Origin: a bacterium
Lineage (GTDB): Bacteria; SZUA-79; Acidulodesulfobacterales; Acidulodesulfobacteraceae
Assembly (NCBI GenBank): GCA_021813525.1
Contig: JAKAKK010000079.1
Location: forward strand, 1 to 63,693
Direction: 5' to 3'
Length of the DNA: 63,693 nt
Part shown: positions 1 to 63,693 of the stretch, piece after piece
How positions within the stretch are numbered: the stretch's first letter is position 1
How the letters are laid out: every line of letters begins with the position of its first letter
The notes under the pieces: generated by a model
Told to the model about the DNA's origin: nothing
What the model saw: only the letters and a program-made list of their open reading frames with translations
Databases searched by the model: none
Made by a program: the position numbers and the translations under genes

Positions 1-1196
1 TAATCATAGGAAATACCGTCACTAAAACATATTATATAAAGAGCCTTCTGCTTTTTAAAAAAGGGCAGTTTTACAGCCAGAAAAAAATAATAGATACGCA
101 GAACAGGCTTTATAGGGCGGGAATATTCAATTCCGTGAGCATTAAAGTCGATAATCCCGGCAATATAAAGCCCGATAAAAACATAACGGTCAGCGTGAAA
201 GACGCAAAACCTTTAGATTTAAGCTTCGGCGCAGGCTACGGCACATATACTAGATATAAGGGTTTTATTCAGCTCGAAAACAACAATCTTTTCGGAACGG
301 GCAAGTCTCTATCCGCGCGCTTTTCTAAAAGCGCTATATATACCAACCTTCTTTTAAACTATTACGACCGTGCAATATATAATTACAGAGGGCTGGCTTT
401 TAACGCTCAGGGACTGGATACGGATATAATTACCCTTAATTATACTATGCGTAAAGAAGGAGGCTCGGTTTCTCTTATAAGGCGGTTTAACGACCGGTTA
501 AAAGGGCTCCTTTCTTACGGAATGTTTTACGACTATCTTTCGGGGTTAAATCTCGGGGCGCAAATAACGCCCAGAGACATAGGTTTTACGAGGATAAGTT
601 CTACTTCGGCTTCCGTTATATATAATTCTAAAAATAACATATTTAACCCGACCTCCGGAAATTTGACGACGTTAAGATTTACATATTCGGATTTTTTAAT
701 AGATTCGCAGGTTAATTTTTTTAAGATTTTTTTTCATACCGAAGAATACATACCCTTTATTTACGGTACTACTTTTTTGTACTCCTTGCGCTTCGGCTAC
801 ATAAAGCCTCTTTCGCCGACGGTTCAGGTGCCTATAAACGAAAGATTTTTTTTGGGAGGCAGGACTACGGTAAGAGGTTTCCCCCAGGATTCTATCGGCC
901 TCGTGAATCTCAATCCTTACAATTATCCTATAGGCGGGGACGTTATGGAAAATTATAATTTACAGTTTAATATTCCGGTTTATAATAATATTAATTTTTT
1001 TGTTTTTCAGGACGGGGGCAACGTATTTTTGGATACTCAGGATATAAGGCCGCTTGCATTGTATAAATCTGCCGGAGCGGGTATAATGTATTTGTCTCCT
1101 ATAGGGCCTATAAGCTTTTCCTACGGTTTCATACTTACGAGAGAGCCTTACTGGCCGGCAGGCGGGGTTAATTTTACCGTAGGGACGTCGTTTTAA
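1..1196 (+). CDS. Omp85-family outer-membrane protein (BamA/TamA-like), 3' part
   Basis: The reading frame is already open at the left edge, so the N-terminus lies outside the window. The first ~48 visible residues look like the end of a POTRA domain (pattern GN..T...I..LL..KGQFYS, ending ...LYRAGIFNSV). The rest is a 16-strand-type surface-antigen barrel with the family signatures GGRTTVRGF (the RGF loop), FQDGGNVF, SPIGPISFSYGF and a terminal aromatic residue (VGTSF). Family members fold outer-membrane proteins (BamA) or work with TamB. With only one POTRA visible I cannot separate BamA from TamA. The cobalamin gene that follows is 42 bases away and functionally unrelated. Confidence 0.88.
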   Translation, partial: IIGNTVTKTYYIKSLLLFKKGQFYSQKKIIDTQNRLYRAGIFNSVSIKVDNPGNIKPDKNITVSVKDAKPLDLSFGAGYGTYTRYKGFIQLENNNLFGTGKSLSARFSKSAIYTNLLLNYYDRAIYNYRGLAFNAQGLDTDIITLNYTMRKEGGSVSLIRRFNDRLKGLLSYGMFYDYLSGLNLGAQITPRDIGFTRISSTSASVIYNSKNNIFNPTSGNLTTLRFTYSDFLIDSQVNFFKIFFHTEEYIPFIYGTTFLYSLRFGYIKPLSPTVQVPINERFFLGGRTTVRGFPQDSIGLVNLNPYNYPIGGDVMENYNLQFNIPVYNNINFFVFQDGGNVFLDTQDIRPLALYKSAGAGIMYLSPIGPISFSYGFILTREPYWPAGGVNFTVGTSF

Positions 1197-1238
1197 GCAT
1201 AGTACTAAAGATAAAACGGGCCAAGAATAAAAAAATAA

Positions 1239-2567
1239 ATGAGCGGAGAAATAAATCGGTCGGGTATCGATATTAAAAACAGATTGAGAAAAGGGTTTTC
1301 TACCGGAAGCACGAGTGCCGCCGTTATAAAGGCGTCGATACGGTATTATTTCGATACGGAAAAATTTTTCGATATAAAAATTAAAATGCCGGGCGGCGAA
1401 GAAGCGAATTTAAACATCGCCGAATTGGAAAAATACCAAATGAACGAAAACGGAACGGCTGTTTCAAAAGCCTCTGCCGTTAAAGATTCGGGAAGCGACG
1501 AATACGACGTAACCGGCGGCATAAAAATATGCGCAGATTTTACCGTAATAAATAAAAACGCTCAAAGCGAAATCGCAAGGTTGAAAAAATATTATGAAAA
1601 ATTTTCCGTTTATAATATAATAAAATGTCCGCTGAAAGACGGAACAGCCGCCTTGATACTCGCGGCGTCAAAAGGCGTAGGCAGGGCGACAAGGCCAGGT
1701 TTGCCTGTGAGAGCAGGCTTTCCGGCCGTTAATCCAGTACCTTTTGCTATGATAGAGCTTGCCGCGAAAGAAGAGTTATGTTTTTGGATAAACAAGATAA
1801 ACAAGGATTCGTCGGGTTCGGATTTATTAAATAATAAAATATTTATTTCGGTATTATATATACCGGAAGGAGAGGAGACGGCAAAGAAGACCCTGAACGG
1901 GAGGCTCGGAATAGAAGGCGGAATCAGCATATTAGGCACTACCGGTTATGTTATGCCTGTATCTGCTAAAGCATGGCTCGAAACGATAAAAGCGTCTTTA
2001 AATTTTTTATCGGAAAATAAGATAGATACCTGCGTTTATACTCCGGGAAGATACAGCGAAAAAATAGCATTAAAAATCATTAAAGACCTGCCGCAGGAAA
2101 GTTTTATAGAAATAGGCGATTTTATAACTTATTCTATAAGAAAAGCAGTAAAAAAAGGCATAAAAAATATTATTTTAGCGGGCCAGTTCGGAAAAATTAT
2201 AAAAATAGCGCAGGGCGCAAGAAACACAAACGCTAAATACAGCAGGCTAAATTTAAACTTTCTTGGAGAAACGGTTAAAAAAACGGTTAAAAGCATATGC
2301 GGAAGCGAAGGCGAAAGCGGAAACCGGCCGGACGAACGCATATATAGCCTTATCGTTAACGCAAATACGTCAAGAGAGGCTTTCAGCCATATAACGTCCG
2401 ACGAGTTTAAAATTTATTCCGATATTATTTTTGAAAATATATTAAAAATTGCGGCAGAAAATTTAGCTAAAACTGCAGGAGAAAGCGTAAATATAGAGAT
2501 TATTCTTATATCTTACGTGGGGAGCGCCGTAAAAAGAACGGCGCTTAAAGCAGTCAGGGCGGATTAA
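1239..2567 (+). CDS. cbiD: Cobalt-precorrin-5B (C1)-methyltransferase CbiD
   Basis: CbiD methylates C1 of the corrin ring in the anaerobic (early cobalt insertion) cobalamin pathway, using S-adenosylmethionine. The N-terminal signature LRKGFSTGSTSAAVIKAS corresponds to the family's GYTTGTCAAAA-type motif, followed by KDGTAALILAASKGVGRATRPGL and GGISILGTTG, both typical of CbiD. At 442 residues it is longer than the usual ~360-380, with extra lysine/serine-rich stretches around residues 75-100 and 190-205. The ATG has only a weak ribosome site. It is first in a co-directional block of corrin genes; the anaerobic-type CbiD/CbiG pair shows that the oxygen-independent route is used. Confidence 0.93.
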   Translation: MSGEINRSGIDIKNRLRKGFSTGSTSAAVIKASIRYYFDTEKFFDIKIKMPGGEEANLNIAELEKYQMNENGTAVSKASAVKDSGSDEYDVTGGIKICADFTVINKNAQSEIARLKKYYEKFSVYNIIKCPLKDGTAALILAASKGVGRATRPGLPVRAGFPAVNPVPFAMIELAAKEELCFWINKINKDSSGSDLLNNKIFISVLYIPEGEETAKKTLNGRLGIEGGISILGTTGYVMPVSAKAWLETIKASLNFLSENKIDTCVYTPGRYSEKIALKIIKDLPQESFIEIGDFITYSIRKAVKKGIKNIILAGQFGKIIKIAQGARNTNAKYSRLNLNFLGETVKKTVKSICGSEGESGNRPDERIYSLIVNANTSREAFSHITSDEFKIYSDIIFENILKIAAENLAKTAGESVNIEIILISYVGSAVKRTALKAVRAD

Positions 2568-2611
2568 GGCGCGGTATTAAGATATAATAAAGGAGGATAA
2601 AAACTTTATAA

Positions 2612-4186
2612 ATGGCAAAAAAAGTTCATATATTGGGCATATCTCCATGTTTTTTAGAAGCGGCAAAAAAACAAATCCTCGACTTATTTACCGATAAAAA
2701 AAACCGGCTCGACGCCGTCTTTGCTAAAAAAGAAGATTTAAGCCTGCTTTTATGGGTAAGAGAGCAAATTTCTTCAATAAATAAAAGCATAATATTCGAA
2801 AACAACGGAAACATAACCCGTTTAAATAATGCCGCAATATTTTACGACAGCAAAATAAAATTTATAACCGATTATATAAAAGGAAGCCTCGGTAAAAAGA
2901 ACGTCTTAATTCTGGCGAATGGAGACCCTAATTTTTTCGGGGTCGGCGGAACTATATTAAGCCTCTTAAAAGAAAACGAAAAAAGATTTATAGAAGTTTA
3001 CCCGGCAGTCAGTTTTATGCAGGCAGGTTTTTCAAAATTAAAAATTCCTATGACCGAGGCCTTAATAATAAGCCTGCACGGGAGGGATTTCAAAAATATA
3101 TACGAAGCTTTATATTCCGGAAAGCCTGCAATAGGCATATATACGGACGACGTAAATACCCCCAATAAGATATATACCGAACTTGAAGAAAGCGGTTTCT
3201 TAGAAAAATTCGATTTTTACGCGCTGACCGAATTATGCACCAAAAATGAAAAAATTTATAAAAGCTTTACAAAAGAAATTTTAGAAGATATAAGCGGTAA
3301 AAAAAATATAGTCGTATTAACCGGTAAGAATAAAAAAAGTGCCGCTCCGGCTTCCGGCGACGAGCTTAAGAGCCTTGTTTTAGGGATAGACGACGATAAA
3401 TATATTCATTCGGCGGGAGAACCGACAAAAAAAGAAATCAGGGCAGTAAGCCTGTCTTTAATGGATTTGAAAGCCGATTCGGTAATTATAGATGCCGGGT
3501 GCGGCAGCGGAAGCATAAGCATAGAAGCGTCCGCGATAGCGCATAAAGGATTCGTATATTCAATAGATAAAAATAAATTTAAGATAGACAATCTTAAAAA
3601 TAATATAAAGAGATTCGGAAGGCATAATATCGAGCCTATTTTAGGCGAACTTCCCGACGCATTGAAACAGGCGGTAAAAGCGGGACAGGCCGATTCGATA
3701 TTTATAGGCGGAGGAGGCGGCAAGGATTTGAAAAAAATTTTAAAAGAATCCCTTCATATTTTAAAGAATAAAGGCGCGATAGTTATTAACGTTATAACGA
3801 TAGATTCGTTAAACGCAGTTTTGACGTTTATTAAGGATTACGGTTTGAAAGAATATGGCAACATAGAAATAAAACACGAAATTATTTCCGTTAACGTGTC
3901 GAGATTGAAATCCGTTAAGGAAGATTCGTATTTTCAGGCATTGAACCAGATATATATAATTAAAATTATAAAGTCTATTAAGGCGTCTAATCCGAATACG
4001 AATACGAAAACTTCCCGCTCCGTCCGCGGCAGAACCCTTACTTTCAAGATAGAACGGGAACATAATGCGGATATGCCAAGCGTGAAAATAAGAAATAAAG
4101 CGATTGAAACCGGTAAAAAAGAAAATGCGGAAAATACGCATGACGACGTAAATATAGAAAATTCCGGGAAAACCGAAAATGATTAA
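2612..4186 (+). CDS. cbiET: Cobalt-precorrin-6B/7 C5,C15-methyltransferase, CbiE-CbiT fusion
   Basis: A two-domain enzyme like CobL: residues ~1-225 are a tetrapyrrole-methylase (CbiE) domain and ~250-440 a class I methyltransferase (CbiT) with the SAM motif DAGCGSGSISIEAS preceded by the CbiT-typical GEPTKKEIRA. Together they methylate C5 and C15 and remove the C12 acetate carboxylate. The last ~70 residues are a lysine/asparagine-rich tail not expected in the family. An AGGAGG lies 15 bases before the ATG, longer than usual, but no other start is available. The stop overlaps the next gene by 8 bases, implying translational coupling. In many bacteria CbiE and CbiT are separate. Confidence 0.92.
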   Translation: MAKKVHILGISPCFLEAAKKQILDLFTDKKNRLDAVFAKKEDLSLLLWVREQISSINKSIIFENNGNITRLNNAAIFYDSKIKFITDYIKGSLGKKNVLILANGDPNFFGVGGTILSLLKENEKRFIEVYPAVSFMQAGFSKLKIPMTEALIISLHGRDFKNIYEALYSGKPAIGIYTDDVNTPNKIYTELEESGFLEKFDFYALTELCTKNEKIYKSFTKEILEDISGKKNIVVLTGKNKKSAAPASGDELKSLVLGIDDDKYIHSAGEPTKKEIRAVSLSLMDLKADSVIIDAGCGSGSISIEASAIAHKGFVYSIDKNKFKIDNLKNNIKRFGRHNIEPILGELPDALKQAVKAGQADSIFIGGGGGKDLKKILKESLHILKNKGAIVINVITIDSLNAVLTFIKDYGLKEYGNIEIKHEIISVNVSRLKSVKEDSYFQALNQIYIIKIIKSIKASNPNTNTKTSRSVRGRTLTFKIEREHNADMPSVKIRNKAIETGKKENAENTHDDVNIENSGKTEND

Positions 4187-4943
4187 AAAAGAATTATTTA
4201 TCGTAGGAGTAGGTCCCGGAGACCCTGAACTGATAACGGTAAAAGCGGTTAACACGCTCATCAAAAGCGATTTTATATTCTATCCCGACGTTTGCGGAGG
4301 AAAAAATAGAATAGCTTACGATATTATAAAAAATGCCCTTAAATTTGCGGGCATATCGGATTTCCCCGAAAACAGGCTTATTCCGTTAGAGGTGGAAATG
4401 AAACTTTCAATGGGAAGAAATAAAGTTCTATATATGAAAAACGCCGTTAAAATAATCGAAAAACTCAGCGACGGCGTCTGTTCTTATGTTACGCTGGGCG
4501 ACCCTATGTTTTACAGCACATACTGGGGACTGCACAATGCTATACAGGAAGTTTTAAATCGCGAGGAAAATGGAATTAACATAAAAATAGTAAACGGCGT
4601 TTCTTCTTTCCATTATTCTTTAGGATTAATAGGAGAACCTTATATTATTAAAAACAGTTCGGTTTTAATATCGGTTCCAGTGAAAAAAGATTTAACCGAA
4701 ATAGAAAACGAAATAAAGTTCATCTCGGATAAGATTCCTAGGCCTCAGGTTATAGTCTTTATGAAAGCCGGCGGTTACGTAAAAGAGATTTTAAAAGCGT
4801 TTAACGGGCTATGCGGCAGGCAATTTGAAGACGGAAAACTAAAACTTTATTTAATAGAGAAGTCTGTCCTTATAAAAGATTTTGCGGAAAAGAAAGAACG
4901 GAACTACGATTACTTTTCGATTCTTATAGGGGTTTTCTCATAA
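4179..4943 (+). CDS. cbiL: Precorrin-2 / cobalt-factor II C20-methyltransferase
   Basis: The start ELFIVGVGPGDPELITVKAV is the P-loop-like signature of SAM-dependent tetrapyrrole methylases; the following DFIFYPDVCGGKNRIAYDI and VTLGDPMFYSTYWGL match the C20-methyltransferase branch (CbiL/CobI). It carries out the ring-C20 methylation early in cobalamin synthesis. Length (254 residues) is normal. It begins 8 bases inside cbiET and ends 1 base before cbiF, so the three are almost certainly cotranscribed and coupled. In the anaerobic pathway its substrate is the cobalt-loaded factor. Confidence 0.92.
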   Translation: MIKKELFIVGVGPGDPELITVKAVNTLIKSDFIFYPDVCGGKNRIAYDIIKNALKFAGISDFPENRLIPLEVEMKLSMGRNKVLYMKNAVKIIEKLSDGVCSYVTLGDPMFYSTYWGLHNAIQEVLNREENGINIKIVNGVSSFHYSLGLIGEPYIIKNSSVLISVPVKKDLTEIENEIKFISDKIPRPQVIVFMKAGGYVKEILKAFNGLCGRQFEDGKLKLYLIEKSVLIKDFAEKKERNYDYFSILIGVFS

Positions 4944-4944
4944 T

Positions 4945-5739
4945 ATGGGCAAATCAATCGGAACTAAAATATATTTTGTATCGGCGGGTCCAGGCGACCC
5001 GGAACTTTTGACGGTAAAAGCCGCTAAAATATTAAAAAGGTCCGACGCAGTTTTTTATGCCGGTTCTTTGATTAATCCCGGGATGTTAAAGGTTATAAAA
5101 AAGGGCGCGGAGTTAATAGACATGAAAATCCTTAATTTCGAACAGATTAAGGAAAGGCTTAATAATCTTATAGGATTGGAGCCAAATATCATATCCGTTC
5201 TTCATGCCGGAGATTCCTCAATATATTCCGCAATAAACGAACAAATGTATTATCTGGACGAAATGGGAATAAAATATGAAATCATACCCGGGGTTACCGC
5301 CGCCTTTGCCGCAAGCGCCGCCAACAAGTCTATTTTGACACTGCCGGATGTTTCGCAAACGGTAATATTCTGCAGGGGAGAAGGAAGGACTGGAAAACTG
5401 CCGGACGGGCAGGAGATAAAGAACCTTGCTAGCCATAAGGGAACGATGGCCATATATCTGAGCTTCGGATTAATCGACGGCGTAGTCGGGGATTTAAAGG
5501 AATATTATCCGGAAAATACTCCGTGCCTGATTGCTAAAGACGTATCGCTTAAAAGCCAGATTTTAATAAATTGCGAATTAAAAGACGTGGTTAAAAAAGC
5601 AGGGGAATTTTCCGTCAAAAATATGGCGGTATTAATAGTCGGAGAGGCATTAAGGGGAAAATATTTCAAAAAAAACAGGTCGAAACTTTATGATAAGAAC
5701 TTTTCGCACGGATTCAGAAACGGTGGAAATACCCTCTGA
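4945..5739 (+). CDS. cbiF: Cobalt-precorrin-4 C11-methyltransferase
   Basis: Tetrapyrrole methylase of the CbiF/CobM branch: IYFVSAGPGDPELLTVKAAK near the N-terminus, then DAVFYAGSLINPGML (the 'YAGSL' motif that marks C11-methyltransferases), LHAGDSSIYSA and IPGVTAAFAASAA. It methylates C11 before the CbiG ring opening. Length 264 is normal. The gene starts 1 base after cbiL and its end is overlapped by cbiG, continuing the tightly packed cob operon. Confidence 0.93.
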   Translation: MGKSIGTKIYFVSAGPGDPELLTVKAAKILKRSDAVFYAGSLINPGMLKVIKKGAELIDMKILNFEQIKERLNNLIGLEPNIISVLHAGDSSIYSAINEQMYYLDEMGIKYEIIPGVTAAFAASAANKSILTLPDVSQTVIFCRGEGRTGKLPDGQEIKNLASHKGTMAIYLSFGLIDGVVGDLKEYYPENTPCLIAKDVSLKSQILINCELKDVVKKAGEFSVKNMAVLIVGEALRGKYFKKNRSKLYDKNFSHGFRNGGNTL

Positions 5740-7024
5740 CGCCGTATTTAAAATTACGAATATCGCCCTTATAATAACCTCGGAAAATTCTTTGAATAAA
5801 GCTGTTAAAATTTACGGCGGTATGGCAAAAAAGCTCAAAGCGCGCAACGGGGCCGATATTACTGAGCTTTCCGAAATTATCAATCTGCATTTTTTTATCG
5901 GAGAAGAAAAAACCGGATTAACGGCGCGCGCACTTGGTTTACAGGAGGAAACGGCGGTTTTGGAAACGCCTTGCGCCAACGGGATAAAACTTTTGAAGAC
6001 CGGCATCGAAAGATATAAAAGATTATCGGAAGATTATTTTATTAAAAAACTGTTACGCGGATACGATTTCATCGTATTTTTTCTGGCGGCGGGGGCGGCG
6101 GTCAGGATTATCGCACCTTTTCTTAAAAATAAATTCAGCGACCCCGGTGTTATAACGATAGACGAAGCCGGAAAATTCGTCGTCAGCCTGCTTTCCGGGC
6201 ATACGGGGGGCGCTAATAAATTTGCCGAGGAAACCGCAGGTTACATAGGAAACGGAGCAATTCCGATAATTACCACCGCGACGGACGCAACCGGAAATTT
6301 TTCTTTAGATATGTTCGCGGAGAGGTTCGGCCTGTTCATAGAAGACGGGAAAAACAAAATAAAAATATTCAATAAAGCATCTATCGGCGGTGAAGAGATA
6401 AAAATATGCATAGACGAGGACGGTATTTTTAATATAAGAGAAATAAAGTCTTATATAGGCGGGTTTAAAAACGCAAAGCGAATAATTTTGTCGAAAGGTT
6501 TAAATACCGCAAACCCGGGCGTTGAAAAGGCGGCGGTCGTTTCTTTAAAAGAAAGCCTGAAAAATATTACGGAATCCGAAAATATTGCGCTTTTGAGGCC
6601 GAGACGCTTAACCGTCGGCATAGGCTGTAATAAGAATACCTCATTTAAAGAGATTGAAGAATTTATATCTTCCGTATTTAAGGAAAATAATTTATCGCTT
6701 AAGGCAATAAGGAACATTGCTACGATAGACTTAAAAAGAAACGAGGCCGGGTTGCTGGAATTCGGATATAAATATGGGAATTTTATAGACTTTTATGATA
6801 AAGACGAAATAAACGCCTTCATGGATTCGAATAAAAATAAAAAAAACAATAAAAAAGATAAAGAGGCGGGTATAAATATGGAACGGTCGGCAAGCTTTAA
6901 ACACACCGGCGCATATTCCGTCTGCGAACCTTGCGCGGCGATGTCGGCGAAAAACGGCGGGGAATTGCTGATACCTAAACAAAAAAAAGGAAACGTTACG
7001 GCGGCGGCGGCAATGGTTTATTGA
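5690..7024 (+). CDS. cbiG: Cobalt-precorrin-5A hydrolase CbiG
   Basis: CbiG opens the delta-lactone at ring A and releases the C20 unit as acetaldehyde in the anaerobic pathway. Visible family features are IALIITSENSLNKAVKIY at the N-terminus, FLAAGAAVRIIAPFLKNK, SLLSGHTGGANKFAEE (central domain) and, near the end, CEPCAAMSAKNGGELLIPK. A lysine/asparagine-rich insert (about residues 380-405) interrupts the C-terminal domain. The ATG used gives a 50-base overlap with cbiF; an in-frame GTG at 5723 would cut this to 17 bases and still keep the conserved region, so the start is uncertain. It shows no internal stop or frameshift. Confidence 0.9.
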   Translation: MIRTFRTDSETVEIPSDAVFKITNIALIITSENSLNKAVKIYGGMAKKLKARNGADITELSEIINLHFFIGEEKTGLTARALGLQEETAVLETPCANGIKLLKTGIERYKRLSEDYFIKKLLRGYDFIVFFLAAGAAVRIIAPFLKNKFSDPGVITIDEAGKFVVSLLSGHTGGANKFAEETAGYIGNGAIPIITTATDATGNFSLDMFAERFGLFIEDGKNKIKIFNKASIGGEEIKICIDEDGIFNIREIKSYIGGFKNAKRIILSKGLNTANPGVEKAAVVSLKESLKNITESENIALLRPRRLTVGIGCNKNTSFKEIEEFISSVFKENNLSLKAIRNIATIDLKRNEAGLLEFGYKYGNFIDFYDKDEINAFMDSNKNKKNNKKDKEAGINMERSASFKHTGAYSVCEPCAAMSAKNGGELLIPKQKKGNVTAAAAMVY

Positions 7025-7119
7025 CTTAATCGATATGTTTTCCCGAACCGCCGTTAGGCGTGTAATAAATTTAAGAATCGGGATTAGCGTATTAATAGAG
7101 AAGAAAAGGAGGGTAATTA

Positions 7120-7944
7120 ATGGAATTAAACGGCGGACGGTCCGAATCTTACGGAAAGATAACGGTTATAGGAACCGGCCCGGGAGATACGGAACATTTA
7201 AGCAAAAAAGCTCTCGAATCCGTAAAAGCGTCTGAAACGGTAATAGGTTATTCTTCATATTTAAGACAGATAGGAGATATATTAAGCGAAAAACAGGAAA
7301 AACTTCCGTTCAGTATGAAAGACGAAATTAAAAGATGCGAAGCGGCGGTTAAAAAATCCTTGGAAGGCAAATCCGTAGCGCTTGTTTCGGGAGGCGACGC
7401 CGGCATTTACGGAATGAGCGGTCTTTTGCTTGAGATTATAGATAAAGAATCCCTTACGGGAAAAATTCCCGTGGAAATAATACCGGGTATTCCGGCTTTT
7501 TGCGCAGTTTCGGCGGCTGTTGGAGCCCCGATAACCAACGATTTTTGCGTTGTATCTTTGTCCAATCTTTTAACTCCGTGGAAAGACATAGAAAAAAGAT
7601 TGAGAGCGGCGGCGGCGGGAGATTTCGTGATAATTATCTATAATCCCAAGAGCATGAAGAGAAAAGAAGAACTGACTATCGCAAAAAATATCCTGCTGGA
7701 AAATATCGGGAAAGACAGGCCTGCCGTTATCGCAAAGGCGGCGACGAGACCAGACGAAGAGATAGTTATAACGACGCTCGAAAATATAGACAAATTCGAT
7801 ATCGTAAGTATGAATACCACGATAATAATAGGAAACGGCAACACATACGTTAACGATTTGTATATGATAACCAGAAGGGGATACGGAAATAAATACGATT
7901 TAAGCAAAAATAATATCGAGAAAAATATAGCGGAGGAAAATTAG
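7120..7944 (+). CDS. cbiH: Cobalt-precorrin-3 / precorrin-3B C17-methyltransferase
   Basis: Tetrapyrrole methylase of the CbiH/CobJ branch, with ITVIGTGPGDTEHLSKKA, VIGYSSYLRQI, SGGDAGIYGMSG, IPGIPAFCAVSAAVGAPITN and IYNPKSMKRK, all characteristic. It methylates C17 during ring contraction. A strong AAGGAGGG sits 7 bases before the ATG, so this gene can be translated independently although only 95 bases separate it from cbiG. Length 274 is slightly long for the family. Genes for CbiC, CbiJ, CbiA and the chelatase are not in this block. Confidence 0.93.
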   Translation: MELNGGRSESYGKITVIGTGPGDTEHLSKKALESVKASETVIGYSSYLRQIGDILSEKQEKLPFSMKDEIKRCEAAVKKSLEGKSVALVSGGDAGIYGMSGLLLEIIDKESLTGKIPVEIIPGIPAFCAVSAAVGAPITNDFCVVSLSNLLTPWKDIEKRLRAAAAGDFVIIIYNPKSMKRKEELTIAKNILLENIGKDRPAVIAKAATRPDEEIVITTLENIDKFDIVSMNTTIIIGNGNTYVNDLYMITRRGYGNKYDLSKNNIEKNIAEEN

Positions 7945-7947
7945 ACT

Positions 7948-8883
7948 ATGAGAGTGCTTGTAACGGGCGGAGCAGGTTTTATCGGTTCTAACTTATGCGA
8001 AAGGCTTTTAAACGCGGGACATGAAGTTTTATGCATGGATAATTTTTATACGGGGTCGAAGAATAATATAAAAGAATTTACGGGCAATCCTGCTTTCGAA
8101 GTCATCAGGGGAGATATAAGCCGGCCGTTTAGCATAGAGGCCGATTTTATAGTTAACCTCGCCTGCCCGGCCTCGGTTCCGCATTATCAAAGGGACCCTT
8201 TGAAAACAATGAAAGACAACGTTTACGGCATATTTAACGTTATGGAAAACGCAACGCGCCTTAAGATACCGGTTCTACACACTTCTACTTCAGAAGTTTA
8301 CGGTTCGCCGTCCGTCCATCCACAGCCCGAAAATTATAACGGCAACGTTAATCCGGTTTCTATAAGGTCTTGCTACGACGAAGGAAAAAGGGCTGCTGAA
8401 ACGATTATGTTCGATTATTACAGGCGATACGGAACGGATATAAAAGTAATAAGGGTTTTCAATACATACGGACCCAAAATGCTGGAAAACGACGGCAGGG
8501 TAGTTTCCAATTTTATAGTTCAGGCGTTAAAGGGAGAAGATTTAACGGTTTACGGAGACGGAAAACAGACCCGCTCTTTCTGCTACGTATCGGATTTAAT
8601 AGACGGGATTATGCTGTTTATCGAAGATAAAAGCGGTTTTACGGGACCGGTTAATATGGGAAATAATTACGAATTTACCATAGCCGATTTTGCAAAGCTG
8701 GTTATACGCCTTACCGGCTCGAAATCTAAGATAAAATTCGTAGAACTGCCTAAAGACGACCCGATTCAGAGAAACCCTGATTTAACGCTTGCGAAAAAAA
8801 CGCTGGGGTACAACCCTAAGGTAGATATCGAGGAAGGGCTAAAAAAAACCGTAGAGTATTTTAAAGAAGTCTTAAAGAGATAA
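7948..8883 (+). CDS. uxs: UDP-glucuronate decarboxylase (UDP-xylose synthase)
   Basis: An extended short-chain dehydrogenase that converts UDP-glucuronate to UDP-xylose with tightly bound NAD+. The Rossmann motif TGGAGFIG is at residues 6-13, the catalytic set TSTSEVYGS around 112-120, and the YxxxK pair Y143/K147 within SCYDEGKRAAE. The stretch NPVSIRSCYDEGKR, RVFNTYGPKM and GDGKQTRSFCYVSDLI is diagnostic of UXS rather than of generic epimerases. It starts 3 bases after cbiH, so it is probably on the same transcript despite a role in surface polysaccharide. Complete at 311 residues. Confidence 0.9.
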   Translation: MRVLVTGGAGFIGSNLCERLLNAGHEVLCMDNFYTGSKNNIKEFTGNPAFEVIRGDISRPFSIEADFIVNLACPASVPHYQRDPLKTMKDNVYGIFNVMENATRLKIPVLHTSTSEVYGSPSVHPQPENYNGNVNPVSIRSCYDEGKRAAETIMFDYYRRYGTDIKVIRVFNTYGPKMLENDGRVVSNFIVQALKGEDLTVYGDGKQTRSFCYVSDLIDGIMLFIEDKSGFTGPVNMGNNYEFTIADFAKLVIRLTGSKSKIKFVELPKDDPIQRNPDLTLAKKTLGYNPKVDIEEGLKKTVEYFKEVLKR

Positions 8884-8917
8884 GTCCGAAAGAAGAATAA
8901 GGGATTGATTAAACTTT

Positions 8918-9145
8918 ATGGATATTAATATGGATACGATAATAATCGAATCCGTTATTTATATTGCCGTCGCAATAACGGCCGGTTATTTATTGAGAGA
9001 CGGGGAACTTAAAAAAATTAAGCGGTTAATTTTAGTTTTTTATTTAATTATAGGCATAGCCGTTTACAATGTTCTATATTTTATAATACTTTCGGCGGCC
9101 GTTTTAATATTTGCAATAATAGTCTTGCGGTATTTTGAGTATTAA
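8918..9145 (+). CDS. Small two-helix membrane protein, unknown
   Basis: A 75-residue protein that I do not recognise. It has two hydrophobic segments, about residues 7-24 and 38-72 (the latter long enough for one or two helices), separated by a short charged loop RDGELKKIKR. It follows uxs by 34 bases, so it may be the last gene of that transcript. No cysteine or catalytic motif is visible. Coding status rests on an uninterrupted frame and hydrophobic pattern only; it could be a non-coding stretch, but the codon pattern resembles its neighbours. Confidence 0.55.
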   Translation: MDINMDTIIIESVIYIAVAITAGYLLRDGELKKIKRLILVFYLIIGIAVYNVLYFIILSAAVLIFAIIVLRYFEY

Positions 9146-9252
9146 ACGCTATTCAGATAATATCTTTTGATTTTGTAATGTTTTTAATTGCGGTATTTTT
9201 TATAATCATTATGATGCCTCTGTAAAACCCATAAATCATAAATGAAAATTTT

Positions 9253-9288
9253 AGTTAAAGATATCTTTAACTTTTAATATGATATAAT
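9253..9288 (+). promoter_or_regulatory. Perfect 20-bp palindrome plus extended -10 promoter
   Basis: The palindrome AGTTAAAGATATCTTTAACT (9253-9272) lies directly upstream of TGATATAAT (9280-9288), an extended -10 (TGn-TATAAT). There is no recognisable -35 hexamer; the palindrome occupies that place, which is the geometry of an activator site or of a repressor overlapping the polymerase footprint. The predicted start is near 9295, about 20 bases before the ATG at 9317. Confidence 0.55.
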
Positions 9289-9316
9289 AAAAAATAAAAG
9301 AGGGTGCATAATAACA

Positions 9317-10153
9317 ATGTCGAGGGTTACATTTTTACGCTTATTTATAGGGTTATTCGGCATTGTCTTTATTATACTGACATTTTGGCTGAGCGCATAT
9401 TTTCATTTGAGTGTTTCTACAAAAATAGTAATTGTATTGGCTTTTGCGTTAGCAACTATTTTTGCGGAATTTATAATAGCTATCGATAATCTGGAAAAAC
9501 GATTGAAGGCAACTTTCCCGTCGCTGGAACTTTCCATTAAAGAACAGATTGCTATTAATGAAACTATAATGTTATACAACAGGCTAAAAAAGAAAAAAAC
9601 AGATATTGCGACTAAAATAGCCCTTGCCGATTTTGAAAAAATTCATCTTCTCTTAAAGCAAGCCGAAAAAGGGGGAGATTTTATCTTCCACGATATTTAT
9701 GCCGCTAAATCGATTATATTGGGAGAATTAAAGCCGGGGCAGTCATTTAAGGTTGCGAGCAATCTTGTAGAACCGTTTTATTGGAAATCAGGGAAGGATA
9801 TGACTGAACATACAAGACAAAATTACAGACAGGCAAAAAGAGGCATACGCATCGAACGGGTATTTATATTGAAAAACGGGGATGATTTATCTAAAATGGA
9901 AGAGATTATGGCGGAGCAGTCAAAAAATAACATTGACGTATTCTATGTTTTTCAAGACAGCTTAAATAAAATGATGCCTTATGCAAGTTTTGCCATATCG
10001 GAAGAATTGTCTATAGGAATAATTTCTCACAGGGAAGATTTATTAGGGAAAATTACTATTACATCTAATAATGAGATAATCACGGAACTTGCATGGGAAT
10101 TTGACAATATCAAAAAACAATCCAATAAATTTAGTGTTGAAAAAAATATTTGA
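9317..10153 (+). CDS. Two-TM protein with soluble C-terminal domain, unknown function
   Basis: A 278-residue protein. Two transmembrane helices at residues ~7-26 and ~34-54 anchor a cytoplasmic region with a coiled-coil-like stretch (NETIMLYNRLKKKKTD) and a mixed alpha/beta C-terminal domain. That domain contains the patterns FYWKSGKDMTEHTRQNYRQA and GIRIERVFILKNGDDL, reminiscent of phospholipase-D-like or DUF-type accessory domains, but no HKD motif is present, so I assign no activity. It has its own promoter with a palindrome and sits beside decayed gene fragments, which suggests an accessory, recently acquired gene. Confidence 0.7.
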   Translation: MSRVTFLRLFIGLFGIVFIILTFWLSAYFHLSVSTKIVIVLAFALATIFAEFIIAIDNLEKRLKATFPSLELSIKEQIAINETIMLYNRLKKKKTDIATKIALADFEKIHLLLKQAEKGGDFIFHDIYAAKSIILGELKPGQSFKVASNLVEPFYWKSGKDMTEHTRQNYRQAKRGIRIERVFILKNGDDLSKMEEIMAEQSKNNIDVFYVFQDSLNKMMPYASFAISEELSIGIISHREDLLGKITITSNNEIITELAWEFDNIKKQSNKFSVEKNI

Positions 10154-10158
10154 ATCCC

Positions 10159-10209
10159 TTAATGCGGCGGATATTTTTTAAGCTCTTCGATTAGTTCCAT
10201 GACGGTCAT
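10159..10209 (-). pseudogene. Truncated start of a minus-strand gene (16 codons)
   Basis: On the minus strand an ATG begins MTVMELIEELKKYPPH and then hits a stop. The pattern 'MTV-ELIE-LKKYPP' is a common beginning of small accessory proteins that normally continue, so this looks like a gene cut off after its first helix. It is preceded by another broken minus-strand frame. Identification is by resemblance only. Confidence 0.35.
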
Positions 10210-10226
10210 GGCGGTACCCCGTTTTT

Positions 10227-10487
10227 TTATTTCTTTCCCTTCTTTACCGTATGTTTTACTTTTATGACGGCAAAATTTAGTTCGAGGGTTGTTTCACTGC
10301 CGGTCGTCTCAGGGGCGCCGTCGAGGATATCTCCAAAAACGTCGGCCGCTTTTTCCATTATGGTTTTCTGTTCGACTTTGTCTGCAGTCGGCAGTTTCGA
10401 CATGCTTCTTGAGAGGTCTCTTATCTTGGCGTATGTCTCTATGATATCTAAGATAGTTTGGATCGCCTTGGGGCTCTTGATTATCTT
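10227..10487 (-). pseudogene. Minus-strand open frame lacking a good start, probable gene remnant
   Basis: An open frame of 87 codons; the only ATG is at 10403 (58-residue product), and translation upstream of it gives AIQTILDIIETYAKIRDL without a start codon. The deduced protein is helical and ends in a lysine-rich tail (VKHTVKKGKK). Base composition is richer in G+C than the flanking genes. The amino-acid pattern looks like real protein, whereas the opposite-strand frame is low-complexity. I read it as the 3' part of a mobile-element or phage-type gene, family unknown. Confidence 0.4.
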
Positions 10488-10546
10488 TCAGTATAGTGCT
10501 ATATTTATTATATAGTGTTATTAATTTTTTAAAAGGTATTAAAATT

Positions 10547-11062
10547 ATGTTAAACGTAAAAGAAAAATCTGCCGTAAATAATCTTTCTGGTCTATACGAT
10601 ACCGATTATTACACTTGGGCTATGACCAACGCGGAACTTCTTAAAGAAGGCAAATTAAACGAAATAGATTATATTAACTTAGCGGAAGAGGTAAGAGACT
10701 TGGGAAATTCTGAATATTACAGGCTTGTAAGCTTTTTAGCAAATTTACTTTCTCACGTATATAAATGGGATAATCAACCGGAGCTAAGAACTAAGAGTTG
10801 GAAAGTTACAATTATTAATTCTATTTCTGACATTACTTTAACCTTAAGAAGAAATCCAGGTTTAAAATATGAACCGGTTTTCAGCGAAGCTTTTGCGGAA
10901 GTATGGAAAAAAGCAAGAAATATTATTTATGCCGATACAGAATTAGAATATATTCCTGAATCATCTCCTTATATGTTTAAAGATGCGATAAATAAAGCTT
11001 CTGAAATAGTTCCTGATAAAATCAGTAAATCAGATATATTTTTTCTTAACAACCTCTTTTGA
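10547..11062 (+). CDS. DUF29 family protein
   Basis: The sequence LYDTDYYTWAMTNAELLKEG, EIDYINLAEEVRDLG, LANLLSHVYKWDNQPE and SWKVTIINSISDI matches the DUF29 family, which is of unknown function and often found on accessory or mobile DNA. The ATG at 10547 is chosen because AAAAGG lies 10 bases upstream; an in-frame ATG at 10496 would add 17 hydrophobic residues not seen in the family. Length 171 is a little above the typical ~145-160. The neighbours are gene remnants and tRNA-Asn. Confidence 0.8.
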   Translation: MLNVKEKSAVNNLSGLYDTDYYTWAMTNAELLKEGKLNEIDYINLAEEVRDLGNSEYYRLVSFLANLLSHVYKWDNQPELRTKSWKVTIINSISDITLTLRRNPGLKYEPVFSEAFAEVWKKARNIIYADTELEYIPESSPYMFKDAINKASEIVPDKISKSDIFFLNNLF

Positions 11063-11141
11063 TGTTTTCATTATAAAAATCCTTTCTTATTTGCGTTTTA
11101 AGGGCTTTAATTTTTCGTTTAAGTATAAAACATTACCGTTT

Positions 11142-11222
11142 TTATTCTCCCCTCCACACGTCGTCAACCGCTTTCTTAAGCGTATCCTGAACTAAATGAC
11201 TATACCCATAAACGGCATGCGT
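11142..11222 (-). pseudogene. Possible tyrosine-integrase C-terminal remnant
   Basis: A minus-strand frame of 26 codons ending at 11142 reads YGYSHLVQDTLKKAVDDVW near its end. This resembles the extreme C-terminus of tyrosine recombinases (YSHL...L..AV), where the tyrosine is catalytic. Just upstream in the same frame a stop follows RTPNDADDI, so if genuine it is broken. Position about 100 bases from a tRNA gene fits, because such integrases insert there. Evidence is a short match only. Confidence 0.3.
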
Positions 11223-11320
11223 TTATATGTCATCTGCGTCGTTCGGCGTCCTAACGGCTCACCAGTTATATTTTGAATTTATTAATTATCTGAGGGTGTG
11301 AAATTAACGGTATATTGTAA

Positions 11321-11396
11321 TGGCTCCCCGAGACGGATTCGAACCATCGACCCAGTGATTAACAGTCACTTGCTCTGCCGGCTGAGCTATCGGGGA
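11321..11396 (-). tRNA. tRNA-Asn (GTT)
   Basis: The reverse strand folds into a cloverleaf: acceptor TCCCCGA/TCGGGGA, D-arm GCTC...GAGC, anticodon stem GTGAC with loop TGTTAAT giving anticodon GTT, and T-arm loop TTCGAAT. Discriminator G and an encoded CCA follow. Total 76 bases. A good promoter lies upstream on the same strand. Confidence 0.96.
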
Positions 11397-11433
11397 ATAG
11401 AGATGAAAAATATTAACGTAACAATCGATAGAT

Positions 11434-11462
11434 AGTATAAATAAAAATTGCCTTAATGTCAA
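11434..11462 (-). promoter_or_regulatory. Promoter for tRNA-Asn
   Basis: On the minus strand TTGACA (11462-11457) is followed after exactly 17 bases by TATACT (11439-11434). The predicted start is about 30 bases ahead of the tRNA 5' end, as expected for a stable-RNA gene. Confidence 0.65.
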
Positions 11463-11473
11463 TATTTTTATTG

Positions 11474-11512
11474 CAAAAAAACCTGCCGGAAGTAGTTAAT
11501 AACCGGCAGGTT
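11474..11512 (-). terminator. Rho-independent terminator for the chemoreceptor gene
   Basis: Read on the minus strand, a 10-bp stem AACCTGCCGG / CCGGCAGGTT (arms 11503-11512 and 11480-11489, 13-base loop) is followed by a run of T. It lies about 100 bases beyond the stop of the minus-strand chemoreceptor and before the tRNA-Asn promoter region. Confidence 0.7.
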
Positions 11513-11614
11513 AGGAGGACATTACATTGAGGAGTTAAGATGAAAACATAAAACCTCTAATATTAAAATTATAAAACATAAAATTTAAAAAATCAAATTT
11601 TTTTTAAAAAAAAT

Positions 11615-13309
11615 TTACGCCGTCTTAAACATCCTTACCATATTGGACAAATCCAAAGCCATTCTCGCAAGCTCTTCCGAAGAGGCTATGACCTGTCTCG
11701 AACCCGCCTGGGCGCTGTCCTGCGCTTTAATGATTTCTTCGGAGGAAAGGGATATCTCTTCGCTCACCTGGGACTGCTCTTCGGAGGCCGTGGCAATCTG
11801 CGTTATCATCTCTTTCAGTTTGAGCATTAAAGAGTTTATGTTGGATATAGCTTCGGCGGACTTTCCGGCAATCTCCGCTCCTTTGGAGACTTCTTCCTGC
11901 CCTTTCTGCATAGAGGTAACTGCATCCTGGGTGTTTCTCTGGATGCTGAGTATCATCGATTCTATCTCTTTGGTCGCCTTGGTAGTTCTTTCGGCTAACT
12001 TTCTTACTTCGTCCGCTACTACGGCAAAGCCCCTTCCCTGTTCTCCGGCTCTGGCGGCTTCGATGGCGGCGTTTAAGGCAAGAAGGTTCGTCTGGTCGGC
12101 TATGTCGTTTATTACGCCTATGATTTCGCCTATTTTTTCGGAAGAAGAGCCGAGTTCTGTAATGGTGGCGGAAACGGCGGATACGGTCTTTTCTATGTTT
12201 TTCATCTCGCGCGCCACGTCCTGAACGGACTTCGTGCCGTAATCGACGACTTTTTCGGTTTCCTGAGCCTTCTGGGCGGAAGAGGAAGAGTTCTTGGCTA
12301 CTTCTATGATGGCTATTGACATCTGTTTAATGGATTCTATTATACGGGATGCTTTTTCCCTCATCTGCTCTATGGTCTTTTCGAACTCCTTGGAAGAGGA
12401 ATTCAACTGTTCCGACTGGGAGCTTAAGGAGTTGGAAGTGCTTATTATGCCCCTTACGTTGCCGGATAAAGAATCTACCAGGCTGTTGACCTGTTCTATA
12501 AGGATGCCTATTTCGCTTTCTTTATGGACGCCGGATATTTTAATTTTAGAGGTCAGATCGCCGGCGGCGATCTGCTTGATTTTTTCATCGATTAAGTTCA
12601 AAACCCTGATGATGGAATTTTTAAAATACAGCATAACTATAACCGCCCCGATTAAAAAAGCAATCGGAAATGCTATAAATATATAATCGAGCAACTTTAT
12701 CTTTTTATGATACGAATTTTTTATTGCGCCGTTAACCTGAGTTATCTGGGCAATCATCGGATTGAGCTGGCTGTCGAAATATTTCGTGCTCATCGCTCCG
12801 CCCAGAAGAATAGGATATTTTAAAAGCCTTCCGACTATGGGGCGGAATATGTAAAATTTATTTTTGAGGCTTTTTAAAAGAACGGCGGTTTTTTGGGACG
12901 AAAATCTTTGAAGTTTCGATTTGTCGGTTCCGAAGACGGAAGCCGCTTTAACCTTGCTGAATCCCATAGTGTATCCTATAAGGGCATTATCCACGTTTGA
13001 GAAAAGCTGTTTTGAATCGCCGGCTAATTTTAATATTTTCGCGTCATAGTATTTTTCTATTTTCGTTTTCGCTTTTTTAGATTTTACCGCGTTCATTTTA
13101 AGCATTTTTATGTGCGACAAAAGAATAATCTGCAGTAGATTGCCCTTTAAGGTTTTGATTCCCATAGAAGTGCTGGAAATAACGTCGGAGTTTATCGTTT
13201 CGTTTTTTAAGCCTTTAGAATAAATAATCAGCAAAAGGTTGACCAGCAGGATAAAAATGAAACCTCCAGCCATAATAAAATAAAGCTTTGATTTTAACGT
13301 TTTAAGCAT
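11615..13309 (-). CDS. Transmembrane methyl-accepting chemotaxis protein
   Basis: A classical chemoreceptor of about 564 residues. An N-terminal helix ([20 protein letters not shown]) and a second one near residue 215 ([19 protein letters not shown]) flank a ~150-residue mostly helical periplasmic sensor. A HAMP linker and the signalling domain follow, with the hairpin tip [20 protein letters not shown] and [11 protein letters not shown]. The start is taken as the ATG at 13309, because GGAGG lies 9 bases upstream; a TTG at 13339 would add ten residues before the ribosome site. It signals to CheA/CheW; neither is in this window. The ligand is not predictable. Confidence 0.92.
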
Positions 13310-13457
13310 ATACATATTCCTCCATTTAATTATATACAAAAATAAACAGTCCGACCGTTTTTTTCAGTAAAAATATTGTTTTATTATATATCGGTATTAT
13401 GTAAAAAATCTATAGTTATTTTTAATTAAACCCTCCATTTTTTAGTCGGCAAAACCG

Positions 13458-13486
13458 TTGCCTAAAAATATTATATCTGTTATAAT
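13458..13486 (+). promoter_or_regulatory. Promoter for the tautomerase-aroD pair
   Basis: TTGCCT (13458-13463), a 17-base spacer and TATAAT (13481-13486); the -10 is extended (TGTTATAAT). The predicted start falls near 13493, leaving a 27-base leader containing AAGGAGG before the ATG at 13520. Confidence 0.6.
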
Positions 13487-13519
13487 TTTAAATAAAATTT
13501 TATGTTAAGGAGGAAAAAA

Positions 13520-13732
13520 ATGCCTTTCGTATCGGTTAAAATGCTTGACGGAAGAACAAAAGAACAGAAAAAAAACCTTATTAAATCTATTACTAAAAGC
13601 GTGTCCGAAAGTCTAAGCATAGACGAAAATAACGTTTGGGTGGTAGTCGAAGAGTTTCCCTCCGACGAATGGGGACTCGGCGGAGAACTCGCCTGCGATA
13701 AAATAAAAGCAAAAAAGGAAGCCGGCAGATGA
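13520..13732 (+). CDS. 4-oxalocrotonate tautomerase-like protein
   Basis: A 70-residue tautomerase-superfamily subunit. The start is fixed at 13520, because the catalytic proline must be residue 1 after Met removal (MPFVSVKMLDGR) and AAGGAGG sits 6 bases upstream; an upstream ATG at 13502 would bury the proline. Family members assemble as hexamers and interconvert enol and keto acids. The motif VSESLSIDENNVWVVVEE is typical. Its stop overlaps the aroD start (ATGA), so the two are coupled; whether the enzyme acts on a shikimate-pathway keto acid is unknown. Confidence 0.85.
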   Translation: MPFVSVKMLDGRTKEQKKNLIKSITKSVSESLSIDENNVWVVVEEFPSDEWGLGGELACDKIKAKKEAGR

Positions 13733-14598
13733 AACCGAGAATCTGCCTGTCAATCGGGAATACCGGATTAAGCGCAGTATATGACGCCGTAGATTACGCA
13801 AAAAGCAAAGATGCGGAATTCATAGAGCTCAGGTTCGATATGATTGTCGAAACCTCGCCTTCAAACAGTGCGCCGGATAAAAGCCGAAACAATCCGGAAG
13901 TATATTTTCATAAAGACGCCGTTTTGCCTGAAATTAAAAAAATAATTTCTTACGCTAAAAATAAAGGAATTAAAACAATAGGAACGAACAGAGATAGTTC
14001 CTACGGCGCGAACGGATGCATCTCCTTTTTAGAAAAACAAAGATCAGCAAAACCGTCCGGCTTAGAAATTGCCGAAAAAAGCGGCAGGGGAGGCTTAGAA
14101 CCGGAAAGAATAAAATTTTTAAGGGCGGTTATAGAACTAGGCATAGATATTTGCGATATAGAACTCGATATTTTAGAGCGAAACGTTATAAAAAATTTTA
14201 TAGAATTCGCCCATTCAAAAGAATCGCGGGTAATTCTTTCCGTTCATGATTTTAACGGGCGGATAGGCCTGCTCGATACCGTAAGATTTTACTTAGATTC
14301 AAGTTATTTCGGCGCCGATTATTTTAAGCTGACAGACACGGCCGTTTCCGAAGAAGATGCGGAAAGCGTTTCCGAAAAAAATATTAAAATACGTTCTATA
14401 AAAATGACGGATGAAAAGGCATTTCCCGAATTTATAATTTTCGGGATGGGCGTAAAAGGCAGGATAACCAGAGCCTTATCCGTAATTTACGGCTCTTATC
14501 TTGCATACTGCTCTTCGCCTTACGGAATTACCGCGCCGGGGCAGACTACGCCGGACGAATTTTATAAAACGGTCGATTTTTTAGCGGCTTCCGTATGA
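13729..14598 (+). CDS. aroD: Type I 3-dehydroquinate dehydratase
   Basis: Catalyses the third shikimate-pathway step through a Schiff base. The key residues are visible: FIELRFD (31-37), catalytic H173 in SVHDFNG, the Schiff-base lysine K200 in DYFKLTDTA, and the C-terminal GQTTPDEF. At 289 residues it is longer than usual (~220-250), with two extra segments near residues 42-66 and 89-125 that look loop-like. Start overlaps the tautomerase stop by 4 bases. It is the only shikimate gene visible here. Confidence 0.92.
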   Translation: MKPRICLSIGNTGLSAVYDAVDYAKSKDAEFIELRFDMIVETSPSNSAPDKSRNNPEVYFHKDAVLPEIKKIISYAKNKGIKTIGTNRDSSYGANGCISFLEKQRSAKPSGLEIAEKSGRGGLEPERIKFLRAVIELGIDICDIELDILERNVIKNFIEFAHSKESRVILSVHDFNGRIGLLDTVRFYLDSSYFGADYFKLTDTAVSEEDAESVSEKNIKIRSIKMTDEKAFPEFIIFGMGVKGRITRALSVIYGSYLAYCSSPYGITAPGQTTPDEFYKTVDFLAASV

Positions 14599-14640
14599 TT
14601 ATCGGAAACTTATATATCGGAACATTTTTAGCAGACGAAT

Positions 14641-16407
14641 ATGGGCATAATAATAAATAATTTATCAAAAACTAAAAAACTCGGCGAGATACTTTTAGAT
14701 GCGGGGCTTTTAAATCCTACCCAGCTGGAAACGGCTCTTACTGAGGGAAAAAAGCGCAATCTGAGATTAGGTTCGGCGCTGACCGCCCTCGGAATACTTT
14801 CGGAAGACAATATATTAGATGCACTTTCCTCGCAAATAGGTTTAAAAAAAATCGACCTTTCGAAGCTCATAATAGACCCGACCGCCGGCAGGCTGATATC
14901 CGAAGGGCTTTCTAGGCAGTTTAAAATGGTCGGAATAAGCCTCGCAGATGGTATTCTTACCGTGGCGCTTTCCGACCCGCTTAACGTTTTTGCCGCAGAT
15001 GCCTTAAAAAGGCATATAGATTACAATATAGATATAGTTCTGGCAAAAGAACACGATATCTCTAAGGCGATAGATTTCGTCTGGACCGCTAAAGACATAT
15101 CTAAAGCGGCTTCGCATCAAAACGTCGTTCCTACCGATAATAAAAATTTTACCGGTTTAGCGGCGGGACAGACGGGAGCGGCCGGCTTTCCCGGCTTTCC
15201 CCATTCCCCTTCGGCTTCGGCCGCAGTCAAGGAAGTCCTGCAGTCCGAAGACGTAAATATAATCAAGCTAGTAAACGATATAATATTTTCAGCTTCTAAA
15301 AACAGGGCTTCAGATATACATATAGAGCCTCTTTCGGACGAAATGATAGTCAGGGAAAGAATAGACGGCGAACTTATAGAAGCAAGAAGAATCCCTTTGC
15401 AGTTTTTAAATCCCGTTATAGCAAGAATAAAGATAATGGCGAATATGGATATCGCGGAAAAAAGGAACCCGCAGGATTCGAGGTTCGACATAAACGCCGG
15501 AGAAAAAAATTTAGACGTAAGGGTTTCCGTAGTTCCGACCATAAACGGGGAAAAAGCGGTTTTCAGGCTATTAGACAAAGCTTCAAAGGTCAATAAGGTT
15601 TCGGAACTTCCTATAGACAAAAACGATAAAGAAAAAATTTTAAAGATAATATACAGGAAATACGGCCTATTTCTGATAACGGGACCTACCGGTTCAGGCA
15701 AAACTACTGCGGCTTATTCTATGATAGCTGAACTTAACAGCATAAATAAAAATATTATAACCGTTGAAGACCCGGTAGAATATAAAATAAGATATATAAA
15801 CCAGATAGAAGCCAATAAAAAAGGAGGAATGGGGTTCCCGGACGCTTTAAGAGCCGTTCTTAGGCAGGACCCGGATATCATTCTCGTTGGCGAAATAAGG
15901 GACGAGGAATCGGCAAGAATAGCGATTCAGGCGTCGTTAACCGGCCATTTCGTTATTTCTACTCTTCATACGCAGGATTCTTCCAGCTCAATTTCAAGGC
16001 TTGCCGATATGGGAATAGAGCCTTTTTTGATTTCTTCTTCTATTGTCGGAATAATCGGGCAGAGATTAGTAAAGAGGCTTTGCGACAGATGCAAGCAGGC
16101 GTATGTGCCGGAGCCGGCACTTCTTAAGGAACTCGGTCTTCCTGCGGGCGTTAATTTTAAGTTCTATGAAGAAAAGGGCTGCGATTTATGCATGGGAACA
16201 GGTTTTCGCGGAAGAATAAACATACAGGAAATTTTAACGCTTTCTAGAAACGTACAAAAACTGATTATCGAAAAAGCCGATGCGGCGCAGATAAGAAACG
16301 CCGCCATAAAGGACGGTTTCATTCCCCTGAGAATGGCCGGGCTGAAAAAAGTTATAGAAGGCGTTACGACGCTGGAAGAAGTTCTGCAGGCTACGCAGGA
16401 CATATAA
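14641..16407 (+). CDS. Type IV pilus / type II secretion assembly ATPase (PilB/GspE)
   Basis: A hexameric secretion ATPase of 588 residues. The N-terminal MshEN-type domain (1-150) is followed by a linker, then the ATPase core with Walker A GPTGSGKT (348-355), the Asp box VEDPVEYK, Walker B DPDIILVGEIRD and the His box STLHTQDS. A zinc tetracysteine site (LCDRC ... CDLCMGTG) lies near the C-terminus, as in PilB and GspE. With the inner-membrane gene next door, it powers pilin polymerisation or secretion. PilB and GspE cannot be separated without pilin or secretin genes, absent here. Confidence 0.9.
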   Translation: MGIIINNLSKTKKLGEILLDAGLLNPTQLETALTEGKKRNLRLGSALTALGILSEDNILDALSSQIGLKKIDLSKLIIDPTAGRLISEGLSRQFKMVGISLADGILTVALSDPLNVFAADALKRHIDYNIDIVLAKEHDISKAIDFVWTAKDISKAASHQNVVPTDNKNFTGLAAGQTGAAGFPGFPHSPSASAAVKEVLQSEDVNIIKLVNDIIFSASKNRASDIHIEPLSDEMIVRERIDGELIEARRIPLQFLNPVIARIKIMANMDIAEKRNPQDSRFDINAGEKNLDVRVSVVPTINGEKAVFRLLDKASKVNKVSELPIDKNDKEKILKIIYRKYGLFLITGPTGSGKTTAAYSMIAELNSINKNIITVEDPVEYKIRYINQIEANKKGGMGFPDALRAVLRQDPDIILVGEIRDEESARIAIQASLTGHFVISTLHTQDSSSSISRLADMGIEPFLISSSIVGIIGQRLVKRLCDRCKQAYVPEPALLKELGLPAGVNFKFYEEKGCDLCMGTGFRGRINIQEILTLSRNVQKLIIEKADAAQIRNAAIKDGFIPLRMAGLKKVIEGVTTLEEVLQATQDI

Positions 16408-16538
16408 AACTTGCAAATAACCGTGCGGTATAATAATATTAAAACAACTAATACATAACGGTACATAATAAACTCGTTATATATACATCATAATATAAAA
16501 ATATAAATCTTTAAATATTCGGTTTTTTGCTTTTATTT

Positions 16539-17753
16539 ATGGCTATATACAATTATAAGGCGAGAGACAGGCATGGGAAACTCATAGCCGGAAGAATAGA
16601 ATCCGTTTCCCCTATTTCCGCAGAAAAACAGATAGAAGAATTGAAGCTTATCCCTATTTCGGTCGAAGAGTCCGCAAGTTTTTCATGGGGCGATTTTTTT
16701 CCCGTATTTCAGAGCATCTCTAAAAAAGACGTAATAGTTTTTTCGAGACAGCTTGCCACGCTGTATCAATCGGGCGTGCCGCTAACCAAAAGCCTCGATT
16801 CTTTAATGGAATTTGCAAGAAACAAAAAATTCAAGGAGATTCTGGCTGAAATAAAACGGGACGTAGAGAGCGGGCAGACTCTTTCAAAAAGTTTTGCAAA
16901 ACATCCCAAAGTTTTTTCCGAAATTTACGTAAATATGGTAGAAGTCGGCGAAACCAGCGGTCTTTTATATGACATACTCGTCAGGCTTGCTTTATTAATG
17001 GAAAAAGATATGGCGGTTAGGGCAAAAGTAAAGAGCGCCACGTTCTATCCTAAAATCGTCGTTTCGGCAATAATAATCGCCGTAGTGATATTAGTAGGAT
17101 TCGTCATACCCAAATTTGCTATGCTTTATAAAAGTTTTAACGTTCCTCTTCCATTAGAAACAAGGATATTAGTGGCTGTTTCCGATTTTTTCGTCGGCTT
17201 CTGGTATGCAGTTTTAATCGCCGCCGTTGCTTTGACGGCTGGAGTTAAAATTTATTTGAATTCGTCTTCGGGAAGACTGTGGTGGGACGAACATAAACTT
17301 AAAATACCTATATTCGGAAGCATTTTTTATAAATCCATGATGAGCCAGTTTACAAGGATATTCGGGCTTTTATTTCAGAGCGGGCTTCCCGTCAACAGAG
17401 CGTTCGAACTTATCAGGAACGCCGTAAACAATAAATTTTTTACCAATAAAATAGACGAAATACAGTCCGACGTTACAAGAGGGGAGTCTATTGCAAACAG
17501 TTTCAAGAATTCTAGAATTTTTTCGGGCATTATTATCCAGATGGTCAGCGTAGGCGAGGAAACCGGACATATAGACGAAATGCTCGGCAAGGTCGCGGAT
17601 TATTTCGACGAAGATTTGGACCACCAGCTGGGCATGCTTCAGGCAAGCATAGAACCGGTGCTTTTAACTATAATTTTCGGCATGGTCCTCTTTCTTGCGC
17701 TGGCAATATATCTTCCTATTATTGACGTAATAAATTTTGCAAAAAAAGGCTGA
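16539..17753 (+). CDS. Type IV pilus / type II secretion inner-membrane protein (PilC/GspF)
   Basis: The inner-membrane platform protein that couples the PilB/GspE ATPase to pilin assembly. It has two repeated T2SSF domains (about residues 65-190 and 270-390), recognisable by VIVFSRQLATLYQSGVPLTK and SQFTRIFGLLFQSGLPVNRA, and three hydrophobic segments. The start is set at the ATG at 16539 (MAIYNYKARDRHGK); a TTG at 16527 would add four residues. Gap to the ATPase gene is 131 bases. No pilin or prepilin peptidase gene follows. Confidence 0.9.
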   Translation: MAIYNYKARDRHGKLIAGRIESVSPISAEKQIEELKLIPISVEESASFSWGDFFPVFQSISKKDVIVFSRQLATLYQSGVPLTKSLDSLMEFARNKKFKEILAEIKRDVESGQTLSKSFAKHPKVFSEIYVNMVEVGETSGLLYDILVRLALLMEKDMAVRAKVKSATFYPKIVVSAIIIAVVILVGFVIPKFAMLYKSFNVPLPLETRILVAVSDFFVGFWYAVLIAAVALTAGVKIYLNSSSGRLWWDEHKLKIPIFGSIFYKSMMSQFTRIFGLLFQSGLPVNRAFELIRNAVNNKFFTNKIDEIQSDVTRGESIANSFKNSRIFSGIIIQMVSVGEETGHIDEMLGKVADYFDEDLDHQLGMLQASIEPVLLTIIFGMVLFLALAIYLPIIDVINFAKKG

Positions 17754-17762
17754 TAAAAAAAT

Positions 17763-17790
17763 TTGACTTAAAACATATGAAAATGATAAT
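17763..17790 (+). promoter_or_regulatory. Possible promoter for the RND operon
   Basis: TTGACT (17763-17768) followed after 16 bases by GATAAT (17785-17790). It lies just beyond the GspF stop and about 100 bases before the adaptor gene, whose ATG is preceded by AAGGGAG. The hexamers are good but not perfect. Confidence 0.4.
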
Positions 17791-17893
17791 ATTGTTATAT
17801 ATGGATAGTTATATATATAAAATAACCCTCCGTAAAAAACAGCGGAAAATAATAAGTATTTAAGCTATTTCAGATATATAAAGGGAGCAGGAG

Positions 17894-18946
17894 ATGAAAA
17901 AAATCAACGGTAGATTTTACGCCGTTTTAGCGGTATTCTTTACAGTATTATCATTATCGTTAAGCGGATGCGCAAAAAAGCAGGGCGTTACGGGAGAAAC
18001 TAAATCAAAGCTGAGCGTCGGCGCATTTAAAACTCAATACAGCATTATTCCGGATTATCTTAAATCTCCGGGAAATACGGATTCATTAAATAATACAGCC
18101 ATATCCGCCCATATTATGGGATACGTAGTTTCGGAAAACGCCCATCAGGGTCAGGCAGTTTACAGAGGGCAGCTTTTATTAAAATTAAGCGCCCCCGAAA
18201 TAGGCTCAAAATATTATGCCGCGAAAGCCGGATTTATTAACGCAAAAAAAACATACGACAGGATTAAGAGATTATATAAAGAAAATTCTGTGTCGAGACA
18301 GATGTACGACAATACCTTAATGCAGTATAAAGTGGCTAAAGCCGACTTGAACGAAGCCGGGAACTATTTGGATTACAAAAATATTTATTCTCCTATCGAC
18401 GGGGTCATAACTAAAAAAAACGTTTCCATGGGCGACCTTGTCGCGCCCGGACAGATGCTGTTAATAATTCAAAGCCTTAAGAAATTGGAATTTAAGACAT
18501 CCGTAAACGTCAAATATTTTAGCAAAATAAAAAACGCCGAAGCCGTTAAATTGAATTTTTCGTCTATAAATAAATCTGTCGAAGGAAAAGTAATATCCGT
18601 AGTAAGGTCTGCCAATCCTTATTCCCATTCCGTCTTAGTTAGAATTGCCATAAAAGGCGCCGAAAAATCCGGGCTGATGCCGGGAATGTACGGAACGGCA
18701 AGATTTAAAATAGGAAAAAGGAAAGCTATAACCGTTCCGAAATCCGCCGTCGTAAGGAGACTCGGCATTACCGGAGTTTATACCGTTAACGGCGCCGGCG
18801 AAGTCGTGTTTCAGCCGGTAAAAAGGGGCAGGACGTATAAAAATAATTTTATCGTAATCATAAACGGATTAAATCCCGGAATGATTATAGTAACAACCGA
18901 TTTAGACAAAATAAGCGCAGGAAGCTATGTGAACCCGAAGTTATAA
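17894..18946 (+). CDS. RND efflux periplasmic adaptor lipoprotein
   Basis: Membrane-fusion protein of a tripartite efflux pump. The signal peptide ends in a lipobox (LSLSGC), predicting lipid anchoring at the cysteine near residue 26. Biotinyl-lipoyl-like halves flank a coiled-coil hairpin: AHIMGYVVSENAHQGQAVYR ... LLKLSAPEI, then the hairpin SKYYAAKAGFINAKKTYDRI, then IYSPIDGVITKKNVSMGDLV. Barrel and membrane-proximal domains follow. Length 350 is normal. It is 26 bases upstream of the pump gene; an outer-membrane TolC-type partner is not in the window. Confidence 0.92.
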   Translation: MKKINGRFYAVLAVFFTVLSLSLSGCAKKQGVTGETKSKLSVGAFKTQYSIIPDYLKSPGNTDSLNNTAISAHIMGYVVSENAHQGQAVYRGQLLLKLSAPEIGSKYYAAKAGFINAKKTYDRIKRLYKENSVSRQMYDNTLMQYKVAKADLNEAGNYLDYKNIYSPIDGVITKKNVSMGDLVAPGQMLLIIQSLKKLEFKTSVNVKYFSKIKNAEAVKLNFSSINKSVEGKVISVVRSANPYSHSVLVRIAIKGAEKSGLMPGMYGTARFKIGKRKAITVPKSAVVRRLGITGVYTVNGAGEVVFQPVKRGRTYKNNFIVIINGLNPGMIIVTTDLDKISAGSYVNPKL

Positions 18947-18972
18947 TACAAGATAAGGAGTTTTTTAGATAA

Positions 18973-21900
18973 ATGAATAAAAATTTCAGCGCTAAAATTA
19001 CCGAATATTTTATAGAAAACAAGATAACGCTTTTATTAATCCTTTTTAGCATAGGTTTCGGAATAATAGCGGTTCTTCTTACCCCTAGGCAGTATAATCC
19101 GCAGATTATAGTTCCGGCGGCAAACGTAATAGTCAGATTTCCCGGAGCGAGCGGCGAGCAGGTTAAAAACTTAGTAACAAAGCCGTTAGAAAGAAAAATG
19201 TGGCAGATTCCGGGAGTTAAGCACGTTTACTCGATATCGATGAACTCAGAATCCATAGTTACCGTAGAGTTTCATGTCAACGCAAGCCGCAATAAAAGCT
19301 TAGTAGATATATATAATAAAGTATTTTCAAACCTCGACGAAATTCCTAAGGGCGCAATGAGGCCGCTCATTAAGCCCATAGACGTAAACCACGTGCCTAT
19401 TTTAAATATCACGCTATGGAGCAAAAAATATAACGCGGGTTATCTTACGACTATTGCAGGCAGGATATTAGACAGGCTCGATTCCGTTAAGGGAACCGGG
19501 GTAACTTTTTTAAACGGCGCAAGATACAAACAACTCAACGTTTATCTGAATCCCTTGAAAATGGCTGGTTATAACGTTTCTCCGTTAATGATAGCGCAGG
19601 AGCTTAAAGGAACCAATATAAACATTCCGGCAGGTTTTCTTCAGAAAAACAATAAAAAAATGTTTCTGACGGCAGGCGGATATTTTCACCATGTAAGTTC
19701 GGTCGAGAACTTTATAATATCCGTTTATAACGGAAAACCCGTTTATCTTAAGGATGTAGCAAAGATTAAATATTCGTATAAGCCGTTAAATTTTTTATCG
19801 GAAATAGGATTCGGAAATAACTACAGAAAAATTAATGCAAACGACAGGGTTATTAAAGATTCCAAGGGTATTTACCCTGCCGTAACCATAGCCGTCGCAA
19901 AAAGAAGAGGGAAGAACGCGGTTGAGGTTGTGAACAGCGTTCTCGCGAAATTTCATAAAATTGCCGAAACAAGCCTTCCCGCCGGCGTTCACTATACAAT
20001 AACCAGAAATGACGGAAAAAAAGCAAACAATGCCGTAAATAAATTGCTGTTTCATCTTATAATAAGCATAGTTATAGTAATAGTACTTCTTTTAATAATA
20101 TTAGGCTGGAGGGAAGCTTTCATAGTTGCTTTTACAATTCCGCTGATGCTGTTTCTCACCCTCGGGATAGCTTATATTTTCCATCAAACTTTAAACAGGA
20201 TTACCCTGTTCGCATTAATTCTTTCCCTTGGGCTTTTAGTCGATAACGCCATAGTAGTCATCGATAACATAGAAAGGGTTTTTTCAAAAGAAAGAAACAT
20301 ACTTCCCGCTTATGCGGTGGATGCCGTAAACGAAATAGGCAATCCTAATTTTTTTGCTACTCTTGCGGTTATATCGTCCTTTATTCCAATGCTATTCGTA
20401 ACGGGAATGATGGGCCCTTATATGAGGCCTATCCCTTTTAACGTTCCAATAGCAATGCTCGTTTCTTTATTTGTAGCCCTCACAGTAGTTCCGTGGTTTT
20501 ACCTTAAACTTATGGCAAACGAAAGAGGAATGGCGCTGATTCGCAAAAAAGAATTAAAAGAGCACGGCAAAGACGGCAAAAAAGGCCTGTATTCTAAAAT
20601 ATTAATGCCCCTGCTTTTAAATAAGAAGAAAAGATATATATTTATGTCGGTCGTAGTAATTTTATTTATTTTAGCTATGTCTCTTCCGGTTTTAAAAATA
20701 GTAAAATTTAAAATGCTTCCCGTCGCAAATACCAACACTTTTTTGATTACTGTAAACAAACGCCCCGGTTCTACTTTTCAGGATACCAATATCGCCACTA
20801 TGCAGATAGTGAATTATTTGAAGCGAATAAAGCAGGTAAAAAACTACGTGGTTACGGTAGGAACACCCTCAGTTATCGATTTTTCCGGACTTTTGAGGGG
20901 GGCTAATTTTAGAAATGCAAGCTGGTTCTCGGAAATAAGGGTTAACCTCATAGACAAAGACAAAAGAAACACGTCTTCACATCAGCTTGTTTTAAACATT
21001 CTTCCCGACGTGCATAAAATCGGAAAAGAATATAATGCTACGGTAAAGGTTTTGGAAAGCCCGCCCGGACCTCCGGTAAAATCGACTATAGTAGCGGAAA
21101 TTTACGGTAAAAATTACAACGAGCAGGAAAAACTTTCAAAAATAGTAGAAGCGAAGATGAAAACAACGAGGGGGGTTACCGACGTAAATTCCTCATATAA
21201 GCGCCGGATAAGAAAGGCGGCGGTCATCGTTAGAAGAAGAAAGGCGGCGATGCTGGGAATAAGCACCGAAATGATTGCTCAGTCGCTTTATCTTTTAAAC
21301 AACGGAATGAGCGTGGGAACTATTCATAAAAAAGGACACCTTCATCAGGAAGATATTTTTTTAAGGATGCCCGGTTCATTCAGAACGGGGGTAAGCGGCT
21401 TATCGGGCATATGGATATATGCGCCTTCGGCCGGCAGGTTAATACCCTTAAATTCGGTGATAAAAATAAAGCGGGGCTATTTGCATAATATGATTTACGA
21501 AAGAGATTTAAAGCCGTTAGTTTATGTTTACGGCAAAGTTGTAAAAAGAAGCCCTATGTATGCAAATTTAGATCTTTTTCTGCATTTCTTAAAGCATCCT
21601 CTTCCTGCGGGATATCATATAAGGTGGGGCGGAGAGTGGAATCTTACGCTTAAGGTATTCGCACAGCTCGGCGCGGCAATGGGAATAGCAATCCTTCTTA
21701 TCTATATACTCTTGGTAGGCTATACCGGTTCTTTTATTATCCCTTTAATACTTATGGGGGCGATTCCTCTTGAAATGATAGGCATAATGCCGGGGTTCGC
21801 CTTGATAAGGGTTTATTTTACCGCCACTTCAATGATAGGGGCGATTGCATTGTCAGGCATAGTTATAAGAAATTCTTTACTTTTACTGGAATTTATTAAC

Positions 21901-22164
21901 GACAAAAAAAAAGAAGGCAATAATATAATAGATTCGCTGGTAGAAGCCGGGGCTATGAGGGCAAGACCAATTATAATAACGGCTCTTGCCGTTATATTCG
22001 GTTCGGCGATACTCGTAACCGACCCTGTATGGAACGGTCTGGCATGGGCGCTCATTTTCGGCATGTTAGCCTCTACTACCTTAACGCTCGTCGTAATTCC
22101 CGTGCTATATTATATGGTAGAAGGAAGAAGATGGCATAAAGAAGACGTTCACGATAATTTATAA
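18973..22164 (+). CDS. RND-family efflux transporter (AcrB-like)
   Basis: A 1063-residue pump with the expected two-fold repeat of six-helix bundles and large periplasmic loops: an N-terminal helix at ~14-34, TM cluster at ~360-520, second loop, then TM cluster at ~890-1045. TM4 carries the proton-relay pair in LSLGLLVDNAIVVIDNIERV (DN...DN). The second half has the matching region IGAIALSGIVIRNSLLLLEF. Substrates may be metals or small molecules; the sequence does not say. It is preceded by its adaptor and followed 24 bases later by a crotonase gene that may share the transcript. Confidence 0.92.
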   Translation: MNKNFSAKITEYFIENKITLLLILFSIGFGIIAVLLTPRQYNPQIIVPAANVIVRFPGASGEQVKNLVTKPLERKMWQIPGVKHVYSISMNSESIVTVEFHVNASRNKSLVDIYNKVFSNLDEIPKGAMRPLIKPIDVNHVPILNITLWSKKYNAGYLTTIAGRILDRLDSVKGTGVTFLNGARYKQLNVYLNPLKMAGYNVSPLMIAQELKGTNINIPAGFLQKNNKKMFLTAGGYFHHVSSVENFIISVYNGKPVYLKDVAKIKYSYKPLNFLSEIGFGNNYRKINANDRVIKDSKGIYPAVTIAVAKRRGKNAVEVVNSVLAKFHKIAETSLPAGVHYTITRNDGKKANNAVNKLLFHLIISIVIVIVLLLIILGWREAFIVAFTIPLMLFLTLGIAYIFHQTLNRITLFALILSLGLLVDNAIVVIDNIERVFSKERNILPAYAVDAVNEIGNPNFFATLAVISSFIPMLFVTGMMGPYMRPIPFNVPIAMLVSLFVALTVVPWFYLKLMANERGMALIRKKELKEHGKDGKKGLYSKILMPLLLNKKKRYIFMSVVVILFILAMSLPVLKIVKFKMLPVANTNTFLITVNKRPGSTFQDTNIATMQIVNYLKRIKQVKNYVVTVGTPSVIDFSGLLRGANFRNASWFSEIRVNLIDKDKRNTSSHQLVLNILPDVHKIGKEYNATVKVLESPPGPPVKSTIVAEIYGKNYNEQEKLSKIVEAKMKTTRGVTDVNSSYKRRIRKAAVIVRRRKAAMLGISTEMIAQSLYLLNNGMSVGTIHKKGHLHQEDIFLRMPGSFRTGVSGLSGIWIYAPSAGRLIPLNSVIKIKRGYLHNMIYERDLKPLVYVYGKVVKRSPMYANLDLFLHFLKHPLPAGYHIRWGGEWNLTLKVFAQLGAAMGIAILLIYILLVGYTGSFIIPLILMGAIPLEMIGIMPGFALIRVYFTATSMIGAIALSGIVIRNSLLLLEFINDKKKEGNNIIDSLVEAGAMRARPIIITALAVIFGSAILVTDPVWNGLAWALIFGMLASTTLTLVVIPVLYYMVEGRRWHKEDVHDNL

Positions 22165-22188
22165 TCAATTAATTTAAAGAGGTAGATT

Positions 22189-22950
22189 ATGCCTATAAGA
22201 TTCGATCGAAAAAACGGCTCGTTAGCCGAAATAGATATTGATTTGGGCGGCAAAAATACGTTCGATATAACCGGAATGAACGAACTAATAAAAATTTTCG
22301 AAGGAAATATCGAAAAAGAAATAGAACTGAAAGCAATTTTAATAAAAAGCTCCAATCCGGATTATTTTGCGACCGGACCGGAAATCAAGGAAATTGCAGG
22401 ACTCGACAGGGACGGCGCAAGATATTACGTTACGGTTTTGAACGTTATGTGCAGGCATATCGCCGAGTCGCCTGTTCCGGTTATATGCTCCGTGAAAGGG
22501 GCCGTAAGCGGGATAGGCCTTGACATCGTATCTTCCTGCGATTTCAGGCTTGCCGAAAAAAAATCATTTTTTGCGGACTTGTCGTCAAAATACGGCATAA
22601 TGTCGCCTTCTAATTCTGTGTTGAGGCTTGCCTTCTTAATAGGGGCACAGAAAGCAAAGGAAATCATATTGACTTCTAAAAATTATACGGCTGAAGAATT
22701 ATATAAATTTAATTATTTGACGGAAATCTTCGGCGCCGAAGATTTCGACGGAGGCACGGCTAAATTTTTTAAAGATTTTACCGCCCTTTCGACAGATTCC
22801 TTAAGGCTTAAAAAAAGAATTTTTATCGATTTATGGAAAAATTATTTAAAGAATAATCAATTTTCTTCCGGCGAAATTTTTTCCGAACTTTTAAAAGAAG
22901 GAAAAGACTGGAAAAAATCCGTATCAGATTTTAACGGCCATTCCTTGTAG
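22189..22950 (+). CDS. Enoyl-CoA hydratase/isomerase (crotonase) family protein
   Basis: A 253-residue crotonase-fold protein. The oxyanion-hole regions are recognisable: NPDYFATGPEIKEI in place of the usual 'FCAGADL', and GAVSGIGLDIVSSCDFRLAE in place of 'G.A.GGG.ELA..CD'. The position that usually carries a second catalytic glutamate (after YGIMSPSNS) has no clear acidic residue, so it may not be a classical hydratase. It starts with an AGAGGT ribosome site 24 bases after the RND gene and directly precedes the sHdr regulator promoter. A link to sulfur metabolism cannot be shown. Confidence 0.82.
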   Translation: MPIRFDRKNGSLAEIDIDLGGKNTFDITGMNELIKIFEGNIEKEIELKAILIKSSNPDYFATGPEIKEIAGLDRDGARYYVTVLNVMCRHIAESPVPVICSVKGAVSGIGLDIVSSCDFRLAEKKSFFADLSSKYGIMSPSNSVLRLAFLIGAQKAKEIILTSKNYTAEELYKFNYLTEIFGAEDFDGGTAKFFKDFTALSTDSLRLKKRIFIDLWKNYLKNNQFSSGEIFSELLKEGKDWKKSVSDFNGHSL

Positions 22951-22989
22951 CTTCATAACGCGGTTTTAAAACATTTTTTTATTTTTCCC

Positions 22990-23026
22990 TTGACAACAAT
23001 TTTAGAATATTCTATATTTAGAATAT
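22990..23026 (+). promoter_or_regulatory. Promoter with overlapping operator for the ArsR regulator
   Basis: A textbook sigma70-type promoter: TTGACA (22990-22995), 17-base spacer, TATATT (23013-23018). An inverted repeat ATATTCTA-N4-TAGAATAT (23007-23026) straddles the -10, and TTTAGAATAT occurs twice as a direct repeat (23001-23010 and 23017-23026). This is the size, composition and position of an ArsR/SmtB operator, so autorepression is likely. Confidence 0.7.
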
Positions 23027-23041
23027 ACACATAATCGCGGT

Positions 23042-23458
23042 GTGCTACATCGCAAAGAATTAAAAAAAATGGGAAAAATGGGAAAAGAGTTTTGCACGGA
23101 CGACAAAAACCTCAACAGAAAATGCAAAGATTTGGCAAGCATCTTTAAACTTTTGTCAAATCCTATCAGATTAGGAATTTTATGTATCGTTTGCGATGAA
23201 GAAGTCAGCGTAAACGATATATCCTCCGCCTTGGGTAAAACCCAATCCAACATATCCCAGCATTTAGCCGTCTTAAGGAACACTCAGATGGTAGATTACA
23301 AGAGAGTCGATAATAAACTCTTGTATTATCTGAAAAATTCCAAAATAAGACAGCTCGTCAAAGACATTAAGGAAATCAAAGATGCGGGAGATTATACCGA
23401 CTTGAGATTTTCAGGCGATGCCGCCTTAAAATCCGGCAGTAATCCCGATATCCGTTAA
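23042..23458 (+). CDS. ArsR/SmtB-family regulator of the sHdr locus
   Basis: A winged-helix regulator with LASIFKLLSNPIRLGILCIV (dimer and first helices), the recognition region VNDISSALGKTQSNISQHLAVLRN, and a short beta wing VDYKRVDNKLLYYL. Four cysteines are present: C18, C28 and a CxxC pair C48/C51 in GILCIVCDE. In related sHdrR proteins from sulfur oxidisers, cysteines sense sulfane sulfur by forming (poly)sulfide bridges; here that is inferred. The GTG at 23042 gives 138 residues; ATGs at 23069 or 23078 remain possible, without losing the helix-turn-helix. Operator-like repeats overlap its promoter. Confidence 0.88.
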   Translation: MLHRKELKKMGKMGKEFCTDDKNLNRKCKDLASIFKLLSNPIRLGILCIVCDEEVSVNDISSALGKTQSNISQHLAVLRNTQMVDYKRVDNKLLYYLKNSKIRQLVKDIKEIKDAGDYTDLRFSGDAALKSGSNPDIR

Positions 23459-23471
23459 TTATTATCCGTAT

Positions 23472-23498
23472 TTTTAATTTTTATTATTAAAATTTTTT
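23472..23498 (+). terminator. Weak AT-only hairpin with T-run after the regulator
   Basis: A 7-bp stem TTTTAAT / ATTAAAA with a 7-base loop (23472-23492) is followed by six T. It lies just after the regulator stop and may separate it from the hdr genes. All stem pairs are A-T, so termination would be inefficient at best. Confidence 0.35.
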
Positions 23499-23628
23499 AA
23501 CGTTCCTGCGCTTAGGATAAATGCGCCCGAATGCTTGGAAGTTTTCGGCATCTTTACGATAAATTTGCATGAATATCATAAAGATATTTATAGATAATCA
23601 TAAAATATCAAAAGGAGGATATTTTAAA

Positions 23629-24363
23629 ATGAGCGAAGAAAACAAGAATCCCGTTACGGAAAAAATCGAAAGCGCTAAGGGCGGACATTTTTATAAGGAA
23701 ATTATGAAAGATTTCCGAATTAAAGAATCCCTCCACGGCTGTTTAAACTGCGGAACTTGCGTGGCAAACTGCCCCGCCGCCGCATTTTACGATTACTCCC
23801 CCCGCGAAGTCTGCCAGATGATAATAGAAGGAGACGAGGAGACTATCGAAGAGTATATGAAGGGCAAGATTTGGAACTGTGCACAGTGTTACAGCTGTAA
23901 ATACAGATGCCCTAAAGAGAATTCGGCTGCGGATATAGTTATGGCTATGAGAGAGATTGCGGTCAGGGAAGGTCTCGCCGCCGAAGCGCTTGCAGGTTAT
24001 ACCAGAATTGCGAAATTGGTTTTAACCAGAGGCAACCAGCTTGCGCCGGATATGCTTTCTCCCGACGCTTTTCCGGACTGGGGTCCGAGGATGATAGAGC
24101 TTTCGTCTAAAAAAATGGAAATGAGGGAAGAGCTTTTTGAAGGTTTTCCCGGCATGAATGTGGTAGATAGGGCATGGGCGGCAGAAGATTACACTATATA
24201 TGAAATGCAAAAAATATGGGAAGAAAGCGGCGCCTTAGAAAAGGTGGGGACAGTGTTTCCGTTTCTAGTCGATATAGTTCAGGATGATATGGAAGATAAA
24301 AAAGACGAAATGGAAGCAAAAATTCAGGAAAAAAAAGAAAAACTAGAGGCGTCTAAAAAGTAA
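23629..24363 (+). CDS. shdrC1: sHdrC1, [4Fe-4S] electron-transfer subunit
   Basis: Iron-sulfur subunit of the sulfur-oxidising heterodisulfide-reductase-like complex. Two CxxCxxCxxxCP clusters are complete: C38, C41, C44, C48 and C84, C87, C90, C94. The N-terminal HdrC fold continues into a C-terminal extension (about residues 115-244) ending in a charged helix KKDEMEAKIQEKKEKLEASKK-like tail, characteristic of the HdrC1 type. The start is taken at 23629 because AAAGGAGG lies 10 bases upstream; a further ATG at 23569 would add 20 residues before that site. First of the shdrC1-B1-A-C2-B2 run. Confidence 0.9.
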   Translation: MSEENKNPVTEKIESAKGGHFYKEIMKDFRIKESLHGCLNCGTCVANCPAAAFYDYSPREVCQMIIEGDEETIEEYMKGKIWNCAQCYSCKYRCPKENSAADIVMAMREIAVREGLAAEALAGYTRIAKLVLTRGNQLAPDMLSPDAFPDWGPRMIELSSKKMEMREELFEGFPGMNVVDRAWAAEDYTIYEMQKIWEESGALEKVGTVFPFLVDIVQDDMEDKKDEMEAKIQEKKEKLEASKK

Positions 24364-24406
24364 AGCCTAAAAAGTAAAAAAATACTATAAATTTTTGGAG
24401 GACATT

Positions 24407-25498
24407 ATGTCTTATGAGATAAACGACGTTAAAACCGGCATAAATCATGCTAAGGGCATGAATTATCATGCTCACGACATCAGGGCAGAAATGAAAAAAT
24501 TAGAAGAAGAAGGTGAGATTAAGATCGGCCGTATTATAGGCCCGTATAAAGAAGAAGAGGTTATGTACGGGATAAAAAAGAAAGTGCCTCTAGACATGCA
24601 CTATCAGCATAAAAGCTGCGGCCAGTGCGCAAACCTTCCAGGCGTTCCGAGGTCTAATTTTTATTACAGGGATAAACTAGGGATAAAGTATTACAACGAT
24701 ATGCAGCAGACTTCATGTACGGCATGGAATTATCATGCATCCGGTCTCGGAAATCTCGTTCAGCTCGCTTCGGTTGCGGCAAGGAACTGGCACAGGGCAT
24801 ATGAAGAAGGCTATAATTTTACTATACACTGCGTTACCAGTTTCGGAAACTATTTGGAAATGAGGCATTTGTTGGTGGGAAATAAAGAGCTAAGGGATTC
24901 CGTAAAAAAAGTTCTTGCAAAATTAGGAAGAGAACTTGTTATTCCAGAAGAAATAGTCCACGACAGCGAGATAGCATATGCTTTAAGGGATAAAATACTG
25001 GCGGCGGCAGACCCGAAAAGGCTTGAAGGGATTAAAGGATTGAGGGCGGTAGAACATTACGGATGCCATTTCTTTAAACAGGTATCCGACGACATAATCG
25101 GCGGAAAAAGACCCATCGTCGTAGGCGGATTGGCATCGCACCTCGGCGTGCAGATGGAGGAATATTCCAAATGGTTTATGTGCTGCGGATTCGGATTCAG
25201 GCATATTTTAGTCAACAGGGAATTTACCAGGTCTGCCCAAAATATTAAATTAAAAGCGATAAAACAGGAAGTGGATCCCGATATGATACTGGTTAACTGC
25301 ACAGGCTGCGGAACGACTTTCGACAAGACGCAATGGATACAGAAAGCCGTCGGAGAAGATTACCATTATCCCGTCGTGTTTTATTCCCAGCTAGCCGCTC
25401 TCGCTTTAGGGGCGCATCCTTTTAAGGAAGCCGGATTAAACTTTCACGTCACGCCGGTGGAACCGCTTTTGGATAAGATGGGAATAGCCTACAACTAA
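24407..25498 (+). CDS. shdrB1: sHdrB1, catalytic CCG-domain subunit
   Basis: HdrB-type subunit expected to hold a noncubane [4Fe-4S] cluster. The second CCG domain is canonical: YGCHFF, WFMCCGFGFRH and NCTGCGTTFD. The first is degenerate, with cysteines C71, C74 and C104 (SCGQCANL and TSCTAWNYH). The start is the ATG at 24407, preceded by TTGGAGG; a TTG four codons upstream overlaps that site. Length 363 is that of the sHdrB1 group rather than the ~300 of methanogen HdrB. It pairs with HdrC1 upstream. The complex oxidises sulfane sulfur to sulfite by family knowledge; direction in this organism is inferred. Confidence 0.9.
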   Translation: MSYEINDVKTGINHAKGMNYHAHDIRAEMKKLEEEGEIKIGRIIGPYKEEEVMYGIKKKVPLDMHYQHKSCGQCANLPGVPRSNFYYRDKLGIKYYNDMQQTSCTAWNYHASGLGNLVQLASVAARNWHRAYEEGYNFTIHCVTSFGNYLEMRHLLVGNKELRDSVKKVLAKLGRELVIPEEIVHDSEIAYALRDKILAAADPKRLEGIKGLRAVEHYGCHFFKQVSDDIIGGKRPIVVGGLASHLGVQMEEYSKWFMCCGFGFRHILVNREFTRSAQNIKLKAIKQEVDPDMILVNCTGCGTTFDKTQWIQKAVGEDYHYPVVFYSQLAALALGAHPFKEAGLNFHVTPVEPLLDKMGIAYN

Positions 25499-25528
25499 AT
25501 GAAAATAAATGAAAATAAATGAAAATAT
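25499..25528 (+). repeat. Three tandem copies of a 10-bp unit
   Basis: Directly after the shdrB1 stop codon the unit ATGAAAATAA occurs three times (the last ends ATGAAAATAT). Each unit contains an ATG not preceded by a ribosome site. It lies in the 74-base gap before shdrA and looks like a slippage-prone tract. Confidence 0.75.
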
Positions 25529-25572
25529 AAAATTATAAGAAAATTATAAAAAGTAAAAAGGAGGTATTTAAG

Positions 25573-26622
25573 GTGAAAACAGTTTTAGTTATCGGAGGAG
25601 GAGTTACCGGACTTAAGGCCGCATCGGAACTTGCAGGTATGGGTTATAACGTTTCCTTGGTGGAAAAAGAAGATTACTTAGGGGGGCAGGTAGCTAAGCA
25701 CAAGTATTACAAACTTGCGCCGGATTTAAGGCTTGCGGGCGACGTGCTCGACCCGGTCATTAAAGCCGTAGAGAGCAATCCTAATATTAAAGTCCAGAAA
25801 CATTCGCAGATTATCGCGGTTTCAGGAGGCGCTCCCGAATTTAAAGCAAAAATTAAAAATTCTAAAGGAGAAAGCGAAGAAACTTTCGGAGCCATAGTGG
25901 TAGCAACCGGATTCGGCCATTTCGACCCTACGGTTAAGCAGGAATACGGCTACGGAAGGTTTAAAGACGTAGTCACCAATGCAGAAGTCGAAGAGATGCT
26001 TAATCCTAACGGACCCACTAAAGGCGAATTGAAAAGGCCTTCGGACGGAAACATTCCGAAAAAAATCGCAATATTTCAGTGCGTCGGCTCCAGAGACAGG
26101 CAGGTCGGAAATCCTTACTGCTGCAGGGTAGGATGCGTCGTTTCTACGAAGCAGGCGATAGAAATAAAAGAAAAATATCCTGATTCCGAAGTTTACGTAT
26201 ATTATATGGATATGAGAATGTTCGGAAGAGGATGGGAAGAGCTTTACGGTAAAGCAATGGAAGATTATGAAGTCATATTCACGAGAGGAAGAGGCGCCGA
26301 GGTAACGCTTAAAAATCAACAGCTCTCTTTAAGGGCGGAAGAGACTATTATGGACAGGCCGATACAGCATTCCGTAGATATGATTATTCTTGCCGCAGGA
26401 ATGTCCGCCGGAGAAGGAACCATAGATGCCGCGAAAGTTCTCGGAATTAAACAGAACGATTACGGCTTCCTGTCCCCCAAAGACGATTTTCTCAGCCCAA
26501 ACGAGTCTTCAAAACCAGGCATATTTATAGCGGGAGCGGATAAAGGCCCTATGGACATAGAAAACTGTATCGTGGAAGGCGCAGCTGTCGCCGCAAAGGT
26601 AGCAGGCAGTTTAAAAAATTAA
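25573..26622 (+). CDS. shdrA: sHdrA, FAD-binding subunit
   Basis: The flavoprotein of the sHdr complex, short form (349 residues) lacking the ferredoxin modules of methanogen HdrA. FAD site VLVIGGGVTGLKAASELA (residues 4-20), second dinucleotide signature AIVVATGFGHFDP (107-119) and cysteine region IFQCVGSRDRQVGNPYCCRV with C170, C183, C184 and C188, matching the cluster-binding motif of HdrA. The C-terminal GIFIAGADKGPMDIENCIVEG is typical. GTG start with AAAGGAGG upstream. Probably handles electrons between the HdrBC pairs and an acceptor such as NAD+ via LbpA. Confidence 0.92.
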   Translation: MKTVLVIGGGVTGLKAASELAGMGYNVSLVEKEDYLGGQVAKHKYYKLAPDLRLAGDVLDPVIKAVESNPNIKVQKHSQIIAVSGGAPEFKAKIKNSKGESEETFGAIVVATGFGHFDPTVKQEYGYGRFKDVVTNAEVEEMLNPNGPTKGELKRPSDGNIPKKIAIFQCVGSRDRQVGNPYCCRVGCVVSTKQAIEIKEKYPDSEVYVYYMDMRMFGRGWEELYGKAMEDYEVIFTRGRGAEVTLKNQQLSLRAEETIMDRPIQHSVDMIILAAGMSAGEGTIDAAKVLGIKQNDYGFLSPKDDFLSPNESSKPGIFIAGADKGPMDIENCIVEGAAVAAKVAGSLKN

Positions 26623-26697
26623 ATATCTTAATTAATTATTATTAGTTATATTGTTAATTATATTAAGATTTATATATTTATATATAAGGAGAAAGCA

Positions 26698-27342
26698 ATG
26701 GCTGAAAATACCGATAAAATGGTTATAGACGGCGTAGAACTTACCGGCATTTGGAAAGAGTTTCTGCCTTCGAGAATATTATATGAGGACGTTACGACGG
26801 AATTTCTCGACGAGGTTAAAAAACTGCCGGGCGGTTCTACCATAGTAAGATGTTATCAATGCGGAACATGTTCCGGCGGATGCACCCTTCCCGATTTCGT
26901 TGATAAATTTAACCCTAGAAGATTTATCGACTTGGTCAGAAGAGGGCATTACGACATATTGGTAAACGAAAATAAAGATTTAGTCTGGAAATGCGTATCG
27001 TGCCAGAGATGCACCCACAGATGCCCCAGAGGCGTAAACACGCAGGAAGTAGTCAGGGCGATAGCCAAATTTTTAGAAGACAGAAAAGTTTTCGGAAAGC
27101 TTACAAACGATGAAGCTTTCGACGAAATTTTTATGGAAGAAGTTATCGAAGACGGAAGGATAGACGAAGTTAAAATAGTCAAGGATTTTTATTCTAAAAC
27201 CGGAAGGCTTAAGGAAATGATGAGCGCAGACCAGCTCTCGCTCGGTTTCAAGATGCTTACCAGCGGAAGGATAAAGCTGTTCGGCGGCAAAATTAAAGAC
27301 TGGAAGAAAGTTTCCCAGAGGTTAAAGGAGGAATTACAATGA
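26698..27342 (+). CDS. shdrC2: sHdrC2, [4Fe-4S] subunit
   Basis: Second HdrC-like subunit, 214 residues, with two full clusters: C52, C55, C58, C62 (CYQCGTCSGGC) and C99, C102, C105, C109 (CVSCQRCTHRCP). The pattern RRFIDLVRRGHYDILV between them is standard for HdrC. A good AAGGAGAAAG site precedes the ATG. It overlaps shdrB2 by 4 bases (ATGA type), so C2 and B2 are made as a pair. In the best-known sHdr clusters a small 'hyp' gene lies between A and C2; here only 75 AT-rich bases occur. Confidence 0.9.
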   Translation: MAENTDKMVIDGVELTGIWKEFLPSRILYEDVTTEFLDEVKKLPGGSTIVRCYQCGTCSGGCTLPDFVDKFNPRRFIDLVRRGHYDILVNENKDLVWKCVSCQRCTHRCPRGVNTQEVVRAIAKFLEDRKVFGKLTNDEAFDEIFMEEVIEDGRIDEVKIVKDFYSKTGRLKEMMSADQLSLGFKMLTSGRIKLFGGKIKDWKKVSQRLKEELQ

Positions 27343-28244
27343 AAATAGGATATTTCCCCGGCTGTTCTTTGAAAGGAATGGCTCGAGCTTACGACGAATC
27401 TACTAAAATAGTCGCTCAGGAGTTCGGGATAGATTTAATGGAAATAGAGGACTTTAACTGCTGCGGCGCCCTAGAAGTAAAAGGCTCCAACGAAAAGCTT
27501 TCCTATATGCTCCCGGCAAGGGTAATGGATTCGGCGAAGGGAAGGTTTCACGTCGATGCCGTGGTTACCCCGTGCAACGGATGCTACCACAGTCTGTTAA
27601 GGGCAAATTCGGCAATGAACGAAAATGCCGCCGCTAAAGGAGACGTTATAAGCTTCCTTAAAGACGTCGGCTACGGAACATACGAAGGCGATATGGACGT
27701 AAGGCATTTTCTGGAACTGTTTTATAACGAAATAGGTCCGGAAAAAGTAAAATCGGCTGTTAAGAAACCTCTTAAAGGGCTAAAAGTCGCTTCTTATTAC
27801 GGATGTTTATACGAAAGGCCGAAAACTATTACTATGACCGGTTATAAAAGCAAAAGAGACGATTCGGAAAATCCTTATTTTCAAGACGAACTGTTGAAAG
27901 CAACCGGCGCGGAAGTAGTCGAATTTCATGCCTCGGCTTCATGCTGTGGCGGAGCGCACGCCCTTCAGGACGAATCTTTAGCCGCAACTTTATCGGCGGC
28001 GGTTTTATCTTCCGCAAAAGAGGCGGGGGCGGATATGTTAGTGCTTCCGTGTCCTTTGTGCGGAGCGGCTTTAGATATAAAACAGCCTGAAATAATTAAA
28101 GCGCACGGAGAAAAGGCGAAACTTCCGGTAGTTTATTTTACCCAGCTTATAGGGCTGAGCATAGGGAAAAATCCTAAAGAGCTTAAATTATCCGACCCGA
28201 TTTCTAATCCAATGGAAGTTTTAAAATCGAAAGGACTCGCGTGA
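27339..28244 (+). CDS. shdrB2: sHdrB2, CCG-domain subunit
   Basis: HdrB-like protein of 301 residues with both CCG domains intact: YFPGCSL ... NCCGALE ... CNGCYHSL in the first half and YYGCLYERP ... SCCGGAHA ... CPLCGAALD in the second. These bind the unusual noncubane cluster where disulfide or persulfide chemistry occurs. Overlap with shdrC2 by 4 bases indicates a stoichiometric pair. Its stop is followed 26 bases later by a 43-base palindrome, so the transcript may end or weaken here. Confidence 0.92.
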   Translation: MKIGYFPGCSLKGMARAYDESTKIVAQEFGIDLMEIEDFNCCGALEVKGSNEKLSYMLPARVMDSAKGRFHVDAVVTPCNGCYHSLLRANSAMNENAAAKGDVISFLKDVGYGTYEGDMDVRHFLELFYNEIGPEKVKSAVKKPLKGLKVASYYGCLYERPKTITMTGYKSKRDDSENPYFQDELLKATGAEVVEFHASASCCGGAHALQDESLAATLSAAVLSSAKEAGADMLVLPCPLCGAALDIKQPEIIKAHGEKAKLPVVYFTQLIGLSIGKNPKELKLSDPISNPMEVLKSKGLA

Positions 28245-28269
28245 TAAAATAAAAAAGTAAAAAGGTGCC

Positions 28270-28312
28270 GGATAAAAAGGGGTCGGATTTTAAATCCGAC
28301 CCCTTTTTATCC
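28270..28312. terminator. Near-perfect 43-bp palindrome (terminator or REP-like element)
   Basis: Two 21-base arms are exact reverse complements around a single central T (28291); the core is GGGGTCGGATTTTAAATCCGA with C-rich end. On either strand the stem is flanked by A/T runs, so it can act as a bidirectional terminator between shdrB2 and lbpA1. The core resembles REP-type palindromes that disperse with Y1 transposases. Confidence 0.65.
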
Positions 28313-28355
28313 TCTTTTCATTAGAACGCCGCATTTCAAAATTTTTATGATATAC

Positions 28356-28384
28356 TTGAGAATAATAAAAAATTATAGTATCAT
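28356..28384 (+). promoter_or_regulatory. Promoter for the lbpA-lip segment
   Basis: TTGAGA (28356-28361), 17-base spacer, TATCAT (28379-28384). It lies behind the strong hairpin, and 36 bases ahead of the lbpA1 ATG with AAGGAGG in the leader. An imperfect inverted repeat TATGATA ... TATCATA (28346-28352 and 28379-28385) brackets it. Confidence 0.5.
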
Positions 28385-28420
28385 AAATAAAAAAATAATT
28401 AATTTAAGGAGGAATTTATC

Positions 28421-28861
28421 ATGTCGTCTAAGATTAACGGATGCGATATTCCGGAGGATTTATACTACAGCGTAGAAAAACACGTATGGGGAAAACTAGG
28501 GGATGACGGAACGGTAACGGTAGGAATGACGAGCGTAGCCCAAAGTTTAGCAGGCAAACTGCTATATCTGACCCCGAAAAAAGTCGGACAAAAAATCGCC
28601 CAGCTTAAATCTGTCGCAACGGTAGAAAGCGGCAAATACGTGGGTCCCGTTCCCGCTCCGTTTTCCGGCGAAATAACCGCAGTTAACGAAGACGCGGTAA
28701 AAGACGTATCGCTGATAAATTCCGACCCATACGGCAAAGGGTGGGTATGCAAAATTAAAGCAGACAATATAGAAGCCGATAAAAAAAATCTTCTTACCGG
28801 AAAAGAAGCCGTAGAGGCATACAAGAAAAAAATAGAAGCAGACGGAATTAAATGCGAATAG
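28421..28861 (+). CDS. lbpA1: Lipoate-binding protein LbpA, copy 1
   Basis: A 146-residue GcvH-like lipoyl carrier specialised for the sHdr pathway. The lipoylation motif is VESGKYVGP with the modified lysine K72; LbpA proteins have 'ESGKYVGP' where GcvH has 'ESVKA'. Fold markers: YSVEKHVWGKL, VGMTSVAQSLAG, PFSGEITAVN. It should shuttle sulfur or electrons between the Hdr-like complex and a reoxidising enzyme in the cytoplasm. It has its own promoter and strong ribosome site. Paralogue of the next gene, about half identical by eye. Confidence 0.93.
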   Translation: MSSKINGCDIPEDLYYSVEKHVWGKLGDDGTVTVGMTSVAQSLAGKLLYLTPKKVGQKIAQLKSVATVESGKYVGPVPAPFSGEITAVNEDAVKDVSLINSDPYGKGWVCKIKADNIEADKKNLLTGKEAVEAYKKKIEADGIKCE

Positions 28862-28915
28862 CTTATATAGATAATATAAATATTAAATATTAAAACAAAA
28901 ATAGGAAGATATTAA

Positions 28916-29362
28916 ATGCCGATTTTTAACGAATGCAATATTCCCGAAGACCTCTATTACGATATAGAAAATCAGGTTTGGGGCAGAAAAAATTCCGACG
29001 GCACTTTTACCTTCGGAATGACCGACCCCGCTCAGTCTTTAGCCGGCAAAATTCTTTACGCCGACGTTAAACCCGTGGGCAGAATAATTAAAAAAGGAAA
29101 GAGCGCCGCGACTATAGAAAGCGGAAAGTACGTAGGCCCTTTTCCGATGCCTTTTGCCGGAGAAGTCGTAGAAGTGAACAAAGAGCTGGAAAACGACTCC
29201 CATATTATTAATTTAGACCCTTACGGAAAAGGCTGGATAGTAAAATTAAAGCCTCTTCCCGAATCCATGTCCGACGTAAATTCTCTTCCTACGGGGGAGG
29301 ATGCCGTAAACGCTTATATAAAAAAGCTGGAAAAAGAAGATATAATCTGTAAAAAGAGATAA
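28916..29362 (+). CDS. lbpA2: Lipoate-binding protein LbpA, copy 2
   Basis: Second LbpA (148 residues) with lipoyl lysine K71 in IESGKYVGPFPMPFAGEVVE. It shares the N-terminal CNIPEDLYYDIENQVWG framework with copy 1 but differs in surface loops (KKGKSAATIES). Having two carriers in tandem suggests either dosage or separate partners, for example one per HdrBC pair. Weak AGGAAG ribosome site. It is followed 7 bases later by lipS1, so carriers and assembly enzymes are cotranscribed. Confidence 0.92.
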   Translation: MPIFNECNIPEDLYYDIENQVWGRKNSDGTFTFGMTDPAQSLAGKILYADVKPVGRIIKKGKSAATIESGKYVGPFPMPFAGEVVEVNKELENDSHIINLDPYGKGWIVKLKPLPESMSDVNSLPTGEDAVNAYIKKLEKEDIICKKR

Positions 29363-29369
29363 GAAAAAT

Positions 29370-30371
29370 ATGAGTTTTTATGAATACAACGAAGATATAG
29401 ACGAAGATTATGCAAAAGGGTTCGATATAAGAAAAAACTATTTTAATTCCGAAATAAATTTTTACGCCCCTAGTATTAAGTCTTACGAAACCGAAGACTT
29501 TAAAAACGGTAAATCCGATTCTTTCCCCCCCTTTTCCATCACAGGCGGTTCATGTTCCTTAAAATGCGAACACTGCAACGCCGAAATTTTAAAATCTATG
29601 GCTCCGGCGCTAACGCCGGACGAACTTTTTGAACGGGCTAAAACTATATACGAATCAGGAGGCATGGGATTTTTGCTTAGCGGGGGGTCAAACAGCAAGG
29701 GCATAGTCGATATTTTGCCGTATATAAAAACTATAAAAAAAATAAAATCCGATTTAAACCTTAAAGTAATAGTCCACTGCGGGCTCATAACAGAAGAGAT
29801 AGCCGACGGACTTTTAGAAGCAGGGGTCGATTCGGCAATGCTCGACATAATAGGCGAAGAAGATACTATACGCAAAATATACCACTTGAACGCCACGGTT
29901 AAAGATTACGAAAATTCCCTGAAATATCTATCGGACAGAAAAATACCGTGTTCTCCGCACGTAGTAATAGGTTTAAAACACGGACGCATAGCAGGAGAAT
30001 TTAACGCTATCGACATTATTTCAAACTATGATATTTCTTCCTTGGTATTAGTGGGGTTTATGCCGATGCATAATACTAAAATGGAAAATGTTATTCCTCC
30101 GACAGCGGAAGAAATAGGGGAAGTATTTTTATACGCCCGTAAAAAATTTACTGAAACGCCCGTTCTTTTAGGGTGCGAAAGACCTTACGGACTAAGCAAG
30201 TTCAAAATAGAAGAGCTTGCGGTAAAATCAGGATTAAACGGCATCGCCTATCCATCGGAGGGAATTATTCCTTTCAGCGTAAAGCTCGGATTAAAGCCTA
30301 AATTTTCGGAATTATGCTGTTCGTTAATTTTTTCTGAAGCGGCTTTGCCCGTCATAGAAATGAGCCGTTAA
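29370..30371 (+). CDS. lipS1: Radical-SAM lipoate assembly protein LipS1
   Basis: A 333-residue radical SAM enzyme with the cluster motif CSLKCEHC (Cx3Cx2C) near residue 65 and a glycine-rich SAM region GGMGFLLSGGSNSKG. Context identifies it as LipS1: directly behind two LbpA genes and followed by a lipoate ligase and a second radical SAM gene. In the sLpl(AB)-LipS1/LipS2 pathway the two enzymes jointly insert the two sulfurs into octanoyl-LbpA. By sequence alone it could be any radical-SAM family member; operon content makes the call firm. Confidence 0.86.
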   Translation: MSFYEYNEDIDEDYAKGFDIRKNYFNSEINFYAPSIKSYETEDFKNGKSDSFPPFSITGGSCSLKCEHCNAEILKSMAPALTPDELFERAKTIYESGGMGFLLSGGSNSKGIVDILPYIKTIKKIKSDLNLKVIVHCGLITEEIADGLLEAGVDSAMLDIIGEEDTIRKIYHLNATVKDYENSLKYLSDRKIPCSPHVVIGLKHGRIAGEFNAIDIISNYDISSLVLVGFMPMHNTKMENVIPPTAEEIGEVFLYARKKFTETPVLLGCERPYGLSKFKIEELAVKSGLNGIAYPSEGIIPFSVKLGLKPKFSELCCSLIFSEAALPVIEMSR

Positions 30372-30402
30372 ATGAATATGCAATGAATATGCAATGAATA
30401 TG
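30372..30402 (+). repeat. Tandem 11-bp repeat at the lipS1-ligase junction
   Basis: The unit ATGAATATGCA occurs twice and a third partial copy (ATGAATATG) forms the start of the ligase gene. Every unit carries two ATGs. It begins directly after the lipS1 stop and provides up to six candidate start codons in a row. Confidence 0.8.
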
Positions 30403-31935
30403 TTCAGGGTAATAGACACCGGTTTAAACGATTTTTCGTATAATATATGCATGGATAAATCCCTCCTAGAACTCAGGAAGGAGGGTTTAATAGAGAACAC
30501 TTTCCGTTTTTTAAGATTTAAGCCTTGCGTTCTGACCGGGTATCACCAGTCGGTATTCAGCGAGATAAGGCGGGATTACTGCGAAGAGCGCGGTATAAGC
30601 ATCGGCAGAAGGATTACCGGCGGAGGAGCGATATATTTCGACGAAGCCCAGCTTGGGTGGGAACTAGTATTTTCTTCTAAAAGCATTAAGATTAAAAGTC
30701 TTGAAAATTTAACTGAAAATATCTGTACCTCTTTCGCAAAAGGGATAAGCAAACTTGGAATTGATGCAAAGTTTAGGCCTAGAAACGATATAGAAGTTGA
30801 CGGCAGGAAGATTTCGGGAACAGGCGGCACTTATGAGTCTTCGGTTTATTTTTTTCAAGGAACCCTTCTTTTAGATTTTAATCCCGAAAATATGGTAAAA
30901 TCCCTGAAAATTCCGGTCGAAAAATTGACGTCCAAAAATTTTAGTTCGATTCTTTCAAGGGTAACGTCCCTTAAAAGCATTTTAGGCCGTATTCCCGATT
31001 TAAACCTGATTAAATCGGCCGTTATTTCAGGATTTCAAGAACACTTAGGTTTAGATTTTTTTTACGAATCGGAATTATCGCGGAAAGAAGAAGATTTTTT
31101 AAAAGAAAACCGCCGGTTTTACGGTTCAGAGGAGTGGATTTATTCCAACGAATTCGACCCCGTTAAAACTAAAATGATTTCCGAAATTTATAAATGCGGC
31201 GGAGGGCTTTTTAAGACCTATGCAAAGGTTGACGAAAAAAGAAATTTATTAAAATATATTTATTTTACGGGCGACTATTTTGTTTCTCCGGCAAGGGCTA
31301 TTAACGATTTAGAAAGCTGTCTGAAAGATACGCCTTTCGACGAGCTCATATTTAAAATAGACGATTATTTCGAAAAATTTAAACCGGAGTTTCAAAATAT
31401 CGGGAAAGAAGATTTTTTTAATATCGTTATGCAGATTATCAATAAAGTTAATTTTTCTAAAAACACCGGAATAAAAGAAGAAGATTTATCGAGATTTATT
31501 TTCGTAAACGGAATGAAGCCCGAGGATATTTCATCGGCAGAATATATTCTTCTGCCTTACTGCGCCAAAAAAATTGACTGCGAATACAGAAATAAAGACA
31601 AATGTATATCCTGCGGCGAATGCGAAACCGGAACCGCATATAAATTTGCCGAAAGATACGGAATTACGGCGAAGACGATTATCAATTATGAAAATTTAGT
31701 TGAAACTTTAGGCGAATTAACCGCAAAAGGAGTTAAAACTTATATAGGATTCTGCTGCAAAGAATTTTACATAAAAAGAAACGCCGCATTTAAAGAAAGC
31801 GGGATAAAAGCTCTTTTAATAGATATTTCATCGCCTTTATGCTATAAATACAAGAATGAAGAATCTGCTTACGAAGGCAGTTTTGAAGGGGAAACTTCGT
31901 TAGGAGTTAACGTTTTATTTAAAATGTTCGGATAA
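30394..31935 (+). CDS. slplAB: Lipoate/octanoate-protein ligase sLpl(AB) fused to a DUF116 domain
   Basis: Residues 1-~230 are a BPL/LplA/LipB-type ligase: RRITGGGAIYF (72-82) and the lipoyl-AMP lysine K139 in GRKISGTGG. About 235-375 resemble the accessory LplA C-terminal domain (GGLFKTYAKVDEKRNLLKY). Residues ~382-513 are a DUF116 domain with eight cysteines (C390, C396, C404, C407, C410, C454, C455, C483), likely metal or Fe-S binding. The ligase should attach octanoate or lipoate to LbpA. ATG at 30394 or 30400. The fused third domain is unusual for the pathway; its role is unknown. Confidence 0.86.
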   Translation: MNMFRVIDTGLNDFSYNICMDKSLLELRKEGLIENTFRFLRFKPCVLTGYHQSVFSEIRRDYCEERGISIGRRITGGGAIYFDEAQLGWELVFSSKSIKIKSLENLTENICTSFAKGISKLGIDAKFRPRNDIEVDGRKISGTGGTYESSVYFFQGTLLLDFNPENMVKSLKIPVEKLTSKNFSSILSRVTSLKSILGRIPDLNLIKSAVISGFQEHLGLDFFYESELSRKEEDFLKENRRFYGSEEWIYSNEFDPVKTKMISEIYKCGGGLFKTYAKVDEKRNLLKYIYFTGDYFVSPARAINDLESCLKDTPFDELIFKIDDYFEKFKPEFQNIGKEDFFNIVMQIINKVNFSKNTGIKEEDLSRFIFVNGMKPEDISSAEYILLPYCAKKIDCEYRNKDKCISCGECETGTAYKFAERYGITAKTIINYENLVETLGELTAKGVKTYIGFCCKEFYIKRNAAFKESGIKALLIDISSPLCYKYKNEESAYEGSFEGETSLGVNVLFKMFG

Positions 31936-31961
31936 AAATAAAACCGGAGGACATATATTAT

Positions 31962-33053
31962 ATGAACGGAACCGCGGCGTTAGAAGATTTAAATTTAAAT
32001 TATGAAAGTAAAAGAGATAATGTTTCCGGCAATTCTCCGGAATATTTAAAAGTAAGCCTTGCGGCGGCAATGACCATGGATTTCGTGCCCGGCATTTTTT
32101 ACCGCAATGCCTGCCTGCACTGTATAAACGTTCTTTTGACTTACGATGAAGGATGCAGGGCAAACTGCGCATATTGCGGACTTCAGAAATCTAGGGAAGG
32201 CGAATATAACGATAAAAGTTTTATAAGAGTAGATTGGCCTGTATTTAAAACGGACGATATTATCGCGGCTACGCTTAAGAAGAAAGATACGGCGGATAGG
32301 ATATGCATTTCGATGATTACTCACGAAAGGGCGAAAGACGATACCTTTGCCGTTTTAAAAAAATTCGCAAATGAACTGCATTGTCCCGTTTCTATACTGA
32401 TGACCCCTACTATATTAAAACATAACGATATAGAACGCTTTAAGGAATACGGCGCCGATATGGTAACCGTCGCCTTAGACGCAGCGACCCCGGAACTGTT
32501 TGACGAGTATAGGGGGAGAGGCGTAGGAGGTCCGCACAGATGGGAAAAATATAACGATATACTTGAATATTCCGTTGCCGTTTTCGGCAAAAATAAGGTC
32601 GGATGCCATCTAGTAGTCGGTCTGGGCGAAACGGAAAAAGAAATGATTTTCAGGATGCAGGATGTGAGGGATAAAGGAGCAAGGTCGCATCTTTTTTCTT
32701 TTTATCGGGAAAAAGGTTCGAGGCTTGAAAATCATCCTCAGTGTCCGGCGGGCCAATACAGGAGAATCCAGGTGGCAAGACATATAATAGACTACGACAT
32801 GGGCAGGGCTGAAGATATGAAATTCGACGGCGGCGGAAGAATAACCGATTTCGGAATACCGTTTAAAAACGTAGCGGAGATAATAGAAAGAGGCGCGGCT
32901 TTTCAGACCACCGGATGTCCGGGAAAAACCGAAATTTCTGCATGCAACAGGCCTTTCGGCGATTCTTCGCCGAAAAATATCAGGAGTTTTCCGTTCGAAC
33001 TTAATGCAGGCGACGTAAACAGGGTAAGAAAAGAGTTATTGGAATACGATTAG
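31962..33053 (+). CDS. lipS2: Radical-SAM lipoate assembly protein LipS2
   Basis: Radical SAM enzyme of 363 residues with the cluster motif in YDEGCRANCAYCGLQ (Cx3Cx2C) near residue 55, SAM region ICISMITHERAKDD, and further cysteines (CLHC before the cluster, CPAG, CPGK, C in SACNRPFG) that could hold an auxiliary cluster. The C-terminus is of the BATS/biotin-synthase-like type. Placed after the ligase, it fits LipS2, the partner of LipS1. It has a good CCGGAGG site. 11 bases separate it from the OsmC-like gene. Confidence 0.86.
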   Translation: MNGTAALEDLNLNYESKRDNVSGNSPEYLKVSLAAAMTMDFVPGIFYRNACLHCINVLLTYDEGCRANCAYCGLQKSREGEYNDKSFIRVDWPVFKTDDIIAATLKKKDTADRICISMITHERAKDDTFAVLKKFANELHCPVSILMTPTILKHNDIERFKEYGADMVTVALDAATPELFDEYRGRGVGGPHRWEKYNDILEYSVAVFGKNKVGCHLVVGLGETEKEMIFRMQDVRDKGARSHLFSFYREKGSRLENHPQCPAGQYRRIQVARHIIDYDMGRAEDMKFDGGGRITDFGIPFKNVAEIIERGAAFQTTGCPGKTEISACNRPFGDSSPKNIRSFPFELNAGDVNRVRKELLEYD

Positions 33054-33063
33054 GAGAGCAAGA

Positions 33064-33522
33064 ATGTCCGAAGCCGAATTAGTCAAGGTAAAAGTAAAAC
33101 ATCTAAATAATTTGCAGAATCAGATTATTACCGAAAAACATACGCTTATAACGGACGAACCCGAAGCTTCAGGAGGGGACGAACTTGCCGTTAATCCGAT
33201 AGAACTTGTTCTCGGAGCCGAAGGCGCATGCACCGTGTCCGTTCTAATGATGTTCGCCAAAAGAATGAAGTACGACCTGAAGAGCGTAGAAATAAGTTTA
33301 ACCCACAAGAGGATTAGAGTTGAAGAAATAAAGGCCGCAGGAGCAGAACCGGATAACGAAAGAGGCTACGTCCATAAAATAGAAAAAAATATAAAATTTA
33401 TCGGAAATCTAGACGAAGACCAGCTCGAAGAACTGCAGAGAGTTTCTCAGAGATGCCCCGTTCATAATATGATAGAAAAAAGGTCCTATTTCGAAATATC
33501 GTTCGACCATGCGGACGATTAA
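33064..33522 (+). CDS. OsmC/YhfA-like thiol protein
   Basis: A 152-residue OsmC-fold protein. The two redox cysteines are C56 (GAEGACTVSVLMMFAKRM) and C131 (SQRCPVHNMIEKR), in the positions used by OsmC peroxidases; family members reduce organic peroxides, others act on persulfides. It starts 11 bases after lipS2 and is transcribed with it, so it is probably tied to sulfur handling. It is not part of the standard sHdr gene set as I know it. Confidence 0.85.
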   Translation: MSEAELVKVKVKHLNNLQNQIITEKHTLITDEPEASGGDELAVNPIELVLGAEGACTVSVLMMFAKRMKYDLKSVEISLTHKRIRVEEIKAAGAEPDNERGYVHKIEKNIKFIGNLDEDQLEELQRVSQRCPVHNMIEKRSYFEISFDHADD

Positions 33523-33544
33523 GATTAAGGTTTGCTTTTGAAAC

Positions 33545-33573
33545 TTGAAATTATTATTTAAAATTTATAAAAT
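33545..33573 (+). promoter_or_regulatory. Promoter for the small 52-residue protein
   Basis: TTGAAA (33545-33550), 17-base spacer, TAAAAT (33568-33573). The predicted start near 33580 leaves a leader of about 35 bases ending in AAAGGAGG before the ATG at 33616. Spacing is ideal although the hexamers are not perfect. Confidence 0.5.
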
Positions 33574-33615
33574 AATAAATTATGTTACGTCAAATAATAA
33601 AGGAGGTTTTATTTT

Positions 33616-33774
33616 ATGACGGTAACCGGAATCGGTTCTACTCCGGCAAGCACCATTATGACAAATTATCAGCAAATCATCCAGAATGCTCCGCCTATCA
33701 AGATAGAACTGCCGAATACTCCGCCTGCCGTCAGTTCGCAGGAGTCTAACGGCAATATAAGCATTCACGTTTAA
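33616..33774 (+). CDS. 52-residue protein of unknown function
   Basis: A short gene with strong signals: AAAGGAGG seven bases before the ATG and a promoter-like pair upstream. The protein begins MTVTGIGSTPASTIMTNYQQ, is proline- and serine-rich in the middle (APPIKIELPNTPPAV) and ends in GNISIHV. There are no cysteines, no membrane segment and no signal peptide. It lies between the OsmC-like gene and tilS. I do not recognise a family; a small structural, chaperone or regulatory role is possible. Confidence 0.65.
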   Translation: MTVTGIGSTPASTIMTNYQQIIQNAPPIKIELPNTPPAVSSQESNGNISIHV

Positions 33775-33799
33775 TGCAGGCAGACAAATATGAATTAAA

Positions 33800-35341
33800 T
33801 TGGATAAATTAAGTTCTTCTTTCCTTAATAAATTAACTAAAACCGTAAAAGATTCCGGTCTTATTGCCTGGGGGGAAAGAGTAATAGCCGCAGTCAGCGG
33901 CGGCATAGATTCGACCGTTCTGCTTTGTTCGCTTTACGAACTGAGGCATTATTTCGGAATTAATATTGCCTGCGCTTCATTCGACCACAAAATTAGATTG
34001 TCTTCAGGCGGGGATATAACGTTTGTCGGAGATTTATGCAAAAAACTTTCCATACCTTTTTATACCGAGAGTAGAAACGTAAAATTATACGCAAAAGAAA
34101 ATAAATTAAATCTCGAAGAAGCGGCGCGCATTTTGAGATACCGTTTTTTAATAAAAACGGCTGCGGATTTTAAAGCTGAAAAGATAGCGGTTGCCCACCA
34201 TCTGGACGATTTTGCCGAAAATTTGGTTATGAGGCTGATTACCGGCGGAGGGGCAGGCGCTATATCCGGTTTTAACGTCAGGTCAGGTTTGATAATCAGG
34301 CCGCTGATAAACCATTCAAAATCGGAAATAAAAGATTTTGCAGATAAAAATTCTATAAAATTCGTAGAAGACCATACTAACGCGGATACAAAAATTTTAA
34401 GAAATTTCGTCAGATTAAATATCATACCTTCCTTTAAAGAATGCAATCCCTCTTTTTTGAAAACGGTTAAAAATACTGCGGAAATATTGAAAAAAGACGA
34501 CGATTTTATCGAGGTGATTGCGCGTAAAAATTTTAACGATATCGCCAAACCGGAACTGGACGGAAAACGTATCGTTTTTGAAAAAAACGACTTGTCGGTA
34601 TTAGAAGACGCTTTGTTATACAGAATCTTAAGGATTGCAGTCCTGGGCGCCTGCGGTTGCGATTTAAAAAATAAAAGTAATATTTTCATAAAAAAACCGA
34701 TAGTTTATTATAAAAATCTTAAAGCATTTGTTCAATTAATAAAATCCGAAAAACCTAATACTTATTTTTATATTAATTCATTTACCGCCGCCAGAAAAGA
34801 ATACGATAAGATTATTATAGAATATATTCCGTCGGCAAAAAATTTAATTTTTAAATCTTTTAATTTCGAACTGGAAGAACCTCTCGAAAACCCAAAATCG
34901 GGGCTCAAAAAAAGATATAACCGCATAATCCGTAATGACGCCGGCGAAACCGGCCGGTATTCCGTAAACATTAAGGAAATCAATAAAACCTTTCACATAG
35001 AAAAATTATCCGCAGAAAAGTCGGATAAAATTATAAAAGATATTTTAAAAGGGGAATTTATTTTTCGGCCCGATACCGCTTATTTCGATTACGATAAAAT
35101 ATGTTTTCCCGTTACGATAAGACCTTTCAACGACGGCGACAGGTTTGTTCCTTTGGGTATGAAAAACGGCAAAAAATTGAAAGAATATTTTATAGATAAA
35201 AAAGTGCCGGCAAACGTAAGGAGAGTTATTCCCTTAATACTTTTCGGCGGTAAAATAGCCTGGGTTTCCCTAAACGAGATAAGCGACGATATTAAAATAA
35301 CGGAATTTACGAGAAATGCAGGAATTATGCGGATAGATTGA
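33800..35341 (+). CDS. tilS: tRNA(Ile)-lysidine synthase TilS
   Basis: Converts C34 of the CAU anticodon of tRNA-Ile2 to lysidine, essential for AUA decoding; AUA (ata) codons are very common in this window, which fits. The PP-loop SGGIDS is at residues 33-38, followed by AVAHHLDDFAENLVMRL and GLIIRPLINHSKSEI, and a C-terminal domain with IRPFNDGDRFVPLGM and LKEYFIDKKVPANVRR. The TTG at 33800 is the first possible start after an in-frame stop at 33791. Length 513 is in the upper family range. Confidence 0.92.
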   Translation: MDKLSSSFLNKLTKTVKDSGLIAWGERVIAAVSGGIDSTVLLCSLYELRHYFGINIACASFDHKIRLSSGGDITFVGDLCKKLSIPFYTESRNVKLYAKENKLNLEEAARILRYRFLIKTAADFKAEKIAVAHHLDDFAENLVMRLITGGGAGAISGFNVRSGLIIRPLINHSKSEIKDFADKNSIKFVEDHTNADTKILRNFVRLNIIPSFKECNPSFLKTVKNTAEILKKDDDFIEVIARKNFNDIAKPELDGKRIVFEKNDLSVLEDALLYRILRIAVLGACGCDLKNKSNIFIKKPIVYYKNLKAFVQLIKSEKPNTYFYINSFTAARKEYDKIIIEYIPSAKNLIFKSFNFELEEPLENPKSGLKKRYNRIIRNDAGETGRYSVNIKEINKTFHIEKLSAEKSDKIIKDILKGEFIFRPDTAYFDYDKICFPVTIRPFNDGDRFVPLGMKNGKKLKEYFIDKKVPANVRRVIPLILFGGKIAWVSLNEISDDIKITEFTRNAGIMRID

Positions 35342-35418
35342 AAATTTCAAAAAATACATAAATATTTTCTAAATCTTAATTTAAAATACAAGTAGAATGC
35401 AAATAGTTATTGAAAAAA

Positions 35419-35445
35419 ATATATAAATATGACATATTTATATAT
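35419..35445. repeat. 27-bp palindrome upstream of ftsH
   Basis: Thirteen-base arms ATATATAAATATG and CATATTTATATAT around a single A. It lies 48 bases before the ftsH start, in a 150-base gap. It may be an operator or a small leader hairpin; no -10/-35 pair of convincing quality was found around it. AT-rich sequence lowers its significance. Confidence 0.45.
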
Positions 35446-35492
35446 GTACCGTGTAATAATTTAAGCCAAAACCTTAAGGGGGTCAATATAAT

Positions 35493-37376
35493 TTGAATTC
35501 AAGACTAAAAAACCTTTTACTCTGGATATTTATAATCTTTTTGATGATTTTTATCTTTACGATGTTCAATCATCACCCGCCTAAAACTCAAAAAATAATT
35601 TTTTCTTCGTTAATAAAGGAAGTTAAGGCAGGCAACGTTAAAAGCGTTACCGTAGAATCCCACGACATAATCGGAGTTTTTAAAAACGGAAAGAAATTTA
35701 CAACGTATGCGCCGACTTATCCCGGACTCGTAACGCTTCTGGAAAAACATAACGTGGAAATAGACGCCAAACCTAAACCGGGTTCGCCGTGGTATTTCAG
35801 TTTTTTGATAGACTGGCTGCCTATGATTATAATACTTTTCGCGTTCTGGTATTTTTTCTGGAGACAGATGCAGGGAGGGGCGGGAAAGGCAATGTCTTTC
35901 GGAAAATCGAAAGCTAAACTTTTAAACGACGGCACGAACAAAGTAACATTTAAAGACGTGGCCGGCATAGAAGAATCGAAGCAGGAATTGGAAGAAATAG
36001 TAGATTTCTTAAAAGACCCTAAAAAATTCACGAAACTCGGAGGCAGAATACCCCACGGCGTTCTATTGGTCGGCCCTCCCGGAACGGGTAAGACGCTTCT
36101 TGCAAAAGCTATAGCCGGAGAGGCGGGAGTTCCTTTCTTCAGCATAAGCGGTTCCGATTTTGTCGAAATGTTCGTCGGCGTAGGCGCTTCAAGGGTAAGA
36201 GACCTTTTTGCGCAGGGAAAGAAAAGCGCTCCCTGCATAATATTTATAGACGAAATAGACGCCGTAGGAAGGCATAGAGGCGCAGGTTTAGGAGGCGGGC
36301 ACGATGAAAGGGAACAAACTCTTAACCAGCTTCTCGTAGAAATGGACGGTTTTGAACCAAACGAAGGCGTGATTTTAATTGCGGCTACGAACAGGCCGGA
36401 CGTTTTAGACCCGGCTCTTCTAAGGCCGGGCAGGTTCGACAGGCAGGTCGTAGTTCCTAAACCGGACATAAAAGGCAGGGAAGAAATATTAAAAGTCCAT
36501 ATAAAAGACGTGCCTTTAGATAAAGACGTGAATTTAAAAGTTATAGCAAGAGGAACTCCGGGATTTTCCGGCGCCGACCTTGCAAATATGGTCAACGAAG
36601 CAGCTCTTTTGGCCGCCAGAAAAAACGAAACGGCCGTTACTATGGCAGACCTCGAAGAAGCTAAAGATAAGGTAATGATGGGAACGGAAAGAAGAAGCAT
36701 GGTAATCACGGAAAAAGAAAAGAAAGTTACCGCTTATCACGAATCGGGACACACACTCGTCGCAAAACTGCTTCCCGGGACGGACCCTATCCATAAGGTA
36801 ACCATAATTCCAAGAGGTATGGCAATGGGACTTACCCAGCAGCTGCCGATTGACGAAAAACACAACTACGATAAAGAATACCTTCTTAACGAAATAGCGA
36901 TTTTACTCGGCGGCAGGACTGCGGAGGAAATTATCTTCAATCAGGCGACTACCGGAGCTTCCAACGATATAGAAAGGGCTACCGATATCGCTAGAAAAAT
37001 GATATGCGAGTGGGGCATGAGCGAAAAACTAGGACCTATTACTTTCGGAAAAAAAGAAGAGCAGATATTTCTAGGAAGAGAATTCGCCCAGCATAAGGAC
37101 TATTCGGAATCCACAGCCGTGACTATCGACGACGAAGTCAAAGAAATCATAACTAAAAATCACGAAAGGGCGCGGGCTATTTTGACCGAAAATATCGATA
37201 TGCTTAACGACCTCGCCTTGAAACTTATAGAAAAAGAGTCTTTAAGCGGGAAAGAAATCGATGAAATTATTATCGCCCATAAGCCGGATTACAAAACCAA
37301 CGAAGTTGAAGGGGAGAAGGACGATTCAGGCGATAAAGGCGGCGGAACCGGCGAAGGCATAGATATCGAAGATTAA
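35493..37376 (+). CDS. ftsH: ATP-dependent zinc metalloprotease FtsH
   Basis: Membrane AAA+ protease of 627 residues. Two TM helices (about 8-25 and 104-122) flank a small periplasmic domain; the AAA domain has Walker A GPPGTGKT (194-201), Walker [12 protein letters not shown] and [22 protein letters not shown]; the protease zinc site is HESGH near residue 415. TTG start with AAGGGGG 10 bases upstream. It degrades membrane and regulatory proteins (for example LpxC in diderms). The gene order tilS-ftsH-folP is widely conserved. Confidence 0.97.
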
Positions 37377-37390
37377 TTAAATTATTACAT

Positions 37391-38608
37391 ATGAAAGCAT
37401 ATCTCGTAGATATTCTGGACAGCCATACCGCTTTTAACGCGTTATCGGGCATAGGGGTATCCGGAACCGGCAAAATTATTATGGGGGATAAGCTTAAGTA
37501 TATTATTATTAAACTGAAAAATATAAATTCGACAGCGCTGAATATACTCAAGCAGGAAGCTCTCAGCATAGGGGCTGAAGTTGCCAATCATAGAGACGTC
37601 ATTACCGGAAAAATTGCGGTATCCGATTCTATTTTATTCGGAACGCCGATACAGTTAAGGATTATCGTAAAGAAAATAAAAACTCAGCAATTCGGTTTAA
37701 GCGAATTATCCGCGGAACTGGAAAATATACTTTCGGAATGCGATAAATCTTTCAAAAAATCTAATCCGGCGACGATAAGAACCAAAAAAAACGACATAGT
37801 CTTTAACGGAAAAACTTATATAATGGGTATTCTTAACGTTACCCCCGATTCATTTTCGGACGGAGGCAAATATTCGGATTATTCTTCCGCGGTTAAAAGA
37901 GGCGTCGAAATAGAAAAAGAGGGAGCCGACATTATAGACATAGGGGGCGAATCCACAAGGCCGTCGTCTCTGGAAGTCGATATTCAAACCGAAATAGACA
38001 GGGTCTGTCCCGTAATCGAGAAATTGCATAAAACAACGTCTGTCCCTATATCGATAGATACGAGAAAACCGGAGGTTGCAAAAGAAGCTTTAAATGCCGG
38101 AGCTTCTATCGTAAACGACGTATCCGGCCTTTCATTCGACGCCGAAGGAATGGCTAAAATCCTGAAAAATACGGGAGCTCCGTATATTATGATGCATTCA
38201 AGAGAGAAATCCCCCGAAAATATGCAAAAAAATTTAGAGGCTTACGACGATATTTTTTATGAGATATTGTCTTATTTTAAAAACAAAGCCGAATATCTCG
38301 AAACTAAAGGATACGATACCGGCAATATTATACTCGACCCTGGATTCGGTTTTGCAAAATCCATAGACGATAACTATAATCTGCTGGCAGGCATTACATC
38401 TTTTAAATCGCTTGGAATGCCTGTCCTGGCTGGCGTTTCAAGGAAATCGTTTATAAAACATATCGCCGGAAACAATAAAAGCGAAATCCTAAGCGGAAAT
38501 CTTGCGCTTGCATCTTATTTAAAACTTAAAGGCGTCGATATCGTAAGGGTTCACGACGTAAAGCAAACCTCGTCGGCGTTATCTTTGTTGGAAAGGGTAA
38601 CGGCATAA
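37391..38608 (+). CDS. folP: Dihydropteroate synthase with N-terminal extension
   Basis: Condenses p-aminobenzoate with hydroxymethyl-dihydropterin diphosphate in folate synthesis. The catalytic domain starts around residue 138: MGILNVTPDSFSDGGKY, DIIDIGGESTRPSS, SIDTRKPEVAKEAL, MMHSR, LDPGFGFAKS and AGVSRKSFI are all present. The first ~135 residues (MKAYLVDILDSH...) form a separate alpha/beta domain of unknown role also seen in some other anaerobes. Starts 14 bases after ftsH and ends 3 bases before cdaA. Confidence 0.93.
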   Translation: MKAYLVDILDSHTAFNALSGIGVSGTGKIIMGDKLKYIIIKLKNINSTALNILKQEALSIGAEVANHRDVITGKIAVSDSILFGTPIQLRIIVKKIKTQQFGLSELSAELENILSECDKSFKKSNPATIRTKKNDIVFNGKTYIMGILNVTPDSFSDGGKYSDYSSAVKRGVEIEKEGADIIDIGGESTRPSSLEVDIQTEIDRVCPVIEKLHKTTSVPISIDTRKPEVAKEALNAGASIVNDVSGLSFDAEGMAKILKNTGAPYIMMHSREKSPENMQKNLEAYDDIFYEILSYFKNKAEYLETKGYDTGNIILDPGFGFAKSIDDNYNLLAGITSFKSLGMPVLAGVSRKSFIKHIAGNNKSEILSGNLALASYLKLKGVDIVRVHDVKQTSSALSLLERVTA

Positions 38609-38611
38609 AAT

Positions 38612-39433
38612 ATGTTTTCTCTTTTGCAAAATTTCGGATGGCGCGATATAGCGGATATCGTTATAGTCGCCTTTATAATATACAGGGCGATAACGCTCAT
38701 TAAGGGAACCGGAGCGTTTCAGGTATTAGTAGGACTGATAATCGTCTTTGCGGTTTTTTTATTTGCCGTAGTATTTAAGCTTTATGCGACGGAATACATT
38801 TTCGGCAATTTTTTAAGTTCTATTATAATCGTAATAATAGTTCTTTTCAGAAACGAGATAAGAAGGGCGCTAATCGAAGTCGGAAAAAATCCTTTCGCGG
38901 TCGCCCAGAATAAATTAGAAAGAGTAAACTTAATCGAAGAAACTTCTAAGGCGGCTTTTGAACTGGCCTCAAAAAGAATAGGAGCGATAATAGTCTTCGA
39001 AAGAAACGTGTTTCTCGGAGATTATTTAAAAATCGGGGTCAAATTAGACTCTATAGTATCCAAAGAACTTCTTTTAAGCATATTTACTCCGCCTTCGCCT
39101 CTTCACGACGGCGCCGTTATTATTCAAAAGGGCAGGGTTGCCGCCGCTTCCTGTTATCTGCCTCTTTCCACCGAGGACAATATAAGCAAAAAATTAGGAA
39201 CGAGACACAGAGCCGCAATTGGACTTTCCGAGCTTACCGATGCCTTTTCGTTAGTTATTTCCGAAGAAAGCGGCAAAATTTCGATTGTCCGCCCTAAAAA
39301 AATATCTAACGTAGAAAATATGGAAGATTTGAGGAACCAGCTTTTAAAAAATTTAAAATACCAGTACGACCACGGACACAGTTTAATAAGAACCGCTTCG
39401 GAACTTTTGTTCGGAAAATACGGCCAAAAATAA
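38612..39433 (+). CDS. cdaA: Diadenylate cyclase CdaA
   Basis: Makes the second messenger c-di-AMP from two ATP. Three N-terminal TM helices (about residues 10-28, 35-55, 60-80) precede the DAC domain with both catalytic signatures: SPLHDGAVIIQ and GTRHRAAIGLSE. Length 273 is standard. It is followed 2 bases later by its usual regulator YbbR/CdaR and then glmM, the conserved trio that links c-di-AMP to cell-wall precursor synthesis and osmotic control. Confidence 0.95.
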   Translation: MFSLLQNFGWRDIADIVIVAFIIYRAITLIKGTGAFQVLVGLIIVFAVFLFAVVFKLYATEYIFGNFLSSIIIVIIVLFRNEIRRALIEVGKNPFAVAQNKLERVNLIEETSKAAFELASKRIGAIIVFERNVFLGDYLKIGVKLDSIVSKELLLSIFTPPSPLHDGAVIIQKGRVAAASCYLPLSTEDNISKKLGTRHRAAIGLSELTDAFSLVISEESGKISIVRPKKISNVENMEDLRNQLLKNLKYQYDHGHSLIRTASELLFGKYGQK

Positions 39434-39435
39434 AA

Positions 39436-40089
39436 ATGGGCAAATATTTAGAAAATCTGATTAAAAAAAATTTCTGGCTGAAACTTTTCTCTCTAGTTTT
39501 TGCCGCTATTATATGGGCTTACGTCGTCGGAGGAACTAAACAGGATGCCGTCTATACGGCAGGGCTAGCCGTCGAGCATCTTCCCAAAGGGTATGCCGTC
39601 AGCAACGCGCTTCCGGCAAAAATCCATTTAAAACTGCGCGGCTCGAGAATTGCGCTGATGAAACTTAATAAAAAAATTATTTTTAAAATAAACGGATATT
39701 CCCTATTGGCAAAAAAAAATACGATAATTTTAGGCAGCGCTTATCTAAATCTTCCTAACGGAGTTAAAATTATTAAAATTCGCCCTAGGATAGTTCCTAT
39801 AATAATAAGCAGAATTATAACAAGATACGTAAAAGTACTTCCGGTAACGGCTGGAACCCTTCCTAAAGGATATATTTTAAGAAGCATGGAAGTATTCCCG
39901 CAATACGTCAGAGTAAGAGGGCCGAGAGACATCGTTGGACACCTCTCTGTTATAACTACAATGAAAATAAATTTAAATAATATAGGCAAAAATAAATTAT
40001 TAACGGTTTCCTTAAGAAAACCTACAAAACTGGTAAAAATTTTGTATAATAAAAAAGTAAACGTTAATATAGCGATAGAAAGGAGATAA
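39436..40089 (+). CDS. YbbR-domain protein (CdaR-like regulator)
   Basis: A 217-residue membrane-anchored protein: one TM helix near residues 14-34 (FWLKLFSLVFAAIIWAYVVGG) followed by an extracytoplasmic region of YbbR-type beta repeats (VEHLPKGYAVSNALPAKIHL, AGTLPKGYILRSMEVFPQYV, RVRGP). The repeat YxxxxxxVxPxxVxVxGP is recognisable. It probably modulates CdaA, which precedes it. One base lies between its stop and glmM's TTG. Confidence 0.85.
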   Translation: MGKYLENLIKKNFWLKLFSLVFAAIIWAYVVGGTKQDAVYTAGLAVEHLPKGYAVSNALPAKIHLKLRGSRIALMKLNKKIIFKINGYSLLAKKNTIILGSAYLNLPNGVKIIKIRPRIVPIIISRIITRYVKVLPVTAGTLPKGYILRSMEVFPQYVRVRGPRDIVGHLSVITTMKINLNNIGKNKLLTVSLRKPTKLVKILYNKKVNVNIAIERR

Positions 40090-40090
40090 T

Positions 40091-41458
40091 TTGAACGGCA
40101 GAAAGTTATTCGGCACGGACGGCGTGCGCGGACAGGCAAACAGATACCCTTTGACATCCGAAGTTGCTTTAAAACTAGGTATGGCATTAGTTAAGGTTTT
40201 AAAATCCAAAGACAAAAGGTTAAAAATAGTTATAGGAAAAGATACGAGAATTTCCGGCTATATGCTGGAAACTGCTCTTTCGTCGGGTATATGCGCCATG
40301 GGTTCGGACGTTTATTTGGTCGGACCTATGCCTACGCCCGGAGTAGCTTTTATAACTTCTAGCATGAGAGCCGATGCAGGAGTCGTAATTTCCGCTTCGC
40401 ATAATCCTTTTTACGATAACGGAATTAAGTTTTTCGACAGAAACGGGTTTAAGTTCGACGATGAAGTAGAAAAAAAAATCGAAGATTTATTTTTTAATTT
40501 TAATTTCGATAACGCCGGCACGACCGGAATTAATATAGGCAAAGCCCACAGAATAGACGACGCCACCGGAAGATACGTTATTTTTACCAAACTTTCTTTT
40601 CCTAAAAATCTTACCTTAAACGGACTGAAAATAGTTCTCGATTGCGCAAACGGAGCTAATTATAAAGCCGCTCCGGAAGTTTTTTCGGAGCTTGGAGCCG
40701 AAGTTATTTTAGAAGGAGCAAGCCCCGACGGAATAAACATTAACGAAGGGTGCGGTTCGATGCATCCCGAACATTTAAGTTCCTCCGTCAAGAAAAACGG
40801 CGCCGACGTAGGATTGGCTTTAGACGGGGACGGCGACAGGGTAATTTTTTGCGACGAAAACGGAAAGACTCTGTTGGGCGACGAGTTTCTAGCAATCTGC
40901 GCCCTGCATATGAAAACCGAAGGATATTTAAAAAATAACGGCGTGGTTACCACCCCTATGTCAAACGTAGCCCTGGAGATATTATTTAAAAAGCACGGGA
41001 TAAAAACGGTTTACGCAGACGTAGGCGACAGGTATATTATGGAAAAAATGCTGAAAGACGGGTATAATCTCGGAGGAGAGCAGTCGGGCCACATAATATT
41101 TTTAGACGATATCAACACCGGCGACGGCATAATATCGGCCTTAAAACTTCTTTCCGTAATGGTAAAAACGGGTATGCCGCTTTCCGAACTGAGAAAAGTG
41201 ATAGAACCTTATCCGCAGGCTCTTTTTAACGTCGATGTTCCTTATAGAAAAAACATAGAAGAACTGCCTGAGGTTTCAAAAAAAATTGCATATTTCGGAG
41301 AAGTCTTAAAAGACAGGGGCAGAATATTCGTCCGATACTCCGGAACGCAGAATTATCTCAGGGTTCTCGTCGAAGGCGAAAGCCGAGAAGAGATAAACAA
41401 TATAGGCTCCGAAATAAAGGAAGAAATAGAAAAATGCTTCAGGAAGGAAATAGGGTAG
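40091..41458 (+). CDS. glmM: Phosphoglucosamine mutase
   Basis: Interconverts glucosamine-6-P and -1-P for UDP-GlcNAc and cell-wall/LPS synthesis. Signature KLFGTDGVRG at the N-terminus, the phospho-serine S103 in ISASHNPFYDNGIKFF, metal site DGDGDR and sugar-binding GEQSGHII; the C-terminal phosphate loop VRYSGTQNYLRV is intact. TTG start (NGRKLFGT) with GAAAGGAGA just upstream. Completes the conserved cdaA-ybbR-glmM module. Confidence 0.96.
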   Translation: MNGRKLFGTDGVRGQANRYPLTSEVALKLGMALVKVLKSKDKRLKIVIGKDTRISGYMLETALSSGICAMGSDVYLVGPMPTPGVAFITSSMRADAGVVISASHNPFYDNGIKFFDRNGFKFDDEVEKKIEDLFFNFNFDNAGTTGINIGKAHRIDDATGRYVIFTKLSFPKNLTLNGLKIVLDCANGANYKAAPEVFSELGAEVILEGASPDGININEGCGSMHPEHLSSSVKKNGADVGLALDGDGDRVIFCDENGKTLLGDEFLAICALHMKTEGYLKNNGVVTTPMSNVALEILFKKHGIKTVYADVGDRYIMEKMLKDGYNLGGEQSGHIIFLDDINTGDGIISALKLLSVMVKTGMPLSELRKVIEPYPQALFNVDVPYRKNIEELPEVSKKIAYFGEVLKDRGRIFVRYSGTQNYLRVLVEGESREEINNIGSEIKEEIEKCFRKEIG

Positions 41459-41546
41459 AATCAGCGGAGATTAATTTTATTTTTATAATAAGCCGCAAAA
41501 CCGCACCCTTTTTCGGAAACTAAAAATAACAGAGGTATAATTAAAT

Positions 41547-42317
41547 ATGAAATTAGGCGTTAATATCGACCATATAGCAACTTTAAGAAATGCAAGGGGA
41601 GAAAACTTTCCGTCGCCCGTTCATGCGGCTTTCGTCGTTTTAGAAGCCGGAGCATCCAACGTAACCTGTCATTTAAGGGAAGACAGAAGGCATATAAAAG
41701 ATGAAGACGTAAGGGTTATATCGAAGTTGACTAAAAGATTAAATCTTGAAATGTCGGCGGAAGAAAAGATAGTGGAAATAGCAATAGATATTATGCCGAG
41801 AAGCGTTACTATCGTTCCCGAAAAAAGAAAAGAACTCACTACTGAAGGCGGGCTCGACGTAGCCGCGGATATAAAAAGATATAAAAATATCACGGAAGCC
41901 TTTAAATTTAAATCTTTTGACAGCATAACATCGGCTTTTATCGAGCCCGATACAAAACAGGCGGACGCGGCAAAAGAGGCGGGATTCGATTTCATAGAAA
42001 TACATACCGGAAGATACGCCGGCGAAACCACCGGAGCGGGAAAAGCAAAAGAGCTCTCGAGAATTAAGACGGCGGTCGAATATGCTTTAAAAATCGGACT
42101 TAAAGTTAATGCCGGGCACGGACTAGATTATAAAAATATATACGACATAGCATTAATAGACGGATTCGAAGAGTTTAATATAGGATTTTCTATAGTATCC
42201 AAGGCGGTATTTACAGGCTTGGAAGCCGCCGTAAAAGAAATGTTCGGCATTATAAAAGCGGCGGAATTCGCAAAATTCCAATGCAGGGAAAAGGGTGCGG
42301 AGAGCGTGAAACAATGA
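41547..42317 (+). CDS. pdxJ: Pyridoxine 5'-phosphate synthase
   Basis: Closes the pyridine ring of vitamin B6 from 1-deoxyxylulose-5-P and aminoacetone-3-P (DXP-dependent route). Motifs: LGVNIDHIATLRNARG, HLREDRRHIKDEDV, ITIVPEKRKELTTEGGLDV-type stretch, EIHTGRYAGE and VNAGHGLDYKN. Length 256 is standard. Its last bases overlap acpS (ATGA). The pair pdxJ-acpS is a common bacterial arrangement. Confidence 0.95.
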   Translation: MKLGVNIDHIATLRNARGENFPSPVHAAFVVLEAGASNVTCHLREDRRHIKDEDVRVISKLTKRLNLEMSAEEKIVEIAIDIMPRSVTIVPEKRKELTTEGGLDVAADIKRYKNITEAFKFKSFDSITSAFIEPDTKQADAAKEAGFDFIEIHTGRYAGETTGAGKAKELSRIKTAVEYALKIGLKVNAGHGLDYKNIYDIALIDGFEEFNIGFSIVSKAVFTGLEAAVKEMFGIIKAAEFAKFQCREKGAESVKQ

Positions 42318-42670
42318 TTAAAGGAATAGGAATAGACCTGGTCGATATAGGCAAAATAAGAAAAGCGCTTAAAACGCGCGGAGTAAAGTTCTATTCCAGA
42401 GTTTTCTCGGAAATCGAGGTAAAAATTATAGAGAATGCTAAAAGCAGAAACGAAAACAGGGGATTCGAAAAAGCCGCCGGATATTTTGCCGCAAAAGAGG
42501 CTTTTTTAAAGGCTTTAGGAAAAGGCCTTTTTTCTATTCCGCTAAATAAAATAAAGATATTAAACGACGAAAGCGGGCAGCCTTATATAGAATTAGATAA
42601 AAATATTTCGGCAAAAGTAAGCATAACGCACGATAAAGGTTTTGCCTGCGCCGTAGTTATAGTTCAATAG
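42314..42670 (+). CDS. acpS: Holo-[acyl-carrier-protein] synthase
   Basis: Transfers 4'-phosphopantetheine from CoA to acyl carrier protein. IKGIGIDLVDIGKIRKAL and EKAAGYFAAKEAFLKALG carry the metal-binding Asp and Glu residues. The start is the ATG at 42314, because the protein then begins MIKGIGID as in the family and overlaps the pdxJ stop by 4 bases; an upstream ATG would add 11 unrelated residues. 118 residues, normal. Confidence 0.95.
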   Translation: MIKGIGIDLVDIGKIRKALKTRGVKFYSRVFSEIEVKIIENAKSRNENRGFEKAAGYFAAKEAFLKALGKGLFSIPLNKIKILNDESGQPYIELDKNISAKVSITHDKGFACAVVIVQ

Positions 42671-42683
42671 AAAATTTAAAAAA

Positions 42684-44294
42684 ATGGAATTATATTTTTC
42701 CGAAAATTTAAAAAAAATAGACGAAGAAAGCTATTCGTCTTTCGGCTATTCCGAAAATATATTAATGGAAAATGCCGGAGGAGGATGCTACAGGGAGATT
42801 TTAAATTTATACGGAAAAAGTTTTCTTAGACAATCTATAATTACCGTGATATGCGGCAAAGGAAATAACGGCGGGGACGGTTTCGTTCTCTCGAGGTACC
42901 TCTTTAACGCGGGATTTAATCCTAAAACGGTAATCCTTGCCGAAATCGGCTCTTATAAAGGAACAGCAAAGATAAATTTAGACATATTGATAAATCTCGG
43001 CGCAGAAGTGACCGAAATATCGAAAGAAGATAAAATTCCGGTTTTAGGCGTAATTTTAGATAATACGGATATTCTGGCAGATGCGGTTTTCGGCGTAGGC
43101 CTGAACAGGGAAATAAACGGTTTTTTTAAAAAAATTATCGAAATCGTTAACGAAAAGAGCGATTGCGTCAAACATCGCGACATAATCTGCATAGACGTTC
43201 CAAGCGGTTTGAATGCCGATACCGGCGAATTTATGGGCGCGGGCATAAAAAATAACATAAAAAAAGTTCTTACGTTCGGAGGATTAAAAACAGGGTTTTA
43301 TATAAACGCCGGGGAAAAACTGCTTTTAGGCGAAAAAACTGTTTTAATAGACATAAACCAGCCCGCTCAGCTGTTAAAAAAACACCGCGCCGGAATAGAG
43401 ATAATTTTGCCCGAAGAAATCTCCGGGTGTTTTAAAGACAGGAAAAAAACAGGCACTAAATTCGATTACGGGCATCTTCTAGTCATAGCGGGAAGTTCCG
43501 GTAAAAGCGGCGCCGCTTTTATGGCGTCGTATGCCGGATTTAAAGGCGGCTCCGGCCTCGTGACCGCCGCAGTTCCGGCTAAACTTAACGACGTTATGGA
43601 AATAAAAACCGACGAAATTATGACATATCCCGTTTTTGACGACAACGCAGGTTTTTTTAAGGAAAGCGGCGCCGAAATTATAAAAGAAAATTTATTAAAA
43701 GGAAAAAATGCGGCGGTTATAGGACCCGGCATAGGTTTAAGAGAAGAAACCAAAATATTTTTACACAGGCTTCTTCCCGAAATTAAATTTCCGGTTATTC
43801 TCGATGCGGACGCATTGAATATCTTATCTGAAGATACCGCCTTTTTAAAGGAAACGGCAGGTAAAACCGATTTAATACTTACGCCTCATTTTAAAGAAAT
43901 GGAACGTCTTTCAGGCATAGACAGAAGAACAGTAGAAAAAGACCCTATAACCGCCGGGAAAAACTTTGCAAAAGAATTCGGGGTATATTTGATGCTTAAA
44001 GGGTCAAGCATATTTATTTTCGATAAAAACGGGGAGAGGATTTCATTGCAATGCGGACACAGCCCTTTACTTGCAAGCGGCGGAAGCGGAGACGCTTTGA
44101 GCGGACTCATCGGCGCTTTCATCTGCGGCGGTATGAGTTTATATATGAGCATGAAATGCGCGGCGTTTATATTGGTTTATTCCGCAAAAAATCTTGAAAG
44201 CGAATACGGAGATTTTGGCGCCGGCGCGGTAAAAATAACGGAAAATATTCCTAAAGCAGTTAATTTAATTAAAAACCAACAAAAGGAGATATAG
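42684..44294 (+). CDS. nnr: Bifunctional NAD(P)HX epimerase/dehydratase
   Basis: Repairs hydrated NADH/NADPH. N-terminal YjeF_N epimerase (1-~215): ILMENAGGGCYREI, GKGNNGGDGFVLSRYL, DAVFGVGLNREI. C-terminal ADP-dependent dehydratase (~230-536): HLLVIAGSSGKSGAAFMASY, GPGIGLREETK, ILDADALNIL, LTPHFKEMERLSG and the AGSGDALSG-like motif GGSGDALSGLIGA. Length 536 is slightly long. Fourteen bases after acpS; the acpS-nnr order is common. Confidence 0.94.
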   Translation: MELYFSENLKKIDEESYSSFGYSENILMENAGGGCYREILNLYGKSFLRQSIITVICGKGNNGGDGFVLSRYLFNAGFNPKTVILAEIGSYKGTAKINLDILINLGAEVTEISKEDKIPVLGVILDNTDILADAVFGVGLNREINGFFKKIIEIVNEKSDCVKHRDIICIDVPSGLNADTGEFMGAGIKNNIKKVLTFGGLKTGFYINAGEKLLLGEKTVLIDINQPAQLLKKHRAGIEIILPEEISGCFKDRKKTGTKFDYGHLLVIAGSSGKSGAAFMASYAGFKGGSGLVTAAVPAKLNDVMEIKTDEIMTYPVFDDNAGFFKESGAEIIKENLLKGKNAAVIGPGIGLREETKIFLHRLLPEIKFPVILDADALNILSEDTAFLKETAGKTDLILTPHFKEMERLSGIDRRTVEKDPITAGKNFAKEFGVYLMLKGSSIFIFDKNGERISLQCGHSPLLASGGSGDALSGLIGAFICGGMSLYMSMKCAAFILVYSAKNLESEYGDFGAGAVKITENIPKAVNLIKNQQKEI

Positions 44295-44297
44295 CAA

Positions 44298-44771
44298 ATG
44301 ATAACCGCAGGCGATATTATGACTAAAAAGGTAATAGTTTTAAACGAAGAAGACGAAATAAAAAAGGCGGCCGATATTTTTCTTAAAGATAAAATAAACG
44401 CTATTCCCGTGGTAAATGCCGATAAAAAATTATGCGGAATAGTTTCCGAAACCGACCTCGTATATCAGGAATCCAATCTTCATATACCTACGGTTTTTAC
44501 TATTTTCGACAGCATATTTTACCTCGGAACCTCAAAACATTTTAAAGAAGACGTAAACAAAATAACGGCGACTAAAATTAAGGATATTATGAATAAAGAC
44601 GTTTTTTACGCTAAAGAAACGGACGATATTTACGGTCTTGCAACCGTTATGGCGGATAAAAAGTTTTACTCTATTCCCATAGTAAACGACGATAAGGAAA
44701 TTATAGGCGTAGTTTCGAGATACGATATAATCAAAGCGATGACCGCGGCTAAAAATAAATCCGAAAAATAA
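44298..44771 (+). CDS. CBS-domain pair protein
   Basis: A 157-residue protein made only of two CBS motifs (roughly residues 5-65 and 85-155): GDIMTKKVIVLNEEDEIKKAAD with AIPVVNADKKLCGIVSETDL, and IKDIMNKDVFYAKETDDIYG with SIPIVNDDKEIIGVVSRYDI. CBS pairs bind adenine nucleotides such as AMP, ATP or c-di-AMP. No effector domain is attached, so it probably regulates another protein. AAGGAGAT precedes the ATG. A target is not evident; the c-di-AMP synthase gene lies 5 kb upstream. Confidence 0.9.
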   Translation: MITAGDIMTKKVIVLNEEDEIKKAADIFLKDKINAIPVVNADKKLCGIVSETDLVYQESNLHIPTVFTIFDSIFYLGTSKHFKEDVNKITATKIKDIMNKDVFYAKETDDIYGLATVMADKKFYSIPIVNDDKEIIGVVSRYDIIKAMTAAKNKSEK

Positions 44772-44777
44772 TTTTGT

Positions 44778-45248
44778 ATGCCGGACGTTAAACTGCAGGA
44801 GTTTGAAACTTTTGAATCGGATTCCCCTGAAAATACCGAATTAATTGCCGGGGAATTTGCGAAACAGTTAAGACCTTCCGATTTTATCGCTTTAAACGGT
44901 CCTCTGGGAGCCGGAAAAACGAAATTTACCTCTGGAATTATACGTTTTTTTTGCGGAGATACGATTGCGGCAAGCCCTACTTATTCTATAATGAATCATT
45001 ACCGGTGCGGCGGCATTAACATAGACCATTTCGATTTTTACAGGCTGAAGAACGTTTACGACCTTGAAAGCTGCGGATTTTTCGATTCGCTTGAAGGCGG
45101 AAGCCTGACTATAGCCGAATGGACGGATACGGTAAAAATAGACTACGGAAAATATGCGGCTGGAAATTATTATTCTATAAATATCGGGATAATCGGCAGT
45201 AAAAAAAATAAAGAAAAAAGAAATATAAAAATAGAAAAAATTTTATAA
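44778..45248 (+). CDS. tsaE: tRNA t6A synthesis ATPase TsaE
   Basis: P-loop ATPase required for N6-threonylcarbamoyl-adenosine at tRNA position 37. Walker A LNGPLGAGKTKFTSG near residue 45, then SPTYSIMNHYRC, HFDFYRLKN and ITIAEWTD-type ending (LTIAEWTDTV). Length 156 is typical. It sits 6 bases after the CBS protein gene; TsaB/C/D are not in the window. Confidence 0.92.
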   Translation: MPDVKLQEFETFESDSPENTELIAGEFAKQLRPSDFIALNGPLGAGKTKFTSGIIRFFCGDTIAASPTYSIMNHYRCGGINIDHFDFYRLKNVYDLESCGFFDSLEGGSLTIAEWTDTVKIDYGKYAAGNYYSINIGIIGSKKNKEKRNIKIEKIL

Positions 45249-45281
45249 ATACAATATAATTATAGTTTTGGAGGTTAATTT

Positions 45282-46718
45282 TTGGAAAAGTTCGACGTTT
45301 GCATTATCGGAGGCGGTCCAGCCGGGTACGTAAGCGCATTAAAGTGCGCCATTAACGGCTTGTCCGCGGCAATTATCGAAAAAGAAAGATTCGGCGGCAC
45401 CTGCCTGAACAGGGGATGCATCCCGACGAAAGTTCTTTATTCTAAGGCGAAATATCTGAAAAGGCTTAAAGAACCTGAACGGGGTTTTTTCGTAAGCGGA
45501 TTTAATTTTAATTTCGACGAGATAATAAATTATAAAGACGAGGTTGTGTCTGTCCTCACAGGCGGCGTCGAAAAATTATTAAAGGCAAGAAAGGTTAATA
45601 TTTTTTACGGCGCAGGAAAAATTGCCGGTAAAAACGGGACGGCCTTTAGGGTAGAAATAAATGCAAAAGACGGTTTAAACGCCGAAATTTCGGCCGATAA
45701 CGTTATCGTAGCTACCGGCTCGGTTCCTCTTATGATACCGTCTTTTAACATAGACCATAAAAATATAATAACCTCCGACGAAGCCCTTTCGTTAAGGACT
45801 ATACCCGGGTCGCTGATTATAATAGGCGCAGGCGTCATAGGATGCGAATTTGCTAATATTTTTTCGGAATTCGGTTCTGAAGTCAAAATGATAGAGCTTT
45901 TACCGTCTATTCTTTCTACGGAGGACAAGGAAATTTCTAAATTTATTCAAAAAAATTTCAAGTCCCGCAATATAGATATAATGACCGGCGCGGAAGTCGC
46001 AGGCATTAAAGCTTTAGGCTCAAACGGAAAAACCGGCGCGGAAGTCGAGCTAAAAACAGGCGAAAGGTTAGAAGCGGAAAAAGTGCTTGTTTCAATCGGC
46101 AGAAAATTGAATACGTCCGGTTTAGGACTCGAAGAAACCGGGGTAAAATTGGACAAGAGGGGAAAGATCGAAACCGATGCTCGTAACGAGACGAATATTA
46201 AAGGAATTTATGCCTGCGGCGACATAACGGACGGACCTATGCTTGCGCATAAGGCATCCTACGACGGGATTATCGCGGCCGATAATATTGCCGGAATTAT
46301 TAAAGAAAAGGATTACGCGGTTCTTCCATGGTCGGTATATACAAATCCGGCCGTAGGAACCGTCGGCCTAAAAGAAGGCGATGCCGGACTTTCGGAATTA
46401 AAATATTCCGTCGGACGTTTTTCTTACGCCGCAAGCGGAATGGCGCTGGCCATGGAAGAACCGGAAGGTTTTTTAAAGGTTATTACTGACGAAAAATCGA
46501 AAAAGATTTTAGGCGCTACCGGAATCGGCGCGGACATTCCGGAGCTTATTGCCGAAATAGCTTCGTATATGCATTTCGGGGGAACGGTCTTCGATATCGA
46601 ATCGACCATACATTCCCATCCCACTCTTTCGGAGATAGTTCCCGAATCGGCTTTAGATTCTATCGGAGAAGCCATACACAAGGTTAACCCGAGAACGGCA
46701 AAAAAGGATAAACCTTAA
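45282..46718 (+). CDS. lpd: Dihydrolipoamide dehydrogenase
   Basis: Flavoprotein disulfide reductase that reoxidises dihydrolipoyl proteins with NAD+. FAD site CIIGGGPAGYVSALKCA, redox disulfide C41/C46 in GGTCLNRGCIPTK, NAD site IIIGAGVIGCEFAN, and the C-terminal catalytic His-Glu pair in HSHPTLSEIV. TTG start with TGGAGG upstream. No 2-oxoacid dehydrogenase genes accompany it, so the natural partner could be GcvL or LbpA of the sHdr locus 16 kb away; this is inference. Confidence 0.94.
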   Translation: MEKFDVCIIGGGPAGYVSALKCAINGLSAAIIEKERFGGTCLNRGCIPTKVLYSKAKYLKRLKEPERGFFVSGFNFNFDEIINYKDEVVSVLTGGVEKLLKARKVNIFYGAGKIAGKNGTAFRVEINAKDGLNAEISADNVIVATGSVPLMIPSFNIDHKNIITSDEALSLRTIPGSLIIIGAGVIGCEFANIFSEFGSEVKMIELLPSILSTEDKEISKFIQKNFKSRNIDIMTGAEVAGIKALGSNGKTGAEVELKTGERLEAEKVLVSIGRKLNTSGLGLEETGVKLDKRGKIETDARNETNIKGIYACGDITDGPMLAHKASYDGIIAADNIAGIIKEKDYAVLPWSVYTNPAVGTVGLKEGDAGLSELKYSVGRFSYAASGMALAMEEPEGFLKVITDEKSKKILGATGIGADIPELIAEIASYMHFGGTVFDIESTIHSHPTLSEIVPESALDSIGEAIHKVNPRTAKKDKP

Positions 46719-46753
46719 TATAATAATATACAAATATAAGGAAAAAATAATTT

Positions 46754-47974
46754 ATGGCGTTGATAGTTCAAAAGTTCGGCGGCACTTCTATGGGAAGCAT
46801 AGAAAGGATAAAACAGGTCGCGAAACGCGTAATAAAAGAAAAGCTTGCGGGCAACGACATCGTGGTCGTCGTAAGCGCTATGAGCGGAGAAACCAACAGG
46901 CTCTTGGACCTTGCCGTTAAAATGGGCGGACGCCAGGACGATATGGAAACAGACCTGATAATATCCAGCGGCGAACAGATTAGTTCGGGGCTTTTATCGC
47001 TGGCTCTAAAAATCGAAGGTTACGATGCCGTTCCGCTTCTAGGGCATCAGGTAAGAATTGCTACGGACGAATCTTACGGGAAGGCAAGAATATCTTCGAT
47101 AGATTCGGATAATATATATAAAATGCTTAAAAACGGTAAGATCGTGGTAATAGCCGGATTTCAGGGGATTGATTCAAACGGATTTATTACTACGCTCGGC
47201 AGAGGCGGTTCGGACACCACCGCGGTTGCCGTTGCGGCGGCCGTTAAAGCCGACAGGTGCGATATATATACGGACGTGGACGGAGTTTACACCGCCGACC
47301 CTAGTATCGTTCCTGATGCGCGGCGTTTAGACGTGGTATATTTCGACGAAATGATTGAAATGTCGAGTCTCGGCGCTAAAGTCCTGCAGATAAGGTCGGT
47401 GGAATTTGCCATGAAATACGGCGTAAACTTATTTGTTAAATCGACTTTTACCGAAGGAAAAGGAACCCAAATAAAATTTTTAGGAGACGATAAGGATATG
47501 GAAGAATTGCAGGTTTCAAGCGTTGCATGCGATAAAGACGAAGCTAAAATTTCTATCAGGGGGATTCCCGACAAGCCCGGCATTGCGGCTAAAATTTTTT
47601 CGAGAATATCGGATGCCAATATAGTAGTGGATATGATTATACAAAATATTTCGGTGGAAGGGCATACCGATTTGACTTTCACGGTGTCTAAAAAAGATTT
47701 AAAAAAAGCCCTTGAAATAACAGACGGCCTTGCAAAAGAACTCGACGCAAAAGAGGTAATAAGCGACGATAAAATTGCCAAAATCTCGGTTATAGGGGTC
47801 GGCATGCGAAACCATTACGGAACGGCTTCTACTATGTTCGACGTTCTCGCTAAAGAAAATATAAATATTATGATGATTTCAACGTCAGAAATTAAAATAT
47901 CGTGCGTTATAGACGCCAAATATGCCGAACTTGCCGCAAGAATACTCCATGATGCGTTCAATCTCGGCAAATAA
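46754..47974 (+). CDS. lysC: Aspartate kinase
   Basis: First step of the aspartate family pathway (lysine, threonine, methionine). LIVQKFGGTSMGSIERIK at the N-terminus, TLGRGGSDTTAVAVAAAVKA, and two C-terminal ACT domains (about 270-330 and 345-406, with PDKPGIAAKIFSRISDANI and GIGMRNHYGTASTMF-like sequence) for feedback inhibition. Single-function enzyme of 406 residues, monomeric Lys/Thr-sensitive type. The next gene cimA uses 2-oxobutyrate-related chemistry for isoleucine. Confidence 0.96.
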   Translation: MALIVQKFGGTSMGSIERIKQVAKRVIKEKLAGNDIVVVVSAMSGETNRLLDLAVKMGGRQDDMETDLIISSGEQISSGLLSLALKIEGYDAVPLLGHQVRIATDESYGKARISSIDSDNIYKMLKNGKIVVIAGFQGIDSNGFITTLGRGGSDTTAVAVAAAVKADRCDIYTDVDGVYTADPSIVPDARRLDVVYFDEMIEMSSLGAKVLQIRSVEFAMKYGVNLFVKSTFTEGKGTQIKFLGDDKDMEELQVSSVACDKDEAKISIRGIPDKPGIAAKIFSRISDANIVVDMIIQNISVEGHTDLTFTVSKKDLKKALEITDGLAKELDAKEVISDDKIAKISVIGVGMRNHYGTASTMFDVLAKENINIMMISTSEIKISCVIDAKYAELAARILHDAFNLGK

Positions 47975-47987
47975 AAAATTTAAAAAT

Positions 47988-49634
47988 ATGAATTCGGATA
48001 AAAATAAAAATTCCAACAGTGCAAAAACCGGCTTCGTAGAAGTTTACGATACTACTTTGAGGGACGGGACGCAGGGAGAAGGGTTCTCTCTGTCTATAGA
48101 CGATAAATTAATGATAACCGACATTTTAGACGAACTGGGCATTAATTTTATTGAAGGCGGGTTCCCCGCATCTAATCCGAAAGACAAAAAATTTTTCGAT
48201 GCGGCTTCGAAAAAAACTTTAAAAAATTCTAAATTAACCGCATTCGGGAGCACCAGAAAGAAAAATAACAAGGCAAAAGAAGATGCCGGATTAATAGTAC
48301 TCGGTGAAACCGATACGGAATATATTACTATTTTCGGCAAATCCTGGGATATGCACACCGAAAACGTTTTAAAAATATCTTTAAACGAAAACTTAGACAT
48401 TATATCGGATTCGGTAGAATTTCTAAAATCGTGCGGGAAAAAAGTATTTTTCGATGCGGAGCATTTTTTCGACGGGTTTAAGGATAATGAAGATTATGCC
48501 GTAAAAACTATAAATGCAGCACTTTCGGCAGGAGCGGATAAAGTAGTTTTGTGCGATACGAACGGGGGCTGTCTGCCCGACGATATCCATAAAGTCTTGA
48601 ATAAACTTAAAATAGCGCACAAGATAGACATAAACCGCCTCGGAATCCATACCCATAACGATACCGACTGCGCCGTAGCAAATACGATTGCCGCCGTTCT
48701 TGACGGCGTCAGACACGTTCAGGGAACTATAAACGGCTACGGAGAAAGAACCGGAAACGCAAATTTATCGTCTATCATACCCAATTTAGAATTAAAAGCC
48801 GGATTTAAAACTATAGGGAGGGAAAAACTTAAAAATCTCCTTAAAGTAAGCAGGTTAATAGACGAAATTTCAAACAATACTCCTGTTAAAAATATGCCTT
48901 ACGTAGGAGAAAGCGCATTTGCCCATAAAGCCGGCCTTCATGCAAACGCCGTATTAAAGAATCCTTCTTCCTACGAGCATATCGACCCTTCGCTTGTAGG
49001 AAACGGCAGAAGGTTCTTAATTTCCGATTTATCGGGCAAGAGCAATATAGAAGCCAAGGCAAAAGAGCTGGGATTAGACATCGGCGTTCTTTCGGCTGCC
49101 CGCGAAGCGGAACTTTTGGATAAAATTAAAGAACTGGAAAGTTTAGGATTTAATTTCGAGAGCGCCGACGGGTCTTTTAAAATCCTTTTAAATAAATATT
49201 CATCCGAAGACTTTAAAAATAAGGAATATTTTAAGCTTATATCTTTTAAGGTAAATACAGAAAAAGCATCCGCTCAAAACATTTTCAGCGAAGCCGTCGT
49301 TATGATAGAAGTTAAAGGTAAAACCGAACATACGGTTGCCGTCGGAAACGGTCCGGTAAACGCTTTAGACAACGCTTTAAGAAAAGCGCTCGTAAAATTT
49401 TATCCGGTGCTGGACGAAATGAAACTTACCGATTTTAAGGTGAGGGTTATAAGCAGTAAAACAAAATCGGGGACAGCTTCTTATGTAAGGGTGCTAATAG
49501 AATCTTCCGATAAAGAAGAAAAATGGACGACCATGGGCGTATCGGAAAACATTATAGAGGCGTCTTATATCGCTCTTGCAGACGGCATAATTTATAAATT
49601 GGACAAAGAACAAACGGCCGGAGGACAGGCATAA
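47988..49634 (+). CDS. cimA: (R)-citramalate synthase
   Basis: Condenses pyruvate and acetyl-CoA to citramalate, opening a threonine-independent isoleucine route. It belongs to the DRE-TIM metallolyase family: VEVYDTTLRDGTQGEGFSLS, HTHNDTDCAVANTIAA, HVQGTINGYGERTGNANL. The C-terminal regulatory (LeuA-type) domain is about residues 380-548. An ATG at 47988 is preferred: upstream ATGs (47922, 47955) would overlap lysC and add nonconserved residues, though no strong ribosome site is seen. The CimA rather than IPMS assignment follows the QGEGFS and GYGERTGN signature. Confidence 0.9.
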   Translation: MNSDKNKNSNSAKTGFVEVYDTTLRDGTQGEGFSLSIDDKLMITDILDELGINFIEGGFPASNPKDKKFFDAASKKTLKNSKLTAFGSTRKKNNKAKEDAGLIVLGETDTEYITIFGKSWDMHTENVLKISLNENLDIISDSVEFLKSCGKKVFFDAEHFFDGFKDNEDYAVKTINAALSAGADKVVLCDTNGGCLPDDIHKVLNKLKIAHKIDINRLGIHTHNDTDCAVANTIAAVLDGVRHVQGTINGYGERTGNANLSSIIPNLELKAGFKTIGREKLKNLLKVSRLIDEISNNTPVKNMPYVGESAFAHKAGLHANAVLKNPSSYEHIDPSLVGNGRRFLISDLSGKSNIEAKAKELGLDIGVLSAAREAELLDKIKELESLGFNFESADGSFKILLNKYSSEDFKNKEYFKLISFKVNTEKASAQNIFSEAVVMIEVKGKTEHTVAVGNGPVNALDNALRKALVKFYPVLDEMKLTDFKVRVISSKTKSGTASYVRVLIESSDKEEKWTTMGVSENIIEASYIALADGIIYKLDKEQTAGGQA

Positions 49635-49636
49635 AA

Positions 49637-50281
49637 ATGGTAGATTTCGACGATATAAAAGAAATTGGATTTTTTAAAGCGTTATTTTTAACATGGAGAA
49701 AATCTCTTTTCAGCCCCGAAGTATTTTATAAAGAACTAAACAACACCGAAGCCAAAGAAGAAAACGGCATATCGAAGCCTTATTTTTACGCGTTGCTTTT
49801 TACATACATAAACTTAGTATTTTCTTTCTTTTGGGAAGTAATTTTTTTTAAGATAGGATTTTATAAAAACTATGCCGTCCTGCCTAAAATACCTCTTTTT
49901 TTTACAAATAAAAGTTTTTTAGACATATATATAATTATCGGAATCGTCTTTCTTTTACTGCTTCTGGGGATGTTATACACGATTTTCCTAATTCTTTTAA
50001 CTATTATAATACACGGGTTCGTAATGCTGTTCGGCGGAAAACAGGGCATAAGAAATACTTTCAGGATAATCGGCTATGCTTCCGGCGTAGGAATTTTTTC
50101 GATATTCCCTATATTCGGATACAACATATCGGCGGCCTGGTTTGCGGCATTATTGATTATCGGTATTAAAGAAACCAACGGGCTTTCGACGCCTAAGTCT
50201 ATTTCGGCTCTTCTCCTGCCTTTTATTTTTATATCCCTTATACTGGTAGCCTTTTTTATAAAAATTTTAGCCGCAAGATAA
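49637..50281 (+). CDS. Yip1-like polytopic membrane protein
   Basis: A 214-residue protein with about five hydrophobic segments and a soluble N-terminus (FFKALFLTWRKSLFSPEVFY). The pattern KSLFSPEVFYKEL, HGFVMLFGGKQGIRNTFRII and a final long hydrophobic tail fits the Yip1/YIF1 membrane domain family. Function is unknown. Two bases after cimA, so it is cotranscribed. It ends 49 bases before the convergent aldolase gene. Confidence 0.75.
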   Translation: MVDFDDIKEIGFFKALFLTWRKSLFSPEVFYKELNNTEAKEENGISKPYFYALLFTYINLVFSFFWEVIFFKIGFYKNYAVLPKIPLFFTNKSFLDIYIIIGIVFLLLLLGMLYTIFLILLTIIIHGFVMLFGGKQGIRNTFRIIGYASGVGIFSIFPIFGYNISAAWFAALLIIGIKETNGLSTPKSISALLLPFIFISLILVAFFIKILAAR

Positions 50282-50330
50282 TGACGGACAAAGATATGCC
50301 CGCAATGACTGACGGGAACGGCGGCACGGT

Positions 50331-51257
50331 TTAAATCCTGCCCGACGAGCCCAGAACCTTCATTCTTTCTCTTATGACTTCTATGACGTAATCTCTTGCG
50401 GGACCGAAAATCTTTCTCGGGTCTATTTGCGATTTATCCGTCGCGACGCTTTCCCTTACTTTTGCCAAAAAAGCAATGCGCAGGTCGGTATCGGTATTGA
50501 CCTTATTGATACCGAATTTTACCGCTTCTTTTAAAATATCGAACGGAACTCCTTTTGCGCCCTTTAGATAGCCTCCGAATTCCTCGAATCTTTTAGAAGC
50601 CGCTTCGGGGACAGATGAGGCTCCGTGAAGCACGAGCGGAATGCCCGTTAGTTCTTTAACTTTTTTTAATCTTTCAAAATCTAATTTTGCTTCTCCTTTA
50701 AATTTAAAAGCTCCGTGCGAAGTGCCTATTGCTGGAGCAAGGAAATCTACGCCGGACGATTCGACAAAATCGTGCGCTTCGGCAGGGTTGACTAAGACGG
50801 CGTCTCTTTCTGCAACGGAAACGTTGTCTTCCACGCCTTGAAGCCTTCCAAGCTCAGCCTCCACGGAAATACCGACCGGATGGCAGATGCCTACTATCTG
50901 CTTAGTCATTTTAAGATTTTCTTCATAAGGAAAATGCGATGCGTCTATCATAACCGAAGTAAAACCCGCTTTTACAGCCGTCATTACGGCTTTTATATTT
51001 GAACCGTGGTCGAGATGTAGGGCGGCGGATATCCGGGGATGAGCATCCGAAAGCGTTTTAACCATGGAGTAGAGCATTTCCGCGCCGGCATATTTCATGG
51101 CGCCTTCGCTCGCCGCTATTATAATCGGCGATTTTTCGGAATCGGCGGCGGCGAATATTGCCTGCAAAAATTCCATATTGTTGGCGTTAAAAGCTCCGAC
51201 GGCATAACCGTTCTTGTTTGCATCGTCGAGAATTACTTTTGCGGAAATCAACGGCAT
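50331..51257 (-). CDS. fba: Class II fructose-bisphosphate aldolase
   Basis: Zinc-dependent aldolase of glycolysis/gluconeogenesis and the Calvin cycle. LHLDHGSNIKAVMTAVKAGF, MIDASHFPYEENL, VEAELGRLQG and VLHGASSVPE supply zinc- and substrate-binding residues. 308 residues, in the short, YdjI/thermophile-like group. GGAGG precedes the ATG. Transcribed against the cimA run, ending 49 bases from the Yip1-like gene; upstream of it is tRNA-Sec on the same strand. Confidence 0.94.
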   Translation of the reverse strand: MPLISAKVILDDANKNGYAVGAFNANNMEFLQAIFAAADSEKSPIIIAASEGAMKYAGAEMLYSMVKTLSDAHPRISAALHLDHGSNIKAVMTAVKAGFTSVMIDASHFPYEENLKMTKQIVGICHPVGISVEAELGRLQGVEDNVSVAERDAVLVNPAEAHDFVESSGVDFLAPAIGTSHGAFKFKGEAKLDFERLKKVKELTGIPLVLHGASSVPEAASKRFEEFGGYLKGAKGVPFDILKEAVKFGINKVNTDTDLRIAFLAKVRESVATDKSQIDPRKIFGPARDYVIEVIRERMKVLGSSGRI

Positions 51258-51298
51258 TTTAGGTCCTCCAATGAAATTTTATTTTATAATTTTTAATC

Positions 51299-51392
51299 GG
51301 CGGAAGCGTACGGGAATCGAACCCGCCTTGCCCTTATGGGGACAACTGTTGATTTGAAGTCAAAGAGGGGCACCAGCCCTCCAATCGCTTCC
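51299..51392 (-). tRNA. selC: tRNA-Sec (TCA), selenocysteine
   Basis: Reverse strand: acceptor GGAAGCG/CGCTTCC, an extended D-arm (GAGGGC-GCCCCTC), anticodon stem TTGA with loop CTTCAAA giving anticodon TCA, a long variable arm TTGTCCC-CATAA-GGGCAA and T-arm CGGG TTCGATT CCCG. The long variable arm and TCA anticodon identify tRNA-Sec rather than tRNA-Ser. The 3' end reads G-CC-G, so CCA is not fully encoded. About 92-94 bases. A canonical promoter precedes it. Confidence 0.93.
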
Positions 51393-51412
51393 GTATTAAT
51401 TATATCAATAAA

Positions 51413-51441
51413 ATTATATTATACAAACGCATATTATTCAA
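51413..51441 (-). promoter_or_regulatory. Promoter for tRNA-Sec
   Basis: On the minus strand TTGAAT (51441-51436), 17-base spacer, TATAAT (51418-51413). The predicted start falls about 14 bases before the tRNA 5' end. Confidence 0.65.
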
Positions 51442-51557
51442 GTTCTAAAACCTTTATGTTTCGGTTAAATTTTGTATTTTAAATGATATTTTTATATGAT
51501 AAAATATGAATAAACTGTTTTATATTTTCGATTGCGGGATTAAGGTTAAAGGTAAAT

Positions 51558-52253
51558 ATGGATAACTGGAAATTAGGCGAAGGAGAGGAAGAGCTTTTCA
51601 ATGAAAAAAACGAAACAGGGAAAGGCTTTTCAATAGGAAAAATAGACAAGGAAGATTTATCCGACTTTATTTTTGAAGAAAAAAAACCGGATAAACCGGA
51701 AAGAAAAATTCCGCCCAAAAAAGAAAGTAAAATAGACGGCGAAGAAAGAAATGCTTACGGCAATAAAAAAAGCGGGCTTAAAAAAATATTTTATCTGATT
51801 TTGGGAGCGGCCGCGCTACTGTCGGCATATTATTTATTTAAAACGCTGTTTCCCGGCAACGGTACGAATATAAAACTATTCGAGTTAAAAACCGTCGTTT
51901 ACAAATCTAAGGCATTGCCTGAAAACAATCTGCTTATTACTGGTTATTTAGTAAATAAAAACAAATTTCCGGTAAGTTACGTCAGGCTGACGTGCAAACT
52001 TTACAGCACAAAAAACATCGTTCTTTTATCCAAACGAGTATATGCCGGAAATTTTATAAGCCTCGAAAAGCTTAAAAAGATGTCCAATGTTGCGATAGAT
52101 ATGGCGCTTGACAATAAAGACGGGAAAAATATGTCGAACGTGGAAATTTTACCGAATCATCCGATAAAATTCATGGCGGTTTTTTTCGATATAAATCCGA
52201 ACTCGAAAAATTATTCGGTTTCAATCAGCCATTTTTACAGGATAAAAAAATAA
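51558..52253 (+). CDS. Membrane-anchored DUF3426-like protein
   Basis: A 231-residue protein. The first ~75 residues are highly charged (ends PPKKESKIDGEER), then one TM helix around residues 76-95 (IFYLILGAAALLSAYYLF) anchors a C-terminal domain with YLVNKNKFPVSYVRLTCKLY, VYAGNFISLEKLKKM and HPIKFMAVFFDI. That order (charged N-terminus, helix, beta domain of N-K-P-SY-RL type) fits DUF3426 proteins, whose role is unknown and where the N-terminus often carries a zinc ribbon, absent here. It converges on tatA with 16 bases between the stops. Confidence 0.75.
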   Translation: MDNWKLGEGEEELFNEKNETGKGFSIGKIDKEDLSDFIFEEKKPDKPERKIPPKKESKIDGEERNAYGNKKSGLKKIFYLILGAAALLSAYYLFKTLFPGNGTNIKLFELKTVVYKSKALPENNLLITGYLVNKNKFPVSYVRLTCKLYSTKNIVLLSKRVYAGNFISLEKLKKMSNVAIDMALDNKDGKNMSNVEILPNHPIKFMAVFFDINPNSKNYSVSISHFYRIKK

Positions 52254-52269
52254 TCCGAACCTTTTTGTT

Positions 52270-52560
52270 TTACTTTTTAGCAGTTTTAACGGTTTTTGAG
52301 CCTGCCCGTTTTGTTTTTTTTGAAGATGCCTGAGTCGAAGTTGTCCTTGTGAGCTGTCTTTTTTTAGGTTTTGCGGGCGTTTCGTCGTCCTCTGAATCTT
52401 CGGGCGTAACGTCTATTTCGTCTTTTCCGGAAACGCTGTTTTTAAAGTTTTTTAGGGCTTTTCCCAATCCGCTGCCTATTTCGGGAAGCTTGCCCGCTCC
52501 GAATATCAGAAAAACGACTATAAGTATTACTATTATCGTTATCGGCGACCATCCAAACAT
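52270..52560 (-). CDS. tatA: Sec-independent translocase subunit TatA
   Basis: Twin-arginine translocase pore component. One short TM helix at residues 5-22 ([20 protein letters not shown]), then the amphipathic helix [20 protein letters not shown] with the conserved FG and LP residues. The C-terminal 45 residues are an acidic-then-lysine-rich tail longer than usual ([20 protein letters not shown]), probably disordered. A GGAGGTGAG site precedes the ATG. TatC is not in this window. Tat exports folded, often Fe-S or molybdenum, enzymes. Confidence 0.94.
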
Positions 52561-52608
52561 ATTTTACTCACCTCCGTGATTAACTTAGTTCCTTAGCCGG
52601 TGCTGTCT

Positions 52609-52790
52609 TTCGTTTCATAACTGGCGGAGAGAGAGGGAGGAACTTTTCAAAGAAAAGTTTTAAACCGTACGAACTTCCTCTTGCGCGCTCCGCTTTCGCT
52701 TCGCGCTATCGAGGGTTCGACTCCGTCCCTATTCTGCCTTAACTAAATAATTTATCAAATTCGTTTCATAACTGGCGGAGAGAGAGGGAG
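52609..52790. repeat. 31-bp direct repeat of the tRNA-Ser 3' end plus inverted T-arm copy
   Basis: A 31-base sequence (52609-52639) is repeated exactly at 52760-52790; the second copy is the 3' end of tRNA-Ser plus its downstream flank. Between them lie a short hairpin (AACTTTTC-AAA-GAAAAGTT, 52641-52659), a G/C-rich segment, and an 18-base exact inverted copy (52706-52723) of the tRNA T-arm region (52788-52805). This structure is the footprint of a recombination or of a small inserted element at the tRNA. Confidence 0.8.
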
Positions 52791-52862
52791 TCGAACCCTC
52801 GATAGACTTGCATCTATACATGATTTCCAATCATGCTCCTTCGGCCTCTCGGACATCTCTCC
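52773..52862 (-). tRNA. tRNA-Ser (GGA)
   Basis: Reverse strand cloverleaf: acceptor GGAGAGA/TCTCTCC, anticodon stem CATGATT-GGA-AATCATG with anticodon GGA, long class II variable arm (TATAGATGCAAGTCTAT) and T-arm GAGGG TTCGACT CCCTC. Discriminator G and encoded CCA. 90 bases. Its last 18 bases recur 151 bases further along. Confidence 0.96.
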
Positions 52863-52978
52863 TGAAAAACTATCGCTTACTTAATATAATTTATCATTAT
52901 TTCAAAATATATTCAAAGGTTATTTTTAGAAATTTTAAAAAATAATTTTAAAAAATGAAATTTTTATATTGACAAAAA

Positions 52979-53008
52979 TAAATATATTTTGATAAAATAT
53001 ATTCAGTA
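52979..53008 (+). promoter_or_regulatory. Promoter for the rfaE2 leader
   Basis: TTGACA (52979-52984) and TAAAAT (53003-53008) separated by 18 bases in an A/T-rich region. The predicted start near 53015 is just ahead of a strong hairpin and about 60 bases from the rfaE2 ATG. Confidence 0.5.
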
Positions 53009-53025
53009 ATTCTTTTCTCCATTTT

Positions 53026-53056
53026 CCCCCTGATATATGCCGAATATATCAGGGGG
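53026..53056 (+). promoter_or_regulatory. 13-bp hairpin in the rfaE2 leader
   Basis: Arms CCCCCTGATATAT and ATATATCAGGGGG are exact complements around GCCGA. The hairpin lies in the predicted leader 20 bases before the rfaE2 start and is followed by TTTCC, not a full T-run. It could be an attenuator-like structure, a stabilising 5' element or a short transcript's end. No known leader motif is recognised. Confidence 0.55.
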
Positions 53057-53076
53057 TTTCCAATTTATCTTTTTTT

Positions 53077-53562
53077 ATGAAAAATGAAAGAATAATCGAA
53101 TCGAAAAATATAAAAAAAGAGCTGTCCAAGCTTAAAAAAAAATCCAAAAAAATCGTATTCACAAACGGCTGTTTCGATATTATACATGCGGGACATATAA
53201 GTTATTTAAACGAAGCAAAAGCTCTCGGCGACATACTTATAGTAGGATTAAACAGCGACGAATCGGTCAGACGTTTGAAGGGAGCTGACAGACCGGTGGT
53301 AAACGAACGGGACAGGGCATACGTCCTTGCAAATCTTAAACCGGTGGATTATGTCGTTATGTTCGACGAAGATACCCCTTATGAACTCATAAAAAAAATT
53401 AAGCCGGACGTTCTTGTAAAAGGCGCCGATTATAAGGGAAAAAGCATAGCCGGCAGCGATATAGTAGAGTCGTCCGGAGGAGAAACGGTTTTAATAAATT
53501 TTATCGAAGGGAAATCCACAAGCGAAATAATAAAGAAAATAAAATCCAAATCAGATATATAA
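53077..53562 (+). CDS. rfaE2: D-glycero-beta-D-manno-heptose 1-phosphate adenylyltransferase
   Basis: Activates heptose-1-P to ADP-heptose for the LPS inner core; the single-domain RfaE2 form (the adenylyltransferase part of HldE). Cytidylyltransferase-fold motif [17 protein letters not shown] with the HAGH catalytic signature, then [13 protein letters not shown] and [14 protein letters not shown], and [13 protein letters not shown] near the end. Length 161 is normal. The partner kinase RfaE1 is not in this window. Evidence for a diderm with heptose-containing LPS. Confidence 0.94.
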
Positions 53563-53626
53563 TATAATTTCGTATAATTAAAATATATTCACATTAGAAA
53601 AACTGCAAAATAAGTCGAAACGAGCT

Positions 53627-54436
53627 ATGAAAGATTATTATTCAATACTGGGCATAGACGAAAATGCAGGAGAATCTTTAATTAAAAGCAGTTATAGAAA
53701 ACTCGCCGCAGTATATCATCCCGACAAAGCGGATAAAAATCCGGAAAACCAAGATAAATTCATAGATATAAACGAAGCGTATAAAACGCTTTCGGATACC
53801 GTTCTTAGAAGCGCGTACGACAGAGAACTCAAAGAATACAGGGCTTTTAAAAACGCCCGGCCGGAAAATAATATAACCCCTTACAGAACAAGGCTCAGGG
53901 ACGGAGCAAACGTAAATATAATTATAGATTTTACCCGCGATATAGAACAAAGGTTTCAAAAAAATAAAAATTTTAAAGAAGATTTAGAAAAACCGGAAAA
54001 TTTTATAGAAAAAATAATCGACGTCGAGCGCTATATAAAATGTCCATCCTGCAACGGAGAAGGCAAGGAGAAAGGTACGGTAAGCATGACTTGTTCCGAA
54101 TGCCGCGGCACCGGGAATATTAAAAACAAAAATTCCGGCGTAATAGAGTCATGCAGAAATTGCGGCGGATACGGCGATATATTTTTATATAAATGTAAGG
54201 CTTGCAACGGCATGGCGAGGATAAAAACTTCCGAGCGAACCATATTAAATTTTAGATTAAACGAACTTTTGTACGGCATGAGAAATATAACATTCGAAGA
54301 TAAAGGCGATGCCGGGGTTTTCGGAGGTAAAAACGGAAATCTCAATGTTGCAGTTAAAATAGACGGGGATGTTTTGAGTAAAGCTAGTAACGGCGGAAAA
54401 GGGTTTCTCGATAAACTTTTATTTTTTAGAAAATAA
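53627..54436 (+). CDS. DnaJ-like cochaperone, shortened
   Basis: J-domain at residues 1-65 with the HPD motif (VYHPDKADKNPE), and at ~138-200 a DnaJ zinc-finger region with four CxxCxGxG-type motifs (CPSCNGEG, CSECRGTG, CRNCGGYG, CKACNGMA). Only one short substrate-binding-like domain follows, ending after IDGDVLSKASNGGKGF and a charged tail; canonical DnaJ has ~375 residues, here 269. No G/F region. It should stimulate a DnaK ATPase, but the substrate is unknown. Confidence 0.88.
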   Translation: MKDYYSILGIDENAGESLIKSSYRKLAAVYHPDKADKNPENQDKFIDINEAYKTLSDTVLRSAYDRELKEYRAFKNARPENNITPYRTRLRDGANVNIIIDFTRDIEQRFQKNKNFKEDLEKPENFIEKIIDVERYIKCPSCNGEGKEKGTVSMTCSECRGTGNIKNKNSGVIESCRNCGGYGDIFLYKCKACNGMARIKTSERTILNFRLNELLYGMRNITFEDKGDAGVFGGKNGNLNVAVKIDGDVLSKASNGGKGFLDKLLFFRK

Positions 54437-54478
54437 ACCGGCGCCGGTAATTTAATATAATATTTAATAAAATATTCC

Positions 54479-54507
54479 TTGATAATTAAAAATATTTTTT
54501 ATAAAAT
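54479..54507 (+). promoter_or_regulatory. Promoter for the PAS-GGDEF gene
   Basis: TTGATA (54479-54484), 17-base spacer, TAAAAT (54502-54507). It lies in a 160-base AT-rich gap, about 90 bases before the TTG start at 54598. A 12-bp palindrome ACCGGCGCCGGT (54437-54448) directly follows the DnaJ-like stop. Confidence 0.4.
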
Positions 54508-54597
54508 CGAAATAATCTATTATTTTTAAATAAATTATAATATTCATTAATATACTGGATAATTTAAAAGGAATCTTTTTTTTCCGGGGAGAAAATA

Positions 54598-55575
54598 TTG
54601 GTTGCCGCAGAATTCAACGATTTAGAACATGATTTGTTAGAAAATATAGAAATTAAAAATTTGCTTAATTCTTTGGATGAAGGAGCATTTGTTATAGATA
54701 AAGCGGATAACCTGGTTTTTTATAACAATACCGCTCCGCTTATTCTAAAAACCGATATGGAAGAATTTTTAAATAAAAATATAAGGCTTATCCATTATTT
54801 TGAAAATCTGTTTCAAGAACAGGTAATACCGACACACATAAAAGACCTTGCATCCGGTTACAAGATATCCAATATTTGTAAAATCGACGGGAGCAGCCAC
54901 TATTTCGAAAACGAAAAAATAGAACTTTACGGCGGTTCAGGCGAGATTAAAGGAACTTTATATTTAGTAAGAGATATAACCAAAGAAATACGGCTTGAAT
55001 TATCTTTATCCAACGAAATTAAATTAGACAGCCTTTCAGGACTTTACAACTCGAGATTTTTTTACGAAGAAATTGAAAAAGAGGTATCGAGGTGTTCAAG
55101 ATACGGATACGATTTATCGATTCTTTTTATCGACATTAATAATTTTAAATTTTTTAACGACGCACTAGGGCATAAAGCAGGCGACGAAGTAATAAGGCTT
55201 ACAGGAGAATCCCTCAAGAACGCCGTAAGAAAAAACGTAGATTCGGCATATAGATACGGCGGAGACGAATTTACCGTAATACTGCCGAATACTCCTGCAA
55301 AAAGGTCAACTATAGTAGCAAATAGAATTTTATCTAATTTTCAAAATGCGTTTAAAGAAAAATTAAAAACTCTTATATCCGACGGAGCACATGATTTAAA
55401 TTTCGATAATTTTATCTTAGACGGCGGCAAATCTAAAAAAATAGGATTATCTATAGGCGTAGCTGGATATCAAATAGGCAAGCCGGCGGACGTACTCGTT
55501 AAAGAGGCTGATATTGCTATGTACAAAGCAAAAAAAGATGAGGAAGTCCAGATTTGCATCTATGAAGAAGATTGA
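54598..55575 (+). CDS. PAS-GGDEF diguanylate cyclase
   Basis: Makes c-di-GMP. An N-terminal PAS-type sensor (about residues 15-135) with NSLDEGAFVIDKADNLVFYN and SGEIKGTLYLVRDITKEI leads to a GGDEF domain with the intact catalytic motif RYGGDEFTVILP, preceded by LSGLYNSRFFYEEIEKEVSR and LFIDINNFKFFNDALGHKAGD. The product-inhibition I-site expected 5 residues ahead reads KNVD instead of RxxD, so allosteric feedback may be weak. TTG start; GGGGAGA precedes it. No EAL domain is fused. Confidence 0.92.
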   Translation: MVAAEFNDLEHDLLENIEIKNLLNSLDEGAFVIDKADNLVFYNNTAPLILKTDMEEFLNKNIRLIHYFENLFQEQVIPTHIKDLASGYKISNICKIDGSSHYFENEKIELYGGSGEIKGTLYLVRDITKEIRLELSLSNEIKLDSLSGLYNSRFFYEEIEKEVSRCSRYGYDLSILFIDINNFKFFNDALGHKAGDEVIRLTGESLKNAVRKNVDSAYRYGGDEFTVILPNTPAKRSTIVANRILSNFQNAFKEKLKTLISDGAHDLNFDNFILDGGKSKKIGLSIGVAGYQIGKPADVLVKEADIAMYKAKKDEEVQICIYEED

Positions 55576-55609
55576 TTACCTGCCTAAAACAAACCCGAAG
55601 CGGTTCTAA

Positions 55610-56668
55610 TTATACCGATGCTGCACAGGCCGTTATTGCGGCGTAAAAAATAATGATAAGTATCGACGCCAGTTCCATAATAGTAACCGCATCTATAATG
55701 TTTCTTATATCGACAAACCCGTAGTTTTCAAATCCGATAACCGGCCTTTTGCTTTCGACTCCGCCGTAATAATTAACTCCGCCCAACTTTATTTTCAGCG
55801 CGCCTGCCGTTATCGACTCAAGCTGTCCGCCGTTAGGACTAGGATGGCTTTTTCTGAATTTTATAAAAGATAATACGGCGTCTTTTATATTATATGCCTT
55901 TTTCGACTTATTGAAAGCAATGCTTAAAATAAATACGGATAACAGCATAAAGAAAGCCGTTATCCTAAAAGGAATAAAATTTAAAACATCGTCTAATCTG
56001 GCTGAAAATTTACCGAATTTTTCATATTTTTTGTTTTTATATCCTATTAATGAGTCCAAAAGATTTGCGGTTTTATATATTGCGGCAAATAAAACCCCCG
56101 AAAAGACAACAGGCGAAACCTGTATATGTTTCTGCGCATAATACTGCAATATTAATACGGATATTATTCCGGCGGTAAAATAAAAAACTACTGAGCCTAT
56201 GCCGTCGCCGGTATTTTCGGAAACGGATTCGACGACGGCTCTGGAAATTTCGGACGAATTAAGGTTTTCGCCGTCTCTGCCGGCAAGCGACCGCAGATTT
56301 TTTCCGGCGGATTTTATGCCGCCGTTTTTGAGCAGGTTATATATTTTCAGGCTTTCATGCCTTAATCCCCCCGCGGAAAGAAAAGAAGCGAGGATATATA
56401 CGGAAAAAACATAAAAGAGCAGGGGAGAAATATTAATAAATAAGAAACTTACGACCGAAAAAATTACCGATATCGTAAAAACGGTAAATATATTATAAAG
56501 AATGCCGGATATAAATTTATTAGAAAAAGAATAAAAAGGTTTCTCCAAATATACCGCAATTCTTCCCATTATATTCAAAGGATGGAATTTATATTTGAAC
56601 GAACCCGTATAAAATTCTATTATAAAAGCCGAAGGAAACAGCATAAGGATAAGATAAGCGGAAGGCAT
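55610..56668 (-). CDS. cbiB: Adenosylcobinamide-phosphate synthase CbiB
   Basis: Attaches aminopropanol-phosphate to adenosylcobyric acid, late cobalamin step. Polytopic membrane protein (352 residues, about eight helices) with KFHPLNIMGRIAVYLEKPF, the central AVVESVSENTGDGIG, LLDSLIGYKNKKYEKFG and C-terminal KSHPSPNGGQLESITAGALK that are CbiB landmarks. The gene is 47 kb away from the corrin-ring block, on the other strand, so cobalamin genes are split. It is coupled to the small upstream gene at a distance of 1 base. Confidence 0.93.
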   Translation of the reverse strand: MPSAYLILMLFPSAFIIEFYTGSFKYKFHPLNIMGRIAVYLEKPFYSFSNKFISGILYNIFTVFTISVIFSVVSFLFINISPLLFYVFSVYILASFLSAGGLRHESLKIYNLLKNGGIKSAGKNLRSLAGRDGENLNSSEISRAVVESVSENTGDGIGSVVFYFTAGIISVLILQYYAQKHIQVSPVVFSGVLFAAIYKTANLLDSLIGYKNKKYEKFGKFSARLDDVLNFIPFRITAFFMLLSVFILSIAFNKSKKAYNIKDAVLSFIKFRKSHPSPNGGQLESITAGALKIKLGGVNYYGGVESKRPVIGFENYGFVDIRNIIDAVTIMELASILIIIFYAAITACAASV

Positions 56669-56669
56669 T

Positions 56670-57056
56670 TTAATTTTTATAGCTTTCGGGTATGGCGCAC
56701 GAGTCTCCCGCCATCAGTTCCATAAACACATCGTTGCAGTATAAAGAAAGTGCGTCGAGTTTTTCCGAAAGCATATTTGCGGAAGAAGGCAAAGCCTCCG
56801 TATTTAATGTATTTAATTCGGCAAGTTCCCGCTTTAATTCATCGTCGAGGCCTTCCGATATTTTATAGATATCGATGGACTTGCCTTTTTTAAACGAATT
56901 TGACATTTCGTCAAATATCATACCTATATAAGATACCGAACTTGAGCATTCGTTCTTTTTGCCTGAATTTAAAGCATCGGTTTTAATCTTGGTTATGAAG
57001 TTCTTTAAATTATTAAATATTTCTTCTATTTTTAACCGTTTTTCATTCTCGTTCAT
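56670..57056 (-). CDS. Small helical protein, unknown, coupled to cbiB
   Basis: A 128-residue, highly charged, helical protein beginning NENEKRLKIEEIFNNLKNFI. No membrane segment and no known motif. It has three cysteines (ECSSSVS, YCNDV and DSCAIPE). Separation from cbiB is 1 base on the same strand, so the two share a transcript. FliS- or chaperone-like architecture is possible but not shown. A 15-bp-arm palindrome stands in front of it. Confidence 0.65.
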   Translation of the reverse strand: MNENEKRLKIEEIFNNLKNFITKIKTDALNSGKKNECSSSVSYIGMIFDEMSNSFKKGKSIDIYKISEGLDDELKRELAELNTLNTEALPSSANMLSEKLDALSLYCNDVFMELMAGDSCAIPESYKN

Positions 57057-57080
57057 TTTATTTATTTGAATCCAGTTGCT

Positions 57081-57112
57081 GTTATATTATATAATTGATT
57101 ATATAATATAAC
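57081..57112. repeat. 32-bp palindrome between divergent genes
   Basis: Fifteen-base arms GTTATATTATATAAT and ATTATATAATATAAC around TG. It lies in the 100-base gap between the minus-strand cbiB operon and the plus-strand antiporter, so it could be a shared operator for both promoters. Arms are exact; the AT-richness tempers the significance. Confidence 0.6.
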
Positions 57113-57156
57113 CCGCGTTCCTTGCAAATTAAATTAATTAATAAAATTTCCGCCTT

Positions 57157-58401
57157 ATGTCTCCGTCTATTGCGATAGGTATTTTCGGCATAATAATAAT
57201 ACTTGGTTTTTTCGGGGAAATACTTTTCCAATATACCAAAATTCCTTCCGTTTTATTTTTAATGGTCGCGGGTCTTTTGCTGGGTCCTATATATCATGTT
57301 TTCAATCAATCGGTCTTTTTATCGTTCGCTCCGTATTTAAGCACTTTAGTGCTTATTTTAATTATGTTCCAGGGCGGACTCGAACTAAATTTTATTACGG
57401 TATTCAAATCGTCTTATGTTTCGATGGTGCTTATTTTTACAGGATTATTCCTTTCGACGGTTCTCGTAGGCGCAGTATTTTACATAACAGGCGGAGCAGG
57501 GTTTATTCAATCGCTCATGCTGGGCGCTATCGTATCCTGCTCCAGTTCAACGGTAATTATACCGCTTTTGCCGAATATCGACGCAAGCGAAAAAAATAAA
57601 ACTATAATAACTATAGAATCTACGTTCAACGATGCGTTTGCAATAATACTTCTGATTATATTAATAAATATTGCGAAACATACTGCTTCCTCCGCAGAGC
57701 CCTTAAATATAAATTACGGCAAAATAGCCCTTCAAACCGCTTATTCCTTTGGAATATCCGGGGTTATAGCCGCCGCATTCGGAATTATATGGTATATGGC
57801 GCTTAAGCCGCTCGTAAAAACAAAATTTGCCTATTCTATTACCTTTGCGGTTATGCTCCTTATTGTTTTAATTATGCATTACGTCCACGGAAACGGAGCT
57901 ATAGCCATACTTGTATTTGGAATAATTATGGGCAACGAAAATTTATTAAATAAGCTTAGAATTAACTTTTTTAATATGAGTATTGAAAATTCGGTTATAA
58001 AACAGTTTAATCATGAGTTTTCGTTTATCATAAGAACATTATTTTTTGTTTTTTTAGGAGTAGTGGTCGAGCTGTCGAATTTAGACTGGGAATTCTTCGA
58101 CAGATTCTTTATTATAATTGCTTTAATCGTTTTATCGCGGTATATTGCCGTATGGATAGCCTTTAAATTAGAAAATATAAGAAAACAGGAGCAGATAGAT
58201 GCCGCCGTACCGAAAAAAGAACGTTTTTTTATGCTTTCTATGATTGGAAGGGCGCTTGCAACCGCTATTATGGCATATATGCCTTTAAACAACGGAATTC
58301 AAGGCACCGCTAAATTTCCGGAATATGCTTTTCTGGTAATTATAGCTACGAATGTTTTGCTTGCCGCCGGAGTTTTTATTTACGGGAATAAATATAAATA
58401 A
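57157..58401 (+). CDS. Cation:proton antiporter (CPA family)
   Basis: Membrane transporter of 414 residues with about 12 helices. Conserved stretches: VLFLMVAGLLLGPIYHVF, LILIMFQGGLELNF, LMLGAIVSCSSSTVIIPLLP, ESTFNDAFAIILLI (the ND pair expected to bind cation/proton) and IGRALATAIMAYMP. No TrkA-N/C domain follows, so it is not regulated like KefB. It probably exchanges Na+ or K+ for H+. Divergent from cbiB; the palindrome between them may regulate both. Ion specificity cannot be told. Confidence 0.9.
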   Translation: MSPSIAIGIFGIIIILGFFGEILFQYTKIPSVLFLMVAGLLLGPIYHVFNQSVFLSFAPYLSTLVLILIMFQGGLELNFITVFKSSYVSMVLIFTGLFLSTVLVGAVFYITGGAGFIQSLMLGAIVSCSSSTVIIPLLPNIDASEKNKTIITIESTFNDAFAIILLIILINIAKHTASSAEPLNINYGKIALQTAYSFGISGVIAAAFGIIWYMALKPLVKTKFAYSITFAVMLLIVLIMHYVHGNGAIAILVFGIIMGNENLLNKLRINFFNMSIENSVIKQFNHEFSFIIRTLFFVFLGVVVELSNLDWEFFDRFFIIIALIVLSRYIAVWIAFKLENIRKQEQIDAAVPKKERFFMLSMIGRALATAIMAYMPLNNGIQGTAKFPEYAFLVIIATNVLLAAGVFIYGNKYK

Positions 58402-58473
58402 ATAGATTTTTATATTGCAGTTTACATAATGTTCCTTATGGGACATTATAATTAAATTATAAAGCGGCTACGG

Positions 58474-58523
58474 CGTCATTGCATTGCTGCGCTCGCAATT
58501 ACTGAAGTTACGTTGCAATGACG
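58474..58523. repeat. Intergenic inverted repeat of the GTCATTGC type
   Basis: Outer arms CGTCATTGCA (58474-58483) and TGCAATGACG (58514-58523), with an inner hairpin ATTGC...GCAAT (58483-58487 and 58495-58499). It sits in the 157-base gap between convergent genes. The wording matches dispersed intergenic repeats common in bacteria with CGTCATTGCGAGCG cores. It may also help terminate both transcripts. Nothing else is seen in this gap. Confidence 0.55.
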
Positions 58524-58558
58524 ATATAATGGAATGTTTTAAAATCGAAATTTTGGGA

Positions 58559-60907
58559 TTAAACTAGCCAGTTTACTATTTCAAAATCGGAATCCGGAAC
58601 TATAGTTTCGAAATAACCGTTTACCGGAAAACGCTCTATTTCGACAAGTGGATTATCTTTATACGTAAGAACGGCGTAAAAATCTAGCGGACGGTTCGGC
58701 ATTACGCCTAATACAGATGTCTGGACGGATAATTCTAAAATTTTTTTATAAGCGGCCTTTATAATATTTATTCCGCCAGGATTTGATGAATTTAACTGTA
58801 AATTTAAACTGTTATCGTTATTAAATTCAACCTTTACTTCGCTTTCAGACGTGTTTATGAACTTTATTATGAGGACTTTTCCGGATAGTTCGGAAAGGTC
58901 CTTTTTGAAAAAATCGAATCTCATAAAAAAATTGTTTTTATTAAATCCGTATTGCATTTTTCTGATAAACCTGTCTGTGTGCGCCATCGCTTTTCCGGAT
59001 AAAATACTCGGAAAATATACGGCGCTTCCGAGCCATTCGAAATAGTCGCCGGCCGAGCCGTCTATTTCCGGATATATAAAAGATACCGCATCGAGATTGG
59101 GTTTTACGGCGCGTTTTTTCTCTATAATCGGGATATAGTATTCATCAGGCGGATTGTCGTTTAAGAATTTATAGACGTTAATAAGGTGGGTTCTATAGAG
59201 GCTGTCGTATTGTTCGTCGATGCCGGAAGTCCTGTCTTCGCCGTACCACCAGTTATAATCGCTTCCCTCTGCTATAAAAATCTGCTCCCATGCGGCTTTG
59301 TAATCGCCGCCGGCTTCGGATGCCTTGCTCTTTTTGACAAGGTAATCCCTTGTTTTCGAAAGCAGGTCCCATGCTTTATTGTCTTCTCTATCCCCTATCC
59401 ATATCCTGAAGTCGTGATTTATCCATGAACCCGGGTAAATAGTCGGAATATTGTAAATTTTTGAAAAATCGAATTCGGAGTCGGGATCGACGTTCCATTT
59501 AATATCGAAAAACGGTTTAATTTTAACGCCGGTTTTGCCATCTTCATATTCGACGGGCTCCCCGTCCTGCCCGCCGTCCGTTATTTTCAAAATGTTTTCC
59601 GCTTTTTTAATATATTCGCTAACGGTTACGGCGCTTATAGTTTCGGTATTGGCGGATAAGCCTTCGTAAAGAAAATTAAAGAAGTCGTATCCGTTATTTT
59701 TGTAATATTCCCAAGCATTTTCTCCGTCCAATATTATAGGAACTGCGGCTAATCCGCTTTTATCGTAATTCCGCAGACTTAATGCTATATTTTTCAAGTT
59801 GTTTATTAAATCTTCAGCCGCGGCTTTAGGCTCATAATGCGAATATTTAAAGCCTATTAGGTCGGAAAGTCCTTTATCCCTGAAAAATATGTACGAATAT
59901 TTTCCGTTTCTCTTTACGGCATAAGGTCTGTAAAGCAGTTTCCTGCCGGCCGGCTCAGTTAAATTTACGCCGATAGAATTAGAAAGAATCTCTTCGTCCG
60001 TCGCTATCCAGTTTATTCCGTTGTCGATAAAAAGCTTTAACGACCTTTCGCTGACGCTTCCCTCCGACGGCCACATTCCTTTGAGTTTATAGCCTAATTT
60101 ATCGCCGAAATAATCTACGGCGCTTTTAATCTGATAGTCAGCATCCTCAGGATGCCTGAAAGGAGCCGGCAATTTTATGCCGTCGTGAAAATCGGCTATA
60201 TCTGTGTCGCAAAGCAAAGGCAGTATCGGATGATAATAAGGGCTTGCCGAAAGTTCGACCTGGCCGCTTTGCGCAAGTTCCGTTATTAAAGGAAATATTT
60301 TATTTAAAAACTGGGGAATTTTTTCTTTTATTAATTTATCTTTCTCTTCCTCCGTAAATTTCTTGTCTTTCGTTTTTAACCCCGTTAAAAATTCATCGGA
60401 ACTTATAGATACAGGGTCAAACCACAAAAGATTAAACAGGACTATTATATCTAAATAATCCTGCGCATCGAATAAAATTAATTTTTCTTCAAGCCCTTCC
60501 GCATCGGCCGTTTTTAACCTGTAATAAAGCTGTTTGAACCTGCCGCTTTTTTCGATAAAATTGTTGCTTGAAGAGCAGGCTGGAAAAAATTTTTCTATAA
60601 TAAACAGTTTATCTTCGGGAGAAAGTTCGGATATTTTTTGAGCGGTTCTGCTCAAAAATTCTTCGCTTTTAAGCAGAACTTTATAATTAACGGTATAATC
60701 TTCCAACTGGCGGAGCAAAGACGGCGAGTAATTAAATGTCGCGTGTATTTTAGGATAATTCTTTAAAAGCGCCCCCATGAAGTAATAATCTTTGGTTGCA
60801 TGGAGCCTCGTCCACGGCATCAGCATTTCGCCGGTAAAATTATCTTTATAATAAGGCTGGTGAAAATGCCACAAAAATATTAAGTTTATAGGATTTACGG
60901 AATCCAC
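58559..60907 (-). CDS. Family GH57 glycoside hydrolase / glucanotransferase
   Basis: A 782-residue retaining alpha-glucan enzyme. GH57 motifs in order: HFHQPYY (14-20), SPYYHPILPLL (222-232), GMWPSEGSVS with nucleophile E282, WIATDEEIL with acid/base D304, and the C-terminal region WWYGEDRTSGIDEQYDSLYR. A beta-type C-terminal domain follows. Substrate is likely glycogen or another alpha-1,4/1,6-glucan; amylopullulanase, amylase or transferase activity cannot be separated by eye. No signal peptide, so intracellular. GTG start, with one base shared with the stop (TAG) of the upstream chemoreceptor. Confidence 0.9.
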   Translation of the reverse strand: MDSVNPINLIFLWHFHQPYYKDNFTGEMLMPWTRLHATKDYYFMGALLKNYPKIHATFNYSPSLLRQLEDYTVNYKVLLKSEEFLSRTAQKISELSPEDKLFIIEKFFPACSSSNNFIEKSGRFKQLYYRLKTADAEGLEEKLILFDAQDYLDIIVLFNLLWFDPVSISSDEFLTGLKTKDKKFTEEEKDKLIKEKIPQFLNKIFPLITELAQSGQVELSASPYYHPILPLLCDTDIADFHDGIKLPAPFRHPEDADYQIKSAVDYFGDKLGYKLKGMWPSEGSVSERSLKLFIDNGINWIATDEEILSNSIGVNLTEPAGRKLLYRPYAVKRNGKYSYIFFRDKGLSDLIGFKYSHYEPKAAAEDLINNLKNIALSLRNYDKSGLAAVPIILDGENAWEYYKNNGYDFFNFLYEGLSANTETISAVTVSEYIKKAENILKITDGGQDGEPVEYEDGKTGVKIKPFFDIKWNVDPDSEFDFSKIYNIPTIYPGSWINHDFRIWIGDREDNKAWDLLSKTRDYLVKKSKASEAGGDYKAAWEQIFIAEGSDYNWWYGEDRTSGIDEQYDSLYRTHLINVYKFLNDNPPDEYYIPIIEKKRAVKPNLDAVSFIYPEIDGSAGDYFEWLGSAVYFPSILSGKAMAHTDRFIRKMQYGFNKNNFFMRFDFFKKDLSELSGKVLIIKFINTSESEVKVEFNNDNSLNLQLNSSNPGGINIIKAAYKKILELSVQTSVLGVMPNRPLDFYAVLTYKDNPLVEIERFPVNGYFETIVPDSDFEIVNWLV

Positions 60908-62286
60908 TATTTTTTATGCCTGTTGTAAATATTGTTTGCTTTGACTTTATCGTTTAAGTCGTCAAGAGTTTTTATTACCTGGTTTTTGTAGGCTATCAAC
61001 TTGTCGGCTAAGTTATTCGCCCGAGCCGTGTCTTTTGAGTTTAAAGCGTCGATTAGGGCTTTTCCGGTTTCGTGGACTTTCGGATGAATCTGCCCTAATT
61101 CTATAAATTCTTTATATTCGCCGTATTTCTGCCTGCCCACGCCGTCATACCATTTGCCGAGCCTACATTGATGATGGTCGGTTAATTCGGAGCTGTTCAG
61201 TGATATCTGTTTATTCGCAAAAGCGTCAAGCACTTTCGTAACCCATAATAAATGGTCTGCCTTTACTATGTTTAAAAGCATGCAGTCGAATTTCCAATCC
61301 GAAAAGGTTTTTAAAGAATTAGATTGTTCTTTAATTATCTTATCGAAAGAGGAACCGATGGTATCGAAAGTAATTTGTATTTCTTCCATGCCCGAGGACA
61401 GAGATGAAAGATTATTGGCCATTTCCGCGGCGACCTGAGACTGTTCTTCCGCCGCCGTAGCGATATACGTTACCTGTTCGCTCGTCTGGGTAGCGGCTTT
61501 ATCGGCTATCGACATAACGTTCGTTACGACGTCCAAAGATTCCTGCGAGTTCTTAAGATGAGAAAGCCCTTCATTGACTTTAATTTCTACTTCTTTAGAC
61601 TGTCCGCCTATGTCCTGCGTTACCTGTTCTATCTCTTTTGCCGCCTGAGCGGATTTTTCCGCCAGCGTCCTTACTTCGTCGGCTACCACGGCAAATCCCC
61701 TGCCGTGTTCTCCGGCTCTTGCTGCTTCTATCGCGGCGTTCAAAGAAAGAAGATTGGTTTGCGCCGCTATTTCTTTTACCTTATCGGTAAGTTCGACTAT
61801 TTTCTGCGTTCTCGTTACAAACTGGTTTATGGATTCCCCCATAGTTTTAACGGCCTGTTCGACCTGCTCCATTCTTGAAACAAGTTCTTCTAAAGCCGCC
61901 GAACCTTCTTTGGTTTTTTTAACGGTATCCCCGGCTTCGCCTGCCGCCGCCTGCGCGTTTTTGGCTATTTCCTTTGCAGTGGAAGACATTTCTTCCGTTG
62001 CGGTAGCCACGCTGGTAATTCTTTGAACGGCCGTTTCTATCTCGCCCCTGAAAACTCCCGCCGTCTTTTTGGTATCTATGGTGATTTCCATAATATCTAC
62101 CTGGTCGGAAGCAAGGGATAATATCCTGTTTCTCCATTCGTTTACTAACGTCAGAACGGGAAAAGAAGCATTAAACAGGCTTAAGTCGTGCTTCTGGACT
62201 TTCTCTAATTCGTCGTCGTTGTCGGTTAAGGCAGAGTTCATAACCGTATAACAACTTTTGTTATTCAGATTATTAAATAATCCCAT
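60907..62286 (-). CDS. Soluble chemoreceptor with C-terminal CZB domain
   Basis: A cytoplasmic methyl-accepting protein of 459 residues with no TM helix. The signalling domain (about 80-330) has [21 protein letters not shown] and [20 protein letters not shown]. The C-terminal CZB domain (about 345-455) has the zinc ligands in [21 protein letters not shown] and HPKVHETGK (three His and one Cys), which in relatives sense zinc or HOCl. Overlap with the GH57 start by one base suggests translational coupling, an odd partner for a sensor. Confidence 0.9.
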
Positions 62287-62324
62287 AAATTTCCCTTATT
62301 ATTTTATTTTTAATGTTTTATATA

Positions 62325-62960
62325 TTATGAATTCAGTTGAATTAAGTTTTCTATGTATCCCCTGTCTTTAGTCATCGCGTCGTTGGTTAGCATAGTTTTA
62401 TAAATAGCAACGGCCTTTTGCGGTTTTTTGATTTGCGTATAAACCGCCGCTTCTTCAAGCATGGCATATTCCTGTAATTTAACGTCGTCTATTTTAGACA
62501 TTGCGGCAAAATCGGCGATTGCGTTTTCATAGTTTTTCTGGAGCATGGAAACGGTAGCGAGATTGCTGTAGGCAAGATACGTTAAGTTATCTGCGCCGGG
62601 TTTGGGATAAGCTTTCGTATAATCGGCAAGATAAGCAGAAGCTTTTTTAAATCTGCCCATTCTCATATAATCCAGCCCGAGATAAAAATTTGAAATTTTA
62701 GATGAATCCGTTCCGCCGTATTTGCTTTGAAGTTTCTTAAGATACGAAACGGACTCCGAAAGGGCTTCCGGATTTTTACCGTTGTACGACATATACAGCC
62801 TCACGCCCTTCCATAGCGCTCTGCCGGCGTTTTGGTTTAATTTGTAACGATAAAATCCGATGCCGAAAACGGCGCCGATTATTAAAATAATAAATATTAA
62901 CGAGCCGATTAAAATAAGTTTGTTTTTAATCAAAAATCCTTCTAAATCTATTTTATCCAT
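62325..62960 (-). CDS. Membrane-anchored TPR protein (YfgM-like)
   Basis: A 211-residue protein: one N-terminal helix (about residues 12-34, KLILIGSLIFIILIIGAVFG), then TPR-type repeats in the periplasm, for example NFYLGLDYMRMGRFKKASAY, NLATVSMLQKNYENAIADF and VYTQIKKPQKAVAIYKTM. Resembles YfgM-type single-pass TPR proteins that assist envelope protein quality. It lies 38 bases upstream of the CZB chemoreceptor on the same strand. Assignment is by architecture only. Confidence 0.75.
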   Translation of the reverse strand: MDKIDLEGFLIKNKLILIGSLIFIILIIGAVFGIGFYRYKLNQNAGRALWKGVRLYMSYNGKNPEALSESVSYLKKLQSKYGGTDSSKISNFYLGLDYMRMGRFKKASAYLADYTKAYPKPGADNLTYLAYSNLATVSMLQKNYENAIADFAAMSKIDDVKLQEYAMLEEAAVYTQIKKPQKAVAIYKTMLTNDAMTKDRGYIENLIQLNS

Positions 62961-63035
62961 TGTTATTTCCCTTATTTACTTATTAATGTTCACTAATATT
63001 ATAAGATAATAAAATTAAAATCAAGCATATTTTTT

Positions 63036-63693
63036 CTAACGTTTTTTGAATAAGCAGGCAGCGTTTTCTTTAATTTTTTTCAGCTCTTTTATAGAAAGTC
63101 CTGCTCCCAATCCAACTCCGTCGTATTCTTTTTCGCCCATAATATCCGAAGGAGAATGCGCATCGCTGGAAATGATAAGCCCTGCTCCGGTTTTTCGGGA
63201 AATTCCCGCTATGTAGCCGTTTGCGAGGCAGTGTCCTTTCCTGTATGAAAGTTCTAAATATATTCCTTTTTTCTTTGCCGACAGGGCTTCTTCCTCCGTA
63301 ATCAAACCGGGATGCGACAATATGTCTATATCTTCTTTTAAAGCGGCTGAATTTGTTCCGCCCTCTACCGGCTCGCTCAGGGTTTCGCCGTGGACTACGA
63401 CTATTTTAGCCCCGGATTTTCTCGCAAGGCCGACCGCGTCTTTTATGAGCGCCGGAGGAACATGGGTGAGTTCGACGCCGGGAAGGGCTTTGAATTTATT
63501 TTTGCCGTTTTTGCCGTAAAGTTTGTTTATTTTTTCGCATATTTTTTTAATGCCGGATAAATTATATTCTATGTTGGAAAAATCGGCATGGTCGGTTATG
63601 GCTATGCCGTCGAGTCCGGCATATATAGACCGCCTTATTAGTTCTGCGGGAACAAGTTCCCCGTCCGAAAAGACGGTGTGCATATGAAAATCT
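63036..63693 (-). CDS. PHP-domain phosphoesterase, 5' end off the window
   Basis: PHP-fold metal-dependent hydrolase. The first visible residues DFHMHTVFSDGE continue from beyond the right edge, and the ATG at 63683 is probably internal to the family's HMHTxxSDG metal motif rather than the start. Further metal ligands: AITDHADF, GVELTH, VHGE, SHPGL and ISSDAHSPSDI. It ends in a lysine-rich tail. Family members hydrolyse phosphoesters such as histidinol phosphate or nucleotides; the substrate here is unknown. The gap to the TPR gene is 75 bases. Confidence 0.87.
   Translation of the reverse strand, partial: DFHMHTVFSDGELVPAELIRRSIYAGLDGIAITDHADFSNIEYNLSGIKKICEKINKLYGKNGKNKFKALPGVELTHVPPALIKDAVGLARKSGAKIVVVHGETLSEPVEGGTNSAALKEDIDILSHPGLITEEEALSAKKKGIYLELSYRKGHCLANGYIAGISRKTGAGLIISSDAHSPSDIMGEKEYDGVGLGAGLSIKELKKIKENAACLFKKR

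Follow-up and report, generated by a model that had tools for sequence, protein, structure and literature searches.

After analyzing a 63,693-nucleotide contig (the window) from an acid-mine bacterium of Ca. Acidulodesulfobacterales, a group usually called sulfate reducers, we propose that it encodes a third, rare and early-branching sHdr lineage that, judging from trees of moderate support, would belong to neither named type. The cassette lacks sHdrH, retains an intact HdrB-type CCG site in sHdrB1 and lies beside an LbpA/lipoylation operon, and its product probably oxidizes LbpA-delivered sulfane sulfur.

Every gene named in a preliminary description of the region was found intact and in the same direction between 23,042 and 33,522 (Table 1); the open reading frame list and the Pfam and NCBIfam profiles back each of them, the Hdr subunits as Fer4 or CCG proteins. 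All of the expected iron-sulfur cysteines are present, as had been claimed, and sHdrB1 has one more (C298) than its counterparts of types I and II. LipS1 scores 227 bits against NF053742 (cut-off, 230) and LipS2 216 bits against NF053743 (cut-off, 270); each is by far the best match, and both proteins contain the CxxxCxxC motif. The two predicted LbpA carriers were likewise borne out: both are GcvH-like with the lipoyl lysine in the ESGK(Y/W)VG context, a context whose loss would have counted against sHdr, and both are distinct from GcvH, the true copy of which is a separate gene on contig C46. A third LbpA is encoded elsewhere in the genome. As in the sLpl(AB)-LipS1/LipS2 lipoate assembly system (PMC10332631), a ligase and two predicted radical SAM lipoyl synthases lie beside lbpA. 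The window ligase differs in its C-terminal cysteine-rich DUF116, a fusion that, among the ligase ORFs examined, occurs only in the host family and one Bacillota relative (locus L098) and in none of the 58 others; in addition, lipT lies outside the window cluster.

Table 1. Features of the sHdr cassette and the adjoining lbpA-lip operon (positions in the window).
Feature	Position	Strand	Remarks
Cassette promoter	22990..23018	+	TTGACA-17-TATATT; 11/12 consensus matches, best of region
Palindrome TAGAATATTCTA	spacer of promoter 22990..23018	+	candidate ArsR operator
ArsR-family repressor	23042..23458	+	Pfam HTH_5
sHdrC1	23629..24363	+	two 4Fe-4S motifs; RBS AAAGGAGG
sHdrB1	24407..25498	+	full five-cysteine C-terminal CCG motif: C220, C259, C260, C298, C301
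sHdrA	25573..26622	+	single-domain flavoprotein, 349 aa
A-C2 intergenic gap	26623..26697	+	position occupied by sHdrH in types I and II
sHdrC2	26698..27342	+	Pfam/NCBIfam profile matches, cysteine motifs
sHdrB2	27339..28244	+	two CCG domains
Strong terminator	28270..28312	+	20-pair stem and T tail; ends cassette
lbpA-lip operon promoter	28356..28384	+	TTGAGA-17-TATCAT; also present in relatives without cassette
LbpA 1	28421..28861	+	GCV_H, 123 bits; ESGKYVGP
LbpA 2	28916..29362	+	GCV_H, 123 bits; ESGKYVGP
LipS1, predicted radical SAM lipoyl synthase	29370..30371	+	CSLKCEHC motif; NF053742
sLpl(AB) lipoate:protein ligase-DUF116 fusion (DUF116 C-terminal, cysteine-rich)	30394..31935	+	Pfam LplA-B_cat
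LipS2, predicted radical SAM lipoyl synthase	31962..33053	+	CRANCAYC motif; NF053743
OsmC-like protein	33064..33522	+	Pfam OsmC

The region had been regarded as a single co-directional 10-kb locus with its own lipoate factory. The common direction and the lipoate genes stand, but the terminator and the second promoter split the region into two transcription units. The first is the ArsR-led shdrC1-B1-A-C2-B2 cassette; the second, lbpA-lbpA-lipS1-sLpl-lipS2-osmC, has a conserved promoter of its own and persists in relatives without the cassette. In two family genomes, the ArsR gene lies directly upstream of lbpA and the Hdr genes are absent, an arrangement that points to loss of the cassette. 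Recent horizontal insertion within the family was rejected in view of this arrangement together with synonymous sites that are saturated in the cassette and lip genes alike. The cassette is under strong purifying selection (B1 dN of 0.04 with saturated dS, compared with a ligase dN of 0.27). Plasmid carriage was also considered and rejected, the only matches being type I-like Acidithiobacillus sequences at 46% and one partial cyanobacterial match. The characterized sHdrR repressor has two conserved cysteines, Cys50 and Cys116, which many shdr-linked ArsR proteins lack (PMC12423496). The window ArsR retains the first, in RLGILC, but not the second cysteine of sHdrR/SoxR, and across the family, too, the first cysteine alone is found in every member. 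Because this two-cysteine sensor is lacking, sulfane sulfur is no more than a possible inducer of the cassette.

Although the locus had been called complete, it is not so as the literature defines sHdr, because sHdrH is absent. Type I by definition has its core genes in a single syntenic cluster, shdrC1B1AHC2B2 (PMC11582611), an arrangement found at a second locus of the same genome (contig C63) with sHdrH, relative to which the window cassette is a divergent copy. No sHdrH was found between A and C2 in the window locus, and B3 and EtfAB are also missing there. The A-C2 gap is about 80 nt in the window and 56 to 81 nt in 17 cassette loci, compared with at least 678 nt in 71 other loci; of the type I and II loci measured, a single one had a shorter gap. 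Compared with type I systems (Hyphomicrobium denitrificans, Acidithiobacillus and Sulfobacillus cluster I), the five Hdr subunits occur in identical order, and LbpA, sLpl(AB)-LipS1/S2 and the single-domain sHdrA are shared, the window sHdrA matching the Hyphomicrobium structure 6TJR end to end. However, the window cassette has no sHdrH, is transcribed apart from the lipoate genes, has Cys for Asp in the B1 CCG motif and forms a separate deep branch. With type II (shdrC1B1AHB3-etfAB in one cluster; Sulfobacillus cluster II, loci L185 and L186) it shares the C1-B1-A core and LbpA, but it has separate C2 and B2 genes and no H, B3 fusion or EtfAB. In the trees, window B1 branches with L098 B1 outside types I and II (support 89/88), and A-C2-B2 also branch outside both; root support was moderate (85/96 and 89/88), and the outgroup branches are long. 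A CCRVGC motif in sHdrA was rejected as a lineage marker, as it also occurs in 21 of 74 type I sHdrA proteins.

The clearest contrast is at position 298 of sHdrB1. The fifth CCG cysteine is kept in 18/18 homologues, while the position is Asp in 84/84 type I and 2/2 type II sequences, type II being represented by two Sulfobacillus-related genomes only; of 518 B1 relatives, the best 80 were read. The B1 structure model matches HdrB of methanogen HdrABC (5ODC; TM 0.84 by target), with which it shares the fold and the five-cysteine C-terminal CCG motif; its N-terminal CCG motif is degenerate, and its partners are LbpA and sHdrA rather than Mvh/Fdh. Since Cys stands where types I and II invariably have Asp, the chemistry of the window complex may differ, and the swap may also bear on its direction.

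Outside the host family, a single relative was found among 85,000 species genomes (best 80 of 518 B1 relatives), in the Bacillota MAG LSA3.bin48. This locus, L098, encodes DsrE, a Sulf_transp protein (YeeE), TusA, DsrE, C1-B1-A-C2-B2, two LbpA, the ligase-DUF116 fusion, LipS2 and LipS1, and the presence of DsrE-YeeE-TusA-DsrE and the fusion supports a putative role in sulfane-sulfur oxidation. No sHdrH was detected anywhere in this genome, a single, possibly incomplete MAG. As its own type I locus also lacks sHdrH, the absence of H does not always go together with C298.

The preliminary description noted no TusA nearby and expected the sulfur donor, the electron acceptor and LipT to come from elsewhere. 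No TusA was found on the window contig, and a genome-wide search located a DsrE-TusA-TusA-SQR cassette (C92) and a LipT-like protein (C66); EtfA was found neither in the host nor in its 15 congeners (0 of 16 genomes of the genus). A TusA match on C26 was dropped for want of a clear ORF, and copies on C31 and C55, with IscU/IscS-like and ThiS/ThiF-like neighbours, look biosynthetic. The host also carries dsrABDL-C-MK-EF, with an intact dsrA ORF, aprA and LipA. We provide a putative scheme with these genes. DsrE/TusA carriers would load lipoyl-LbpA with sulfane sulfur, which the sHdr complex would take over and oxidize toward sulfite at its FeS sites, and electrons would pass via the FAD of sHdrA to NAD+. 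AprA would carry the sulfite on toward sulfate, or DsrAB would consume it. ArsR would render the cassette inducible, and the independently transcribed LbpA/lipoate operon would also serve the type I complex, the two sHdr copies presumably dividing the labour.

We weighed this oxidative scheme against other readings. It is highly improbable that a conventional electron-bifurcating HdrABC/Flox-type complex was misread as sHdr. The subunits do match methanogen Hdr models, but far under the curated cut-offs; HdrA is of the short single-domain form, while the true HdrCBA, with a 660-aa HdrA, is a separate locus (C16) outside sHdr in the trees; and LbpA and LipS1/S2 adjoin the cassette. The phylogenetic check against conventional Hdr that had been proposed placed window B1 and A-C2-B2 with sHdr proteins and not with the host's own HdrABC. 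C1, B1, A, C2 and B2 are all sHdr-related and accompanied by LbpA, so that the sHdr-LbpA-LipS reading holds in the broad sense. An ordinary type I complex that lost sHdrH and drifted, with the sHdrH of the type I locus acting in trans, is rather improbable. All family genomes that carry the cassette and gave a full B1 match do have sHdrH at their type I locus, and the type I locus of LSA3.bin48 shows that H can be lost; the absence of any detectable H in that genome, however, speaks against action in trans. Moreover, window B1 is only 44 to 48% identical to types I and II, compared with 54 to 72% between these and the host's own type I B1, and drift would sit poorly with the two invariant residues at position 298 (best 80 of 518 B1 relatives) and with the branching of B1 and A-C2-B2 outside type I.

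Somewhat less unlikely, though still doubtful, is a cassette that runs reductively or in a disproportionation/comproportionation loop, in which electrons from NADH would travel via sHdrA to HdrB-like sites, reduce a persulfide or a lipoyl disulfide on LbpA there, and feed or balance Dsr while the type I copy oxidizes. With C298, the CCG motif again has the five cysteines seen in HdrB of methanogens, which is a disulfide reductase; dsrABDL are in the same genome; and the separate type I sHdr already provides an oxidative complex. Against this, B1 is otherwise sHdrB1-like, B2 is sHdrB2-like, and the L098 cassette is paired with sulfur-delivery genes (TusA-DsrE-YeeE) typical of oxidation. The Dsr genes of the host include dsrD and form a set of the reductive type, which leaves the genome ambiguous about direction.

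Beyond the oxidative scheme, we tentatively entertain a broader possibility, namely a third sHdr type, sister to types I and II, with an ancestral HdrB-like five-cysteine site, independent of H and with different or reversible chemistry, so that some Ca. Acidulodesulfobacterales would run two non-equivalent LbpA-dependent complexes alongside Dsr. Searches of the openly accessible literature turned up neither an sHdr lacking H nor any mention of sHdr in Ca. Acidulodesulfobacterales or of the ligase-DUF116 fusion. The lineage appears to be an outgroup of the two known sHdr types, and it provides a naturally occurring exchange of Cys and Asp in the subunit proposed to be catalytic, together with a natural absence of sHdrH; therefore, the roles of the Asp and of sHdrH become testable. 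A group described as sulfate reducers thus has two sHdr-LbpA systems, and the hdrB2, hdrC2, gcvH, sqr and sirA transcripts that were highly expressed in a 2019 metatranscriptome, and filed under methane or glyoxylate metabolism, may therefore reflect sulfur oxidation.

The window locus is a previously undescribed variant of sHdr-LbpA that fits neither the published type I nor type II definition. ORFs and Pfam/NCBIfam scans agree on the gene set claimed in the preliminary description: on the + strand throughout (23,042-33,522) lie genes for ArsR, sHdrC1, B1, A, C2 and B2 (the cassette), then two LbpAs, LipS1, lipoate ligase, LipS2 and an OsmC-like protein (the lipoate operon). The window LbpAs carry the lipoyl motif ESGKYVGP, and 6TJR, the structure of Hyphomicrobium sHdrA, matches the window sHdrA over its whole length. 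Of the sensor cysteines of sHdrR, the second is missing from this ArsR. Upstream of the locus is an RND efflux pair (HlyD-type and AcrB-type, window:17894-22164), with synteny kept across the family.

The gene content is confirmed, and the reading given in the preliminary description is supported in part. Type I carries sHdrH between A and C2 and Asp in B1, whereas the window has neither H nor Asp, with Cys at position 298; type II has H, a C2/B fusion, EtfB, an EtfA-like protein and Asp, whereas the window has separate C2 and B2 and the Cys. Position 298, the first Cys of CxxC in the CCG motif, is Cys in 18/18 of the window lineage and Asp in 84/84 type I sequences; Asp also occupies the equivalent position in two Sulfobacillus-type type II loci, which read C1-B1-A-H-C2/B fusion-EtfB-EtfA-like-LbpA-LbpA. 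C298 aligns with a catalytic-motif cysteine of HdrB 5ODC, and the predicted B1 model (overall pLDDT 80, with low values for residues 1-21 and 263-273) matches HdrB with TM 0.84 by target. B1 identity is 94-98% within the family and 44-48% to types I and II. In the Hdr phylogeny, the window pairs with L098, the cassette-type locus of Bacillota MAG LSA3.bin48 and the one non-family relative among those read (98/98 for B1), and both fall outside types I and II, as a lineage of their own, in the B1 (89/88) and A+C2+B2 (85/96) trees, with moderate supports and long outgroups.

A and C2 are separated by 56-81 nt in the 17 cassette loci measured, and by 678 nt or more in 71 other loci. The type I locus of LSA3.bin48 (L139/L187, one locus read twice) also falls in the short class; it is type I-like, with Asp in B1 and no sHdrH between A and C2. 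No sHdrH was detected in that genome.

The window ligase carries a C-terminal DUF116 domain, and its ligase portion models as LplA. Among 80 ligase ORFs compared, 22 extend into DUF116 (21 from the window's family, some genomes being counted twice, and the second ligase of L098, L098:16028-17578) and 58 do not, one being a truncated family copy; none of the other sHdr-linked ligases that were examined has the fusion. DUF116 keeps eight cysteines throughout the window lineage and may thus have a metal or Fe-S function.

Features of the window and of other contigs (C) of its genome, G000
Feature	Position	Context	Remarks
Cassette promoter-like site	22,990-23,018	before ArsR	TTGACA-17-TATATT; best in region
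Hairpin	28,270-28,312	3' of sHdrB2	20 pairs
lbpA promoter-like element	28,356-28,384	before lbpA	TTGAGA-17-TATCAT
Lipoate ligase with extra C-terminal DUF116	window:30394-31935	+ strand	Pfam/NCBIfam
Type I shdr locus C1-B1-A-H-C2-B2	L011:9558-15766	C63	then rubrerythrin-like protein
Third LbpA and thioredoxin-like protein	L012:6274-7042	C70	
dsrA-B-D-L-C-M-K-E-F		C23	
aprA		C14	
DsrE-TusA-TusA-SQR(type III)-DUF1641	L019:5531-8849	C92	
GcvH with LplA/LipM-like protein		C46	
LipA		C14	
LipT-like flavoprotein	L190:3998-5053	C66	34% over full length; shared PVQCAEF motif
Conventional HdrCBA		C16	HdrA 660 aa

Both shdr loci were found, in a B1 scan of named genomes, in Ca. Acididesulfobacter diazotrophicus AP1 (SGBB01), which matches G021, a fellow member of the window's family; the window accordingly belongs to Ca. 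Acidulodesulfobacterales (PMC6776010). Its genome comprises 1.45 Mb (86% complete). The preliminary description expected sulfur donors, electron acceptor and LipT elsewhere; the genome search recovered DsrE, TusA, dsrAB and a LipT-like protein, whereas EtfA turned up in none of the 16 searched genomes of the genus. The LipT-like flavoprotein occurs once in most family genomes searched, apart from the lipoate genes. The type I locus is flanked by a rubrerythrin/VIT1-like fusion, an arrangement conserved family-wide. Because the LbpA/thioredoxin-like pair also follows type I loci in Bacillota, the C70 LbpA is suggested to be the cognate type I carrier.

The characterised system (PMC6067878, PMC10332631) suggests, by analogy, that sulfane sulfur is delivered onto lipoyl-LbpA and oxidised by sHdr. 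The cassette may instead be reductive or disproportionating, as the Cys/Asp difference at B1 298 and the reductive-type Dsr set of the same genome could indicate. L098 comprises DsrE, Sulf_transp (YeeE-type), TusA, DsrE, C1-B1-A-C2-B2, two LbpAs, two ligases, LipS2 and LipS1; its contig also encodes a LipT homologue, ~7 kb from B1. These adjoining delivery genes and the C92 cassette, a candidate supply line from sulfide to sulfane sulfur, support the oxidative direction. The genes that Tan et al. list as most expressed include gcvH, sqr and sirA, together with hdrB2 and hdrC2, which may belong to either shdr copy.

The locus reads as two units, the cassette and the lipoate operon, each with a promoter-like site before it and with the hairpin between them. 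The spacer of the cassette promoter-like site contains the palindrome TAGAATATTCTA; the consensus scan overall did not exceed shuffled sequence, and this site rests on position and quality, not counts. A closely matching element precedes lbpA in most relatives read, cassette present or not. Because the upstream gene is followed directly by the lbpA-lip operon, without intervening Hdr genes, in G002, G005, G006, G011, G013, G014 and G018, and a solitary ArsR remains 5' of lbpA in G017 and G020, the cassette is an accessory portion of a conserved lipoate locus. Comparison of the window with genus g2 shows saturation of synonymous sites in almost all genes, with dN values of 0.04 (B1) and 0.27 (ligase). 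The cassette is ancient within the family, is under strong constraint and has been lost several times.
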